From NCBI GenBank assembly GCA_030578315.1, contig JAUQQL010000001.1, positions 23,869-87,868 of the forward strand: DNA of 64,000 bases, read 5' to 3'. Below, one piece after another: positions 1 to 64,000 of this stretch. How positions within the stretch are numbered: position 1 is the stretch's first letter; each line of letters begins with the position of its first letter. This DNA is from Thermodesulfobacteriota bacterium. Lineage in GTDB: Bacteria; Desulfobacterota; Thermodesulfobacteria; Thermodesulfobacteriales; Thermodesulfobacteriaceae. The translations under genes and the position numbers were made by a program. The notes beneath the pieces were generated by a model, which was not told where the DNA came from, searched no databases, and saw only the letters and a program-made list of their open reading frames with translations.

Positions 1-1
1 G

Positions 2-1279
2 AATAGATGTGAGTTTTTAAATGAGGTAATAGATAGCTCCCGAGAAGTGTTTAGATGTGAGGGATATGGGAGTTTTGTGAAAAGTATTAGTACAATTTAT
101 ACTCAAGGAGGGCTTCAAACTACAGACATACCAACTGATTTAGCTATTTTGGGTAAAGGATTTTTTATAGTGAAAGATTCTAAAGGGAATATTTTTTATA
201 CTAGAGATGGACAGTTTTATGTAAATGAAGTAGATGAAAACAATTTTGCTTTGCAAAACAGTTTAGGTATGTATTTATTGGGAGCAGAGCCTGATGCTCA
301 AACTATGGATATAAATGCTTTAAAACCTTATTTAATTCCCAAAGTAATGCTTCCTAAGGGAAGTTCTAAAATCTCTGTTCAACTTATTTTTGATAGTCGA
401 ATTACAACTAACAAGAGAAATCTTTTAGAAAATTATAGTTTTAATAAAGATAATCCTGATATTCCTTTAAAAGATGGTCAGTATGATTATGTTTGGGAAT
501 TTTCTATTTATGATACTTACGGAAACAGAGTTAATTTAAAACTTTACGCAGACAGAGGAGAAAACATAAACGAATACGAAGTTTTGCTTGCTTTGTCTGA
601 CCCAACTTTGGATAAAAGGGGAGAGGGTCAATACAAAGGAGCTTTTCTTTACGGAAAATTAATTTTTGGAACCTCTGGAGATATTATATCAGCAGAGTTT
701 TCAGAAATTTCAAATACAGAAGGAACTTTAACTTCTATAGACTTAAATAAAATAGGATATCCAAAATTTACTCTCAATATAGAAGGTAATATCCAAGAAA
801 TTACTTTTGACTTAGGATTTAGAGTAAAAGAAGATGGAAGTCTTGAAAGGAAAGTTAATGCTAGTGCACTTATGGCCAATGCTTTTTCTCAACTATTTTA
901 CGACCAAGACGGTTATCCTATGGGTATTTTTGACAGAATTGAAATTATAACGGAAGAAGGGCTTATTATAGCCTGGTATACCAATCAGCAACAAGCTGAT
1001 GTATCTCGGATTTTTCTGGCAGACTTTACAGGTTATGAAGAAAGCCTTGAAAAAGTAGGAAATAACTTATTCAGAGCAAAGTCTGGTGTAAAACCTTTTA
1101 TTTTTGCTCCAAGTTCTTTTGAAAGAGGAAGGATTATGTCCGGAGCTCTTGAAACTTCTAATGTAGATATAGCTAATGAGATGCTTAATCTTATAGTTCT
1201 TCAGAGGGCTTTTCAGAGCAATGCCAGAGTTATGAGTACTGCAGATCAAATGATGGAAGACTTTATGAAAGAGGTTTAG
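2..1279 (+). CDS. Flagellar hook/basal-body protein, FlgE-like, 5' truncated by window edge
   Basis: Frame open to the window edge; GFFIV..G..FYTRDGQF motif and C-terminal ALETSNVDIANEMLNLIVLQRAFQSNARVMSTADQMM typical of the FlgE/F/G family. Confidence 0.85.
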   Translation, partial: NRCEFLNEVIDSSREVFRCEGYGSFVKSISTIYTQGGLQTTDIPTDLAILGKGFFIVKDSKGNIFYTRDGQFYVNEVDENNFALQNSLGMYLLGAEPDAQTMDINALKPYLIPKVMLPKGSSKISVQLIFDSRITTNKRNLLENYSFNKDNPDIPLKDGQYDYVWEFSIYDTYGNRVNLKLYADRGENINEYEVLLALSDPTLDKRGEGQYKGAFLYGKLIFGTSGDIISAEFSEISNTEGTLTSIDLNKIGYPKFTLNIEGNIQEITFDLGFRVKEDGSLERKVNASALMANAFSQLFYDQDGYPMGIFDRIEIITEEGLIIAWYTNQQQADVSRIFLADFTGYEESLEKVGNNLFRAKSGVKPFIFAPSSFERGRIMSGALETSNVDIANEMLNLIVLQRAFQSNARVMSTADQMMEDFMKEV

Positions 1280-1328
1280 TTATTTAATTAAAGAACAAGT
1301 ATAAATTTCATAAAGGGAGGTGTAAGTT

Positions 1329-2897
1329 ATGGGTTTAACGGATGCTCTGTATACTGGAACAAGTGGACTTAGGGCTCTTGGGCATGGAATGAGTGTTATA
1401 GGAGATAATGTTTCCAACTTAAATACTACTGGGTTTAAAGGTTCAAGAATAACTTTTAGTGATGTTATGGCTCAAAGTATTAATACAGCTGCAGGTTCAG
1501 GGCAACTTGGAAGAGGAGCAAGTATTCAAGCACTTTATCCTCAATTTACTCAAGGAGCTTTTGAATCTACAGCTAATCCTACTGACATGGCTATAGCAGG
1601 TGCAGGTTTTTTTATTTTAAGAAATCCTCAAGCTATAGGAGGAATTTTTTATAGCAGAGACGGACAGTTTGTAATAGATAAAGAAGGTTACTTAGTTAAT
1701 CCTCAAGGATTAAGAGTTCAAGGCTGGAGAATTGATGAGACTACCAATGATATAGTAGGTACTTTAACTGATATAAGAATAGACAGAACTTCTCCCCCTG
1801 TTAAAACTTCTAAGATAGATGTGATAACTAACTTAGATGCCAGAGAAGAAAAAATAGACATAGGAGCATTTGATATTAATAATAATACTCTTTATGCACT
1901 TTGGGATGCAACACGAGGAGAAGAACCTATTCCCTCTACAGCTTATACTTATAGAACTTCTCTCTTAATTTACGATTCTCTTGGAACCCCTCATGAAATC
2001 ACCATTTATTATAGACCCGTAACTACAACTATAGGAACTCAGATCAAAAATGTATATGAATTTTTAGTAACTTGTAATCCTAATGAAGACTTAAGAGAAT
2101 TTGCCAGAGAAGACCTTAATCAACAGAAAGAGGGAGTTTTAATGTACGGAATGCTTGAGTTTGATACTCAAGGAAATGTAATAAGATTCTTAAATACCTA
2201 TAGGTTAAATCCTGTAACTGGGAATTTAGTTCGTTTGATAGATGAAACAGGACTTCCTGATAGTGATACCTCAGATGAAGATGTAAGTTTTAGTGATGGT
2301 TCTTTTGATGCTCTTGGACCAACTGGTTATCCTTTAATGATAGCAGATTTTTTGGGTATAGAAATAGATACAAGTATTCCCAAATCTCAAGCAAGGGAAC
2401 AGCTTCAACTTATAGAGCTTAACTTTGGATATTATTATAAAACACTTACTGATACCCAGGTTAGGCAAGAAGCTATAAGGACTACCCAGTATGCAGCTCC
2501 ATCTGCTACAATTTTTTATGACCAGAATGGTTTTGGTCCAGGTGCTTTGGAAAGTATTGCAGTAGATAATGAAGGAAGAATAAGTGGAGTTTATTCAAAT
2601 GGAAGAATAGTTCCTCTCTGGATGGTGGGTTTGGCTAACTTTAATGCTCCAGAGAGGCTTCAAAAGGTAGGAAGTAACCTCTTTAGAGAAACTACTCATT
2701 CAGGTCCACCTTTAACAGGAAAACCTGGAACAAATGGTTTGGGAACCATTGCTCCAAATTCTCTTGAACAATCTAATGTTGACCTAGGAGAACAATTTGT
2801 AAAAATGATTATTTTCCAGAGGGGTTTTCAAGCTGATGCGCGAATAATTACAGTTTCAGACAGTATGCTTGACGAACTTATTAATCTCAAACGTTAA
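1329..2897 (+). CDS. flgE: Flagellar hook protein FlgE
   Basis: N-term ALYTGTSGLRALGHGMSVIGDNVSNLNTTGFKGSR, C-term NSLEQSNVDLGEQFVKMIIFQRGFQADARIITVSDSMLDELINL; SD aaagggaggtg. Confidence 0.93.
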   Translation: MGLTDALYTGTSGLRALGHGMSVIGDNVSNLNTTGFKGSRITFSDVMAQSINTAAGSGQLGRGASIQALYPQFTQGAFESTANPTDMAIAGAGFFILRNPQAIGGIFYSRDGQFVIDKEGYLVNPQGLRVQGWRIDETTNDIVGTLTDIRIDRTSPPVKTSKIDVITNLDAREEKIDIGAFDINNNTLYALWDATRGEEPIPSTAYTYRTSLLIYDSLGTPHEITIYYRPVTTTIGTQIKNVYEFLVTCNPNEDLREFAREDLNQQKEGVLMYGMLEFDTQGNVIRFLNTYRLNPVTGNLVRLIDETGLPDSDTSDEDVSFSDGSFDALGPTGYPLMIADFLGIEIDTSIPKSQAREQLQLIELNFGYYYKTLTDTQVRQEAIRTTQYAAPSATIFYDQNGFGPGALESIAVDNEGRISGVYSNGRIVPLWMVGLANFNAPERLQKVGSNLFRETTHSGPPLTGKPGTNGLGTIAPNSLEQSNVDLGEQFVKMIIFQRGFQADARIITVSDSMLDELINLKR

Positions 2898-2966
2898 AAT
2901 CTTGAAGTTAACTTAGTTTAGTGTTAAGCTTTTAAAGCTAGAAATCCTTGGGAAGGGAGGAGCCTT

Positions 2967-4250
2967 ATGCGGTTTCGTTCTAAATTTTTTTATGAAAGAG
3001 CACTTAAAGTTATTCCAGGAGGAGTAAATAGTCCGGTTAGGGCATGTAAAGCCGTTAAAAGTGAACCAATTTTTTTTGAAAGAGGAGAAGGAGCTTATCT
3101 AATAGATGTAGACGGAAACCGATATATTGACTATGTTTGTTCTTGGGGTCCTTTGATTTTGGGACATGCTCATCCTGAGGTTATAGCAGAAATATATTTT
3201 GCAAGCAAAAGAGGAACAAGTTTTGGAGCTCCAACTTGGCAGGAGGTAGAACTTGCAGAGCTTATAAAAAATTGTTTTCCTTCTATTGAGAAGTTGCGTC
3301 TGGTTAATTCTGGGACAGAGGCTACTATGAGTGCTATAAGACTTGCCAGAGCTTACACTGGTAGAAAAAAAATTATTAAATTTGAAGGTTGCTATCATGG
3401 GCATGTGGATTCTCTTTTAGTTAAAGCTGGCTCAGGTTTGGCAACCTTTGGAATACCAGCAAGCCCAGGCATTCCGGAAGAATTAACTTCCCACACCTTA
3501 AATCTTCCCTTTAACAATTTTGAAGCTGTTAAAAAAACCTTTGAAAGTTATGGAAAAGAAATTGCAGGAGTAATTGTAGAACCTGTTCCAGGAAACATGG
3601 GAGTAGTTTTGCCTAAAGAAGGTTTTTTAGAATTTTTAAGAGAAATAACCCAAAAATACGAAACCCTTCTTATATTTGATGAAGTGATAACAGGATTTAG
3701 ACTGGGAATTTCTGGAGCCCAGGGTAAGTATGGAATTTTCCCAGACCTTACCTGTCTTGGTAAAATTATAGGAGGAGGTTTACCTGTGGGGGCTTATGGA
3801 GGAAAAGAAGAAATTATGAATCTTGTAGCACCAGAAGGACCGGTTTATCAGGCAGGTACCCTTTCTGGTAATCCTATAGCAGTTTCTGCAGGATTAGCTA
3901 CTCTTAAAGAACTTTTAAAACCGGGAGTTTACGAAAAATTAGAAATAATCTCTCAGCAACTGGAAGAAGGCTTAAAAGAAGTGTTAAAAAGTTTGAGACT
4001 TTCATATAAAGTTAACAGAGCAGGGTCCATGTTAACTCTTTTCTTTACCGAAAGGGAGGTTGTAGACTTTGAAACAGCTTTAGGTTGTGATGCTGAGAAG
4101 TTTGCTATATTTTGGCAAAAAATGCTTAAAGAGGGAATTTATCTTCCGCCATCTCAGTTTGAAGCCTGGTTTTTATCTTTAGCTCATAGAGAAGAGGAAG
4201 TTGAAAAAACAATAAAAGCTGTTTATAAGGTTCTAAGAGAAATAATATAA
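2967..4250 (+). CDS. hemL: Glutamate-1-semialdehyde 2,1-aminomutase
   Basis: [53 protein letters not shown]. Confidence 0.96.
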
Positions 4251-4253
4251 GTT

Positions 4254-5309
<1,056 letters not shown>

Positions 5310-5338
5310 TCAAATAAAAAAACAACAAGAAAAAAGTT

Positions 5339-7672
5339 TTACTTTAGTTTATTAACTTTTATTTTTTCTAAAGGGTTTGGCAATAAGGTTTTGTCTTTTA
5401 AAAATTTTAGTATAGAAAAATTCTTTATATCAAAGATTTTTAAAAGATAAGTTTTGGAACTAAGTTTCTCTAATATAATTTTTTTATCTTCATCAAAATT
5501 TTCTAATTTTAAAATTTGCCAAGGGTCAAAAATTTCATAAATTTCTTCTTTTTTTTGAGGTAATTTAGGTTTTTCCAAACTTATTTTAGCTTTTTTTATT
5601 TTAAGTCCTGGATAAAGTTCTAGATTTACTAAAACCTTTTCCAAATTTTTTTGTCCTGTAGCAATAGCTATATATTCTTCTTCTGAACTTATACCTATAG
5701 CAAGAGCTTTATCTACTAAAATTTTAGGATGAGGATGAAATCCTGAGGTGTAAATTAAAGGAATATTTAAACGATTTAGAATCAAAATAAATAGTCTGAT
5801 TATTTCTAATTGAGAAAGGAAAATAGCTTTGTCTTTTTTAGTATAAAAAATTTCGTACCAAAATTCACCTTCACTTTTAGGGTATTTAATCTTTATAACA
5901 GAAATTTCTTTTTTAGTAGAAGTAGCTAACCGAGGTTTAAAGTATGTATTACAGGTTCCACAATTGGAGCACTTAATTTTACAATCTTGGGTAATTTTTT
6001 CTTTATAAGCTTTTTCTTTTTCTCTGATTAAAAACTCTTTAGAAACTCTCAGGTCTATATGGTCCCAAGGAAGAGATTCATTTAGGTTTCTCTCTCTAAG
6101 GTAGTCTTCTAAATGTATTTTCAATTCTTCTGCTGCTTCTTTCCATATTTTTAGGTTAAAAAAATCTTGCCAGCTATCAAGTCTTGCACCTTTTTGATAA
6201 GCTCTTTCTATGAGAGAACTCAATTTTCTGTCGCCTCTTGCAATAACACCTTCTAAAAAACTTTGTTCTGGATAATGATGTTTGAAAGCTTTTAAAGGGA
6301 GGAGCTGTTTTAAAAAAGAAATTTTCTGATAAGCTTCCTCTATAGAAATTTGTTTTTCCCACTGAAAAGGGGTATGAGGTTTTGGGACAAAGATAGAAGC
6401 TGAAATTGTGATTTCTAGTTTTGGGAAACATTTTTTAAGTTTTTTATAAATCTGGGATATTTCTTTTAGGTCTTCTTCGGTTTCTGTAGGAAGTCCTATC
6501 ATAAAATAAAGTTTTACTTTTTTCCATCCTAGTTTATAAGCTAATTCCAAGTCTTTCCAAAGGTTTTCTATATTAATGTCTTTATTAATTACTTTTCGTA
6601 GTCTTTCAGTTCCAGCTTCTGGAGCAAGAGTTAATCCAGTTTTTCTACCAAATTTTATAAACTCAAGAAGTTCTTCACTTAAACTCCCTACTCTTAAAGA
6701 AGGAAGTGAAAAGAAAAATCTTCTGGGAAATTTTAAATAAAAACATATTTTTAAGAGTTTAAGAAGTTTACTTAAAGATGAATAATCGCAGGTAGAAAGA
6801 GACATAAGAGAAGCTTCAAAGTAACCGGTTTTTTTGAAATTCTGATAAAGTTCTTTTATAATTAATTCAGGCTGTTTCTCTCTTAAAGGACGGTAATATA
6901 TTGAAGCTTCACAAAATCTACATCCCCTTGTACATCCTCTCGAAATTTCAAGAGGTATTCGGTCGTGAGATAAAGGAATAACCGGGATTCCAAATTCATA
7001 AAAAAAATTACTTTGATTTAAATCTCTAACAATTCTTTTTTGAGTTTTATTTTTAAATACTGGAACATAAACTCCTTCTATTTTAGTTAAAGCTTCTAAT
7101 AATTTAACTTTTTTGTCTCCCGAAAACTTCCATTCTTTTATAACTTCTAAAACCTCAAAAATTACTTCTTCTCCATCTCCAATTATTATAGCGTCAAAAA
7201 AGTCAGCTATTGGTTCTGGATTACCAGAACAGGGACCACCCCCCAACACTATAGGATATCTTTCATTTCTTTCTTCAGCTCTAAAAGGTATACCACTTAA
7301 ATCTAAAAGATTTAAAATTCCCGTTACTAAAAGCTCATAAGCATAACTTACTCCTATTACATCAAATTCTTTTAAAGGTTTTCTATAATTAAGGCTCAAA
7401 AGAGGAAAATTTAAAGTCTTTAGTTCTTTTTCAAAATCAGGAGCTACTGGAAAACATAGATCTGAAAGGTATTCAGGTGATTTATTAACTAAGTAACTTA
7501 AAATTATTATTCCCAAGTGAGAACGTCCAATTTCATAAAGATCTGGATAACAAAAACAGATCTTTAACTTACTTTTTTCCCAGTCTTTTTTTATAAAAAA
7601 AGGTTCCTCTCCTATATATCTTGAAGGTTTACGAACTTTTATTAAAATCTCATAAGGATAGTCTTTTTTCAC
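5339..7672 (-). CDS. B12-binding-like radical SAM protein (TIGR03960-type) fused to DUF2344-like C-terminal domain
   Basis: SRGCTRGCRFCEASIYYRPLREK radical SAM CxxxCxxC; C-terminal FYTKKDKAIFLSQLEIIRLF..RLNIPLIYTSGFHPHPKI typical of DUF2344. Confidence 0.88.
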   Translation of the reverse strand: MKKDYPYEILIKVRKPSRYIGEEPFFIKKDWEKSKLKICFCYPDLYEIGRSHLGIIILSYLVNKSPEYLSDLCFPVAPDFEKELKTLNFPLLSLNYRKPLKEFDVIGVSYAYELLVTGILNLLDLSGIPFRAEERNERYPIVLGGGPCSGNPEPIADFFDAIIIGDGEEVIFEVLEVIKEWKFSGDKKVKLLEALTKIEGVYVPVFKNKTQKRIVRDLNQSNFFYEFGIPVIPLSHDRIPLEISRGCTRGCRFCEASIYYRPLREKQPELIIKELYQNFKKTGYFEASLMSLSTCDYSSLSKLLKLLKICFYLKFPRRFFFSLPSLRVGSLSEELLEFIKFGRKTGLTLAPEAGTERLRKVINKDINIENLWKDLELAYKLGWKKVKLYFMIGLPTETEEDLKEISQIYKKLKKCFPKLEITISASIFVPKPHTPFQWEKQISIEEAYQKISFLKQLLPLKAFKHHYPEQSFLEGVIARGDRKLSSLIERAYQKGARLDSWQDFFNLKIWKEAAEELKIHLEDYLRERNLNESLPWDHIDLRVSKEFLIREKEKAYKEKITQDCKIKCSNCGTCNTYFKPRLATSTKKEISVIKIKYPKSEGEFWYEIFYTKKDKAIFLSQLEIIRLFILILNRLNIPLIYTSGFHPHPKILVDKALAIGISSEEEYIAIATGQKNLEKVLVNLELYPGLKIKKAKISLEKPKLPQKKEEIYEIFDPWQILKLENFDEDKKIILEKLSSKTYLLKIFDIKNFSILKFLKDKTLLPNPLEKIKVNKLK

Positions 7673-7689
7673 ATTTTTAAATTTAATTC

Positions 7690-8358
7690 ATGTTTTATTT
7701 TTTAGGAATAGACTTAGCCGGAACTAAAAATACCTGGGCTGTAAGCTTAGAAAAAAAAGGGAATTATTTAAGTTTAACAGAAACGCTTTCTTTAAAAAAA
7801 CCTGAACAACCTCTTGCTATAAAAGATTTATTTGAAGTAGTTTCTTTTTGTACGAAAAATAGAGTTCTTTCAGTAGCTATAGATGCACCTTTAAGCTTTT
7901 CTCTTTCAAACTTAACTGGATTTAGACTTTCTGATATAAAGCTTAAAGAAATGCTTCCTAAAAATGCTAAAAAATGGGTAGTATCCTATCATGCTCTTAT
8001 GGGAGTGCCTATTAGAGCTTTTCTTTTAGCTCAAGAAATTTCTACTTATTGTGGAACTATTCTTGAAACCCATCCTAGAGCTTGTTTTTACTTTACTTTA
8101 CCAGAAGATAAAAAATACTTAGCTTTTGAATATAAGAAAAGAAAACTTACCGAAGAAGAAAAAAGCTTTTTACTGCAGTTTCTTTTTAAAAAGTTTCACC
8201 TCAAGTTTCTTTTTTCTTTTTCTCTTAATGAAGGTATACTAGATGCTATTTTTTGTGCTTTAGTTGCAAGTTTTTATATTTTTTTTCCAGAAAAGTTATA
8301 TTTTTTACCTTCTGAAAGTGGATTAAAAGGTTTTGGTCCTTTTGTTCTGCTCTTTTAA
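7690..8358 (+). CDS. DUF429-like (RNase H-fold) protein
   Basis: GIDLAGTKNTWAV, AIDAPLSFSL, ETHPRACF, EGILDAIFCALVA. Confidence 0.7.
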   Translation: MFYFLGIDLAGTKNTWAVSLEKKGNYLSLTETLSLKKPEQPLAIKDLFEVVSFCTKNRVLSVAIDAPLSFSLSNLTGFRLSDIKLKEMLPKNAKKWVVSYHALMGVPIRAFLLAQEISTYCGTILETHPRACFYFTLPEDKKYLAFEYKKRKLTEEEKSFLLQFLFKKFHLKFLFSFSLNEGILDAIFCALVASFYIFFPEKLYFLPSESGLKGFGPFVLLF

Positions 8359-8394
8359 TTTTTAAAAGCTGTTTTAAAATGAGGTAAAAATTAA

Positions 8395-9447
<1,053 letters not shown>

Positions 9448-9449
9448 AA

Positions 9450-10091
9450 TCATTCATTGTTTTTGAAAAGTTTATAATAATAGAGTACCATTTTTACATA
9501 ATTTTGAGTTTCGGAAATAGGCGGAATTCTCTTAAAATTTTTAACTGTTTCTGGACCTGCATTGTAGGCTGCTAAACTTAAACTTAGGTCTTTAAATTCA
9601 TTTAAAAGATATCTTAAATATTTAGCTCCTCCATAAATATTTTCAACCGGATCAAAAGGATTTTTAACTCCTACTAACTGAGCTGTAGAAGGAATAAGTT
9701 GCATAATCCCCATAGCACCTTTAGGAGAAACTGCATAAGAATTAAAATTAGACTCAACTTTAGCTATAGCTTTTAAAAGATGAGGGTCTAGATCGTAAGT
9801 GAAAGCTGCTTTTTTAAAAAGCGAATCTAAGTCTTTAAAATTTTTATAATAAATTTTGGAAAAACTAAACAAATTAGGATAATAAGAATGCTTTGACTTA
9901 AAATTTTTAGAGAAATTTTTATAAGATTTAATATACAACTTACAGCTTTTATGAAGGATAATATTGGAATAGTAAATTTCTCCAGTTTCGGAGTGCTCAC
10001 ATAAATAAATATTTGCTAATCCTGTTTTACTAAAAAAATAAAAATAAAAATTAAAAAAGATTATAATAATTAATATTTTTAAGAAAACCAT
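9450..10091 (-). CDS. Lytic transglycosylase (SLT domain)
   Basis: LLKAIAKVESNFNSYAVSPKGAMGIMQLIPSTAQLVGVKNPFDPVENIYGGAKYLRYLL..SLSLAAYNAGPETV. Confidence 0.92.
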   Translation of the reverse strand: MVFLKILIIIIFFNFYFYFFSKTGLANIYLCEHSETGEIYYSNIILHKSCKLYIKSYKNFSKNFKSKHSYYPNLFSFSKIYYKNFKDLDSLFKKAAFTYDLDPHLLKAIAKVESNFNSYAVSPKGAMGIMQLIPSTAQLVGVKNPFDPVENIYGGAKYLRYLLNEFKDLSLSLAAYNAGPETVKNFKRIPPISETQNYVKMVLYYYKLFKNNE

Positions 10092-10093
10092 TT

Positions 10094-10642
10094 TTATAAT
10101 GAAATTTTACCATAAAGTCCTATTTTTTGCAATTTTAGAAGATTTTGAAAATTTTCATAAACTTTTCTAAGGGAAAGCTTGAACAAAGGATGAATCCAAT
10201 TTTCTGCTATTTCTAAAGAGGGCAGCATTACAAAGGCTCTAAGATGAGCTTTAGGATGAGGTATTTTTAAAAAGACTTCATTAATTATACTTTTTTCGTA
10301 AAGGATAATATCTATGTCAATAAAACGGTCTTCATAAGTATGATATTTTTTTTGTTTTCTTCCTAAAAGAAACTCAATTTTTTTTATTTCAAAAAGAAGA
10401 GCCCAGGGAGAAAGTGAAGTCTTTATGACGAGAGAAAGATTTAAAAAGTAATTAGGACTTGTATACTCTAAGGGAGAACTCTCATAAAGATGTGAAGTTT
10501 TTTCTATTTTTAAAGGAAGTTTTTTCAGTAAAAAAAGAGCCTTTTTTAAAAAAAACTCTCTTTTTCCTAAATTACTTCCAAGATTTAATAAAACACTTTT
10601 TAGAGTTTCAGGGTAGAAAGTCTCTGAATAGCTTCTTTTAAT
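10094..10642 (-). CDS. folK: 2-amino-4-hydroxy-6-hydroxymethyldihydropteridine pyrophosphokinase; start codon uncertain (possibly ATT)
   Basis: Absent from ORF track; manual minus-strand translation gives SVLLNLGSNLGKREFFLKKALFLLKKLPLKIEKTSHLYESSPLEYTSPNYFLNLSLVI..KKYHTYEDRFIDIDIILYE..IPHPKAHLRAFVMLPSLEIAENWIHP, hallmark HPPK motifs. Confidence 0.85.
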   Translation of the reverse strand: MKRSYSETFYPETLKSVLLNLGSNLGKREFFLKKALFLLKKLPLKIEKTSHLYESSPLEYTSPNYFLNLSLVIKTSLSPWALLFEIKKIEFLLGRKQKKYHTYEDRFIDIDIILYEKSIINEVFLKIPHPKAHLRAFVMLPSLEIAENWIHPLFKLSLRKVYENFQNLLKLQKIGLYGKISL

Positions 10643-11757
10643 TTTTTTTCCTCCACAGTTAAGGCTATTCTAAAGTAACCCTCTCCATATTTTCCAAATC
10701 CAACTCCAGGGGTTACTACTATTGCTTTTTCGTCTAAAAGCTTTTTACAAAATTCCTGAGAAGAATAGTTTTTAGGAACCTTTACCCAGATATAAAAAGT
10801 AGCTTTAGGAACTTTAAATTCAAAACCTAATTTTTTAAGTTCTTCAACCACCAAGTCTCTTCTTTTTTTTAAAGTATTTTTTATAGAAGTAGTTAAATTT
10901 TCTAGATTTTCTAAAGCATAAGTTCCAGCTTCTTGAATAGCTGTAAAAACTCCAGAATCTATGTTACTCTTTACTTTAGCTAATGCAGAAATAAGAAAGC
11001 TATTTCCTACCGCAAATCCAATTCTCCAACCGGTCATGCAGAAGGTTTTAGATAAACTGTGAAATTCAATAGCTACTTCTTTAGCTCCATTTACTTCAAA
11101 AATGCTTAGAGGTGGGTCTTCAAAATATATTTCTACATAAGCTGCGTCATGAGCTATAATAAAGTCGTACTTTTTGGCTAACTTTATTACTTCCTTAAAG
11201 AACTCTTTAGAAGCTGTAGCAGTGGTTGGATTATTAGGATAATTTAACCACAAGATTTTTGTTTTTCTAAAAATATTTTCTGGAATACTTCCTAAATCAG
11301 GTAGAAATTCGTTTTCCCAGGTAAGAGGTACATAATAAGGTATTCCATCCGTAAAAATAGTTCCAAGATGATATACAGGATAAGCCGGATCAGGGCATAA
11401 AACTATATCTTCAGGATTAATGAAGGCTAATGGAAAATGTGCGATTCCTTCTTTAGAACCAATTAAAGCTAAAACTTCTATTTCCGGATCAAAGGTAACT
11501 CCAAATCTTCTTTTAAAATAGTTAACACAAGCTTTTCTATAAACAATACTTCCTACATTAGAAGGATATCTATGGTTGGAAGCTTTTTCTAAAGCTTTTT
11601 TAGCTACCTCTACAATTTCAGAAGGAGTAGGGAGGTCAGGGTCACCAATTCCTAAATCAATTACTTCTACTCCTTGTTTTATCTTTTCATTTTTAAGTCT
11701 ATCTAATTCTACAAAAAGATAAGGAGGTATTTTTTGCAATCTTTCTGAAAGTTCCAT
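10600..11757 (-). CDS. dapL: LL-diaminopimelate aminotransferase
   Basis: VIDLGIGDPDLPTPSEIVEVAKKALE..HRYPSNVGS, LWLNYPNNPTTATA, FHSLSKTFCMTGWRIGFAVGN; start trimmed to MELSERL. Confidence 0.88.
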   Translation of the reverse strand: MELSERLQKIPPYLFVELDRLKNEKIKQGVEVIDLGIGDPDLPTPSEIVEVAKKALEKASNHRYPSNVGSIVYRKACVNYFKRRFGVTFDPEIEVLALIGSKEGIAHFPLAFINPEDIVLCPDPAYPVYHLGTIFTDGIPYYVPLTWENEFLPDLGSIPENIFRKTKILWLNYPNNPTTATASKEFFKEVIKLAKKYDFIIAHDAAYVEIYFEDPPLSIFEVNGAKEVAIEFHSLSKTFCMTGWRIGFAVGNSFLISALAKVKSNIDSGVFTAIQEAGTYALENLENLTTSIKNTLKKRRDLVVEELKKLGFEFKVPKATFYIWVKVPKNYSSQEFCKKLLDEKAIVVTPGVGFGKYGEGYFRIALTVEEKKLKEAIQRLSTLKL

Positions 11758-11767
11758 CTTTCTCTCC

Positions 11768-12877
11768 CTATCTTTCTCTTTTTCCTTCAATAAATTCTTG
11801 AACCATTTTTTTAGCTATATAGTCAGGAAATTGTTGAGGAGGATGTTTCATAGTGTAAGCTGAAATAGAGATAAGAGGTCCTCCTATTCCTCGGTCTTTG
11901 GCTAACTTAACACATCTTATAGCGTCAATAGCTGAACCAGCTGAATTAGGAGAATCCTCAACTTCTAATCTTACTTCCAAAGAAAAAGGAACTCCTCCAA
12001 AGTGTTCTCCTTCTAATCTTATATAAGCTATTTTTCTATCTTTTAACCAAGGTATCCAGTCAGAAGGGCCTATATGGATGTTTTCCCATTCTATTTCGTA
12101 GGGAAGTAAACTTGTAACAGCTTCAGTTTTAGAAATTTTTTTAGTTTTTAAGCGGGTTCTTTCCAACATATTTAAAAAATCTGTATTTCCTCCAAAGTTA
12201 AGCTGATAACTTCTTTTAAGTGGAACTCCTCGGTCTACAAAAAGTTGAACCAAAGTTCTGTGAAGTATGGTAGCTCCTAGCTGAGATTTTATGTCATCTC
12301 CTACTACAGGTATGTTGTTTAATTCAAATTTTTTAGCCCAAGTTGAATCAGACACAATGAAGGTAGGCATAGCATTTACAAAACCCACACCTGCTTTAAG
12401 ACAAGCTTCTGCATAAAAACGAGCAGCCATTTCTGCTCCTACTGGAACATAATTAATTAAAACATCAGCTTGAGTTTCTTTTAAAACCGATATTACATCC
12501 TCTAATTCATCTTCTTTTTCTTCAGATACGACAAAAGTTTTATCCTCGGGAAAATTTTTCATATGAGGAGCTACTCCATCTAAAACTTTTCCTTTCCTAA
12601 CCTTTACTCCTAAATAAGGAACATCTCTATAAAAAATAGTAGTACAGTTAGGAGGGCTGAAAATAGCTTCGGAAAGATCTTTTCCTACTTTTCGAGCATC
12701 AATGTCCCAAGCTGCTACTAATTCAATGTCATAAGGTTTATATCCTCCTACGTCGGGTAACATTATTCCTTCTATATTTTTAAGTTGACCTTTTTCTCTA
12801 TAATAGAAAATTCCTTGTACTAAAGAACTGGCACAGTTTCCTACTCCTACTATAGCTAACCGTACCTTTTTAGACAT
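11768..12877 (-). CDS. ino1: myo-inositol-1-phosphate synthase
   Basis: VRLAIVGVGNCASSLVQGIFYYR, DVLINYVPVGAE, GDDIKSQLGATILHRTLVQLF, LNFGGNTDFLNML. Confidence 0.94.
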   Translation of the reverse strand: MSKKVRLAIVGVGNCASSLVQGIFYYREKGQLKNIEGIMLPDVGGYKPYDIELVAAWDIDARKVGKDLSEAIFSPPNCTTIFYRDVPYLGVKVRKGKVLDGVAPHMKNFPEDKTFVVSEEKEDELEDVISVLKETQADVLINYVPVGAEMAARFYAEACLKAGVGFVNAMPTFIVSDSTWAKKFELNNIPVVGDDIKSQLGATILHRTLVQLFVDRGVPLKRSYQLNFGGNTDFLNMLERTRLKTKKISKTEAVTSLLPYEIEWENIHIGPSDWIPWLKDRKIAYIRLEGEHFGGVPFSLEVRLEVEDSPNSAGSAIDAIRCVKLAKDRGIGGPLISISAYTMKHPPQQFPDYIAKKMVQEFIEGKRER

Positions 12878-12928
12878 ATTTACCCCCTTTCAAATATCCT
12901 TTTAAACTTACCATAAAAACTTTTATTA

Positions 12929-15325
12929 TCAATTTTTGCTTTTAATTACTAAAGCCCCTGTTACATACTCACTAGGCAAAAGGCTAATAAGTCTTACTCC
13001 TTGAGTTGCTCTTCCTTGAGAAGGTATATCTTCTTCGTTAATTCTTATAGCTTTTCCTGAACTTGCAAAAATAAGAACTTCATCTTTAGGGAGTAAAACC
13101 AAACCCCCTGCAAGAGGTCCTGTTTTTTCATTAAATTGATGAGCTATCAATCCTTTACCAAACCTTCTCTGGATTTTAAACTCCGAAAGAGGTGTTTTTT
13201 TACCATATCCCTTTTCTGTAATAGTAAATAAAACTCCATTTTCTTCAGTTTTAAGCAACTCTAAAACCTTATCTTTTTCCTCTAACCTTATCCCTATAAC
13301 TCCTTCCGAAGCTTTTTTACTAACTCTTAACTCTTCTTCTTTAAAATGAAGAGCTTGTCCATTTTTAGTTAGAATTATAAGAGAATCCTTACCCGAAGTA
13401 ACAATTCCTCTTCTTAAAGAATCTCCTTTTCTTAAACTAATCACTAAAAATCCACTCTTTTTAATATTTTTAAGTTCTTCTACTTTGATTTTCTTAATTA
13501 TACCTTGCTCAGTAATCAGAACAATAAAACCACTTTCTACGATTGGTAGTAAAAAAATTATATTGTTATCTATGTAAGAAACTATATTTTTTACATGAAT
13601 TCCTTTAGACGTTTTATTGGAATAGGGAATTTTTTGTAATTTTAAAGGATAAACTTTACCATTTTCAGTAAAAGCCCACAGATCTTGATCTGATCTAACT
13701 TGAATGGCAGTCTGTAGTTTTTCGTCTATACCAAAGGTTAAACTTCCTTTTCCACCTCTTTTTTGAGGAGAAAATAGGTCTAAAGGTAGTTTCCGAAAGT
13801 AATTTGCTTCATTTACTAGGATTAACACTTCATGAGAAGGAAGTTTTTCTTCTAAAAAAGGAATACCTTCTTCAATAATTTCGGTTTTTCTTTCATCTCC
13901 AAACTTTTCTTTAATTTCCTTGAGTTCTTCTTCTATTACTGTAAGAAGTGTTGGTTCGTGAGAAAGAATTTTTTCGTAATAACTTATAGCTCTTTTAAGT
14001 TCTTCGTATTCTAAATTTAGTTTTTCTCTTTCTAAAGCTGTAAGTTTTTGAAGTCTTAAGTTAAGAATTTCTTGAGCTTGAATTTCCGTAAAATTAAATC
14101 TTTTCCTTAATTTTTCCTGAGCGTCTTTGGGGCTTTGAGCTTTTTTGATAATTTCAATAATTTCCTCTATGTGAGTTAAAGCCTTAAGAAAACCCTCTAA
14201 AATGTGAGCTCTATCTTTAGCTTTTTTAAGTTCGTAATGAGTTTTTCTTAAGATAACCGTCTTTCTCCAGTTTAAAAAATGTTGAAGAATATCTTTTAAG
14301 GTAAGAATTTCTGGTTTTCCCTGAACCAAGGCCAACATAATGATTCCAAAAGTAGTTTCTAAGGGAGTGAGTTGATAAATTTGCTGAACTAAACTGTGAG
14401 GAGCTGAAGACCATTCTTTTTTTACTTCTACAACAATCCTAATACCTTCTTTGTCAGACTCATCTCTTACTTCCGATATACCCTCTAGTTTTTTATTTTT
14501 TATTAATTCAGCTAATTTTTCTACAATTTTAGCTTTACTAACTTGATAAGGAAGCTCGGTAAAAACAATTCTTAACCTATCTTTTTCTTTTTCTAACCTA
14601 TACTTAGCTCTCAGTTTAATTAACCCTTTACCTGTGGTGTAAGCTTTTTTAATACCTTCTACTCCTACTATAGAAGCACCGGTAGGAAAGTCCGGACCTT
14701 TTATAAAATTCATCAACTCTTCGTTAGATAGATTAGGGTCTTTTAAAAGGGCTAAAAGAGCATCTATAACTTCGGAAAGGTTATGAGGAGGTATGTTAGT
14801 TGCCATTCCAACTGCAATTCCTGAAGAACCATTTATAATAAGATTGGGAATTTTGGAAGGTAACACTATAGGCTCTTTTAAAGTATTGTCATAATTAGGC
14901 ATAAATTCTACTGTTTCTTTTTCTATATCAGCTAATAGTTCATGAGCTATACGTGCAAGTCTTACTTCGGTATACCTCATAGCTGCAGGAGCATCTCCAT
15001 CTACGGAACCAAAATTTCCTTGTCCATCAATTAAAGGATATCTCATGGTGAAATCTTGAGCCATTCTTACCAAAGCCTCATATACCGGTATATCTCCATG
15101 AGGATGATACTTTCCTATAACTTCTCCTACTACTCTAGCACTTTTCTTATAAGGCTTATTCCAGTCATTACCCATTTCATGCATAGCATAAAGAATTCTT
15201 CTTTGAACAGGTTTTAACCCATCTCTTACATCAGGTAAAGCTCTTCCTACAATTACACTCATAGCATAATTAAGATATGATTCCTTTAATTCTTCTTCTA
15301 AAGGAACAACTATTAGTTCACCCAT
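12929..15325 (-). CDS. gyrA: DNA gyrase subunit A
   Basis: [58 protein letters not shown], beta-pinwheel repeats; QKRGGKG GyrA-box-like. Confidence 0.95.
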
Positions 15326-15328
15326 AAA

Positions 15329-16069
15329 TTAAAGGGCACCTCCTTTTTTAATTTCAAGCTTCAAAAATTCTAACCCTTCACTAATCCTTTCTCTTACTAT
15401 TAAAGAAAGCTTATCTTTATCTTTTAGTCCAAAGCTGGAAGTTTCTATAGGTTCTCCTATAAAAACTTTCACTTCTTTGTGAGAAGTTTTAAACCAGATT
15501 TTCCCTTTAGGTAAAATATAAAAAGTACCCCAAATAGCTAAGGGCACTACTTTAGCTTTGGTCTTTAGAGGAATTAAAAAACCACCTAATTTAAAAGGTA
15601 AAAGTTCCCCACTAGGAGAACGGGTTCCTTCTGGGAAAATGACAAGAGAATAACCTCTTTTAAAAGTTTCTATACAGGCTAAAATACTTTTTAAACCATC
15701 CTTAGGGTCTTTTCTTTCTACTGGAAGATATCCTAAAACCTTTATAGCCCAACCAAAAAAAGGAATGCGAAATAAACTTTTTTTAGCTAAAAATCTAATT
15801 TGATAAGGTTTTAGTATTTTTTCTAATACCGGAATATCAAGTTGACTTTGATGATTTACCATAAAAATATATCTTTCTTTGCTCAAAAGTTGAGTTTTAG
15901 AAATTACCTTTATTTTAACTCCTAAAATAAAAAGTAGAGCTTTACACCAAAAGTAAGCTATAGCGTGACAGCGAGTTAATATAATCAAAATACTTAAAAT
16001 TGGAACAGAAGTAACTATAAAAAAATAAGCTAAGAAATTTCTTACAATTTCTTCCAACTTTGAAAGCAT
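15329..16069 (-). CDS. plsC: 1-acyl-sn-glycerol-3-phosphate acyltransferase
   Basis: FMVNHQSQLDIPVL (NHxxxxD) and VIFPEGTRSPSGELLPFKLGG. Confidence 0.93.
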   Translation of the reverse strand: MLSKLEEIVRNFLAYFFIVTSVPILSILIILTRCHAIAYFWCKALLFILGVKIKVISKTQLLSKERYIFMVNHQSQLDIPVLEKILKPYQIRFLAKKSLFRIPFFGWAIKVLGYLPVERKDPKDGLKSILACIETFKRGYSLVIFPEGTRSPSGELLPFKLGGFLIPLKTKAKVVPLAIWGTFYILPKGKIWFKTSHKEVKVFIGEPIETSSFGLKDKDKLSLIVRERISEGLEFLKLEIKKGGAL

Positions 16070-16075
16070 TTTAAT

Positions 16076-16738
16076 TTAATAAAGATTTAAAAAGTTTCTT
16101 AAAATTAAAACCCCCTCAGGCAGATCGTCTCTTGTAAAGTCCCACTCTAAAGGAGGTTTGTTCCATTTTTTCCAGGCTGAAAGAGAAGTTCCAATAGATT
16201 CTGGATGAAACTGTACACCTTCTAAAGGATAATATCTATGTTTTATACCCATAATTTCCCCATCTTCGGCTAAGGCAGTTACTTCAAATTCTGAAGGTAG
16301 GGTTTTTATATCTATAGCTAAAGAGTGATACCGCATTCCATAAAAAGGATTAGGTAGGTTAGTAAAAACTCCTTTTCCTGTATGGGAAATAAGAGAAACT
16401 TTACCGTGCATAAGTCTTTTAGCTCTTATTATTTTTGCAGAAAAAGCTTCTCCAATACACTGATGTCCTAAACAAACTCCAAAAATGGGAATTTTTCCCG
16501 AAAAGTGTTTGATAACTTCTACAGAAATCCCTGCTTCCTTAGGAGTACAGGGACCTGGAGAAATAATAATGTGAGTAGGCTTTAGTTCTTCTATTTGTTC
16601 TACCGAAAGGGCATCATTTCTAAAAACCAAAACCCCTCCTTTCCACAACTTCTGAATCATTATCCCTACTAATTGAACTAGATTATAGGTAAATGAATCA
16701 TAGTTATCTATAACTAAAACTTTTTTAACTTCTCTCAT
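16076..16738 (-). CDS. trpG: Anthranilate synthase glutamine amidotransferase component (TrpG/PabA)
   Basis: VIDNYDSFTYNLVQ, IISPGPCTPKEAG, IFGVCLGHQCIGEAF, GVQFHPESIGT. Confidence 0.93.
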   Translation of the reverse strand: MREVKKVLVIDNYDSFTYNLVQLVGIMIQKLWKGGVLVFRNDALSVEQIEELKPTHIIISPGPCTPKEAGISVEVIKHFSGKIPIFGVCLGHQCIGEAFSAKIIRAKRLMHGKVSLISHTGKGVFTNLPNPFYGMRYHSLAIDIKTLPSEFEVTALAEDGEIMGIKHRYYPLEGVQFHPESIGTSLSAWKKWNKPPLEWDFTRDDLPEGVLILRNFLNLY

Positions 16739-18201
16739 AAAAAATACCCTTTACTAAAAAGCTCCAGAGCTTTTTTCATTCCTTGAGCCTTATTTATCGT
16801 TTCTTGATATTCTTTTTCTGGGATAGAATCAGCCACAATCCCAGCTCCAGCTTGTAAATAAAGATTTTTTCCTTTCTGAAATAAAGTTCTTATAGTAATA
16901 CAAAAATCCATATTTTGTGAAAAACCAAAATATCCTACAGCTCCTGCATATGGACCTCTAGTTGTGTTTTCAAGTTCTGCAATAATTTCCATAGCTCTTA
17001 TTTTAGGAGCTCCTGAAACAGTTCCAGCAGGAAAGGTCGCAGAGAATACCTCAAACATGTCCTTGCCAGGAATCAATTCTCCTTTTACTCCCGAAACAAG
17101 ATGCATTACATGAGAATATCTTTCAACTATCATTAACTCGTAAACTTTTACACTTCCATATCTACAAATTTTTCCTAAATCATTTCTTCCTAGGTCAACC
17201 AACATTATATGTTCCGCTAGTTCTTTTTCGTCTCTTTTAAGTTCTTCTTCCAAATCTTTATCTTCTTCTTCCGTTTTTCCGCGAGGTCTTGTTCCTGCAA
17301 TAGGACGGGTTTCTACTAAATTATTTTCTAACCTTACCAAAATCTCTGGAGATGAACCAATTAAAGTTTCCTCATTCATTTTAAGGAAAAACATATATGG
17401 AGAAGGATTAATTTTCCTTAAAGCCCTGTAAAGAAGAAAAGAAACCTGAGGATTTTCTAAAATTTCGTCTTCCAGTTTGAATCTCTGGGAAAGAACTACC
17501 TGAATAATATCTCCTTGAGCAATGTATTCTTTGGCTTCTTTAACCATCTTTATAAAAGTTTCTTTTTCCAGTTCAGGTTTTAAAGAAAGCTCTTTTTTGA
17601 GCGGTTCTATAGTAAAACTTGTTTTTTTAAGATTAGCTAAAAGGTTTAGAAGTTTTTCTTTTTTGTTTAGGTAAACCTCTTTAGAAAATCCCTCTTCCTT
17701 TCGTACTAAACATACTAATTTTATAGTATGAAGAACACGGTCATAAATAATTAACACTTCAGGAAAAACGAAGTGAAAAAAGTGAAAGTTTAAAGAATCA
17801 TTTGGAAGAGGAACTCTAGGCTCAAAAAAGTGAACCATTTCGTAGCTTACAAAGCCTACTGCTCCTCCCCAAAATCTAGGTAAATCTTTTATAAAGGGAA
17901 TATTATATCGATAAATAAATTCTTTAAGATGTTTCCACATGAAAGGAGCATCTTTTTGGGAACTCTTAATAATATAAAAAGGATCTAATCCTAAAAAACT
18001 ATAACGAGCCCATTTTTCCGGTCCTTCTAAACTTTCTAAAAGAAAAATATAGTCTTGATTTTTAAATACTTTATAAAGAAGAGAAATAGGGGTTTCCAAA
18101 TCTGCAGATATTTCAATATAAACTGGAATCAAAGTATAGCTTTCTGCTAGGTTTAAAAACTCCTTTAAAGAAGGTTTTACTTCTAAATCGTAAAAATTCA
18201 T
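16735..18201 (-). CDS. trpE: Anthranilate synthase component I
   Basis: [75 protein letters not shown]. Confidence 0.94.
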
Positions 18202-19499
18202 TAGTGAACAAGCTCTTCTTTTAGTTTAGGAATTAGATTTTCTAAAGAAATTTTTTCTTGAGTTCCCCTAAGCATATCTTTAAGCAAAATCTTTCCTTCC
18301 TTAATTTCATTTTCTCCTAAAATAAGAACTTTTTTACTGGCAAGCTTATCAGCTTCTCTCAAAAGAGCTTTTAAACTTTTTTCTTCATAAAGAACTTCTA
18401 CCTTAAAATTAGCTTCTCTTAAAGTTTCAGCCAGTTTAAGTCCTTCTTTAAATTGTTTCTTACCTAAAAGAGCTAGAAAAACCTGAGGAGAAAGATCATC
18501 CAAAAAAATTTGAGGTGAAAGATAAGAAGATATACAAAGTTCCCATCTTTCAACTCCTATGGCAAATCCTATAGCTGGTAAAGATGGCCCTCCCAATTCC
18601 TCTAACAATTTATCGTATCTTCCTCCTGCACACACTGTATCTTGGGCTCCAAGTCCTTTACCTTTAATTTCAAAAATAGTTCTGGTATAGTAGTCAAGCC
18701 CTCTTACTAAATAAGGATTAAAAACATACTTAAGACCTAAAAAGTCTAAAAGTTCCAATAACTCTTGAAAATGGCCTTTACAATTACTACACCAAAATCT
18801 GTTAATAGGTTCAAGTTTCTGAATTTCATTTTTGCAATTTGGATCTTTACAGTCTAATATTCTAAAAGGATTTCTTTCTAATCTTTGTCGGCAAGTATTA
18901 CAAAGGACTTTATCTCTTTCTTTTAAAGAAGACAAAAGATAACCCTTGTACTCAGGACGACATCTTTCACATCCTAGAGAATTTATTTCTAAAGTGAAAA
19001 GGTTGTCATTTTTAACTTCTTTAGCAAGAATTTTCAATGGAGAGTATAAAATATTTATACTCATTTTAATGACTTCAGCTTCATACCAAGGAGTTAAATT
19101 TCCAAAAAATTCTACATCTATTTGATAAAATTCTCTAAGTCTTCCTTTTTGAGGTCTCTCATGTCTAAACATGGGACCAACAGTAAAAAGTTTTAATGGT
19201 TTAGGTTTCATATAAAGACTATTTTCAATAATCATTCTACAAATTCCAGCTGTGGCTTCGGGACGCAAGGTTAAAAACTCTTGATTTCGATCTTGAAAGG
19301 TATAAGTCTCTTTTTGAACAATATCAGTAACTTCTCCTATAGACCTTATAAATAATTCAGTTTTTTCTAAAATAGGAATTTTTACTTCTTGATAATTATA
19401 ATTTTTTAAAATTTTTTTAGCAATTCCTATAAGATATTCGTACTTTAAAAATTCTTCAGGTAACCAGTCTTTAAACCCTCTTATGGATTGAAATTTCAT
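18201..19499 (-). CDS. hisS: Histidyl-tRNA synthetase
   Basis: IRGFKDWLPEE, LTLRPEATAGICRMIIEN, GPMFRHERPQKGRLREFYQIDVEFFG, RGLDYYTRTIFEI. Confidence 0.96.
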   Translation of the reverse strand: MKFQSIRGFKDWLPEEFLKYEYLIGIAKKILKNYNYQEVKIPILEKTELFIRSIGEVTDIVQKETYTFQDRNQEFLTLRPEATAGICRMIIENSLYMKPKPLKLFTVGPMFRHERPQKGRLREFYQIDVEFFGNLTPWYEAEVIKMSINILYSPLKILAKEVKNDNLFTLEINSLGCERCRPEYKGYLLSSLKERDKVLCNTCRQRLERNPFRILDCKDPNCKNEIQKLEPINRFWCSNCKGHFQELLELLDFLGLKYVFNPYLVRGLDYYTRTIFEIKGKGLGAQDTVCAGGRYDKLLEELGGPSLPAIGFAIGVERWELCISSYLSPQIFLDDLSPQVFLALLGKKQFKEGLKLAETLREANFKVEVLYEEKSLKALLREADKLASKKVLILGENEIKEGKILLKDMLRGTQEKISLENLIPKLKEELVH

Positions 19500-19660
19500 A
19501 GACCATATTTTATCACGAAAGAAAAAAAAATTAAGATTTCGAAAGTTTTTATATATATAGTGATAATTTGCTTTCCATTCCTAATAGTACCTTTTTGTGA
19601 TGTGCTGTGTTGTTTTTTTGAATAATTTATTTTAAAATAATTTTTTAAAGCGAGGATATA

Positions 19661-19960
19661 ATGCATAGATATAGTAAGTGGCAAAAAATTGAAGAAGCTC
19701 GTAAGATTTTAAAGTTACCTATTAGAACCACAAGAAGAGAAATTATAGAACAGTATAAAAATTTAGCTAAAGCTTTTCATCCTGACAAAGGAGGAGATGA
19801 AGAGCAGATGAAGAAACTTAACGAGGCTTATGAAGTTTTGATGAGATATTGTGATAATTACTTGATAATTTTAGCTCCTAATGATAATATTTTAGACCCT
19901 GAAGATTGGTGGTTTGAGCATTTTGGAGAAGATCCCATTTGGGGAAAAATGAAAAGATAG
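19661..19960 (+). CDS. Small J-domain protein
   Basis: REIIEQYKNLAKAFHPDKGGDEEQMKKLNEAYEVLM with HPD motif; 99 aa. Confidence 0.8.
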   Translation: MHRYSKWQKIEEARKILKLPIRTTRREIIEQYKNLAKAFHPDKGGDEEQMKKLNEAYEVLMRYCDNYLIILAPNDNILDPEDWWFEHFGEDPIWGKMKR

Positions 19961-19972
19961 GGAGTGAAAAAA

Positions 19973-21202
19973 ATGCTTATAGTTCAGAAGTATGGAGGAA
20001 CTTCGGTTGCCAATTTAGATAGAATTAAAAATGTAGCTCAAAGAATCATAAAATACAAGAATCAGGGGCATCAATTGGTAGTAGTAGTTTCAGCTATGGC
20101 TGGAGAAACCGACCGTTTAATAAATTTAGCCAAATCAATAACTCCTAATCCTCCTTTAAGAGAGTTAGATATGTTAGTTTCAACTGGAGAACAAGTAACT
20201 TCTTCGCTTTTAAGCATTGCTCTTCAAAGTATGGGAGTCCCTTCTATTGCTTTTTTAGGATATCAGATTCCTATCTATACTACTGAGTTTTTTACCAAAG
20301 CTAAAATAAAAGAAATTAAAGTAGAAAAAATAAAAGAGGAACTTAACCAAGGGAAAGTGGTAGTAGTAGCAGGATTTCAGGGAGTTACTGAAAGGGGAGA
20401 CATTACTACTTTGGGAAGGGGTGGGTCAGATACTACTGCGGTAGCCTTAGCTGCAGCTTTAAAAGCAGATCTTTGTGAGATTTATACTGATGTGGAAGGT
20501 GTTTTTACTGCTGACCCAAGAATCGTGGATAAAGCTCGAAAACTTTCCAAAATTTCTTACGAAGAAATGCTTGAAATGGCAAGTGCTGGAGCCAAAGTTT
20601 TGGAGATGCGCTCAGTTGAACTAGCTATGATCTATAAAGTACCTTTAGTTGTGAGGTCAAGTTTTAACGAAAGTGAAGGAACTTTAATTACTGAGGAGGA
20701 TGAAGAAATGGAAAGAGTATTAGTTTCAGGAGTTACTTATAATAGAAACGAAGCCCGTATAAGCATATATGGAGTTCCTGACAAACCAGGAGTTGCTGCT
20801 AAAATTTTTGGACCTATTGGAGAAAGAGGTATTGTTGTAGATATGATTGTTCAAACTTCCAGAACAGATGGTAAAGCAGATTTAACTTTTACTGTCCCCA
20901 AAACTGATTATAAGCAAACTATGGAAATAGTGAAAAATATAGCTTCTGAGCTTTCAGCTGAAAAGGTTGAAGGAGACGAAAAAATTGCTAAAGTTTCTAT
21001 TGTGGGAGCAGGTATGAGAATTCATCCAGGAGTAGCAACTAAAATGTTTGAAACCCTTGCTAACCATGGAATTAATATTATAATGATTTCTACTTCAGAA
21101 ATAAAGATTTCCTGCATTATCGAAGAAAAGTATACGGAATTAGCTGTAAGAGCTCTTCACGAAGCCTTTGAACTTGAAAGCGAAGTAAAGGAAGAAAAAT
21201 GA
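19973..21202 (+). CDS. lysC: Aspartate kinase
   Basis: [64 protein letters not shown]-terminal ACT domains; ATG 19973 preferred over upstream GTG 19964. Confidence 0.95.
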
Positions 21203-22791
21203 GAAAAATTGAAATTTACGATACTACTCTAAGAGATGGGGCTCAAGCTGAAGAGGTAAACTTTTCTTTAAACGACAAAATTAGAATTGCTTTAAAGCTG
21301 GATGAATTTAAAATAGACTACATTGAAGGGGGATGGCCAGCTTCTAATCCCAAGGACTTTCAATTTTTTAAGGAAATAAAAGAATACCACTTGAAGCATT
21401 CTCAAATCGTTGCTTTTGGGAGTACTCATCATCCTCAAAAAAATCCTGAAAATGATGAAAACTTAAAAAGTTTGCTTGTGGTTAAAACTCCAGTAGTTAC
21501 TATATTTGGAAAATCATGGACGATACATGTAAAAGAAGCTCTTAAAACTACTTTAGAGCACAATCTAGAGATAATTTCCAATTCTATAAGATTTCTAAGA
21601 CCTCATGTAGAGAAACTTTTTTATGATGCAGAACATTTTTTTGATGGATTTAAAGAAGATCCAGATTATGCTATAGAAACTATTAAAAGGGCTTATCTTG
21701 CTGGAGCAGATTGTATAATTCTTTGTGATACTAATGGAGGAACTTTAACTCACGAAGTGGTTGAAATTATAAGAGAAGTAAAAAAACGGCTTGGAGAAAA
21801 TGTTCCTTTAGGAATTCACGCTCATAACGATTCAGAATGTGCAGTAGCTAATAGTATAGAAGCTGTAAGAGAGGGAGTTATTCAGGTTCAAGGAACTATT
21901 AATGGAATAGGTGAAAGGTGTGGTAATGCTAATCTTTGCTCAGTTATTCCTAATTTGGTTTTAAAAATGGGTTATCAGTGTAGTTGTGCGGATGTTTTGT
22001 TTAAGCTTACAGAAGTTTCCCGTTACGTATTTGAAATAGCTAATTTAACTCATCTTCCCAAACTTCCTTATGTGGGTAGGTCAGCTTTTGCACATAAAGG
22101 AGGTATTCATGTTTCGGCAGTTTTAAAGTCTCCAAGAACCTATGAACACATAGACCCCTTCTTAGTTGGAAATGTAAGAAGAATTTTAGTTTCTGAACTT
22201 TCTGGAAAAAGTAACCTTATTTATAAAGCTAAAGAATTGGGGATTGAACTTGATATAGAAAGTCCTCTTTTAAATAAAATTGTGGATGAAGTTAAAAAAT
22301 TAGAAGCTCAGGGTTATGAATTTGAAGCAGCTGAAGCATCTTTAGAACTTTTAATTTATAAGCTTCTTGGAGAACCTAAACAATATTTTGAACTTTTAAG
22401 TTATAAAGTTTTGGATATTAAACAGGAAAAAAATTCTTCTCATGCTGAAGCTACAGTAATTTTAAGAGTTCCTCCAGGAGTAGGAGAGGTGGAACATACT
22501 GCAGCTGTTGGAAATGGTCCTGTTAATGCTTTAGATAATGCTTTAAGGAAAGCTTTAGAAAGGTTTTATCCTAAAATAAAAGAAATGGAATTAGAAGACT
22601 ACAAAGTAAGAGTGCTTCCAGGTCTTCCAGGTACAGCTTCCAAGGTTCGTGTTTTGATTATTTCTAAAAGTAAAGATAAAAAGTGGGGGACAGTTGGAGT
22701 TTCTACGGATATTTTGGAAGCTAGCTGCCAAGCTCTAGTAGATTCTTATACTTACAAACTTTTCTTAGATAAGACCAAAAAAGCAAAATAG
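21199..22791 (+). CDS. cimA: (R)-citramalate synthase
   Basis: [80 protein letters not shown]. Confidence 0.92.
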
Positions 22792-22799
22792 GAGGAGAA

Positions 22800-23555
22800 A
22801 TGGCGACTACAAGAATTTCTATAGCAGGAAAGGGTGGAACAGGCAAAACTACTCTTGCAGCTCTTTTGATTAATTATTTGGTTAACAAAAAAGTTGGACC
22901 TGTGCTAGCAGTTGATGCTGACCCTAATGCAAATTTAAATGAACTTCTCGGAGAGGAAGTAGAAATTACTCTTGGAGAAATAAAAGATCAATTAAGAAGT
23001 ACAAGCACTGCAGAAGGAATGTTAAGAGGAGACTTTGTAGAGTTAAAGCTTCACCAGGCTATTATAGAAGGAAAAGGCTACGATTTAATAGTTATGGGAC
23101 AACCTGAAGGACCTGGATGTTACTGTGCTGCCCATTTTTTTCTTTCTCAGTCTCTTGAAAAGCTTATGAAAAATTATAGCTATCTGGTAATAGATAATGA
23201 AGCAGGAATGGAACATCTTTCAAGATTAAATCTTTTGGAAATGGAACATTTGATGGTGATCTCGGATGCGAGTATGAGAGGAATTCTTACTGCTGCTAGA
23301 ATTGCAGACCTGATTAAACCTCTTCAAATTACGGTAAAAAATTTATGGTTAATAGTAAATAGAGCACCTTCTAGTCCCCCAGAAGAATTAGTTAACTACA
23401 CTACAAAAACTGCAGAAGAACATAAACTTAATCTTTTAGGTTTTCTTCCTGAAGACCCAATGATACTTCAATACGAAGTTAGTAGAACTCCTGTATGGGA
23501 GTGGAATTCACTTTTAAAGGAAAAAGCTTTTAGTCTATTTTCAAAAGTTTTTTAA
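22800..23555 (+). CDS. cooC: CO dehydrogenase maturation ATPase CooC-like
   Basis: GKGGTGKTTLAALL deviant Walker A; VDADPNANLNELLG; MGQPEGPGCYCAAHFFL (CxC); VIDNEAGMEHLSR. Confidence 0.9.
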   Translation: MATTRISIAGKGGTGKTTLAALLINYLVNKKVGPVLAVDADPNANLNELLGEEVEITLGEIKDQLRSTSTAEGMLRGDFVELKLHQAIIEGKGYDLIVMGQPEGPGCYCAAHFFLSQSLEKLMKNYSYLVIDNEAGMEHLSRLNLLEMEHLMVISDASMRGILTAARIADLIKPLQITVKNLWLIVNRAPSSPPEELVNYTTKTAEEHKLNLLGFLPEDPMILQYEVSRTPVWEWNSLLKEKAFSLFSKVF

Positions 23556-23565
23556 AAATTTCAAA

Positions 23566-25032
23566 ATGAAAGTGTCTCTTAGAATTTACAATACCCTTTC
23601 AAAAAAAGTTGAAATATTTGAACCTTTAAATCCTCCTAAAGTTACTATGTATGTATGTGGAATTACAGCTTACGATTCTACTCATTTAGGACATATAAGG
23701 TCTGCTGTGGTTTTTGATGTGCTTTATAGATTTCTTCAATACTTAGGTTACGAAGTTATTTATGTTAGAAATATTACAGATATAGATGATAAAATTATAA
23801 ACAAAGCTAATAAAGAAAATATTTTTTGGAAAGATTTGGTAAAGAAATACACTCAAGAGTATCAAGAAGTATTAAAAAAGTTAAGACTTATAAAACCTAC
23901 CTACGAACCTTTTGCCTCAGAACATATACCCGAAATTATAGAGTTTATACAAAATTTAATTGAAAAAAAACTAGCTTATCAAAGTAATGGGGATGTGTAT
24001 TTTGAAGTTCAGAAGATACCTTCTTACGGAAAGCTTTCTGGGAGAAAAATTGATGAATTATTGGTAGGAGTAAGGATTGAAGTTTCTGAGAAGAAGAAAA
24101 ATCCTTTGGACTTTGCTCTTTGGAAATCTGCTAAGTTGGGAGAGCCTTTTTGGGAAAGTCCCTGGGGAAGAGGGCGTCCTGGATGGCATATTGAATGTTC
24201 AGCTATGTGTAAAAAATATCTAGGTGATACCATAGATATCCATGGTGGAGGGCTTGACCTTATCTTTCCTCATCACGAAAACGAAATTGCTCAGAGTGAA
24301 GGACTTACAGGGAAGCCTTTTGTCAAATATTTTGTTCATCACGGTCTCATTACGGTAAACGGAGAGAAAATGTCTAAGAGTTTGGGAAATTTCGTTACTA
24401 TGGAATATTTACTTCAGAAATTTCATCCAGAAGTAATCAAAGCCTTTTTGCTTTCTAAGCACTACCGAAGTCCTTTAGATTATTCTGAAAAAGTTTTAAA
24501 GGAGGTAGAAAAAGCAGTTTATCATTTTTACGAAACTCTTTACTGGATAAAAAAAACTCAGGCTTATAAAGAAGGGTTTCTTTCTGATAAGGCACGCAAA
24601 CTTGAAAGGTTTCTTAAAAAATTTGAAGAAGATTTTATTTTAGCCTTAGCCGAGGACTTAAATACGGCTCTGGCTCTTGGATACCTTTTTAACCTCGAGA
24701 ACGAAACTTATAATTTTATTACTACTAATCCATTTTTAAATAATGAAGAGGTTTTACTTCTTGAAAGAATAGAAGAAACCATAAAAAGGCTTTCTGGAAG
24801 TATTTTAGGATTTGGGGATCTAGATCCTTTTAAGTTTTGGGAACAGGAGCGAAAGCGTAAACTAGAACAAAAAGGTAAAAATATAGAAGAAGTTGAGAAA
24901 CTTATTTTTAAAAGACAAGAAGCTAGAAAACAGAAAAAATTTGATATAGCAGATAAGATAAGAAACGAACTTCAAAATCTCGGAGTTTTTTTAAAGGATA
25001 CACGAACTGAAACTTTTTGGTATGTAGAGTAA
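23566..25032 (+). CDS. cysS: Cysteinyl-tRNA synthetase
   Basis: MYVCGITAYDSTHLGHIRSAVVFDVLYR, RPGWHIECSAMCKKYLGDTIDIHGGGLDLIFPHHENEIAQSE, KMSKSLGN. Confidence 0.97.
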   Translation: MKVSLRIYNTLSKKVEIFEPLNPPKVTMYVCGITAYDSTHLGHIRSAVVFDVLYRFLQYLGYEVIYVRNITDIDDKIINKANKENIFWKDLVKKYTQEYQEVLKKLRLIKPTYEPFASEHIPEIIEFIQNLIEKKLAYQSNGDVYFEVQKIPSYGKLSGRKIDELLVGVRIEVSEKKKNPLDFALWKSAKLGEPFWESPWGRGRPGWHIECSAMCKKYLGDTIDIHGGGLDLIFPHHENEIAQSEGLTGKPFVKYFVHHGLITVNGEKMSKSLGNFVTMEYLLQKFHPEVIKAFLLSKHYRSPLDYSEKVLKEVEKAVYHFYETLYWIKKTQAYKEGFLSDKARKLERFLKKFEEDFILALAEDLNTALALGYLFNLENETYNFITTNPFLNNEEVLLLERIEETIKRLSGSILGFGDLDPFKFWEQERKRKLEQKGKNIEEVEKLIFKRQEARKQKKFDIADKIRNELQNLGVFLKDTRTETFWYVE

Positions 25033-25033
25033 A

Positions 25034-25549
25034 ATGACGATTACATGGTTTGATTATTTATCTTTTGGGGTTTTTTTTTATTTTATAATTCGTGGAATTT
25101 GTTCTGGATTTATTAAAACCTTAGCTTCTCTTATTGGAATAATAGTAGCTTTTTTATATTCTGGAACGCTTTCTATAAAATTAGCTCCCCTTTTAAGGCC
25201 TGTAACTTCTCATCCAGCTTTACTTACTGTTTTGAGTTACCTTCTTTCTTTCTTTTTAATTTACTGTACATTGGTAGCCATAGGATGGTTAATTATTTGT
25301 CTTCTTAAAAATTTAAACCTTACCTTAGCAGACAGAATTTTAGGAGGATTTTTAGGCCTCTTTAAAGCTTGTATTTTTGTTTCTTTTTTATATCTTCTTT
25401 TTGTCATTCCTTACCCTTCCTCCAAAGAAGCTCTTAAAAAAAGCTTTTCTTATCCTATCATTCATCGTACTCTTACCTTTTCGTGGCAGTTTATTCCGCA
25501 AAGTTGGAAAGATTTTTTAAATCAAAGATTAAATAATGCCCTTAGTTGA
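25034..25549 (+). CDS. CvpA family membrane protein
   Basis: WFDYLSFGVFFYFIIRGICSGFIKTLASLIGIIVAFLYSG, multi-TM, LADRILGGFLGLFKA. Confidence 0.83.
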   Translation: MTITWFDYLSFGVFFYFIIRGICSGFIKTLASLIGIIVAFLYSGTLSIKLAPLLRPVTSHPALLTVLSYLLSFFLIYCTLVAIGWLIICLLKNLNLTLADRILGGFLGLFKACIFVSFLYLLFVIPYPSSKEALKKSFSYPIIHRTLTFSWQFIPQSWKDFLNQRLNNALS

Positions 25550-26113
25550 AAGCACATTTTTTTCAATTTTTTTTAATGCACGTCTTAAAGCATGGGCTAA
25601 AGCTTTAAAAATACTTTCTGCGATGTGGTGAGAATTTCTTCCATAAAAATTTATCACATGAAGAGTAAATTTTCCATTCATACTTAAGGCTTTTAAAAAT
25701 TCTTCTATTAGTTCAGTATCAAATTCTCCTATTTTTTCTGTTGGAAATTTTACTTGGTAGTGAAAATAAGATCTTTTAGCTAAGTCTATAGCTACTAAAG
25801 TAAGGGCTTCCTCCATAGGAATTATAGCTTCGCCATAGCGAGCTATTCCCTCACGATTTTTTAAAGCTGTGTCAAGAGCTTCACCTAAAACTATTCCTAT
25901 ATCTTCTACTGTATGATGAAAATCTACTTCTAGGTCACCTTGAGCAAAAATACTAAGTCCAATTCCTGAATGATAGGAAAAAAGCTCTAGCATGTGGTCT
26001 AAAAAACCTATTCCTGTTTTTATACTACTTTCTTCTATAAAGTTTCCTGAAAGGTCAAGTTTTACTTCAATTTGAGTTTCCAAAGTAATCCTTTTTTTTT
26101 CAACTAAATTCAT
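25529..26113 (-). CDS. hisB: Imidazoleglycerol-phosphate dehydratase
   Basis: IKTGIGFLDHMLELFSYHSGIGL, DFHHTVEDIGIVLGEAL, GRNSHHIAESIFKALAHALR. Confidence 0.96.
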   Translation of the reverse strand: MNLVEKKRITLETQIEVKLDLSGNFIEESSIKTGIGFLDHMLELFSYHSGIGLSIFAQGDLEVDFHHTVEDIGIVLGEALDTALKNREGIARYGEAIIPMEEALTLVAIDLAKRSYFHYQVKFPTEKIGEFDTELIEEFLKALSMNGKFTLHVINFYGRNSHHIAESIFKALAHALRRALKKIEKNVLSTKGII

Positions 26114-26136
26114 TTTTTACTCCTTTTTAAAAATTT

Positions 26137-26883
26137 TTAATTTATTTTTCCTATCCCTTCTGCCTTAAATTCTACTAAAATTTTTACTTTGTTATTTACT
26201 GGAAAAGGTTGAGAAATTTTAAGACACTTTTCAATAGCTTGGTTAAAAAGGGGTTCTTCTGACTTTTGAATAAACTTGTAACTTAAAATCTCCCCAGTAG
26301 AAGAAATTTCAAGAGAAACTACCGCTCTCAAACCTGGTTTCCGCCGTAAGTAAATTGGGACTTCAAAGTTAGTTTGAAGTTTTCGTTTAATTAAAAATAG
26401 ATAACCGTCTGAATGGGTTTCTTCTCCCTTCTGAATAATTCCTTGAGTACTAACCTCAGCACCTGTTTTAGTTTTTCCTTTTAAACCCTTTAGCTTTCCT
26501 TCAAGTTCTCTCATTTCTTCTTGAGTTAGTTGGGAAAGTTCCTCAAATTCTTTTTTACTTCTAAGTTTACTTATTTTTTCACTTATTATATCTTTTTCAA
26601 AGGTTTCTTTTTTCTCAAAAGATTTTCCTGAATGAGGTTTAGTGGGAAAAATTTTTGAAGAAATAGAATTTTTTGAAGAAGATAAAGAAGATTCTTTGGA
26701 AAGTGGAACTTCTGATAAAAGTTCATAAGAAGGTTTGACTGAAAAAGTAGAAGGAGAGACTAAGCTTACTTTTATTTCTTCTTTTAATTTACTAGAAGAG
26801 GCTAAGTAAGAGAAGAAAAGAGCTGTTATAAAAATACAGTTTAAAAATAGAGAAAAAAGATATGATATAAAATGAAGTTTCAT
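26137..26883 (-). CDS. TonB/TolA-like C-terminal domain protein
   Basis: Single N-terminal TM, low-complexity middle, C-terminal YLRRKPGLRAVVSLEISSTGEILSYKFIQKSEEPLFNQAIEKCLKISQPFP. Confidence 0.72.
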   Translation of the reverse strand: MKLHFISYLFSLFLNCIFITALFFSYLASSSKLKEEIKVSLVSPSTFSVKPSYELLSEVPLSKESSLSSSKNSISSKIFPTKPHSGKSFEKKETFEKDIISEKISKLRSKKEFEELSQLTQEEMRELEGKLKGLKGKTKTGAEVSTQGIIQKGEETHSDGYLFLIKRKLQTNFEVPIYLRRKPGLRAVVSLEISSTGEILSYKFIQKSEEPLFNQAIEKCLKISQPFPVNNKVKILVEFKAEGIGKIN

Positions 26884-27281
26884 TATGTTTCAGGTTGAGT
26901 TAAAAGTCCTAACTCTTTAAAACCAGCTTTTTTTAACTCAGAAAGAACTTTAGCTACTATTCCGTAAGGACAGTCCTTGTCAGCTTCAATTTGCACTTCT
27001 TCTATCAAGCCTTTATTTTTAGCTTCTTTTGCCCAAGAACTTAAAAATTCAAGAGGTACTTCGTTTCCGTAAATTTTAATTTTACCTTCTCGAGTAATAG
27101 TAATTTTAAGTGGTTCCCTTTCTTTTCGAGTTAAAGGGCTATCTTTAGTTTTAGGAAGGTCCACTTCTATTCCTGAAGTTAGAAGAGGAGCGGTAATCAT
27201 AAAAATAATCAAAATAACTAAAACAATATCTACTAAAGGAATAATGTTGATATCTCCTTGTAAATCTTTACCTATTTTCAT
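26883..27281 (-). CDS. Biopolymer transport protein ExbD/TolR
   Basis: INIIPLVDIVLVILIIFMITAPLLTSGIEVDLPKT. Confidence 0.92.
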   Translation of the reverse strand: MKIGKDLQGDINIIPLVDIVLVILIIFMITAPLLTSGIEVDLPKTKDSPLTRKEREPLKITITREGKIKIYGNEVPLEFLSSWAKEAKNKGLIEEVQIEADKDCPYGIVAKVLSELKKAGFKELGLLTQPET

Positions 27282-27284
27282 GGG

Positions 27285-28013
27285 TTAGAGAAGATTTTCT
27301 TCTGTAAGAAGTTTGTCTCTTATATAAATTAAACTCTTTTCTAAAAGTTTTTCTTCTGAATTTTTATCATCTTCCTCTAGGAAAAAATCTTCTAAGAAAA
27401 AGTTTTTTTCTAATTTTTCTTTAAAATTGGGAAGGTCGTAAACCATAAGAAAAATTAAGTCTAAGATATCTCCTGTAAGGGGAATATTAGCAAATTTTTG
27501 TCTTTTTATAATTACTTCTCCCCACAGGTCATTAAAGAAAAGGTAAGGAAAAAGTTCTTGTTCTTTTAGGTAATCTTTTATTTTTATGATTCTATTTTCA
27601 TAATGTCCCTTACAATGGGTTTCTCTGATAATTTTATAAATTTCTTGTCTTTCTCCTTTATCGTTTCTGGTTATAAAACGTGCTAAAGGATAAAGACGGC
27701 AAGAAGAGGGTCTTTCTTTATAGACTGTGCAACCTTCTTCTTTTAAAAAAGCACAAGCAAAGGTGTAAGGGTCTATATTGATAGAAATTACTGGAAGTTG
27801 AGTAACTTCACCTAGATAAAGTTCTCCATATTTTTTGATAAATTCTTCTACTTCCAAACTTAATGATTTTCTTAAACGTAAAAAGTCATAAGGGGAGAGG
27901 ACAAGTTTTACATCGTAACAACACTTATTAAAACAAGAAATTCCTTTATAACAGTTGAAAGAAAATTCGTCTTCTAAAGTAAAAGTTTTAGGGTCAAAAA
28001 CAAAGTTATACAT
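27285..28013 (-). CDS. YkgJ-type CxxxCC zinc/iron-chelating domain protein
   Basis: FNCYKGISCFNKCCYDVKLVLSPYDFLRLRKSL, CAFLKEEGCTVYKERPSSCRLYPLARF. Confidence 0.82.
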   Translation of the reverse strand: MYNFVFDPKTFTLEDEFSFNCYKGISCFNKCCYDVKLVLSPYDFLRLRKSLSLEVEEFIKKYGELYLGEVTQLPVISINIDPYTFACAFLKEEGCTVYKERPSSCRLYPLARFITRNDKGERQEIYKIIRETHCKGHYENRIIKIKDYLKEQELFPYLFFNDLWGEVIIKRQKFANIPLTGDILDLIFLMVYDLPNFKEKLEKNFFLEDFFLEEDDKNSEEKLLEKSLIYIRDKLLTEENLL

Positions 28014-28016
28014 TTT

Positions 28017-29138
28017 TTATTTCAAAAAACTTCCCTTTTTCTCGTCTGCTAGTTTGAACCTATCTTTTAGTTTTTCAAGAACTTTGGGCAAGGTGGTGTA
28101 CTCCATTTCTTCTGGTGGTAGTCTGTGAGGTTCAAAGATACCTTGTCTTCTAAGAAAATTAGCCAAAAGTCCACAGTCTCTTCTTGCTTCATCAAAAGCT
28201 GGGTCATCAAACAAGTCCGAAGGACCTATAAGGTATCCATCAGTAATTTGATATCCGGCAGCTATTACTCTTGGAGGACCATCAAAACGGGTAGGCTTTG
28301 CATTTCTAAAAGAAACCGGCATAAGTGGCCCAGTATGAGAACCTCTCATCCAACCTTCTACTAGCCAGGGACGAGCGAAAGGTTCTAGTATTTCGCCTAT
28401 AGCTGGAAATCCACTTTGAGACCTTACTATAAGTACAGGGTCGTCCTTTCCTACATACCTTCCTGCCATAAGAGAAAGTTTTTGAGTAGAAGCAGCAGCT
28501 GCAATTTCTCCATCAGACTTCCTATAAACTGCTTTTACTACATATCTGCTGGTTGCTCCTATAAAAACTAAAAGATCATAAAGTTCTTCAGGAGTTTTTA
28601 AAGTTATATACATACCACTGTAAACATCCATAACCTCAAAAATAAATCCATCGTGCATAGAAGGGTCTATAACTAATCCTGCAGTATTCATAGGGTCAGC
28701 AAATATTTCATAAAGGGGTAGATTCCAAGCACTGGGAGAAGTTTTATCTGCAAAAAATACCACCACAGGTTCACTTTTTCTTTCTACAAATTCCATTTCT
28801 GCAACACCTGGACCCATTCCACGAACATTCCCAGAGAAAGCATCTGTTAAAAGGTCTTGCCCTGCTCCATACATTTTTAATTTAGCAGCTACTTGCGTCC
28901 CCTCCTTAAAGGCATTCCAGGCTAATTCATGAACTTCGGAAGAATCAACTCCTTTAGTGTGAGTCATAACCAAGGCTATGTCATCTCCACAAACTAGTAC
29001 CGAAAGGTCTCTTATTATTCCTTTATCTTTTCCATCTTCAGCTACTTCTTGTACTTTACTCACTACCTCCTTATGAACTGAAGAATGACCTACAAAACCA
29101 CCTATATCAGCTTTTATCACTGAAAGAGTAATCTTCAT
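28017..29138 (-). CDS. fbp: Fructose-1,6-bisphosphate aldolase/phosphatase (archaeal-type, class V FBPase)
   Basis: LSVIKADIGGFVGHSSVHKEV, LYEIFADPMNTAGLVIDPSMHDGFIFEVMDV, FDGPPRVIAAGYQITDGYLIGPSDLFDDPAFDEAR. Confidence 0.95.
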   Translation of the reverse strand: MKITLSVIKADIGGFVGHSSVHKEVVSKVQEVAEDGKDKGIIRDLSVLVCGDDIALVMTHTKGVDSSEVHELAWNAFKEGTQVAAKLKMYGAGQDLLTDAFSGNVRGMGPGVAEMEFVERKSEPVVVFFADKTSPSAWNLPLYEIFADPMNTAGLVIDPSMHDGFIFEVMDVYSGMYITLKTPEELYDLLVFIGATSRYVVKAVYRKSDGEIAAAASTQKLSLMAGRYVGKDDPVLIVRSQSGFPAIGEILEPFARPWLVEGWMRGSHTGPLMPVSFRNAKPTRFDGPPRVIAAGYQITDGYLIGPSDLFDDPAFDEARRDCGLLANFLRRQGIFEPHRLPPEEMEYTTLPKVLEKLKDRFKLADEKKGSFLK

Positions 29139-29236
29139 AAAAAACCTCCTTATAAAAAGTTTTTTCTTTTATCCGAAAATATTATAAAATATTATTTAAA
29201 AAATTATAACCTGATTTTTTCAAATCTAAAACTTTT

Positions 29237-29542
29237 ATGTCAGAAGAAAAAGATAAGACAGCAGTTGCTCTTGAGTACGATTCAAAAGAAGCAGTTCCTA
29301 AAGTTGTAGCTAAGGGTAAAGGTTATTTAGCTGAATTAATTTTAGAAATAGCTAAAAAATATGGAATTCCTATAAAAAAAGATGACAAGTTAGTAAAAGA
29401 ACTTTACAAGCTGGAATTAGAAAAACCTATTCCTTCTGAGCTTTATCAAGCTGTAGCTGTTGTTCTGTCCTGGGCTTTTAAGCTTAACCAAAAATTGAAA
29501 GAAAAAGTTTTAAAAAATCTGGAAGAGCATCATCATAAATAA
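29237..29542 (+). CDS. Orphan FlhB/YscU C-terminal-domain-like protein
   Basis: [77 protein letters not shown]. Confidence 0.85.
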
Positions 29543-30327
29543 GAAATTTCTCCAGTGGAAACTTTGTAAATTTTATTTTCGGTTTTTAAAATGAGTTCTC
29601 CCTTTTCACTTACATCTAAAGCCTTTCCTACTATAGTCTCAAATGGCTTGTTTTCTAAATCTAAACCATATTTTATCCATCTTCCCAAAGTATCGGTGAA
29701 AAGTTTAAAGTCTTTTATAATGAGATTTTCTACAGGTGAATCTTCTAAGTTTTTTCTTTCATAAAATCTTAAAAAACCTAAATAAAATGAAAGCCATTTA
29801 ATAAAAAAGTTAAGTACTTTTTCTATCTTAACTTCGTATCCGAGAAGACTTTTTAAACTGATAGCATTAAGAAACTCAGGTAAAGAATTATTTACATTAA
29901 CACCCACCCCCACAATATACCACTCTTTATATTTTTCTATTAAAACTCCAGCTACTTTTTTTCCTTGATAGTGTAAGTCATTTATCCACTTAATTTTAAC
30001 TTCTTTAACGCCAACCTCATCTAAACATTTTTTCAATGCTAGTCCAAAGACTAAAGAAAAGAGCCCCTCATTTTCAGGCAAAAATTCATTAAAAAGAGAA
30101 ATTGCTATCCAAAGTCCTCCCGGTTCTGCTATCCATTTTCTATTCCATCTTCCTTTAGCTTGAAAAAGTTTATCAGCCCAGATTATTCTTCCATTAGCTG
30201 TAGAAGGAAAGATTTCTAAGAGTTTTACAGCAAGGGCCATAGCTCTTTCTAAAGAAGGAAAGTGCCAAATTTCTTTTCCTAATTCAGGAAAATAAATAGA
30301 AAAAGAAAAGAGGTTTTTTAGCTCCAC
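29533..30327 (-). CDS. birA: Biotin--protein ligase, divergent
   Basis: [58 protein letters not shown]. Confidence 0.82.
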
Positions 30328-30974
30328 TTCTCTTTAATGCGTTTAATAATTTTTTCAAGATAAGGAAGATCTTTTTCGGGACAGAGTCCTATTAAAGGTT
30401 TTTCTGCTGGCACCACTTCAAAAGGAGAAAAATAAAGTTTATAAACAATAAAAATTCCTTCCTCCCCAAGATAAATAGGGACTTCTCTTTTCATAAAACT
30501 CATGATTAACAACTCGTCTCCTTTTTTTACTCTTACTTTCCCTAAGCCTTGTTTTTCTATTTTTTGAGCAAGTGATGGACTTAAAATATAGCGAGCAGTT
30601 TCTGGAGCTTTGATAGTATATAAAGTGGAAAGAAGAATTTCAGAAATTATTTCCTCCTGAGAAAGAGGATGTTCAATTTCTAAAACCAATTCTTCAGCTT
30701 CTACGAATTTGTTTAAAAGTTCTTGTCGTACATTTTTAACTATTCCATCAATTTTAGCATTTATAGTTTTTAAGTTTTTTTCTCTTTCTAAAACAAAAAG
30801 AGGAGTTCCTGGTTTTTCTAACCATTTTCCAGAAGGGCCAAAAACTTTGTCTCCTTCTTTTACTTTAATTTCTCTTAGATATCCTGTGTGGGGAGTCAAA
30901 ACAGAATAAATTTTTAAAGGTCTTGTTCTAAACTTTTTAATTATTTCGTTTAACTCTTTAAAGTTGATTTTCAT
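30318..30974 (-). CDS. Divergent biotinyl/lipoyl-like (BCCP-like) protein with two barrel-like segments
   Basis: PLFVLEREKNLKTINAKIDGIVKNV and ELLIMSFMKREVPIYLGEEGIFIVYKLYFSPFEVVPAEKPLIGL both align by eye to the BCCP [24 protein letters not shown] region; located between accAD and birA. Confidence 0.62.
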   Translation of the reverse strand: MKINFKELNEIIKKFRTRPLKIYSVLTPHTGYLREIKVKEGDKVFGPSGKWLEKPGTPLFVLEREKNLKTINAKIDGIVKNVRQELLNKFVEAEELVLEIEHPLSQEEIISEILLSTLYTIKAPETARYILSPSLAQKIEKQGLGKVRVKKGDELLIMSFMKREVPIYLGEEGIFIVYKLYFSPFEVVPAEKPLIGLCPEKDLPYLEKIIKRIKEKWS

Positions 30975-30985
30975 AAAATTTTTGT

Positions 30986-33199
30986 TTATCTATAATAAAG
31001 GTTTTGTCCTCCCATAGTTAACAGTGCGGTAAAAAGTTTTTTTCTTAACTCCCTTCTATCCCAGATACCTTGAATATGCCCTCTTCTTAAAGCATTTTCA
31101 GCACTGTGATAGTCAGGTGGTATGTCTTGTCCTGTAGTTTCACGAATTACCCTAGGACCTGCAAATCCTAAACGGGTTGACCTTAAGGCGAACTGATAAG
31201 GTGCCGAGCCTAAAAAGCTAGCTACAGGACCTGCGTAAGAATTATTATCGTAAACTACTATATAAAGACCTCCAGCTTCTACATATTCTCGTACTGCTAT
31301 AGTACATCTAGGCATCTGAACAACTCCCAAAGTTCCTTCATGTATTCTTATGCCACCTGTGGAGTGAACCAAAGCTAAAAAAGGACGACGAGTTATTTTA
31401 GCTATTTCTATAGCCCTTATAAATTTTTCTCCTTCTGCTACTCCTACTGTTCCCTGTCTAAAATCTCCTATAAGCATTACTGCTATAAGAGAAATACCTC
31501 CAATTTTAGCTTCAAAAGAAAGAAGAGCTGAATTTAAACCTGTTCTTTCTTTAGCTTCTTTTAGTTTTTCACTATACCCCTCAAAATTTAAAGGATTGAT
31601 AGAAGAAATTTCGTCGTTAAAAGTTCTTATACTTCCTTTGTCAAAAATATTATTTAAATACCAAGTATACTCTAAAGAAAAGTGATAATTACAGTTAGGA
31701 CAGACTCCACAAAATTCTCCATAAAGGTCCGGAACCCAAAGATCTGGACAACCGTACTTTTCTGCTTGCGGACAGGAAACTGTTTTATCTTCTAAAGCCA
31801 AAGGACTTTCATAAGGAGTTGTTTCTTCAGGAATATATTGAGTACTTATTTTAGGTTTAAGTTTTTTTCCTACAATAAGATTGTAAACTGTTTTTACCGG
31901 ATCTGAAACCGGTTTTAAAAGTACTGAAGATTCGCTAGTTAATTCGGTTAAAAATTTTTTAAAACTTTTTTGCCCTTGTTTTAAAATTTTATACTTTATT
32001 TCATTTTTTACTTTTAAACTTAAATTATGACTTACTTCTATAAAAGATTTTATTATGCTTTTAGGTTCGTAAACAGCCCATTTAGTCATTTTTCGGTATT
32101 TTTTTATTCTATTTTCTATTAAAATCTCTTTTTCGTCTTCACTTAAATCCCAGTCTACATAAAATTTAAAATTTTCTGAGTCTTGTTTAGACAAGACGTA
32201 TTTTCTAAACATTTTCAAACTTTTGGTTTGAAGAACTACTTCATCAGTAGCTTTGATAAGTTCGATTTTTAATCTTCTGAAAAACTCAAAATCTCTTCTA
32301 CGAGCTCCTAATGGAGGTTCAGGAATAATTCGGTCTATAGTGCCTAACTCTAAGTTATCATAAGAGGTTAATTTTAAAAATTTAGCACATTTTTCTACTA
32401 ATTCTCGAGGAGGTCTTTCATCTTTTAAATTAGCTTCAATAGCTGCTGCCCCTTCAGGACTTATGACCGAATAATAACCCTTCTCAGCCATAAGTCTTAA
32501 ATCAGTAAGTCCTATAGCTTCTGCTCCTCCAGAACCCCCTTCAGAAATAAAAGAAATGGTAGGAACTTTAAGACCAGCCATGTAATAAAGATTTTTAGCA
32601 ATTTGCTGAGCTGCTCCAGGATAGTCTTCAATAGGATAAGCACCGGGAGTGAAAATAAAAAAATGAATAGGAATACCTTCGGTCTCAGCCATTTTCATAT
32701 AACGTAAAGCTTTTTCATTTCCCCAAGGTTTAGCGCTCCCTCCTTGTCTATATTCTTCACCATGACCTTTTTCGTGTCCTATTACCATAACTTGATGAAA
32801 GTAAAGTTCATTGTCAACCTTACGAATTAACATAGCTTTAGCACACACTATTGCAGGGTCAATGTTGATATCTCTTTCTCCTCCTAGTTCCATGTAACTA
32901 TCATAAACATTTTCCAATATGTCTTGTAAGGTAAATCTTTGAGGATGTCTCACTATTTTAACTATCTCATAAGGTGTTAAGGTTTTTTCAGCTTCTTGAA
33001 TTAATTTTTCTATTTTTCTATTAGTTTCTTCAGTAAAGCTTTTTAGTTCTTCAATTGAATAAGAGTAAAAATTTTGATGAACTTTTAAAAGCTCCTCTAT
33101 AATTTCACGAATATTAAAAAAGTTTTCTCCTTTTATATCTTTTATGTAAATTGCAGTTTCTATAAGATGGGTTAATTTTTTATGAAGTTCTATTCTCAT
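30986..33199 (-). CDS. Acetyl-CoA carboxylase carboxyltransferase, fused alpha-beta subunits
   Basis: AccA-like half (GHEKGHGEEYRQGGSAKPWGNEKALRYMKMAE, SEGGSGGAEAIG, SPEGAAAI) followed by AccD-like half (CPNCNYHF, FRQGTVGVAEGEKFIRAIEIA, HSTGGIRIHEG). Confidence 0.9.
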   Translation of the reverse strand: MRIELHKKLTHLIETAIYIKDIKGENFFNIREIIEELLKVHQNFYSYSIEELKSFTEETNRKIEKLIQEAEKTLTPYEIVKIVRHPQRFTLQDILENVYDSYMELGGERDINIDPAIVCAKAMLIRKVDNELYFHQVMVIGHEKGHGEEYRQGGSAKPWGNEKALRYMKMAETEGIPIHFFIFTPGAYPIEDYPGAAQQIAKNLYYMAGLKVPTISFISEGGSGGAEAIGLTDLRLMAEKGYYSVISPEGAAAIEANLKDERPPRELVEKCAKFLKLTSYDNLELGTIDRIIPEPPLGARRRDFEFFRRLKIELIKATDEVVLQTKSLKMFRKYVLSKQDSENFKFYVDWDLSEDEKEILIENRIKKYRKMTKWAVYEPKSIIKSFIEVSHNLSLKVKNEIKYKILKQGQKSFKKFLTELTSESSVLLKPVSDPVKTVYNLIVGKKLKPKISTQYIPEETTPYESPLALEDKTVSCPQAEKYGCPDLWVPDLYGEFCGVCPNCNYHFSLEYTWYLNNIFDKGSIRTFNDEISSINPLNFEGYSEKLKEAKERTGLNSALLSFEAKIGGISLIAVMLIGDFRQGTVGVAEGEKFIRAIEIAKITRRPFLALVHSTGGIRIHEGTLGVVQMPRCTIAVREYVEAGGLYIVVYDNNSYAGPVASFLGSAPYQFALRSTRLGFAGPRVIRETTGQDIPPDYHSAENALRRGHIQGIWDRRELRKKLFTALLTMGGQNLYYR

Positions 33200-33203
33200 T
33201 TTT

Positions 33204-34595
33204 TTAACTTGGTAAAAATTGATAAATCATATCTAATTTTTCTTCTAAATACTCTTTGTTAGTTTTCAATTTTTCTCCCTTAGAAGTAGCACCTTCTATA
33301 ACCAAATTTTGAAGAAATTTACGACAACGCTCTTTAGCTAACTCTAGGGTTTCACCGTATATTATAGCTAAAGCCAAGTTTGGATCAAACTGAGTGGGAA
33401 TGTTATAAGGTTTATCCTGAGGAACATGAGTTCTTACCGTTAACCACGGTTTTGGGGTCCATTCAAAACGGGTAATGGTTCCACTTAAAGGCTTAAAACC
33501 TTGAGAAACATCCTCAGCAATTATTCTTAATTCAATACTAGTACCTTTAAAAACAATATCTTCTTGAGAATACTCTAACTTTTCTTCTAGAGCTACCCTT
33601 ATTTGTTCTTTAATAAGGTTTATAGAATTTTTATTAACAAAAGAAATTTTTGCTGAAATTTCATTTTCTACCTGAATTCTTGTATTTACTTCCATAAGAT
33701 AGTACTTTCCTTCGGGAGTAACTAACCATTCCCAAGTACCTACACTATAATATCCGGAGTATTTGGCCAATTTTAAAGAATGTTGTACAATTTCTGACTC
33801 TATTTTTTGAAAATCAAGGGGAGATCTCGAATTTAAATCAAATCCAGGAGCTACTTCAATTCTTTTTTGTTTAAAGGGACTTTGAATAGTGCAATTTCTG
33901 GTACCAAAATGAACATACTCTCCTTTTTTACTTCCTAAAATTTGAACTTCAACATGTTGAATAACAGGAAGCTTAACCTCGATCAAAACTCCCTCATCAC
34001 CAAAAAATCTCTTAGCATAAGCTCTAACCTTTCTAAAGACTGGTCGCACTTCTTCTAAGTTTTTTACTTCCTCAATTCCCATTCCTCCTCCACCACTTGC
34101 AGCTTTAATAAATAAGGAGCGATACTCAAATCCTTCATCTTTTAAAAATTCTAACAACTCTTCTGCTTTAAATTCTGCCTCAATTTCGTTATAAATAGGT
34201 TCGGTGGTTCCTGGAATTACAGGAACTTTGAGTTGAGAAGCTAGCTTTTTAAGGTAGATTTTATTTCCTAAATCCCTTATAGATTCCCATGAAGGTCCTA
34301 CAAAAATAAGCGGTCTCTCTCTTTTTTCAACCCTTCTAGCAAATCTATAGTCTTCAGAAAGAAATCCATAACCAGGATGTATAAGGGTGCACTTAGTTTC
34401 ATCAGCTACAGCAAGTAAATCATTTATATCTCTGTAGTCAGAAATTCTGAATTTTTTCTTAGCTAAGCGTACATGAAGAGATTCCTCATCTTCCTTAGTA
34501 TACACCGCTACATAATCTATACCTAACTCTTCACAGGCCTCCATTATTCTTAAAGCTATTTCTCCACGATTAGCAATTAAGAGGCGTTCTTTCAT
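33204..34595 (-). CDS. accC: Biotin carboxylase
   Basis: RLLIANRGEIALRIMEACEELGI, LIHPGYGFLSED, HVEVQILGSKKGEYVHFGTRNCTIQ, LMEVNTRIQVEN. Confidence 0.9.
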   Translation of the reverse strand: MKERLLIANRGEIALRIMEACEELGIDYVAVYTKEDEESLHVRLAKKKFRISDYRDINDLLAVADETKCTLIHPGYGFLSEDYRFARRVEKRERPLIFVGPSWESIRDLGNKIYLKKLASQLKVPVIPGTTEPIYNEIEAEFKAEELLEFLKDEGFEYRSLFIKAASGGGGMGIEEVKNLEEVRPVFRKVRAYAKRFFGDEGVLIEVKLPVIQHVEVQILGSKKGEYVHFGTRNCTIQSPFKQKRIEVAPGFDLNSRSPLDFQKIESEIVQHSLKLAKYSGYYSVGTWEWLVTPEGKYYLMEVNTRIQVENEISAKISFVNKNSINLIKEQIRVALEEKLEYSQEDIVFKGTSIELRIIAEDVSQGFKPLSGTITRFEWTPKPWLTVRTHVPQDKPYNIPTQFDPNLALAIIYGETLELAKERCRKFLQNLVIEGATSKGEKLKTNKEYLEEKLDMIYQFLPS

Positions 34596-34615
34596 AAAAT
34601 ATTTTTTAGAAATAT

Positions 34616-35944
<1,329 letters not shown>

Positions 35945-37024
35945 TCACAATTTTAGGGTTTGAAAAAGATAAGATTTTTGAGGTTGATAAAGGCAAAGAG
36001 GTTCTTCTTCTAAATAATCTCCTGTTAATTCGTAAGCTCTAGCTCTACATCCTCCACAAAATTTGATATATTCGCATATTCCGCATTTTCCCTTATATAA
36101 TTTAAAATTTCGCAAGTTATTAAAAACTGGAGATTTTTCCCAAATTTCTTTAAATTCATTTTTTCTTAAGTCTCCAGCCGTTATCTCTAAGTAGCCACAG
36201 GGCTGAACCTTTCCTACATGGGAGATAAAACAGAAGCCTATTCCAGCTAAACAACCTCTCGTTAAAGCCTCTAAACCGAAAGTTTCCACTTTAACCAAAA
36301 GACCTTCCTCCTTAGCTTTTTCCCTTATTATTCTATAGTAAAAAGGTGCACAGGTAACCTTAAAACTAAGATTAGAACTTTTTCTTTGATGATAAAACCA
36401 GGTTAAAACTTTTTCCAACTTTTCACTGAAATTTTTTTCTTCTCTAAAGTTTTTTCCTCTTCCAACAGGAACTAAAACGAAAATATGATAAGCAGAAGCT
36501 TCAATTTTTTTAGCTAATTCATAAATGTGGGGTAATTCCTCAAGATTTAAAGGTGTAACAGTGGTATTAATTTGGAAAGGAACTCCCACTTCTTTTAAAA
36601 TTTTTATTCCCTTTAAAGCATTTTCAAAAGCTCCTGAAACTCCTCTAAAAGAATCATGACTTTTAGAGCTTGCTCCGTCAAGACTTATGCTTACTCTAGA
36701 TATTCCACTTCTTTTTAACTCTAGAGCAATTTCTTGAGTAAGTAAAGTTCCATTAGTGGCAAGAACTGGATTAAACCCCATAAATTTCGCTTTTTGAATA
36801 ATATCAAAAAGATCATTTCTTAAAAGAGGTTCTCCTCCGGTGAGAATCAAAACCGGTTTAGATACTTCTGCAATTTCTTTTAGTATTCTAAAAATTTCCT
36901 CAGTTTCAAGCTCTCCTTGATAAGGTCCTCTAGAAGCTGAAGCTCTACAATGAATACAATCTAAGTTGCAATTACGAGTAAGTTCAAGAGCAACTAAGCG
37001 AGGAGAAAAATTAGAGTAATTCAT
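35945..37024 (-). CDS. ahbD: Radical SAM/SPASM heme synthase AhbD-like (alternative heme b pathway)
   Basis: LELTRNCNLDCIHCRASA; TRGCLAGIGFCFISHVGKVQPCGYLEITAGDLRKNEFKEIWEKS; GKCGICEYIKFCGGCRARAYELTGDYLEEEPLC. Confidence 0.85.
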   Translation of the reverse strand: MNYSNFSPRLVALELTRNCNLDCIHCRASASRGPYQGELETEEIFRILKEIAEVSKPVLILTGGEPLLRNDLFDIIQKAKFMGFNPVLATNGTLLTQEIALELKRSGISRVSISLDGASSKSHDSFRGVSGAFENALKGIKILKEVGVPFQINTTVTPLNLEELPHIYELAKKIEASAYHIFVLVPVGRGKNFREEKNFSEKLEKVLTWFYHQRKSSNLSFKVTCAPFYYRIIREKAKEEGLLVKVETFGLEALTRGCLAGIGFCFISHVGKVQPCGYLEITAGDLRKNEFKEIWEKSPVFNNLRNFKLYKGKCGICEYIKFCGGCRARAYELTGDYLEEEPLCLYQPQKSYLFQTLKL

Positions 37025-37793
37025 TTTCAGGAAATTTCTTTACATAGTTTCTTAAAATTCCAATTCCTTCTATTTTTACTTCTACTACATCGCCGTCTTT
37101 AAGAGGTCCAACCCCTGGAGGAGTCCCCGTAGCTATAATGTCTCCAGGATAAAGAGTCATAATATTAGCTATAAATTTTATTAGATCAAAAGGATTAAAA
37201 ATAAGTTCAGAAGTTGAAGAACTTTGTTTTAGTTTCCCATTTACATAAGTCTCTATTTTAAGATTTAAAGGATCAAGTTTAGTTTCTATAAAAGGACCTA
37301 AAGGAGCGAAAGTGTCAAAACTTTTACTTCTGCTCCACTGAGAATCTCTTATTTGTAAATCACGAGCAGTTACATCATTAAAACAAGTATAACCCAAAAT
37401 AGCCTCTTCAATTTCTTTATAAAATCGAGGACGATAAAGTTTTTTACCTATTACTATAGCTAATTCTCCTTCATAATGCACTTCTTTACTTTCGGGGGGA
37501 AGATAAATGGTTTCTTCAGGTCCTATTACTGCCGAAGGAGGTTTTAGAAAAAAAATAGGTTCTTTAGGTAAAGGCAATCCAAGTTCTTTTGCATGGTCTT
37601 TATAATTTAATCCTACAGCTATAATTTTAGTAGGTAAAACAGGGGGTAAAACTTTTAGATTTTTAAGTTCATGCACCTTATTAAAAGAATAAACCCTATC
37701 TGAAAAACAGGTTTCTGGAATTTCAATTACTTCCGAATCTATAACTATTCCAAAAAAAAACCTCTCTCCTTTCTGAAATCTTCCTATTTTCAT
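37011..37793 (-). CDS. Fumarylacetoacetate hydrolase family protein
   Basis: KIIAVGLNYKDHAKELG, HYEGELAIVIGKKL, GYTCFNDVTARDLQ, PGDIIATGTPPGVG. Confidence 0.92.
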   Translation of the reverse strand: MKIGRFQKGERFFFGIVIDSEVIEIPETCFSDRVYSFNKVHELKNLKVLPPVLPTKIIAVGLNYKDHAKELGLPLPKEPIFFLKPPSAVIGPEETIYLPPESKEVHYEGELAIVIGKKLYRPRFYKEIEEAILGYTCFNDVTARDLQIRDSQWSRSKSFDTFAPLGPFIETKLDPLNLKIETYVNGKLKQSSSTSELIFNPFDLIKFIANIMTLYPGDIIATGTPPGVGPLKDGDVVEVKIEGIGILRNYVKKFPENELL

Positions 37794-37824
37794 AATGTTT
37801 AAATTTTAGACCACTATAGAAATA

Positions 37825-38739
37825 TTACAATCCAGTTTCTCTTAATTTTTTAATTAGTTCTTTTTGTTCTGAAGTAAGATAAGAAGGCATTTGAGGAAGA
37901 AGAACTACATAAAGGTCGCCTCTTTTTTCTCCTTCTAAGGGAAGTCCTAAATTTCTTAATTTGAGTTTAGCTCCTGGTTTGGTCATAGGAGGAACTTTAG
38001 CTTTTATTTTTTTTCCTTCCAAAGTAGTAAGTTCTATTTCATCTCCCAAGAAGAAACTGGTTAAAGGAATTTCTTTTTCTAAGATCAGATTTCCGTTTTC
38101 TACCCTGTAGTTAGCAGAAGGAACAAACTTAATCTTAAATAAATAAGTTTTAAGAGTTGAACCTACCTTTTTATTTATTCTTAGAACTTGGCCTTCTTTT
38201 ACTCCAGGAGGAATTTTTATTTTTATCCGCTCAAAAGTGCCAGGTAAATAAACTTCCTTTTCTCCTCCTTTTATTATTTCTTCTAAAGTAAGAGGAAGTT
38301 CTGTCTGAATAGTTTCTTGATAAGTTTCAAATGGAGAACTTTCTTCTTCAAAAGGACTTCTAAATAAGTTACTAAAAATTTCACTCAAGTCAAATAAAAA
38401 AGCTTTTCCTCCTTTTTTGTTTCTTTTACTGAAAAAAGTTCCTAGATCTATACCCAAATCTTTAAATACACTTTCAAAATCGAATCCTCTAAAAATATCT
38501 TCAGTAGTGTATCTTCTTTCAAATTCTGTTGAGCCATACATGTCGTAAAGTCTTCTTTTTTCCGGGTCAGAAAGAACTGCATAAGCTTCGTTTATTTCCT
38601 TAAATTTTTCTTCAGCTTCTTTACTTCCTTTATTTCTGTCAGGATGATACTTCATAGCCAATCTTCTATAGGCTCTTTTAATTTCTTCTTGGGTTGCATC
38701 TTTTGAAACTCCTAAAATTTTATAATAGTCCTTAGCCAT
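37825..38739 (-). CDS. DnaJ/CbpA-type co-chaperone (no zinc-finger)
   Basis: [65 protein letters not shown]-terminal DnaJ_C. Confidence 0.93.
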
Positions 38740-38997
38740 AAAAGGCCTCACCTCTTATAAAATCTAAATTTCAATTAAAAAATAAACTCTTAGTTGAAAA
38801 AATCAAGAAATTAAGGATTTAAAGATTGAGAAATTTTGACTCAATTTAAGAAATAAATCCACACTTTTTTTTTATGCTATTTTTAAGTTTAAAGTATTAT
38901 TAACGTAATTACAGATACTTAAAAATAAAACATTTGGGCATAGTTTTTGTATAAAATTTCTTGGGAAATTTGGAAAAAACAAAAAAGGAGGGAGGTT

Positions 38998-40764
38998 ATG
39001 CATCATTTAGACCCTACTAAGATGAAAGATTGGGAAATTGCATACGAAGCAGAAAAAACTATGAAAACTGTTTATCAGTTAGGAGAAGAATTGGGTTTAA
39101 CTAAAGAAGAACTTTTACCTTATGGTCATTATGTAGCCAAAGTAGATTATAAAAAAGTTTTAGAAAGGTTAAAAGACCGTCCTAATGGAAAGTATATAGA
39201 TGTAACAGCTATTACTCCTACTCCTTTAGGTGAGGGTAAAACTACGACTTTAGTAGGTTTAGTTGAAGGTTTAGGTAAAAGAGGAAAGAATGTTATTGGA
39301 ACCATAAGGCAGCCATCAGGTGGTCCTACTTTTAATATTAAAGGTAGTGCTGCTGGTGGTGGTTTGGCTCAAGTTATTCCTTTAGATAAGTTTTCTTTGG
39401 GACTAACTGGAGATATTAATGCAGTTATGAATGCCCACAATTTAGCTATGGTTGCTTTAACTGCTAGAATGCAGCATGAGGCTAATTATGATGATGAAAC
39501 TTTAGCTAAAAAAGGTTTAAGAAGACTTAATATTGACCCAAAAAGAGTTGAAATGGGATGGGTAATTGATTTTTGTGCTCAGGCTTTAAGACACATTGTT
39601 ATTGGATTAGGTGGTAAAAATGATGGATATCCTATGGAGAGCAAGTTTTACATTGCTGTAGCTTCTGAGGTAATGGCTATTTTAGCAGTAGCAAGAGACT
39701 TGAAGGATTTAAGAGAGCGAATTGGTAAAATTGTGGTAGCTTTTGATAAGTTTGGTAATCCTATCACCACTGAAGATTTAGAAGTAGCTGGTGCTATGAC
39801 AGCTTGGTTAGTAGATGCTATTAATCCTAATCTCATGCAAACTATAGAAGGCCAACCTGTATTTGTGCATGCTGGTCCTTTTGCTAACATTGCTGTAGGA
39901 CAGTCTTCTATTATTGCAGACTATGTAGCTTTAAAGCTTGGAGACTATGTAGTTACAGAATCCGGATTTGCTGCTGATATTGGATTTGAGAAATTTTGGA
40001 ATATTAAGTGTAGGCTTTCTGGTTTAGTTCCCAATGTAGTAGTAGTGGTAGCTACCATTAGAGCTCTTAAATGTCATGGAGGAGCACCTATTCCTAGACC
40101 TGGTCAACCTATTCCTAAGGAATACTTAGAGGAAAGACTTGACTGGGTAGAAAAAGGATGTGAAAACCTTCTTCACTGTGTAAATATTGTTAAGAAAAGT
40201 GGTGCAATTCCTGTAGTTTGTATTAATAAATTTTATGCAGATACTGAAAACGAAGTGAAATTAGTAAGGAAAATTTGCGAAGAGGCAGGGGTAAGAGTAG
40301 CTTATTCAGACCACTGGTTAAAAGGTGGAGAAGGTGCCTTAGAGCTTGCTGATGCAGTAATTGATGCTTGTGAAGAGAAAGTTGATTTTAAGTTTCTTTA
40401 TGAACTTGATGAACCTATTAAGACTAGAATTGAAAAGATTGCTAAGGAAGTTTATGGAGCAGATGGAGTAATTTATCTTCCTGCTGCAGAAGAAAAGATT
40501 AAAATGATTGAAGCGGACCCAGAGCTTAGGAAAAATCCTATTTGTATGGTAAAAACGCACCTTTCTCTCTCTGATGATCCAACTAAAAAAGGTGTTCCTA
40601 AAGGGTGGACCTTAAGAGTAAGAGATGTGCTTATTTTTAGAGGTTCTGGTTTTACAGTTCCGGTAGCAGGAGATATCAGTCTTATGCCTGGAACAGCTTC
40701 AGACCCAGCTTATAGAAGAATTGATGTGGATGTAGAAACTGGAAGGGTAAAGGGCTTGTTCTAA
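38998..40764 (+). CDS. fhs: Formate--tetrahydrofolate ligase
   Basis: [67 protein letters not shown] 38998 with SD aggaggga preferred. Confidence 0.97.
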
Positions 40765-40787
40765 GTTCTAAGAACAAAAAAGAGTTA

Positions 40788-40820
40788 AAAGCCCCTCCTT
40801 TTAAAGGGAGGGGTTTTTAA
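40788..40820 (+). terminator. Rho-independent terminator between fhs and folD
   Basis: CCCCTCC(40792-40798)...GGAGGGG(40807-40813) followed by TTTTT. Confidence 0.85.
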
Positions 40821-40877
40821 TTTAAAATTTAAAGTTAAATTAAAAAATTGTGAAAATTTAAAAAGGGGGTTTAAAAG

Positions 40878-41780
40878 ATGTCAGCTAAAATAATAGATGG
40901 TGTAGCGATTGCTAAAGAAATTAGAGAAGGAATTAAAAAAGAGGTACAGGAATTAAAAGAAAAACATGGTATTACTCCCGGGTTAGTTACCATTTTAGTA
41001 GGAGAAAATCCTGCTTCGGTTTCTTATGTTACAGCTAAACAGAAGACTGCACATGAACTTGGATTTTATTCTGTTCAAGAAAATTTACCTGAAAATGTTT
41101 CTGAAGATGAACTTTTGAAATTGATTGAAAAGTATAATAATGACCCTAAAATTCACGGAATTTTGGTTCAACTTCCTCTTCCTAAACACATTGACGAAAA
41201 CAAGGTCATTTTTGCTATAGATCCTAAGAAAGATGTAGATGGATTTCATCCTGTTAATGTAGGTAAAATGGTTATAGGTCTTCCTTGCTTTTTACCTTGC
41301 ACTCCTCACGGAATTTTAGTGCTTTTAGATAAAGCTGGTTGCCAAGTAGATGGTGCTGAGGTAGTGGTAATTGGAAGAAGTAATATAGTAGGAAAACCTG
41401 TAGCCAATTTACTTTTGCAGAAAAGAAAACCGGTAGGAAATGCTACAGTTACAATTTGTCACACTGGAACAAAAGATATTGCTTTTCATACTAAGAGAGC
41501 AGACATTTTAATTGTAGCTGCTGGGAGACCCAAAGTAGTTACTGCGGACATGGTAAAACCTGGAGTAGTAGTAATTGATGTAGGAGTAAATAGAATCGGA
41601 ACTACTCCTGAAGGAAAGCCTAAACTTTGTGGAGATGTAGACTTTGATAGTGTTAAAGAAGTAGCTTCTGCTATTACTCCTGTTCCAGGTGGAGTAGGAC
41701 CAATGACTATAACTATGCTTATGAAAAACACTTTAGAATCTGCTAAAATGTGGGCGGGGCTTCCCTCAGAAGTTGCTTAA
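40878..41780 (+). CDS. folD: Methylene-THF dehydrogenase/methenyl-THF cyclohydrolase
   Basis: [80 protein letters not shown]. Confidence 0.96.
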
Positions 41781-41885
41781 AAATTTTTTATTATTTTAGA
41801 AAAATTTTTAGTAAGTATTGAATTTTATTTTTTTTGAATAATAGTAATTATTAAGAAAAAAAATTTTTAAAAGGGGGTAGAGGAT

Positions 41886-43925
41886 ATGATAGATCGTGAA
41901 GCAAGATTTGGTAGGGGGAAGCTCCCTATTCAAAGTAAAACTGCTGAAGAGCTTTATCAGTATATTCCGGAAGAAGTATTTATAGCTCCTAAAAGAGTAG
42001 TTAGAAGAGGTACTACTCCTTGTGCTTTTGGTAAAGGAGGTTCCTGTTGCAAGGTTTGTAATATGGGACCTTGTCAGGTGGTAGAGGGGATTGAAGAATT
42101 AAGAGGTATTTGTGGAGCAACTGCTGCAACGGTAGTAGCTCGTAACTTTGCCAGAATGGTTGCTGCTGGAACTTCTGCTCACTCTGACCACGGAAGACAT
42201 ACTGCTCATACTTTTTATGAAGCTGTTCATGGAGAAGCACCTTTTAAGGTAAAAGATAGTAGAAAATTGAGGATTGTAGCTCAAGCTTTTGGGGTAGATT
42301 TAAATCTTCCTGAAGATGAAATGGCAAAGAGAGTGGCAGAAGAAGCTGTAAAAGCTTTTGGTCAACAGGAGGGAGAGTTAAAATTTGCTTTAAGGGCACC
42401 TCAGCCACTTATTGAAAAGTGGAGAAGATACGGAGTTATGCCTAGAGGGGTTGACAGAGAAGTTGTTGAAACTCTTCACAGAACTAGTGTAGGAGTTGAC
42501 CAAGATTATAGAAATATTCTTCTAGGAGCTGCTCGTTGTTCTTTAGCAGATGGATGGGGAGGTTCAATGATTGCAACTGAACTTCAAGATGTAATGCTCG
42601 GAACTCCTGTTCCTGTAAGAACTAAGGTAAATATTGGACTAGCTACTATTAAAAAAGATCATGTAAATGTAGTAGTTCATGGACATGATCCTATTTTAGC
42701 AGAGGCTTTAGCTGTTTCAGCTAGTGACCCTGAAATTGTAGCGGAAGCTAAAAAGGTTGGAGCTAAGGGAGTAAATTTAGCTGGTATTTGTTGTACGGGA
42801 AACGAAGTTTTGATGAGATATGGTATTCCAGTTGCTGGAAGTTTTATGCAACAAGAAGCAGCTATTGGAACTGGAGCTATTGAAGCTATAGTGGTAGATG
42901 TGCAGTGCATTATGATGAACATTGTGGAGGTAGCTAAACATTTTCATACCTTGGTAATTACGACAAGTCCTATAGCAAAGATGCCTGGAGCTCATCATAT
43001 AGAATTTGAGTCAACAAGGGCATTAGAGATTGCTAAAGAGATTTTAAAAATGGCGATTTCTCGTTATCCTTTGAGAGATAATAGTAAAGTTAGAATTCCG
43101 GAACATAGTGTAGATGTAGTGGTAGGATTTAGTCATGAAACCATAATGTATATACTTGGTGGGAGATTTAGGGCTTCCTATAAGCCTTTAAATGAAAATG
43201 TGATTAATGGAAGAATTTTAGGAGTTGCTGCTATAGTTGGGTGTGATAACTACCGAGTTGCGGAACCTATTTCTATTGAAATAGCTAAGGAGCTTATTGC
43301 TAATAATGTTCTTATTTTAGCTACGGGTTGTGCAGCAGTAAGACTTGGAACAGCTGGACTTTTAAGACCTGAAGCTGCAGAACTTGCTGGTCCAGGACTA
43401 AGGGAGGTATTGGAAGCTGTGGGATGTCCACCAGTTCTTCATATGGGGTCTTGTGTAGATAATTCAAGAATTCTTTTAGCTGCCACTGAGGTTGTTAGAA
43501 CTGGAGGTCTTGGGGAAGACATTTATCAGATTCCTGCTGTAGGATCTGCTCCTGAGTGGATGAGTGAAAAGGCTATTGCTATTGGAATGTATTTTGTGAC
43601 AAGCGGTGTTCAAGTAGTTTTTGGTCCTACATTTCCTACTCTTAATAGTAAAGAAGTTTGTGACTTTTTATTTAATGAGATTGAAACTTATTTTGGAGGA
43701 AACTGGAGAGTTGCTAGGACAGCTAATGAATTTGTAAATATTATGATAGACAGAATTAATTTTGGTAGGAGAAATCTTGGAATTGATAAGCCTAAACCAA
43801 GAATTCTTTACGATATGGCTATGAGAAGAGCTTTAGCTGCTCCAAAAGTGGAAACTCCTCAACATCTTGTGGGTTATTATGGACCTATATCTTTAAAAGG
43901 TAGTGTGGAAGAGAAGAAGGCTTAA
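41886..43925 (+). CDS. acsA: Carbon monoxide dehydrogenase catalytic subunit (CooS/AcsA)
   Basis: CAFGKGGSCCKVCNMGPCQV, GICGATAATVVARNFARMVAAGTSAHSDHGRH, NLAGICCTGNEVLMR, ATGCAAVRLGTAGLL, GSCVDNSRI. Confidence 0.96.
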   Translation: MIDREARFGRGKLPIQSKTAEELYQYIPEEVFIAPKRVVRRGTTPCAFGKGGSCCKVCNMGPCQVVEGIEELRGICGATAATVVARNFARMVAAGTSAHSDHGRHTAHTFYEAVHGEAPFKVKDSRKLRIVAQAFGVDLNLPEDEMAKRVAEEAVKAFGQQEGELKFALRAPQPLIEKWRRYGVMPRGVDREVVETLHRTSVGVDQDYRNILLGAARCSLADGWGGSMIATELQDVMLGTPVPVRTKVNIGLATIKKDHVNVVVHGHDPILAEALAVSASDPEIVAEAKKVGAKGVNLAGICCTGNEVLMRYGIPVAGSFMQQEAAIGTGAIEAIVVDVQCIMMNIVEVAKHFHTLVITTSPIAKMPGAHHIEFESTRALEIAKEILKMAISRYPLRDNSKVRIPEHSVDVVVGFSHETIMYILGGRFRASYKPLNENVINGRILGVAAIVGCDNYRVAEPISIEIAKELIANNVLILATGCAAVRLGTAGLLRPEAAELAGPGLREVLEAVGCPPVLHMGSCVDNSRILLAATEVVRTGGLGEDIYQIPAVGSAPEWMSEKAIAIGMYFVTSGVQVVFGPTFPTLNSKEVCDFLFNEIETYFGGNWRVARTANEFVNIMIDRINFGRRNLGIDKPKPRILYDMAMRRALAAPKVETPQHLVGYYGPISLKGSVEEKKA

Positions 43926-43941
43926 TTTGAGTGATTAATAA

Positions 43942-43976
43942 AAGAGGTCAGGAGAGAAAAATTCTCTTGACCTCTT
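43942..43976 (+). terminator. Long hairpin between acsA and hdrA (terminator or processing/stability element)
   Basis: AAGAGGTCA(43942-43950)/TGACCTCTT(43968-43976) extended inward by 6 mostly paired positions with AAAAA loop; no clean U tract after. Confidence 0.6.
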
Positions 43977-44038
43977 AAGATTGTTATTATATACTTTTTA
44001 AAAAAGTATTTAAAAAAGTTTGAAGGGGGATGAAAAAA

Positions 44039-47000
44039 ATGAGTAATGCTAAAGGAAAAGTTTTAATTGTAGGAGGAGGAATTGCAGGTATTCAATCTGC
44101 TTTGGACTTGGCAGATCTTGGATATTATGTTTATTTGGTAGAGAAGAAAGCTACTATTGGTGGGGTTATGGCACAACTTGATAAGACTTTTCCCACCAAT
44201 GATTGTAGTATCTGAATTTTAGCCCCAAAAATGGTAGAGGCCGGTAGGTCTCCCAACATTGAAATTTTGACCTTAACTGAGATTGAAAGTATTGAGGGAG
44301 AACCGGGTAATTTTAAAGTGAGGTTAAAGATAAATCCAAGATATATAGACCCTTCTAAGTGTACAGCTTGTGGAGATTGTGCTAAGTATTGTCCAAGATT
44401 AGCTATAGATTCTTTTAATGCCAACTTAACATTTACTCGTTCTGCTCATATAGATTTTCCTCAGGCAGTTCCGACAGTGTATTATATAGATGCTGAAACT
44501 TGTCTTCATTTAAATTATGAAACTTGTATGCTTTGCACTAACATATGTGGTCCTAAGGCTATAGATTTTTCTCAAAAACCTGAGTACAGAGAGGTAGAAG
44601 TAGGAGCAGTTATTATAGCTCCTGGATTTGGTCCTGTACCTCAGGAAGCTTTGGAGAAATATGGTTATGGAACTTATGATGATGTAGTAACTAGTATTGA
44701 AGTTGAACGTATGACCTGTGTTTCGGGTCCTACAGAAGGAGAAGTAATAAGGCCTTCGGACTTTAAACATCCTAAAAAGATTGCTTATATTCAATGTGTG
44801 GGGTCTCGTGATTTAACTTGTGATAGAAATTACTGTTCTACTGTTTGTTGCATGTATGCGGTTAAGGAGGCTACTATAATAAAAGAACATGAACCTTCTG
44901 CTGAAATAACTTTATTTTTCATGGATGTAAGGACTCAAGGTAAGGGATTTGATGAAGCTTTTAGAAACTATGTAGAAAAGTATAAAATGAGAGTTGTTAG
45001 GGCAAGGCCTCCAAAGATAGAAAAGGTAGGAGAAAAATTAGCTTTAACCTATGTAGATGAGGATGGTCAGAGAAAAAGGGAACTTTTTGACATGGTAGTT
45101 TTGTCTGTAGGGCTTTCTCCTCCTAAGGATGCAGAAAAGCTTGCTTCTATTTTTGGGATCGAGCTTAATGAGTTTAAGTTTGCAAAGACTTCAGCTTTAA
45201 AACCTATAGAGACTAACCGTCCTGGAATTTATGTAATTGGGGCTTTTCAGGGACCTAAAGATATTCCTGAAAGTGTTATGCAAGCTTCGGGTGGAGCTGC
45301 AACGGTTTCGGAACTTCTTAAAGAAGGAAGATTTACTAGTTACGTAGTAAAAGAGTATCCTCCTGAGGATTTAGAACTTATGTCTGGAGAACCAAGGATT
45401 GGAGTATTTGTGTGTCACTGTGGGGTAAACATCGCAGGTGTAGTAAATGTTAAAGAGGTAGTAGAATATGCTAAAACACTTTCCAATGTGGTTCATGCTG
45501 AAAATTTGACTTATGCTTGTTCTCAGGATTCTTTAGACACTATTAAGAAAAGAATACAAGAACATAAGCTTAATCGTGTAGTAGTTTCTGCTTGTTCTCC
45601 AAGAACCCATGAGCCTCTTTTCCAAGATACCATTCGTGAGATGGGTTTAAATCTTGCGCTTTTTGAGATGGCTAATATTAGGGACCAGTGTTCTTGGGTT
45701 CATGCAGACGATCCTGAAAAAGCAACTGATAAGGCTAAGGACTTAGTGAGGATGGCTGTTTCTAAAGCTAGGAGACTTAAACCTCTTGAGCTGCAAAAGG
45801 TTCCGGTAACTCCTTCGGCTTTGGTAGTAGGTGGGGGGGTTGCGGGAATGATTTCAGCGCTATCTATTGCTGAGCAAGGTTTCCAGGTATATTTAGTTGA
45901 GAAAGAATTTGAGCTTGGAGGAAATTTAAAGAGGGTTAAGTATTTGATAACTGGTGAGGATCCACGGGAATTTGTAAAAGAGCTAATTTCTAAGGTTGAG
46001 GCTCATCCTAATATAAAGATTTTTAAGGGAGCAACTATTGAGAATGTATCAGGTTATATAGGGAATTTTACGACCACTATTAGAGTTGGGGATTCTTCTG
46101 AGTTAGTGAATCATGGAGTGGTGGTGGTAGCTACTGGTGGAAGAGAATATAGGCCTTCTAGATATCCTTTAGATGGAAAAAAAGTTATAACTCAACTTGA
46201 ATTAGAAGAAAGATTAGCTCAAGGTAAGGATTTAAGTGATGTGAAAAAAGTGGTGATGATTCAGTGTGCTGGTTCAAGAGGAGAGGAATTGACTTACTGT
46301 AGTAAAGTTTGTTGTGTTCAAGCCTTGAAAAATGCTTTAAAAATAAAGGAGATAAAACCTGAGGTTGATGTTTTTATTCTTTATATGGATATGAGAGCTT
46401 ACGGATTTTATGAAAAGTATTATTTTGAAGCAAGGAAAAAAGGTATTAAATTTGTAAGGTATTTAAATGAGAGAAGACCTGAGGTGGTAAGTGGAGGAGT
46501 GAAGGTTTACGACATGATAGCTGGTGAAGAACTTTTTATTCCTGCAGACTTGGTTGTGCTTTCAGTGGGAATTGTTCCTTCAGAGGATAAAGATATAGTT
46601 AATATGCTTAGGATTCCTTGTGGAGCTGAAGATGGATTCCTTATGGAAGCTCATGTAAAATTAAGACCTGTTGATACAGCAACAGATGGTGTTTTTATTT
46701 GTGGACTTGCTCATGGACCGAAACCATTGGAAGAAGTTATATCTCAGGCTAAGGCTGCAGCAGGGAGAGCTACTATTCCTCTTGCTAAGAAAGAGGTTGA
46801 GGTATCACCTATTGTGGCTGGTGTGGACGAAGGTAAATGTATTGGATGTGGTATTTGTGTAGAGCTTTGTCCGTTTTCAGCTATTGAATTGTTAAAGGTA
46901 GATAAAAAAAGAAAAGCCAAAGTTATAACTGCAGCTTGTAAGGGTTGTGGAATTTGTGCATCGCACTGTCCTGTATTTGCTATAGATGTAGGTGGTTTTA

Positions 47001-47092
47001 CGAGAGAGGCTATTTTGGAACAACTAGCTGGTTTCAAGAAAGAGGTGGTAGAAAAGGTATTGGAAGAAAAAAAGGCAGAGGTGGGAAGCTAA
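44039..47092 (+). CDS. hdrA: Selenocysteine-containing heterodisulfide reductase subunit A (HdrA-like), about 1017 aa, UGA(Sec) codon at 44213-44215
   Basis: The two track ORFs 44030-44215 and 44231-47092 are in one frame; joined reading ...[29 protein letters not shown] matches the HdrA motif with Cys/Sec; FAD GGGIAG motifs and several CxxCxxC ferredoxin motifs; SD aaggggg upstream of ATG 44039. Confidence 0.93.
44237..44252 (+). promoter_or_regulatory. Bacterial SECIS-like hairpin of hdrA
   Basis: GAGGCC-GGUA-GGUCUC, 6-bp stem (one G-U), GGU in loop, apex 27 nt after UGA. Confidence 0.78.
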
Positions 47093-47129
47093 CTAAAAAA
47101 AAGATAATTAAAAAAGGAGGGAGAGAAAA

Positions 47130-47840
47130 ATGGGTTTCGAACCAAGAATATTAGCTTTTATGTGTCATTGGTGAGCTTATACAGCTGCTGATGGAGCCGG
47201 GGTTGCTCGTCAGAACTATCCTCCTTACTTGAGAGTAGTAAGAGTGATGTGTACAGGAAGAGTTGATCCTTTATTTGTAATGATGGCTTTTAATAATGGT
47301 GCAGATGGAGTATTAGTTGCAGGATGTAGAATTGGAGAGTGTAAGTATGGAGAGGGTAATTTAGAAGCTTTACTTATGGGTGAGACGGTAAAAAATCTTA
47401 TGAAACTTTTAGGAATGGAAGAAAAAAGATTGAGACTTGATTGGGTTTCTTCTTCTGAGTCTGCTAAAATTGTGGAGATTATAAGAGACTTTTCTAATAC
47501 ATTACAAGAAATTGGGCCTTTAGGAGAAAAAGAAGGTTGGAGTGAAGAAGACAAAAAGTTTTATTTAGAAAGTGCAGTTGCACTTTGCAATAATATGCAA
47601 TTTAGGTCTTCTTATGGAAATTTAGCTAGGGAAATAAAAAAGATGGGAGATTTTTCTTTAGAGGTTATAACTAAGAAGGTAGAGGAAAAGCTTTTATCTG
47701 CTATGAAGACTAGACTTTATGAAATTGAGATTAAAGAGTTAGTAAAAGATGGTCCTAAGAGTTTAGATTATATAGTTGGTAAAATTAAGGGAGATCCTGT
47801 AGAAATAGAAAAAATTTTATCTAAAATAATAAAAACTTAG
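47130..47840 (+). CDS. mvhD: Selenocysteine-containing MvhD/VhuD-like [2Fe-2S] subunit, UGA(Sec) at 47172-47174
   Basis: ATG 47130 with SD aaggaggg; reading MGFEPRILAFMCHW-U-AYTAADGAGVARQNYPPYLRVVRVMCTGRVDPLFVMMAFNNGADGVLVAGCRIGECKYGEGN; track ORF starts late (TTG 47229) because UGA was read as stop. Confidence 0.93.
47188..47213 (+). promoter_or_regulatory. Bacterial SECIS-like hairpin of mvhD
   Basis: CUGAU-(G bulge)-GAGC-CGGGGUU-GCUC-GUCAG, 9 bp plus bulge, GGU in loop, 23 nt after UGA. Confidence 0.75.
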
Positions 47841-47851
47841 GGGGGGCTACT

Positions 47852-48415
47852 TTGAGTGTAGAGAGCCTGACTGTAAAACTTTTAGAAAAGGTTCAAGAGC
47901 CTAAGTTAAGGTCTTTAGTTTCTGGTCAAGTAGAGAGTTTTGACCAATGTTTTAGGTGTGGTGCTTGTTCTGGGATCTGTCCGGTTAAAAAAACTACTCA
48001 AGTTTTTGATCCTCGTAAAATTATTCATCTTCTTTTGTTAGGTTTTAAGGAAAAGATTTTAAATGAAGTCTTATGGTATTGTTCTCAGTGTGGAAGTTGT
48101 GTTCCGGTATGTCCTATGGATGTTAAGCCTAAAGAAGTAATTGCAGCTATTAGGAAATTTATGTTAGATGAAGGATTGATTACATTAGATAATCTTTTTG
48201 AATTGGGCAAATTTGCAAGAGTTATTAAAGATAAGTGTATAGTTTGTTTAACTTGTGTTAGACTTTGTCCTTTTTCAGCTCCGGTGATTAATCCCGAAGG
48301 GTATGCAGAAATTCAAGTGGATAAATGTAAGGCTTGTGGAATTTGCGTGCAGGGTTGTCCAGCTCGAGCAATAGAATTAAGAAAAAATCCAGAATATATG
48401 GAGGTTAGGTACTAA
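47852..48415 (+). CDS. HdrC-like iron-sulfur protein with additional 2x[4Fe-4S] ferredoxin domain
   Basis: CFRCGACSGICPV, CSQCGSCVPVCPMDV, CIVCLTCVRLCPF, CKACGICVQGCPA; TTG start with strong SD aggggggg. Confidence 0.88.
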   Translation: MSVESLTVKLLEKVQEPKLRSLVSGQVESFDQCFRCGACSGICPVKKTTQVFDPRKIIHLLLLGFKEKILNEVLWYCSQCGSCVPVCPMDVKPKEVIAAIRKFMLDEGLITLDNLFELGKFARVIKDKCIVCLTCVRLCPFSAPVINPEGYAEIQVDKCKACGICVQGCPARAIELRKNPEYMEVRY

Positions 48416-48813
48416 TGGAAGAAAAGGGATTTAAATTGGGTATTTTATGTTGTAATTACACTAATTTGGCAGAAAAAGAAGACTTTAGTGAAATTTTAAG
48501 TGAAGTTATTATGAAAAGATATCCTTGTTCTGGGCATATTGAAATTACGGATATTTTGAGGACTTTTAGAGAAGGTGCTGAAGCTGTTTTGGTTGCGGGT
48601 TGTCAGAAAGGAACTTGTCATAATGAGAACGGAAGTTTAAGAGCTGAGCATCAGGTTGAGGGAGCTCAAAGAATTATTGAGGAGATAGGGCTTCACAAAG
48701 AATTTTTAAAGTTTGTTTATGTGGAGAGGCTAAATACTGGGGATTTTATGGAAAAGGTAAAAGAATTTTATAAAGAAGTTTTAAATAAACTTTTAAAGGA
48801 GAAGAAGGTATGA
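48415..48813 (+). CDS. Second MvhD-like (hydrogenase delta subunit family) protein
   Basis: GILCCNYTNLAEKE...YPCSGHIEITDILRTFREGAEAVLVAGCQKGTCHNENGS. Confidence 0.85.
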   Translation: MEEKGFKLGILCCNYTNLAEKEDFSEILSEVIMKRYPCSGHIEITDILRTFREGAEAVLVAGCQKGTCHNENGSLRAEHQVEGAQRIIEEIGLHKEFLKFVYVERLNTGDFMEKVKEFYKEVLNKLLKEKKV

Positions 48814-49478
48814 TAATTGCTGAGAGACGGCCTTTACCTAAAATTTTAAAAAACATCGAACCTTACAATAAAGTTTTAGTATTAGGTTGTAGAGGATGTG
48901 TAGCTATTTGTTCTGCAGGAGGAGATAGAGAAGTAGCTATTGTAGCGGAAGCTATAAGGTTAGCTCGTGAAAGAGCAGGTAAGCCTATTGAAGTTTTAGA
49001 AGAGACTTTTATTAGACAATGTGATCCTGAATATCTTGTTCCATTGGCTGAGTTAGGAAAACAAGTGGAAGCTGTTGTTAGTTTGGCTTGCGGAGTTGGA
49101 GTTAATTTTATTGCAGACCTTTATCCGGAGTTAAGGATTTTTCCAGGGGTGGATACTACTTTTTATGGAGCTAATGTAGCCTTAGGTGAGTGGATAGAGA
49201 AGTGTAGAGGTTGTGGAGAGTGTATTATTGATATGACAGGAGGTCTTTGTCCTATAGCGAGGTGTGCTAAGAGTTTACTTAATGGTCCTTGTGGTGGTTC
49301 TCAAAATGGTAGGTGTGAAGTAAGAGAAGATATGCCTTGTGTATGGCATTTAATTGTAGAGAGGCTTACTAAGAGAGGGGAACTTGACAGACTTATGGAA
49401 ATTTGGGGACCTAAAGACTGGAGAGCTTCTGGAGGAGAAGGTTTAAGGACTAGAGAAAGAGCAGACTTAAAAGTTTAA
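48810..49478 (+). CDS. metV: MetV-like zinc/iron-sulfur protein (methylene-THF reductase partner)
   Basis: CRGCVAICSAGGDREVAIVAEAIRLA, SLACGVGVNFIADL, CRGCGECIIDMTGGLCPIARCAKSLLNGPCGGSQNGRCEV. Confidence 0.88.
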   Translation: MIIAERRPLPKILKNIEPYNKVLVLGCRGCVAICSAGGDREVAIVAEAIRLARERAGKPIEVLEETFIRQCDPEYLVPLAELGKQVEAVVSLACGVGVNFIADLYPELRIFPGVDTTFYGANVALGEWIEKCRGCGECIIDMTGGLCPIARCAKSLLNGPCGGSQNGRCEVREDMPCVWHLIVERLTKRGELDRLMEIWGPKDWRASGGEGLRTRERADLKV

Positions 49479-49513
49479 AGAGTTTTAGAGACTTTGTAGA
49501 GGAGGGGGGTTCC

Positions 49514-51973
49514 GTGGAATACAGAAGCCATTTAGAAAGATTATTAAAAGAAGGTCAATTTGTAGTTACTAGTGAGATAGGGCCTCCTAGAAATGCAGAT
49601 GGGGAGGTAGTGAGAAAAAAGGCTAAAATGTTGAAAGGATATGTAGATGCTGTAAATATAACTGACTGTCAGACAGCGGTAGTTAGGCTTTCAAGTTTGG
49701 CTTCGGCTGTAATTATTTTATCAGAGGGTTTAGAACCGGTTATGCAGATGACTTGTAGAGATAGAAACAGAATAGGAATTCAGTCCGACCTATTAGGTGC
49801 TTATGCTCTTGGAATTAGAAATCTTCTTTGTTTAACAGGTGACCATCACAAATTTGGTAATCATCCCATGGCTAAACCTGTTTTTGACCTAGATTCTATT
49901 TCACTTTTAAATATGGTTAAAGGTTTAGCTGAAGGTAGATTTCAAAATGGAGAACCATTAAAGGGAGTGAGACCAAACTTTTTTAGGGGAGCAGCAGCTA
50001 ATCCTTTTGCAGATCCTTTTGAATTTAGAGTTAAAAGATTGGCTAAAAAAGCTAAGGCAGGAGCAGAGTTTATTCAAACTCAAATTATTTATAATGTAGA
50101 TAAATTTAGAAAGTTTATGGAAATGGCAAGAGATGAAGGTCTTTTAGAAAATCTTTATATTTTAGCAGGAATTACACCTCCTAAATCTTTAGGAATGGCT
50201 AAATATATGAAATATTATGTTCCTGGAATGGATGTTCCTGATGAAGTTATTAAGAGGATGGAATCTGCTAAAGATAAACAGGAGGAAGGTATTAGCATAG
50301 CAGTAGATATTATTAATCAGGTAAGAGAAATTCCTGGAGTTAGAGGGATTCACATTATGGCTATTGAATGGGAAGAAGCTGTTCCTGAGATAGTGAAAAG
50401 GGCAGGGCTTTTACCTCGTCCCGAAGCTCCGGAAGTTGTTCCACCTTTTGTGGTGGAGAAAATTGTTGAAAAACCTGTAGAGGTGATTGTAGAAAAAATA
50501 GTAGAAAAACCTGTGGAAGTAGTGGTAGAAAAAGTAATAGAAAAACCTGTGGAGGTAATTATGGAAGAGAAGGGATTACGTTCTGAACTTCCTTTAAATG
50601 TAATAATAGATGTTTTAGCTAATATGAGGGCAAGTTTAGAAAGTTTAAAGTCTGGTATCTCCTTTTTAACTGAAAGTTTAGAAAAGCTTGAAACTACAGT
50701 GCTTGGTAAACCTGTTGAGAGACCTAAAGTTATAGTAGAGAAACCCAAGGTTGAAGTAGCACCTCCAAAGGTTGAGGTAGCACCTGAGGTAAAACCTGTA
50801 GTTGAAGAAGTAAAGCCTGTAGAGGAAGTAAAGCCAGTGGTAGAAGTTGTGCCTGAGGTAAAAGTTGAAGAAAAGGTTGAAGTAGCACCTCCAAAGGTTG
50901 AGGTAGCACCTGAGGTAAAACCTGTAGTTGAAGAAGTAAAGCCTGTAGAGGAAGTAAAGCCAGTGGTAGAAAAAGTTGAGATTAAAATAGGAGAATTTAC
51001 TGGGGTATATAGACCTCTTTCGGAAAGAGCAAAAGGCATTTCGGAGGATCTTTTTATTGAAAAGTCTTCTGATATGATAAAAGAAGTAGTTATTGGAAAA
51101 GGAGATAAGGCTTTAAGGATAGGTGGCAGTAATGTTTTAAATTTTCACTTATTTGAAGGTGAGATGAAACATGGAGTTAAAATTGCTATGGAGGTTTTGG
51201 ATATAGAACCTAAGGAATGGCCGGATAGTTTAAAGAAGTATTTTGCTGATGTTTATCATGATCCGGTTCTTTGGGCAAAAAAGTGTGTAAACGAATATGG
51301 AGCTGAGGCAATTTGTTTGTATCTTATGGGAACAGATCCCAATCTTTTAAATTTAGATGCTAAGCACGCAAAGGAAGTAGTTAAAAAGGTTGCAGATGCT
51401 ATTGATGTTCCTTTAATTATCTGGGGTTCTGGAAATGCTGAAAAGGATACAGAAGTTTTAAGAGAGGTAGCAGAAGTTGTAGCTGAAAAGGGTGCTTTAA
51501 TAGGACCTATAGTTGAAGCTAATCATAGAACTTTAGCAGCTGTAGCTTTAGGATATAATCTTCCTGTAATTGCTTCCACTCCCATTGATGTAAACTTAGC
51601 TAAACAACTTAATATTTTACTTGAAGGAATGGGTATTCCTTTAGACAGAATTGTAATGGACCCATCTATAGGAGCATTAGGTTATGGAATTGAGTATACT
51701 TATTCAGTTATGGAAAGAATAAAGTTAGCAGCTCTTTATGCTCAGGATAAGCAACTTCAGGTTCCTTTTATTTGTATGTTAGGAAAGGAAGTATGGAAGA
51801 CTAAAGAGGCTAATTTACCTACAGATGATACTTTTGGTGAGCAAGAAATGAGAGGAGTTATTATGGAAGCATTAACAGCTGTGGCTTTAGCTGTAGCAGG
51901 TGGAGAGTTACTGGTAATGAGACATCCTAAGGCAGTTCAACTTTGTAAACAACTTTTTAAAGCTTTAAGTTAA
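49514..51973 (+). CDS. Fusion: MetF (methylene-THF reductase) - repetitive linker - AcsD/CdhD (corrinoid iron-sulfur protein small subunit)
   Basis: MetF half VTSEIGPPRNADGEVVRKKAKMLKGYVDAVNITDCQTAVVRLSS..NLLCLTGDHHKFGNHP..FIQTQIIYNVDKF; AcsD half LRIGGSNVLNFHLFEGEMKHGVKIAMEV..EYGAEAICLYLMGTDPN..MDPSIGALGYGIEYTYSVMERIKLAAL..MRHPKA; continuous frame, GTG start. Confidence 0.93.
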   Translation: MEYRSHLERLLKEGQFVVTSEIGPPRNADGEVVRKKAKMLKGYVDAVNITDCQTAVVRLSSLASAVIILSEGLEPVMQMTCRDRNRIGIQSDLLGAYALGIRNLLCLTGDHHKFGNHPMAKPVFDLDSISLLNMVKGLAEGRFQNGEPLKGVRPNFFRGAAANPFADPFEFRVKRLAKKAKAGAEFIQTQIIYNVDKFRKFMEMARDEGLLENLYILAGITPPKSLGMAKYMKYYVPGMDVPDEVIKRMESAKDKQEEGISIAVDIINQVREIPGVRGIHIMAIEWEEAVPEIVKRAGLLPRPEAPEVVPPFVVEKIVEKPVEVIVEKIVEKPVEVVVEKVIEKPVEVIMEEKGLRSELPLNVIIDVLANMRASLESLKSGISFLTESLEKLETTVLGKPVERPKVIVEKPKVEVAPPKVEVAPEVKPVVEEVKPVEEVKPVVEVVPEVKVEEKVEVAPPKVEVAPEVKPVVEEVKPVEEVKPVVEKVEIKIGEFTGVYRPLSERAKGISEDLFIEKSSDMIKEVVIGKGDKALRIGGSNVLNFHLFEGEMKHGVKIAMEVLDIEPKEWPDSLKKYFADVYHDPVLWAKKCVNEYGAEAICLYLMGTDPNLLNLDAKHAKEVVKKVADAIDVPLIIWGSGNAEKDTEVLREVAEVVAEKGALIGPIVEANHRTLAAVALGYNLPVIASTPIDVNLAKQLNILLEGMGIPLDRIVMDPSIGALGYGIEYTYSVMERIKLAALYAQDKQLQVPFICMLGKEVWKTKEANLPTDDTFGEQEMRGVIMEALTAVALAVAGGELLVMRHPKAVQLCKQLFKALS
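50747..50971 (+). repeat. Exact 99-bp direct repeat (copies 50747-50845 and 50873-50971) in MetF-AcsD linker
   Basis: Both copies read aaggttgaagtagcacctccaaaggttgaggtagcacctgaggtaaaacctgtagttgaagaagtaaagcctgtagaggaagtaaagccagtggtagaa. Confidence 0.95.
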
Positions 51974-52004
51974 AAAAAGTTTAAAGTTAAAGGGGGTAGA
52001 GGAA

Positions 52005-54245
52005 ATGTCTAAAATTATTTGTTCTGCAGCTATTAGAGGGGCACATAAAATTGTGAATATGGCTTGGGAAAAATACGAAGAAGCGGTAAAAAAGTATGGT
52101 AAAGAGCAAGAGGTAGGTTTTCCTAATACTGCTTATTATTTACCTATTATTTATGCTATTTTAGGTTATCCTGTTAAAAGGTTAGGAGATTGTGGTGAGG
52201 TTTTGGAGGAAGCTAAAAAGCTTCTACCTCCTATTCCGGAAGAAGAAGTTTGGACACCTTATTTAGGTCCAGCTTTAGATGCTGGAATGGCAACATTTTT
52301 TGCAGAAGAGGTTATTGAAGCTATAAGGTATTTAGAGGATCCTGATTTTTATACTAAAACAGAGGACCCACTTAATGGAAATTATTGGTTAGGTGCAGCA
52401 GATGATGTTATTTTTAGAAAAAGAGGAGTAGAGTTTGTGGACGGTACTGCACCTGGTTTTGCTGCTATTTTAGGAGCTCCTATTGCTGAAACTAGAGAAA
52501 AAGCTAGAGAATTAGCTGTAAAATTAGCCAATGAACTAAGAGAAAAAACTCTTTATGTATTTATGCATGACCAAACTAATGGAATTTATATGCCAGAGCT
52601 TTTAAGGGAAGCTGGTGTTCAGCTTGGTTGGAATGTTCGTTTAATTCCTTTTGGTCCTACTTATACTTCGGTAGTTTTTGCTATTGGCTTTGCTTGTAGA
52701 GTTGCTATGGCATTTGGTGGAATTAAACCTGGAGACTATATGGGTAATCTTCTTTACAATAGAGATAGAACTTATGCTTTTGCTATGCCTTTTGGTCCAG
52801 TATCAGACGAATGGTATGCTAATGCTGCAGGTGCTATAAACTGGGGATTTCCTACTATTTCTGACTGGGATATTCCAGAGATAAAGCCTTATGGTATTTG
52901 TATGTACGAACATGTTGTATCTAAAGTTCCTTATGAAGAGATTGTAGACCGTGCAGTAGAAGTAAGAGGTCTTAAGGTTACAGCTGTAAAGTTAGATATT
53001 CCTGTTTCTTATGCTCCAGCGTTTGAAGGTGAAAGAATAAGGAAAGAAGACCTTTATTTGGAGTGTGGAGGAGGTAGGACTATAGGAGTTGAGCTTCTTG
53101 TTTCTAAACCTTTGGATGAGGTAGAAGATGGTAAGATTGAGGTGATTGGACCTGATATTGATGAATTACCTAAACTTGGTTTTCAAGGTCCTCCTTATAG
53201 AGTGCCTTTAGCTATTTTAGTAAAAGTTGCTGGTGCAAGAATGCAAGAAGACTTTGAGCCTATTCTTGAAAGACAATTTCATCATTTAATTAATTATGCT
53301 CAAGGTGTAATGCATGTTGGACAGAGAAATATTATGTGGATAAGAATTGGTAAGCAAGCAGCTGAAAAAGGATTTTTATTTAAACATATTGGAAAAATTC
53401 TTTATGCTAAATTAAGACAAGAATTTAGTGCTATTGTAGACAAATGTGAAGTTACTATTTATACAGATGAAGGAAAAGCTAAAGAGATATTGGAAATGGC
53501 TAAAGAAATTTATGCTAAAAGAGATGCTCGTTTGGCAGGACTTACTGATGAAGATGTAGATACTTATTACACTTGTACATTATGTCAAAGTTTTGCTCCC
53601 AGTCATGTATGTATAGTTACTCCTGAGAGAATGGGGCTTTGTGGTGCTTACAGCTGGCTTGATGCTAAAGCTTATTATGAATTAAATCCTGCTGGTCCTA
53701 ATCAGCCCATTCTTAAAGGTCAATTACTTGATGAAACCTATGGAAAGTTTGAAGGTACAGAAGAAGCGGTTAAGAAGTTTTCTGGTGGAAAGGTGCAAAG
53801 TGTTTCACTTTACAGTATTTTGGTAGATCCTATGACTTCTTGCGGATGTTTTGAATGTATAGCTGCCATTTTACCTTCTATCAATGGAATTATGATAGTT
53901 CATAGAGATTATACGGGAATGACTCCTACTGGAATGAAATTTACCACCATGGCTGGAATGGTAGGTGGAGGTCAGGTAACTCCTGGATTTGTGGGGATTG
54001 CTAAACTTTATATTGCTTCCAGAAAGTTTTTGAAAGCTGAAGGTGGGCTTTTAAGAGTGGTATGGATGCCTAAATCTCTTAAAGAAGAGATTAAAGATAA
54101 ATTGATAGAGAGAGCTAAAGAGCTTGGAGTGCCTGATTTGTTAGATAAAATTGCAGACGAAACTACAGCTAATACTGAAGAAGAATTAGCTGAATGGATT
54201 AAGAAAGTAAACCATCCAGTTTTGAATTTACCTCCTTTAATGTAA
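52005..54245 (+). CDS. acsB: Acetyl-CoA synthase catalytic subunit (AcsB/CdhC)
   Basis: YYTCTLCQSFAPSHVCIVTPERMGLCGAYSWLDAKA, DPMTSCGCFECIAAILP, DYTGMTPTGMKFTTMAGMVGGG. Confidence 0.97.
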   Translation: MSKIICSAAIRGAHKIVNMAWEKYEEAVKKYGKEQEVGFPNTAYYLPIIYAILGYPVKRLGDCGEVLEEAKKLLPPIPEEEVWTPYLGPALDAGMATFFAEEVIEAIRYLEDPDFYTKTEDPLNGNYWLGAADDVIFRKRGVEFVDGTAPGFAAILGAPIAETREKARELAVKLANELREKTLYVFMHDQTNGIYMPELLREAGVQLGWNVRLIPFGPTYTSVVFAIGFACRVAMAFGGIKPGDYMGNLLYNRDRTYAFAMPFGPVSDEWYANAAGAINWGFPTISDWDIPEIKPYGICMYEHVVSKVPYEEIVDRAVEVRGLKVTAVKLDIPVSYAPAFEGERIRKEDLYLECGGGRTIGVELLVSKPLDEVEDGKIEVIGPDIDELPKLGFQGPPYRVPLAILVKVAGARMQEDFEPILERQFHHLINYAQGVMHVGQRNIMWIRIGKQAAEKGFLFKHIGKILYAKLRQEFSAIVDKCEVTIYTDEGKAKEILEMAKEIYAKRDARLAGLTDEDVDTYYTCTLCQSFAPSHVCIVTPERMGLCGAYSWLDAKAYYELNPAGPNQPILKGQLLDETYGKFEGTEEAVKKFSGGKVQSVSLYSILVDPMTSCGCFECIAAILPSINGIMIVHRDYTGMTPTGMKFTTMAGMVGGGQVTPGFVGIAKLYIASRKFLKAEGGLLRVVWMPKSLKEEIKDKLIERAKELGVPDLLDKIADETTANTEEELAEWIKKVNHPVLNLPPLM

Positions 54246-54286
54246 GAAGTAAAAAATTAAAAAAAATTACTTAGGAGGAGAAGTCA

Positions 54287-55648
54287 ATGGGACTTACAGG
54301 AATTCAAATAATGCAAAAACTTCCCAAAACTAACTGTGGAGATTGTGGTTTTCCTACTTGTTTAGCTTTTGCTATGAAAGTAGCTACAGGGGAAGTTGAA
54401 ATTGGGAAGTGTCCTCATGTAGATCCAGCTGTAAAAGAAGAAATTGAGGAGGCTTCTGCTCCTCCTATTAGAACTGTAAAGTTAGGAGGAGGGGAAAATG
54501 TTTACAAACTAGGGGGAGAAACTGTTCTTTTTAGACATGACAAAAGATTTGAAAATCCTCCTCTTATGGGAACTTTCATTGCAACCAATATGAATGATGC
54601 TGAAATAGAAAGAAGGATTGAGCTTTATAAAAAATTTCAGTGGGAAAGAGTAGGAGTTAAACTTTTTCCTGATGTGATCTTTATTGAAGACAAAGGTGAT
54701 GGAGTAAAATTTGTAGAGTTAGTTAAGAAAGCAAGAAAAGAGATTCCTTGGGTAGCTATTGTTTTAAGTTCTTCTAATGTAGATACTTTAAAGGCAGCTA
54801 TTACAGAATGTGGCGATTTTAAACCTCTTATTTATGGAGCTAATGCTTCCAATTTAGAAGCACTCTGTAGTTTAGCTTTAGAAACTAAAACTCCTTTAAC
54901 TGTAGTAGGAGATAGTCTTGGAGAAGTGGTTAAGCTTTCTGAGGAGGCAATAAAAAAAGGGTTGAAGGACTTAGTTTTAGACACAGGAGCTAAAAGTGTA
55001 AAAGAACTTTTTGAAGACTTGGTAATTGTTCGTAGAGCTTCTATTAAAAAAAGATTTAGACCTCTTGGATTTCCGGTTATAACTTTTACTTACAGGTATG
55101 CTTCGTCTTTAGACCTTGAAGCAGTGTTAGCTGGTTTACTGATTGCCAAATACGCTAGTGTAATTATTCTTTCGGACTTAACAGCAGATACTCTTTACAA
55201 CCTTATGGTAGAAAAGATGAATATTTACACCGATCCTCAGAAACCTTTAGTAGTTGAAGAAGGTATTTATCCTATTAATGGTCCTGACGAGAATGCTTTA
55301 GTGGCTATTACTTGTAACTTTGCTTTAACCTATTTTATAGTAAATGGAGAAATTGAAGGTAGTAGAGTTCCTACTTGGCTTCTGATTAAAAATACTGATG
55401 GACTTTCTGTTCTTACAGCTTGGGCAGCAGGTAAGTTTACGGCTGATGGTATAGCGGAATTTGTTAAGAAATGCGGTATAGCAGATAAAGTAAAGCATAG
55501 AAAACTTATTATTCCTGGATATCTTGCAGGGATGAAGGGAGAATTAGAGGATGAACTTTCGGGCTGGGAAATTATTGTAGGACCGAGAGAAGCTAGTGGA
55601 ATTCCTGCCTTTTTCAGAAACTTGATAAAGGAGATGGCAGCAGCTTAA
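54287..55648 (+). CDS. acsC: Corrinoid iron-sulfur protein large subunit (AcsC/CdhE)
   Basis: N-term LPKTNCGDCGFPTCLAFAMKVATGEVEIGKCPH cluster motif; C-terminal corrinoid domain. Confidence 0.95.
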   Translation: MGLTGIQIMQKLPKTNCGDCGFPTCLAFAMKVATGEVEIGKCPHVDPAVKEEIEEASAPPIRTVKLGGGENVYKLGGETVLFRHDKRFENPPLMGTFIATNMNDAEIERRIELYKKFQWERVGVKLFPDVIFIEDKGDGVKFVELVKKARKEIPWVAIVLSSSNVDTLKAAITECGDFKPLIYGANASNLEALCSLALETKTPLTVVGDSLGEVVKLSEEAIKKGLKDLVLDTGAKSVKELFEDLVIVRRASIKKRFRPLGFPVITFTYRYASSLDLEAVLAGLLIAKYASVIILSDLTADTLYNLMVEKMNIYTDPQKPLVVEEGIYPINGPDENALVAITCNFALTYFIVNGEIEGSRVPTWLLIKNTDGLSVLTAWAAGKFTADGIAEFVKKCGIADKVKHRKLIIPGYLAGMKGELEDELSGWEIIVGPREASGIPAFFRNLIKEMAAA

Positions 55649-55686
55649 AGTACATAAAAAATTAGAAAACAAGGGGGAGGAAATTT

Positions 55687-56577
55687 ATGAGTCAAACTGT
55701 AGTGTGTATTGCAGAAAGTATTAACATAATGTCTAAAAAAATTGGAACAGCTATGAAGCAAAGAGACCCTGGTCCTATTCAAGAAATGGCTAAGGAAGAA
55801 ACAAGGTTGGGAGCAGATTATTTAGATTTAAATATTGGTCCTGCTAAAAAAGATGGGCCAGAACTTGCACCCTGGATTGTAAGGGTAGTAGAAGAGGTAG
55901 TGGATACTCCTATTTCTTTAGATACTACGAATCCTGATGCTATGATTCCAGGTATTAGAGCCTCTAAAAATCCCCAAAAAGCTCTTATAAATTCTATTTC
56001 TTTAGAAAGAGTAGATAAACTAGGTCCTTTTGCTGCGGAAGTTGGCTGTGATGTAGTAGCTCTTCTTTGGGGACCTCAAGGTCTTCCAAGGGATGCTAAT
56101 GAAAGAGCTTCCATTGCTGTAGATCTTATTATGAAACTTAATGAATATGGAATACCAAACGAAAAAATTTGGGTTGATCCTATTGTTACTCCTATTACTC
56201 TTGGAGCTCAACAAATTCTAGAACTTCTTACTTTTTTCTCTATGCTTCAAGACATTGCTCCTGGTGCTAAGAGTACTGTAGGACTTTCTAATGTTTCTAA
56301 CGGAGTAAGACCTGAGCTTAGGCCTTATCTTAATAGAGTAATGCTTATGATGCTTATGAAGTATAATATCTATTCTGCTATAGTGGATGTTTATGACCAG
56401 GAATTAGTAGAAATTGCTAAAGGGAAACACCCAGATTGGGTTGCTTTAACTCATAGGATTATGGATGGAGATGAGCCAGATCCTAAGACTCTTTCTCCTA
56501 AAGAACTAGAGATATATAAAACAGTTAGAGTTTTAATGGGTAAAACTATTTTCTCTGAATCCTGGTTACAAATTTAA
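55687..56577 (+). CDS. acsE: Methyl-THF:corrinoid iron-sulfur protein methyltransferase
   Basis: GADYLDLNIGPAKKDGPEL, TPISLDTTNPDAMIPGIR, GLSNVSNGVRPELRPYLNRV. Confidence 0.95.
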   Translation: MSQTVVCIAESINIMSKKIGTAMKQRDPGPIQEMAKEETRLGADYLDLNIGPAKKDGPELAPWIVRVVEEVVDTPISLDTTNPDAMIPGIRASKNPQKALINSISLERVDKLGPFAAEVGCDVVALLWGPQGLPRDANERASIAVDLIMKLNEYGIPNEKIWVDPIVTPITLGAQQILELLTFFSMLQDIAPGAKSTVGLSNVSNGVRPELRPYLNRVMLMMLMKYNIYSAIVDVYDQELVEIAKGKHPDWVALTHRIMDGDEPDPKTLSPKELEIYKTVRVLMGKTIFSESWLQI

Positions 56578-56613
56578 AAAAGGTTTTAAAAAGTTTAAAA
56601 ATAAACAAAATTT

Positions 56614-56654
56614 AACCCCCCTTAGAAGTTTATTCAAAAGATCTAAGGGGGGTT
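56614..56654. terminator. Bidirectional terminator-like hairpin between convergent acsE and mnmA, overlapping mnmA 3' coding end
   Basis: AACCCCCCTTAGA(56614-56626)/TCTAAGGGGGGTT(56642-56654), 13 bp perfect stem, 15 nt loop containing the mnmA stop. Confidence 0.85.
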
Positions 56655-57664
56655 CTTAAAATAACTCCTCCTCCTAAAAGATAATTTTTTTCGTAAAAAG
56701 TGCAGATTTGGCCTGGTGTAGCTCCCCAGACAGGTTTTTCAAATAAAATTTTATAGTAATTTTTTTCTTTTTTAATTTCTTTTACAGGAACAGGCTCACT
56801 TTTATATCTTATTTGAGCCTCAGGTTTTTCCCAAAGTTCTAAAGGTAAGTGTAAGTTTAAATTTTTTAAAATTAGTTCTTCTGTATATAGTTCTTCTTTT
56901 TCTCCGAGGATAATTTTGTTTTCTTTGGGGTCTAGTTCTAATATATAAACAGGTTTTCCTAAAGAGAGGTTTAGTCCTTTTCTTTGTCCAATAGTAAAAA
57001 ATTGGATACCAGGGTGTTTTCCTACTATTTTATTTTTATAAATCACAGGTCCTTCTTTGTAGGGTAAATAACATTTTAAGAATTCTTTAAGAGAAACTTT
57101 TCTAAGAAAACAAATATCTTGAGATTCTTTTTTTTCTATAAAAGGTAAATTTAAGTCTTGGGCTATTTTATAAACTTCTTCTTTTTTAAAATTTCCTAGT
57201 GGAAGTACAAGATGAGGTAAAACTTTTTTTTCAATTAAAGAAAGAAAGTAGGTTTGGTCTTTTTTAAAATCTTTAGGTTTAGATAAAAGAATATGTCCTT
57301 TATATTCGGAAACTTGGGCATAGTGTCCTGTAGCTAAATAAGGAGTTTTTAAGTTTTGAAGTGCATAAGAGTAAAGAAATCCAAATTTAATTTCTTTATT
57401 ACACCAGGCACAAGGATTAGGAGTTTCTCCTTTTTTGTAAGAGTTTACAAAATTTTTTATTATTTTTTCTGTAAATATATTTCTTAAATCTAAAAACGTA
57501 TGAGAAATTTTTAAAAAGTTTACTATTTGGGAAAGGTTTTCAAAATCTTGATTATTAAAAAGATAAAGAGTTATTCCTATGATATTATAACCTTGAGTTT
57601 TTAAAATATAGGCTGAAAGAGCACTATCTATGCCTCCACTTAAAGCTACAACTATTTTTTTCAT
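56630..57664 (-). CDS. mnmA: tRNA-specific 2-thiouridylase
   Basis: VVALSGGIDSALSAYILKTQGYNIIGITL, NPCAWCNKEIKFG, ATGHYAQV, SQDICFL, GQRKGLNLS. Confidence 0.95.
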   Translation of the reverse strand: MKKIVVALSGGIDSALSAYILKTQGYNIIGITLYLFNNQDFENLSQIVNFLKISHTFLDLRNIFTEKIIKNFVNSYKKGETPNPCAWCNKEIKFGFLYSYALQNLKTPYLATGHYAQVSEYKGHILLSKPKDFKKDQTYFLSLIEKKVLPHLVLPLGNFKKEEVYKIAQDLNLPFIEKKESQDICFLRKVSLKEFLKCYLPYKEGPVIYKNKIVGKHPGIQFFTIGQRKGLNLSLGKPVYILELDPKENKIILGEKEELYTEELILKNLNLHLPLELWEKPEAQIRYKSEPVPVKEIKKEKNYYKILFEKPVWGATPGQICTFYEKNYLLGGGVILRTPLRSFE

Positions 57665-57750
57665 TGGAAAACCACTTTCTAAATTTAAAAATTAAGATTA
57701 AAATTTAACATAACTTTAATTTTTTTTTAAAGTAAACTGTTTTTAAAATT

Positions 57751-59538
57751 ATGTATAAGAACTCATCAGAGCGAATGATAGAAACTGAAACAGTTAAGAA
57801 GAATCTTATAGAAAAATTTACGAAAACTTCTTATAAAGTTTTAGCAGACAAGGCTAAACTTCCGGAAGAAACAGTAAAAGAGGTTGAAAGTAAGCTTAAG
57901 AATGCGGGAATAAAAATTTATAAAGGATTACAAAGAATAGATAAGGGAAGATTAGGAATTCCTGTTTATATTAGTTTATACGACTTAGAAGGAAAGAAAG
58001 TTACTGGAAATTATAAACAGATGGGGAAAGGAGCTACTGAAACTTTAGCTCAAGCAAGTGCTTTAATGGAGTTAGTAGAAAGATTTTCTCTTTTTTCCTA
58101 TATTTCTCAAGTTATTAAAAAGGGAGTTTTTTCTTCTTTTGATAAGCTTGGGTCTCGAGCTATAGATTTTTCTTTATTTTTACAATCGGTAGAAGATACA
58201 GAAGATGCTGAAAGTAAAAAAATAGCTTATAGATACTTAAAAAAAGTTCCCTTTTATTTTGTTCCAGCTTTAGAATTTAGAACTAAGGAAGTTAAGTGGC
58301 TTCCTTTTCACTGGTTTTGGGTTTTATACGAATATAACGGTTCAGCAGGAGGTAATACTTATTTAGAGGCTTCTGTTCAGGCTGTGTGTGAATTAATTGA
58401 AAGGCATACTAACGCTTTATCAATAAAAAGTTCCGGATTAATGCCTGCAATAAGAAGAGAATCTATAAAAGGTGAAGCTGATGAACTTTTGAAGTGTTAT
58501 GAAAGATTAGGAATTCAAGTTTGGATAAGAGACATGACTTTTGGTATGCCGGTTCCTACAGTTGCAGTTATGGCTATGGATCCTTCAACTTATCCAGAAA
58601 GAAGTGAAATTGTATATACAGCTGGAACGGCAACTAGTCCTCAGAGAGCTTTAATAAGAGCTTTAACTGAAGTTGCTCAACTAGCAGGAGATTTTGATAC
58701 TCAGGGTAAATACTTAGAAAGTGGTCTTCCCAAATTTAAAACTTTAGAGGAAGCTAAAAAAGTAGTAGAATATTCAAAAGAAATAAGTTTAGAAGACTTA
58801 CCTAGTCTTTATTCTGAAGACCATAAAGAAGAATTAGAAAGTTTAAGCATTAAGTTAAAGGATTTAGGTTTTGAGGTATATCTTATAGATATTACTCATG
58901 AAATTTTAAATATTCCTACAGTTTACGCTATAATTCCTGGTATTCTTTTTAGGGAAAGAACAAAAATTTCATATCTTTATCAATTGGTAAGAACTTTAAG
59001 TTTGTACTTAAATGTAGAAGAAAGAAAAAAAATTTTAGAGGAACTTATAGAAGAAATTGAAGATAGATACTATCTTTGGGCCTACTTAGGAAATACTTAT
59101 AAAGAAATGGGAAAAACAGAAGAAGCTATTTTGTGTTATGAAAAAGCTTTACAGTTTGTTTTACCTAAATCGGATGAGGTAGCTATTTTGACTCATTTAG
59201 CAGATTTATACTTAAAAAAAGAAAATTTTATGAAGGTTATTGAAATAATTGAAAAGGCTTTAGAAATAGAGGAAATTCCAGAATTATACAATCTTTTAGG
59301 TAGGGCCCTTTACAAATTAGGTAATTATAGAGATGCAATGGAGGTGTTTTTAAAAGCTACGGAGCTTAATCCTTTTTCTGCAATTGATTATGCTAATGTA
59401 GGGTATTGCTTAAAAGCCTTAAATTTTATTCCTCCTGCTATAATTTTTTTTAGAAAAGCTTTGGCTTTAGACCCTGAATTAGAGGCAGCAAGAAGAGCGT
59501 TAGAGTGGTGCGAAAATATTTTAAATACTAAAAACTGA
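57751..59538 (+). CDS. YcaO-domain protein with C-terminal TPR repeats
   Basis: MGKGATETLAQASALMELVERFS, EASVQAVCELIERHTNAL, PQRALIRALTEVAQLAGDF; C-term AYLGNTYKEMGKTEEAILCYEKAL and similar TPRs. Confidence 0.88.
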   Translation: MYKNSSERMIETETVKKNLIEKFTKTSYKVLADKAKLPEETVKEVESKLKNAGIKIYKGLQRIDKGRLGIPVYISLYDLEGKKVTGNYKQMGKGATETLAQASALMELVERFSLFSYISQVIKKGVFSSFDKLGSRAIDFSLFLQSVEDTEDAESKKIAYRYLKKVPFYFVPALEFRTKEVKWLPFHWFWVLYEYNGSAGGNTYLEASVQAVCELIERHTNALSIKSSGLMPAIRRESIKGEADELLKCYERLGIQVWIRDMTFGMPVPTVAVMAMDPSTYPERSEIVYTAGTATSPQRALIRALTEVAQLAGDFDTQGKYLESGLPKFKTLEEAKKVVEYSKEISLEDLPSLYSEDHKEELESLSIKLKDLGFEVYLIDITHEILNIPTVYAIIPGILFRERTKISYLYQLVRTLSLYLNVEERKKILEELIEEIEDRYYLWAYLGNTYKEMGKTEEAILCYEKALQFVLPKSDEVAILTHLADLYLKKENFMKVIEIIEKALEIEEIPELYNLLGRALYKLGNYRDAMEVFLKATELNPFSAIDYANVGYCLKALNFIPPAIIFFRKALALDPELEAARRALEWCENILNTKN

Positions 59539-59557
59539 ATAGGAGGTTAGATAATAA

Positions 59558-59983
59558 ATGTATAAAAAAGAGGGTTTGTATTTAAAGTTTCCTCCAGAAG
59601 TAGTAGACAAACCCATTGTTTACAAGTTGGTAAAAGACTATGATTTAATTTTTAACATTTTAAAAGCTTTTATCACTCCTGGTAAAGAAGGCATTATGAT
59701 TTTAGAAATTGAGGGGGCTCAGGAAAATTTAAACAAGGGTTTAAAGTATTTAAGAGAAATAGGAGTTGAAGTTAGTCCTTTAAGTCAGAGAATTGTTAAA
59801 AATGAAGAACTGTGTATTCACTGTGGTTCTTGCACAGCTGTTTGTCCTACAGGAGCTCTTTATATAGATAGAACAATTTTTAAAGTAATTTATAATCCAG
59901 AAAAATGTACAGCTTGTGAATTTTGTGTAAGTGTATGTATAACTAAGGCTATGGAAGTTCATATTGAAAGTGAGGCTGCTTAA
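59558..59983 (+). CDS. NIL-domain 2x[4Fe-4S] ferredoxin-like protein
   Basis: N-terminal LKFPPEVVDKPIVYKLVKDYDLIFNILKAFITPGKEGIMILEIEG (NIL-like) plus CIHCGSCTAVCPTGAL and CTACEFCVSVCITKAM. Confidence 0.87.
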   Translation: MYKKEGLYLKFPPEVVDKPIVYKLVKDYDLIFNILKAFITPGKEGIMILEIEGAQENLNKGLKYLREIGVEVSPLSQRIVKNEELCIHCGSCTAVCPTGALYIDRTIFKVIYNPEKCTACEFCVSVCITKAMEVHIESEAA

Positions 59984-60059
59984 GTTTTTGAGGTTTATTA
60001 AAAGGAATTTTCAAATAGTCTCCTTGAATTTTTTGCAAAATACATTTTAATTAGAACAG

Positions 60060-61151
60060 ATGGCTAAGCTTGACCCTTTTTTTAAGTTAATGATAGAAAC
60101 TGGTGCTTCAGATTTACATCTTTCAACAGGTAATCCTCCACTTTTAAGGATTCACGGAGATTTACAAAGAGTTAAATATAAAGTTTTAGAAGATGAAGAA
60201 TTGAGGGAAATGCTTTATGAAGTAGCTCCAGAAGAAGTAATAAAGAAGTTTGAAGAAGAAGGCGAAGTAGATTTTGGTTTAGAAATTCCTGGTTTAGCCA
60301 GGTTCAGAGTAAATTATTATAAACAAAGAAAAGGAGTTGCAGCAGCTTTTAGATTAATTCCTAATAAAATTAAAACTATTGAGGAGTTAGGATTACCTTC
60401 TCTTCTTAATAAGCTAGCCCTTCTTCCTCGTGGTTTAGTTTTAGTAACTGGACCTACTGGGTCAGGAAAGTCAACCACTTTGGCTGCCATAATTGACTAC
60501 GCTAATCGTACCCGTTATGACCACATAATTACTATTGAAGATCCTATTGAATTTGTACACGAGTCGAGAAACTGTCTAGTTAATCAAAGAGAACTGGGAA
60601 CCCATACTAAAAGTTTTGCTAATGCTTTAAGAGCTGCTTTAAGAGAAGACCCTGATATAATTTTAGTAGGAGAGATGAGGGACTTAGAAACCATATCTTT
60701 AGCAATAGAGGCTTCTCTTACAGGGCATTTAGTGTTTTCTACTTTACACACTATTTCTGCAGCTAAAACTATAGACAGAATTATAGAAGTATTCCCTCCT
60801 GCCCAACAGGCTCAAGTAAGAAGCTCCTTATCAGATGCTATAAGAGCAGTTATATCTCAGACTATGTTTAAGAGAATAGACAGACCTGGAAGAATAGTTG
60901 CTGTAGAAATAATGATAGCAACACCTGCTATAAGAAATCTTATTAGAGAGAACAAAACCCATCAAATTCCTTCTATGATTCAAACAGGTAGAAAATATGG
61001 AATGATATCTTTAGATGATTGCATTATGGACTATTTACAGAAGGGATGGATTAGTCCTGAGGAAGCTTTTATTAAGGCTATAGATAAAACAAGATTTTTA
61101 CCTTTTATTAAGGATAAGGAACTTGCTGACTTTACAGAAATACCAGGTTAA
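60060..61151 (+). CDS. pilT: Twitching motility ATPase PilT
   Basis: GASDLHLSTGNPPLLRIHGDL, VTGPTGSGKSTTLAAIIDYAN, HIITIEDPIEFVH, FANALRAALREDPDIILVGEMRDLETI. Confidence 0.96.
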   Translation: MAKLDPFFKLMIETGASDLHLSTGNPPLLRIHGDLQRVKYKVLEDEELREMLYEVAPEEVIKKFEEEGEVDFGLEIPGLARFRVNYYKQRKGVAAAFRLIPNKIKTIEELGLPSLLNKLALLPRGLVLVTGPTGSGKSTTLAAIIDYANRTRYDHIITIEDPIEFVHESRNCLVNQRELGTHTKSFANALRAALREDPDIILVGEMRDLETISLAIEASLTGHLVFSTLHTISAAKTIDRIIEVFPPAQQAQVRSSLSDAIRAVISQTMFKRIDRPGRIVAVEIMIATPAIRNLIRENKTHQIPSMIQTGRKYGMISLDDCIMDYLQKGWISPEEAFIKAIDKTRFLPFIKDKELADFTEIPG

Positions 61152-61153
61152 GT

Positions 61154-62326
61154 ATGATTACTGAAAGTGAAATTAAAAATTTGATCCAAAAGTTAGCTTT
61201 TTTGGAGCCTGGGATTTCAGATATATTCATTCTTGCAGATTATCCTTTACAAGTTATGGTCTACGGTAAAATAAAATCCATATTTTTACCAGAGTTTCCA
61301 GTTGAGAAGTTAACTCCCTTTCAAACCGAGCAGATAGCTTTTAATATAATAAAGGATAAACCTTATCTTTTTAAAAAATTGATCAAAGACGGGTATATAG
61401 ATTTTTCTTTTGCTTTGGACGACGAAACTAGGTTTAGGGTAAATGTGTTTTCTCGTCAAAGCACTTATAACATAGTGATGAGAAAATTAGAAAGTAAGGT
61501 AAAAACTATAGAAGAACTAGGTCTTCCTGAAGTTTTTTATAAAATAGCTAAGGAAAAATTTGGCATAGTTTTAGTTACAGGAGCTACAGGGCAAGGAAAG
61601 ACCACTACTTTAGCTGCTATTTTACATGAGATAAACAAAAACGAACCTGTCCATATTATTACTTTAGAAGACCCTATAGAATATATTCATAAGCCTATTA
61701 AAGCTACTATTAATCAAAGAGAACTCGGGAGAGACTTTCCTTCTTATGCAGAGGGACTTAGGGCAGCTTTAAGACAAGCTCCTCATGTAATTTTGGTAGG
61801 AGAAATTCGTGACCGTGAAACTATGGAGATAGCCTTAAGAGCAGTAGAAACAGGTCATTTGGTTTTTTCTACTCTTCACACTATAGGAGCTTCTCAAACT
61901 ATCAATAGAATTATAGGATTTTATAATGCTGATGAAGAACACCAAATTAGGTTTAGGCTTTCTACTTCTATAAAGTGGATTATAGGACAAAAGTTACTTC
62001 CTAAAGTAGGAGGAGGAAGGATAGCTATTTTTGATATTCTTTACAACAATTTAAGGGTTAGAGAAATTATTTTAAGTGGAGAAAGTGAAGGAAAAACCTT
62101 TTACGATGCTATGAGTCAAGGTAGTCCTTTCGGAATGCAAACCTTTGACCAGCATATTTTAGAATTGTTTAAAAAAGACTTAATAGAGGAGGAAGTAGCA
62201 CTTTATAACTGTATCAGAAGAGATTTAGTAGGGAGACAATTAGAACTCATTAAAAAACAAAAAGGTAAAGAAGAAGAAGAAGTAGTAGTAGTAAGTTTAG
62301 AACTTGGAAGTAAAGGAGCTCGATGA
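61154..62326 (+). CDS. PilT/PilU-like ATPase
   Basis: VTGATGQGKTTTLAAILHEIN, HIITLEDPIEYIH, GLRAALRQAPHVILVGEIRDRETMEIALRAVETGHLVFSTLHT. Confidence 0.93.
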   Translation: MITESEIKNLIQKLAFLEPGISDIFILADYPLQVMVYGKIKSIFLPEFPVEKLTPFQTEQIAFNIIKDKPYLFKKLIKDGYIDFSFALDDETRFRVNVFSRQSTYNIVMRKLESKVKTIEELGLPEVFYKIAKEKFGIVLVTGATGQGKTTTLAAILHEINKNEPVHIITLEDPIEYIHKPIKATINQRELGRDFPSYAEGLRAALRQAPHVILVGEIRDRETMEIALRAVETGHLVFSTLHTIGASQTINRIIGFYNADEEHQIRFRLSTSIKWIIGQKLLPKVGGGRIAIFDILYNNLRVREIILSGESEGKTFYDAMSQGSPFGMQTFDQHILELFKKDLIEEEVALYNCIRRDLVGRQLELIKKQKGKEEEEVVVVSLELGSKGAR

Positions 62327-62787
62327 ATTTAGAACTTCAGGATCTACTTATAGATAAACCAGTGTGTCTTATTGTATGGAAATTGGAAGTTTTTTTAGAT
62401 AAAATTTCTCAGTATTTTTCTCAAAATAATTTTGAGATAAAAATTATAAAAAACGAATCCGAACTTGAAGCCTGGCTAAAGGCTGAGATAGTTAAAATAA
62501 TAATATTGGCTGCAGAAAGTTTAGAAGAGCTTAAAAAGTTTAAAGCTCTTATAGATAAATTATCTATAAAAAAAAGAAGACAAATTTTTGTAATTTATAT
62601 TTTATCTTCTGAAAAAACTTTAGATCCTAAAAAGACTTTTCTTTTATCTGCTAATTTGTTAGTCAACAAAAAGGATTTAGAACTTTTTGATAAAATATAT
62701 TCTAAAGCTTTACTTTACTGGGAAGTTCTTTATAAATATTATTATAAAGCTTTAGAAAATTATTCGGAAGAGGTTTTAGGTTTATGA
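62323..62787 (+). CDS. Hypothetical protein, possibly degenerate receiver-like
   Basis: Open frame overlapping the PilU-like and galU genes by 4 bp each; alternating alpha/beta pattern, no diagnostic motif. Confidence 0.6.
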   Translation: MNLELQDLLIDKPVCLIVWKLEVFLDKISQYFSQNNFEIKIIKNESELEAWLKAEIVKIIILAAESLEELKKFKALIDKLSIKKRRQIFVIYILSSEKTLDPKKTFLLSANLLVNKKDLELFDKIYSKALLYWEVLYKYYYKALENYSEEVLGL

Positions 62788-63653
62788 TTAGAAAAGCTGT
62801 TTTACCTGTTGCAGGTCTTGGAACAAGAATGCTTCCAGTAACTAAAGTTGTACCTAAGGAACTTCTTAATATTATTGACAGGCCAACTATAGAGTATGTA
62901 GTAGATGAAGTTATTGCTTCTGGAATTGATACTCTAATTTTTATAATTTCTCAAGGAAAAGAAAAAATCTTAGAATATTTTAATCTAGATTTAGGACTTA
63001 GAACTTTTTTAAAAGAGAGAAAGAAATTGGACTTGCTTAAGAAGGTGGAAGAGGTTGAAAATAAAGTTAAAAATTTAATTTCGGTTATTCAAAAAATTCC
63101 TGAGGGTTTAGGACAAGCGGTTTTAATGGCTGAAAAAGTTGTAGGAAATGAACCTTTTGCAGTACTTTTAGGAGACGATTTGGTTGATGCTAAAGAACCA
63201 TGTTTAAAACAGATGATACACTTTCATTTAAAATACGGAGGCAACATCGTAGCGGTAGAAGAAGTTCCTTTGGAAGATATTTCTAAGTATGGAATTATTG
63301 AAGGAGAAAAAATAGAAGAAAGGATAATAAAAGTTAAAAATGTTGTAGAGAAGCCGTCTTTAGAAGAAGCACCTTCTAATTTAGCTATTATTGGGAGGTA
63401 TATTTTTCAACCCGTTATTTTTGAGTATTTAAAACGAATTAAAAAATCTGTAGGAGGAGAATATCAGTTAACAGACGCTATACAATTAATGATTGAAGAG
63501 GGTCACGAAGTATACGCTTATCTTTTTGAAGGAAAGAGATTTGATACCGGAAATAAAAAAGGTTTTTTTAGAACTGTTCTTCATTATGCTCAAAAAGATG
63601 AGGAATTGAAAGAGATATTACAGGAATTTTGTCAACTTAATGTATTTAGTTGA
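62784..63653 (+). CDS. galU: UTP--glucose-1-phosphate uridylyltransferase
   Basis: RKAVLPVAGLGTRMLPVTKVVPKELLNIIDRPTIEYVVDEVIASGI, LLGDDLVD, GGEYQLTDAIQLM, GKRFDTGNKKGF. Confidence 0.95.
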   Translation: MIRKAVLPVAGLGTRMLPVTKVVPKELLNIIDRPTIEYVVDEVIASGIDTLIFIISQGKEKILEYFNLDLGLRTFLKERKKLDLLKKVEEVENKVKNLISVIQKIPEGLGQAVLMAEKVVGNEPFAVLLGDDLVDAKEPCLKQMIHFHLKYGGNIVAVEEVPLEDISKYGIIEGEKIEERIIKVKNVVEKPSLEEAPSNLAIIGRYIFQPVIFEYLKRIKKSVGGEYQLTDAIQLMIEEGHEVYAYLFEGKRFDTGNKKGFFRTVLHYAQKDEELKEILQEFCQLNVFS

Positions 63654-64000
63654 TGTTGTTCTTCCTCTTCCTATTTATAAAACCTTTCAATATTTAAGCT
63701 CTACTTTTATTTTACCAGGGGTTAGAGTTTTAGTGCCTTTTAAAAGTTCCAGACTTATTGGAATAGTAAGACTGTGTGAACCTGTAGAAAAATTAGGTGA
63801 AAACTTAAGATCTATAGAAGAAATTTTAGATGAAAAACCTATTATTAATTTTTTTCTTATTGAATTTTTAGATAAAATTGCGGAATATTACATAGCTCCT
63901 ATAGGTGTGGTTTATAAAATTGCTCTTCCCTCAGGACTTTTTTCTTTGCCTTCTAAAAGACTATACTTAACTTGTGAAGGAAAGGAGGCTTTAGAAAAAG
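63640..64000 (+). CDS. priA: Primosomal protein N' (PriA), N-terminal fragment cut by window end
   Basis: MYLVDVVLPLPIYKTFQYLSSTFILPGVRVLVPFKSSRLIGIV..LLIEFLDKIAEYYIAPIGVVYKIALP-type PriA 3'BD. Confidence 0.82.
   Translation, partial: MYLVDVVLPLPIYKTFQYLSSTFILPGVRVLVPFKSSRLIGIVRLCEPVEKLGENLRSIEEILDEKPIINFFLIEFLDKIAEYYIAPIGVVYKIALPSGLFSLPSKRLYLTCEGKEALEK

Follow-up and report, generated by a model that had tools for sequence, protein, structure and literature searches.

A MetF–AcsD fusion protein of Thermodesulfobacteriales and the conserved helix within its linker

The window, a 64,000-nucleotide stretch of contig JAUQQL010000001.1 from a Thermodesulfobacteriota bacterium, carries an operon in which MetF and AcsD share one reading frame (Table 1). 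The fused ORF (49514-51973, plus strand) runs from GTG 49514 to TAA 51971-51973 with no interruption, encodes 819 aa and has an SD-like GGAGG immediately 5′ of its GTG. The first-pass annotation, made from the letters of the window, had described one 819-codon ORF with MetF followed by AcsD, and the open frame, the Pfam and PDB matches and the folds obtained with AF2 and Foldseek all agreed with this. Running the Pfam scan that it had recommended located both domains on a single chain, MTHFR PF02219 at residues 7-298 (1.8e-42) and CdhD PF03599 at residues 524-765 (3.6e-44); the former spanned PF02219 positions 2-287 of 287, i.e. a full-length MTHFR TIM-barrel. In the PDB sequence search, residues 513-816 matched the CFeSP small subunit 2h9a_B (1.2e-80) and the further small-subunit entries 2ycl/4djd, and residues 4-301/19-306 matched MTHFRs. 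The AF2 model, obtained in a single-chain run on the window protein aligned with relatives (38 rows in all), contained two confident barrels, at residues 1-300 (MetF pLDDT mostly >90) and about 510-819, and Foldseek assigned TMt values of 0.95 against 2h9a_B and 0.81 against the T. thermophilus MTHFR 1v93. The pTM of 0.47 for the whole fusion chain is expected from independent domains on a flexible tether. In the MetF domain, E21, T108-G109-D110 and Q188-T189-Q190, which may correspond to E. coli E28, D120 and Q183, were invariant in 15 fusions, and the AcsD domain scored above the cut-off of NCBIfam NF003376 (380.6 bits vs 280) and below that of NF040759 WLP_AcsD (299 vs 430). These results demonstrated that the 819-aa chain consists of a complete MetF, a ~195-aa linker and a complete AcsD. 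The earlier statement that the window holds no second acsD could be extended to the whole genome, in which no other AcsD was found; one distant MTHFR is encoded on another contig, with 35% identity over residues 6-206. This second MTHFR (L031 541-2157, contig 11) is one 539-aa chain with a MetV-type C-terminal domain.

Table 1. Features of the fused chain and of the surrounding operon in the window.
Feature	Residues	Coordinates	Strand	Evidence or remark
MetF domain, flavin-type TIM-barrel methylene-THF reductase	1-306	49514..50431	+	Pfam, AF2, Foldseek
Linker 1, VEK(I/V)VEKPVEV repeats, predicted disordered	307-354	50432..50575	+	36-bp tandem repeat; pLDDT <50
Conserved helical coiled-coil-like module, LNVIIDVLANMRASLESLKSGISFLTESLEKLETTVLGKPV	361-401	50594..50716	+	
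Linker 2, Pro/Glu/Val/Lys-rich, predicted disordered	406-500	50729..51013	+	126-bp tandem repeat; pLDDT <50
AcsD domain, corrinoid iron-sulfur protein (CFeSP) small subunit	501-819	51014..51970	+	Pfam, PDB, Foldseek
cooS/acsA, CO dehydrogenase (CODH)		41886..43925	+	TIGR01702 7e-173
HdrA-like flavin/FeS subunit		44030..47092	+	Reads through TGA 44213
MvhD/FlpD-like subunit		47130..47840	+	Pfam FlpD 1.4e-31; reads through TGA 47172
HdrC-like ferredoxin-type subunit		47852..48415	+	Pfam Fer4 families
Second FlpD/MvhD-like subunit		48415..48813	+	Pfam FlpD 1.8e-22
metV, zinc-binding MetF partner, PF12225		48810..49478	+	Pfam 2e-36; directly upstream of fusion
acsB, acetyl-CoA synthase (ACS)		52005..54245	+	NF040764
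acsC, CFeSP large subunit, AcsD heterodimer partner		54287..55648	+	NF003195 5e-166; FeS motif PF04060
acsE, methyl-THF:CFeSP methyltransferase		55687..56577	+	NF005719 6.5e-57

The metV gene adjoins the fusion in every genome in which hdr genes are present. The true start of the HdrA-like gene lies upstream of the mechanical ORF at 44231, and the in-frame TGA codons occur in the contexts ...FPTNDCSI[TGA]ILAPKM... (44213) and FMCHW[TGA]AYTAAD (47172). A tRNA-Sec is encoded in the genome, and the two codons are probably selenocysteine sites, giving two selenoproteins in one operon. No HdrB (CCG-domain) gene was found among the operon proteins scanned with Pfam, and the Rfam search of the operon returned sub-threshold noise only.

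The roughly 180-aa linker of the first-pass annotation is close in size to that measured here, ~195 aa (about residues 307-500), and is not only a spacer, because two low-complexity arms flank a conserved heptad-repeat helix. The AF2 pLDDT was <50 over residues 313-359 and 398-488, and two helices were modelled between the arms, at 361-379 and 386-397. At the DNA level the linker contains a 126-bp unit in 2.0 copies and a 36-bp unit in 2.8 copies, so its exact length and repeat count may be mis-assembled in this assembly. An antisense ORF (50350-51039) overlaps the linker and is taken as a by-product of linker composition. In Thermodesulfobacteriales the helix comprises ~41 residues with the consensus xPxEALKEIFSxLRxSxxxLRxGIExLxEGLAxLExxLLG, one Gly being invariant, and it was found in fusions from all three families of the order. 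A hydrophobic periodicity of 3.5 residues (heptad) was significant in each intact copy tested (p = 0.02 to <0.001), with the copy in the window showing the weakest (p 0.02). The dN/dS of the helix was 0-0.09 wherever computable, and the ~41-aa heptad-repeat helix evolves under purifying selection; linker 2 diverges by indels between close species. TPR repeats were added to the linker in family f2, in most of family f3 and in Dissulfuri-type genomes. The Desulfobulbia and Dissulfuri-type fusions carry another conserved helix, also in single copy, which matches between these two groups with a profile probability of 99%. Homology of the Thermodesulfobacteriales helix with that of Desulfobulbia (4.6%) or of the Dissulfuri-type genomes (43%) was considered and set aside, the profile matches being unconvincing.

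The same architecture, which the first-pass annotation had suggested seeking across the phylum, was found both within and beyond the order. Among 43 genomes of Thermodesulfobacteriales from three families and ten genera, the fused frame was uninterrupted in 33, including complete genomes such as G011, G014, G018, G019, G032 and G034, and three more have it truncated by a frameshift or where the contig stops. Within the phylum sample of 398 genomes, 25 sampled genomes outside the order had AcsD within frames of about 870-1170 aa, and all 15 of these long frames that were read encoded MetF and AcsD in one ORF; Desulfobulbia loci, including that of Desulfurivibrio sp. AMeS2 (L091), carried the fusion as well. 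No MetF–AcsD fusion was recognised in 46 genomes reached through loci of other phyla. The fused sequences formed one clade in the AcsD tree (SH-aLRT 99) and one in the MetF tree (support 87), and both trees contained a single nested unfused group (G005, G006, G009 and G013); in the AcsD tree G042b also appears unfused, but is a fusion truncated where its contig stops. The two topologies indicate one ancient fusion followed by one later fission nested inside it; Thermodesulfobacteriales, Desulfobulbia and several further families of the phylum inherited the fused gene. In L075 and L079 (Ca. Desulfaltia and a Desulfobacterales MAG), which branch near the fused MetF clade, metF and acsD are adjacent but separate, an arrangement that may resemble the pre-fusion state.

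In the fission lineage formed by the four unfused genomes, of which G006 is complete, MetF stops at the domain border, AcsD restarts at a new ATG with its own SD, and the helix was left on the AcsD side. Sequencing error was rejected as an account of these genomes, as four species have the same stop and the same split arrangement, each with the new SD and ATG. In the 12 genomes searched, one helix each was found in the fusion linker, the exception being the fission lineage, where it occurs at the N-termini of both AcsD and CODH. The profile probability of the helix was 97.6% against the split AcsD N-termini and 96.4% against the CODH N-termini, and the CODH helix of G009 scored 2e-11 although it lay outside the query set. 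These matches indicate that the fission left the helix on AcsD and that CODH of the same lineage gained a copy of it. The helix was absent from the fusions of the complete genomes G011 and G014, in which no CODH besides a truncated remnant was found and ACS, CFeSP and AcsE are still present; G001 and G007 share this operon state, yet keep a distant CooS elsewhere. This co-occurrence, which reflects few independent events, is the ground for linking the helix with CODH. The operon CODH of these four genomes (L052, L055, L058 and L061 for G001, G007, G011 and G014) has shrunk to ~470-489 aa and ends in a ferredoxin-like part.

CFeSP subunits were found fused to further partners in relatives. AcsC and AcsE form one chain of 776-812 aa in L032, L045, L054 and L057 (G002, G003, G006 and G009), and because this fusion coexists with MetF–AcsD in G002 and G003, MetF and AcsE would there be attached to different subunits of the CFeSP heterodimer. 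Fusions of AcsD to CODH occur in two other members of the phylum, G069 and G142 (L165 5315-8686, 1123 aa; L166 3922-7362, 1146 aa), and in Chloroflexota (L170 5888-11299; L171 5271-8885; L172 3281-6586) AcsD lies behind ACS (AcsB), joined via a Pro/Ala/Glu-rich linker with one short helix. CFeSP subunits have four fusion partners in nature, MetF, AcsE, CODH and ACS, mostly joined through flexible arms and often with a short embedded helix, and such repeated fusion speaks for a physical association among them. An intein with a LAGLIDADG domain lies in the AcsB portion of L170. In a further AcsD group, with frames of about 500-545 aa, an extra C-terminal region was read in L167 (3075-4580).

In the pathway MetF makes methyl-THF, AcsE moves the methyl group onto the cobalamin of the AcsC/AcsD heterodimer, and CFeSP delivers it to ACS. 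The first-pass annotation had held that the fusion joins the last reduction of the methyl branch to the methyl acceptor; the physical tie of MetF to AcsD is retained here, but the direct joining is not, since AcsE performs the transfer, so that the fusion co-localises the steps and sets a 1:1 stoichiometry while the donor and acceptor active sites are not joined. We infer, with a rough probability of 0.62, that a flexible tether with a coiled-coil assembly module keeps the methyl carrier complexed with MetVF and probably with CODH. A MetV/Hdr/MvhD complex from this operon would hold the MetF end, the helix would oligomerise or dock as a short coiled coil, and the long arms could let AcsC-bound AcsD visit AcsE for the methyl group and then ACS for its delivery. 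CODH/ACS and the final steps of the methyl branch would thereby be assembled locally, with MetF and CFeSP fixed at 1:1, a design that may be compared with the flexible arm and small binding domain of pyruvate dehydrogenase E2. The metabolon suggested in the first-pass annotation would fit this assembly and is favoured by the way relatives join CFeSP subunits to AcsE, CODH and ACS. Counting against the tethered assembly, the fusion has been maintained in Desulfobulbia with another helix and with neither metV nor hdr as its neighbours. In addition, MetF is free and presumably working in the fission lineage, so covalent attachment is not essential, and its product is small and diffusible, so flux need not gain from tethering. 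A stronger version, which we hold to be less likely than not, is that the helix is a dedicated Wood-Ljungdahl assembly domain through which MetF–AcsD chains oligomerise and recruit CODH, that MetV/MetF, CFeSP, AcsE, ACS and CODH form one particle, and that the same helix on AcsD and on CODH took over after the fission. The CFeSP fusions make the question of how this mobile methyl carrier of the Wood-Ljungdahl pathway is kept near the enzymes it must visit testable with single polypeptides from cultured thermophiles, and the conserved helix is a specific candidate module that could be moved to other proteins to assemble enzymes of carbon fixation.

Four other explanations were weighed against the tethered assembly. 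The fusion may do no more than ensure that MetF and AcsD are co-expressed in a set stoichiometry, with a neutral spacer for a linker and no higher assembly. Both arms are indeed low-complexity and variable, and since L075 and L079, whose MetF sequences are the closest unfused ones, have metF and acsD side by side as separate genes, the fusion could have begun with the simple loss of a stop codon; we nevertheless regard this explanation as unlikely, given that the helix is conserved in three families under purifying selection, was retained on AcsD after fission and, in that lineage, was put to use again on CODH. Post-translational cutting of the 819-aa chain into independent MetF and AcsD is improbable: the arms are predicted to be disordered and would be easily cut, and one lineage lives on separate proteins, but a single open frame is maintained across an ancient clade, a conserved cleavage motif was not seen, and a conserved helix between the arms would lack purpose. 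Small odds likewise attach to electron supply, in which CFeSP would be placed near the MetVF-Hdr flavin/FeS complex for re-reduction of the inactive Co(II) corrinoid. CFeSP requires low-potential reactivation, and genes for HdrA, MvhD and HdrC subunits neighbour metV in the operon; however, the fusion persists without hdr genes alongside in Desulfobulbia and in G001, G007, G011 and G014, and AcsC brings its own FeS domain for reactivation. A frameshift or assembly collapse at the linker, raised in the first-pass annotation as a ground for doubting the fusion and made conceivable by the tandem DNA repeats, is ruled out as the source of the architecture by the intact frames in 33 genomes of the order, complete ones among them, a conservation that makes a chance or artefactual fusion untenable.

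The first-pass annotation knew of no described MetF–AcsD fusion, a view overtaken by the 2016 Desulfurivibrio alkaliphilus genome paper (PMC5016858), where "mthfr/acsD fusion" appears in the abbreviation list only. The genome paper of Thermosulfurimonas dismutans, a member of the order, names TDIS_1006 as MTHFR only, and a text search of a 2026 paper on the pathway in Desulfobacterota (PMC12827605) did not turn up any fusion. For the linker helix, no describing paper was found among the open-access papers searched. The architecture was therefore already known, and the extent of the fusion and the anatomy of its linker are apparently new. In D. alkaliphilus AHT2 a single acs-cluster gene, DaAHT2_0827, likewise encodes both MetF and the CFeSP small subunit, and the fusion of Desulfurivibrio sp. 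AMeS2 falls in the same clade as that of the window in both trees. The Desulfobulbia fusions differ from the window in having no metV or hdr directly beside them, and their linkers carry a helix AGEHEMNEKER...GLSDEQFDAL between Ala-rich arms, in contrast to the heptad helix and EKP-rich arms of Thermodesulfobacteriales. As an analogy, with homology not claimed, 2-oxoacid dehydrogenase E2 also has a carrier protein on disordered Pro/Ala/charged arms, between which sits a short helical binding module, its cofactor and chemistry being unlike those of the window protein. In Moorella thermoacetica and other acetogens MetF and AcsD are separate, each giving a full-length match to the corresponding domain of the window chain, and metV is adjacent; the linker and helix have no counterpart in these separate proteins. 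With the MetVF-HdrABC-MvhD complex the window operon shares metV and HdrA-, HdrC- and MvhD-like genes; it differs in the fusion of MetF to AcsD, in its two probable selenocysteine sites and in that no HdrB gene was seen in the cluster.
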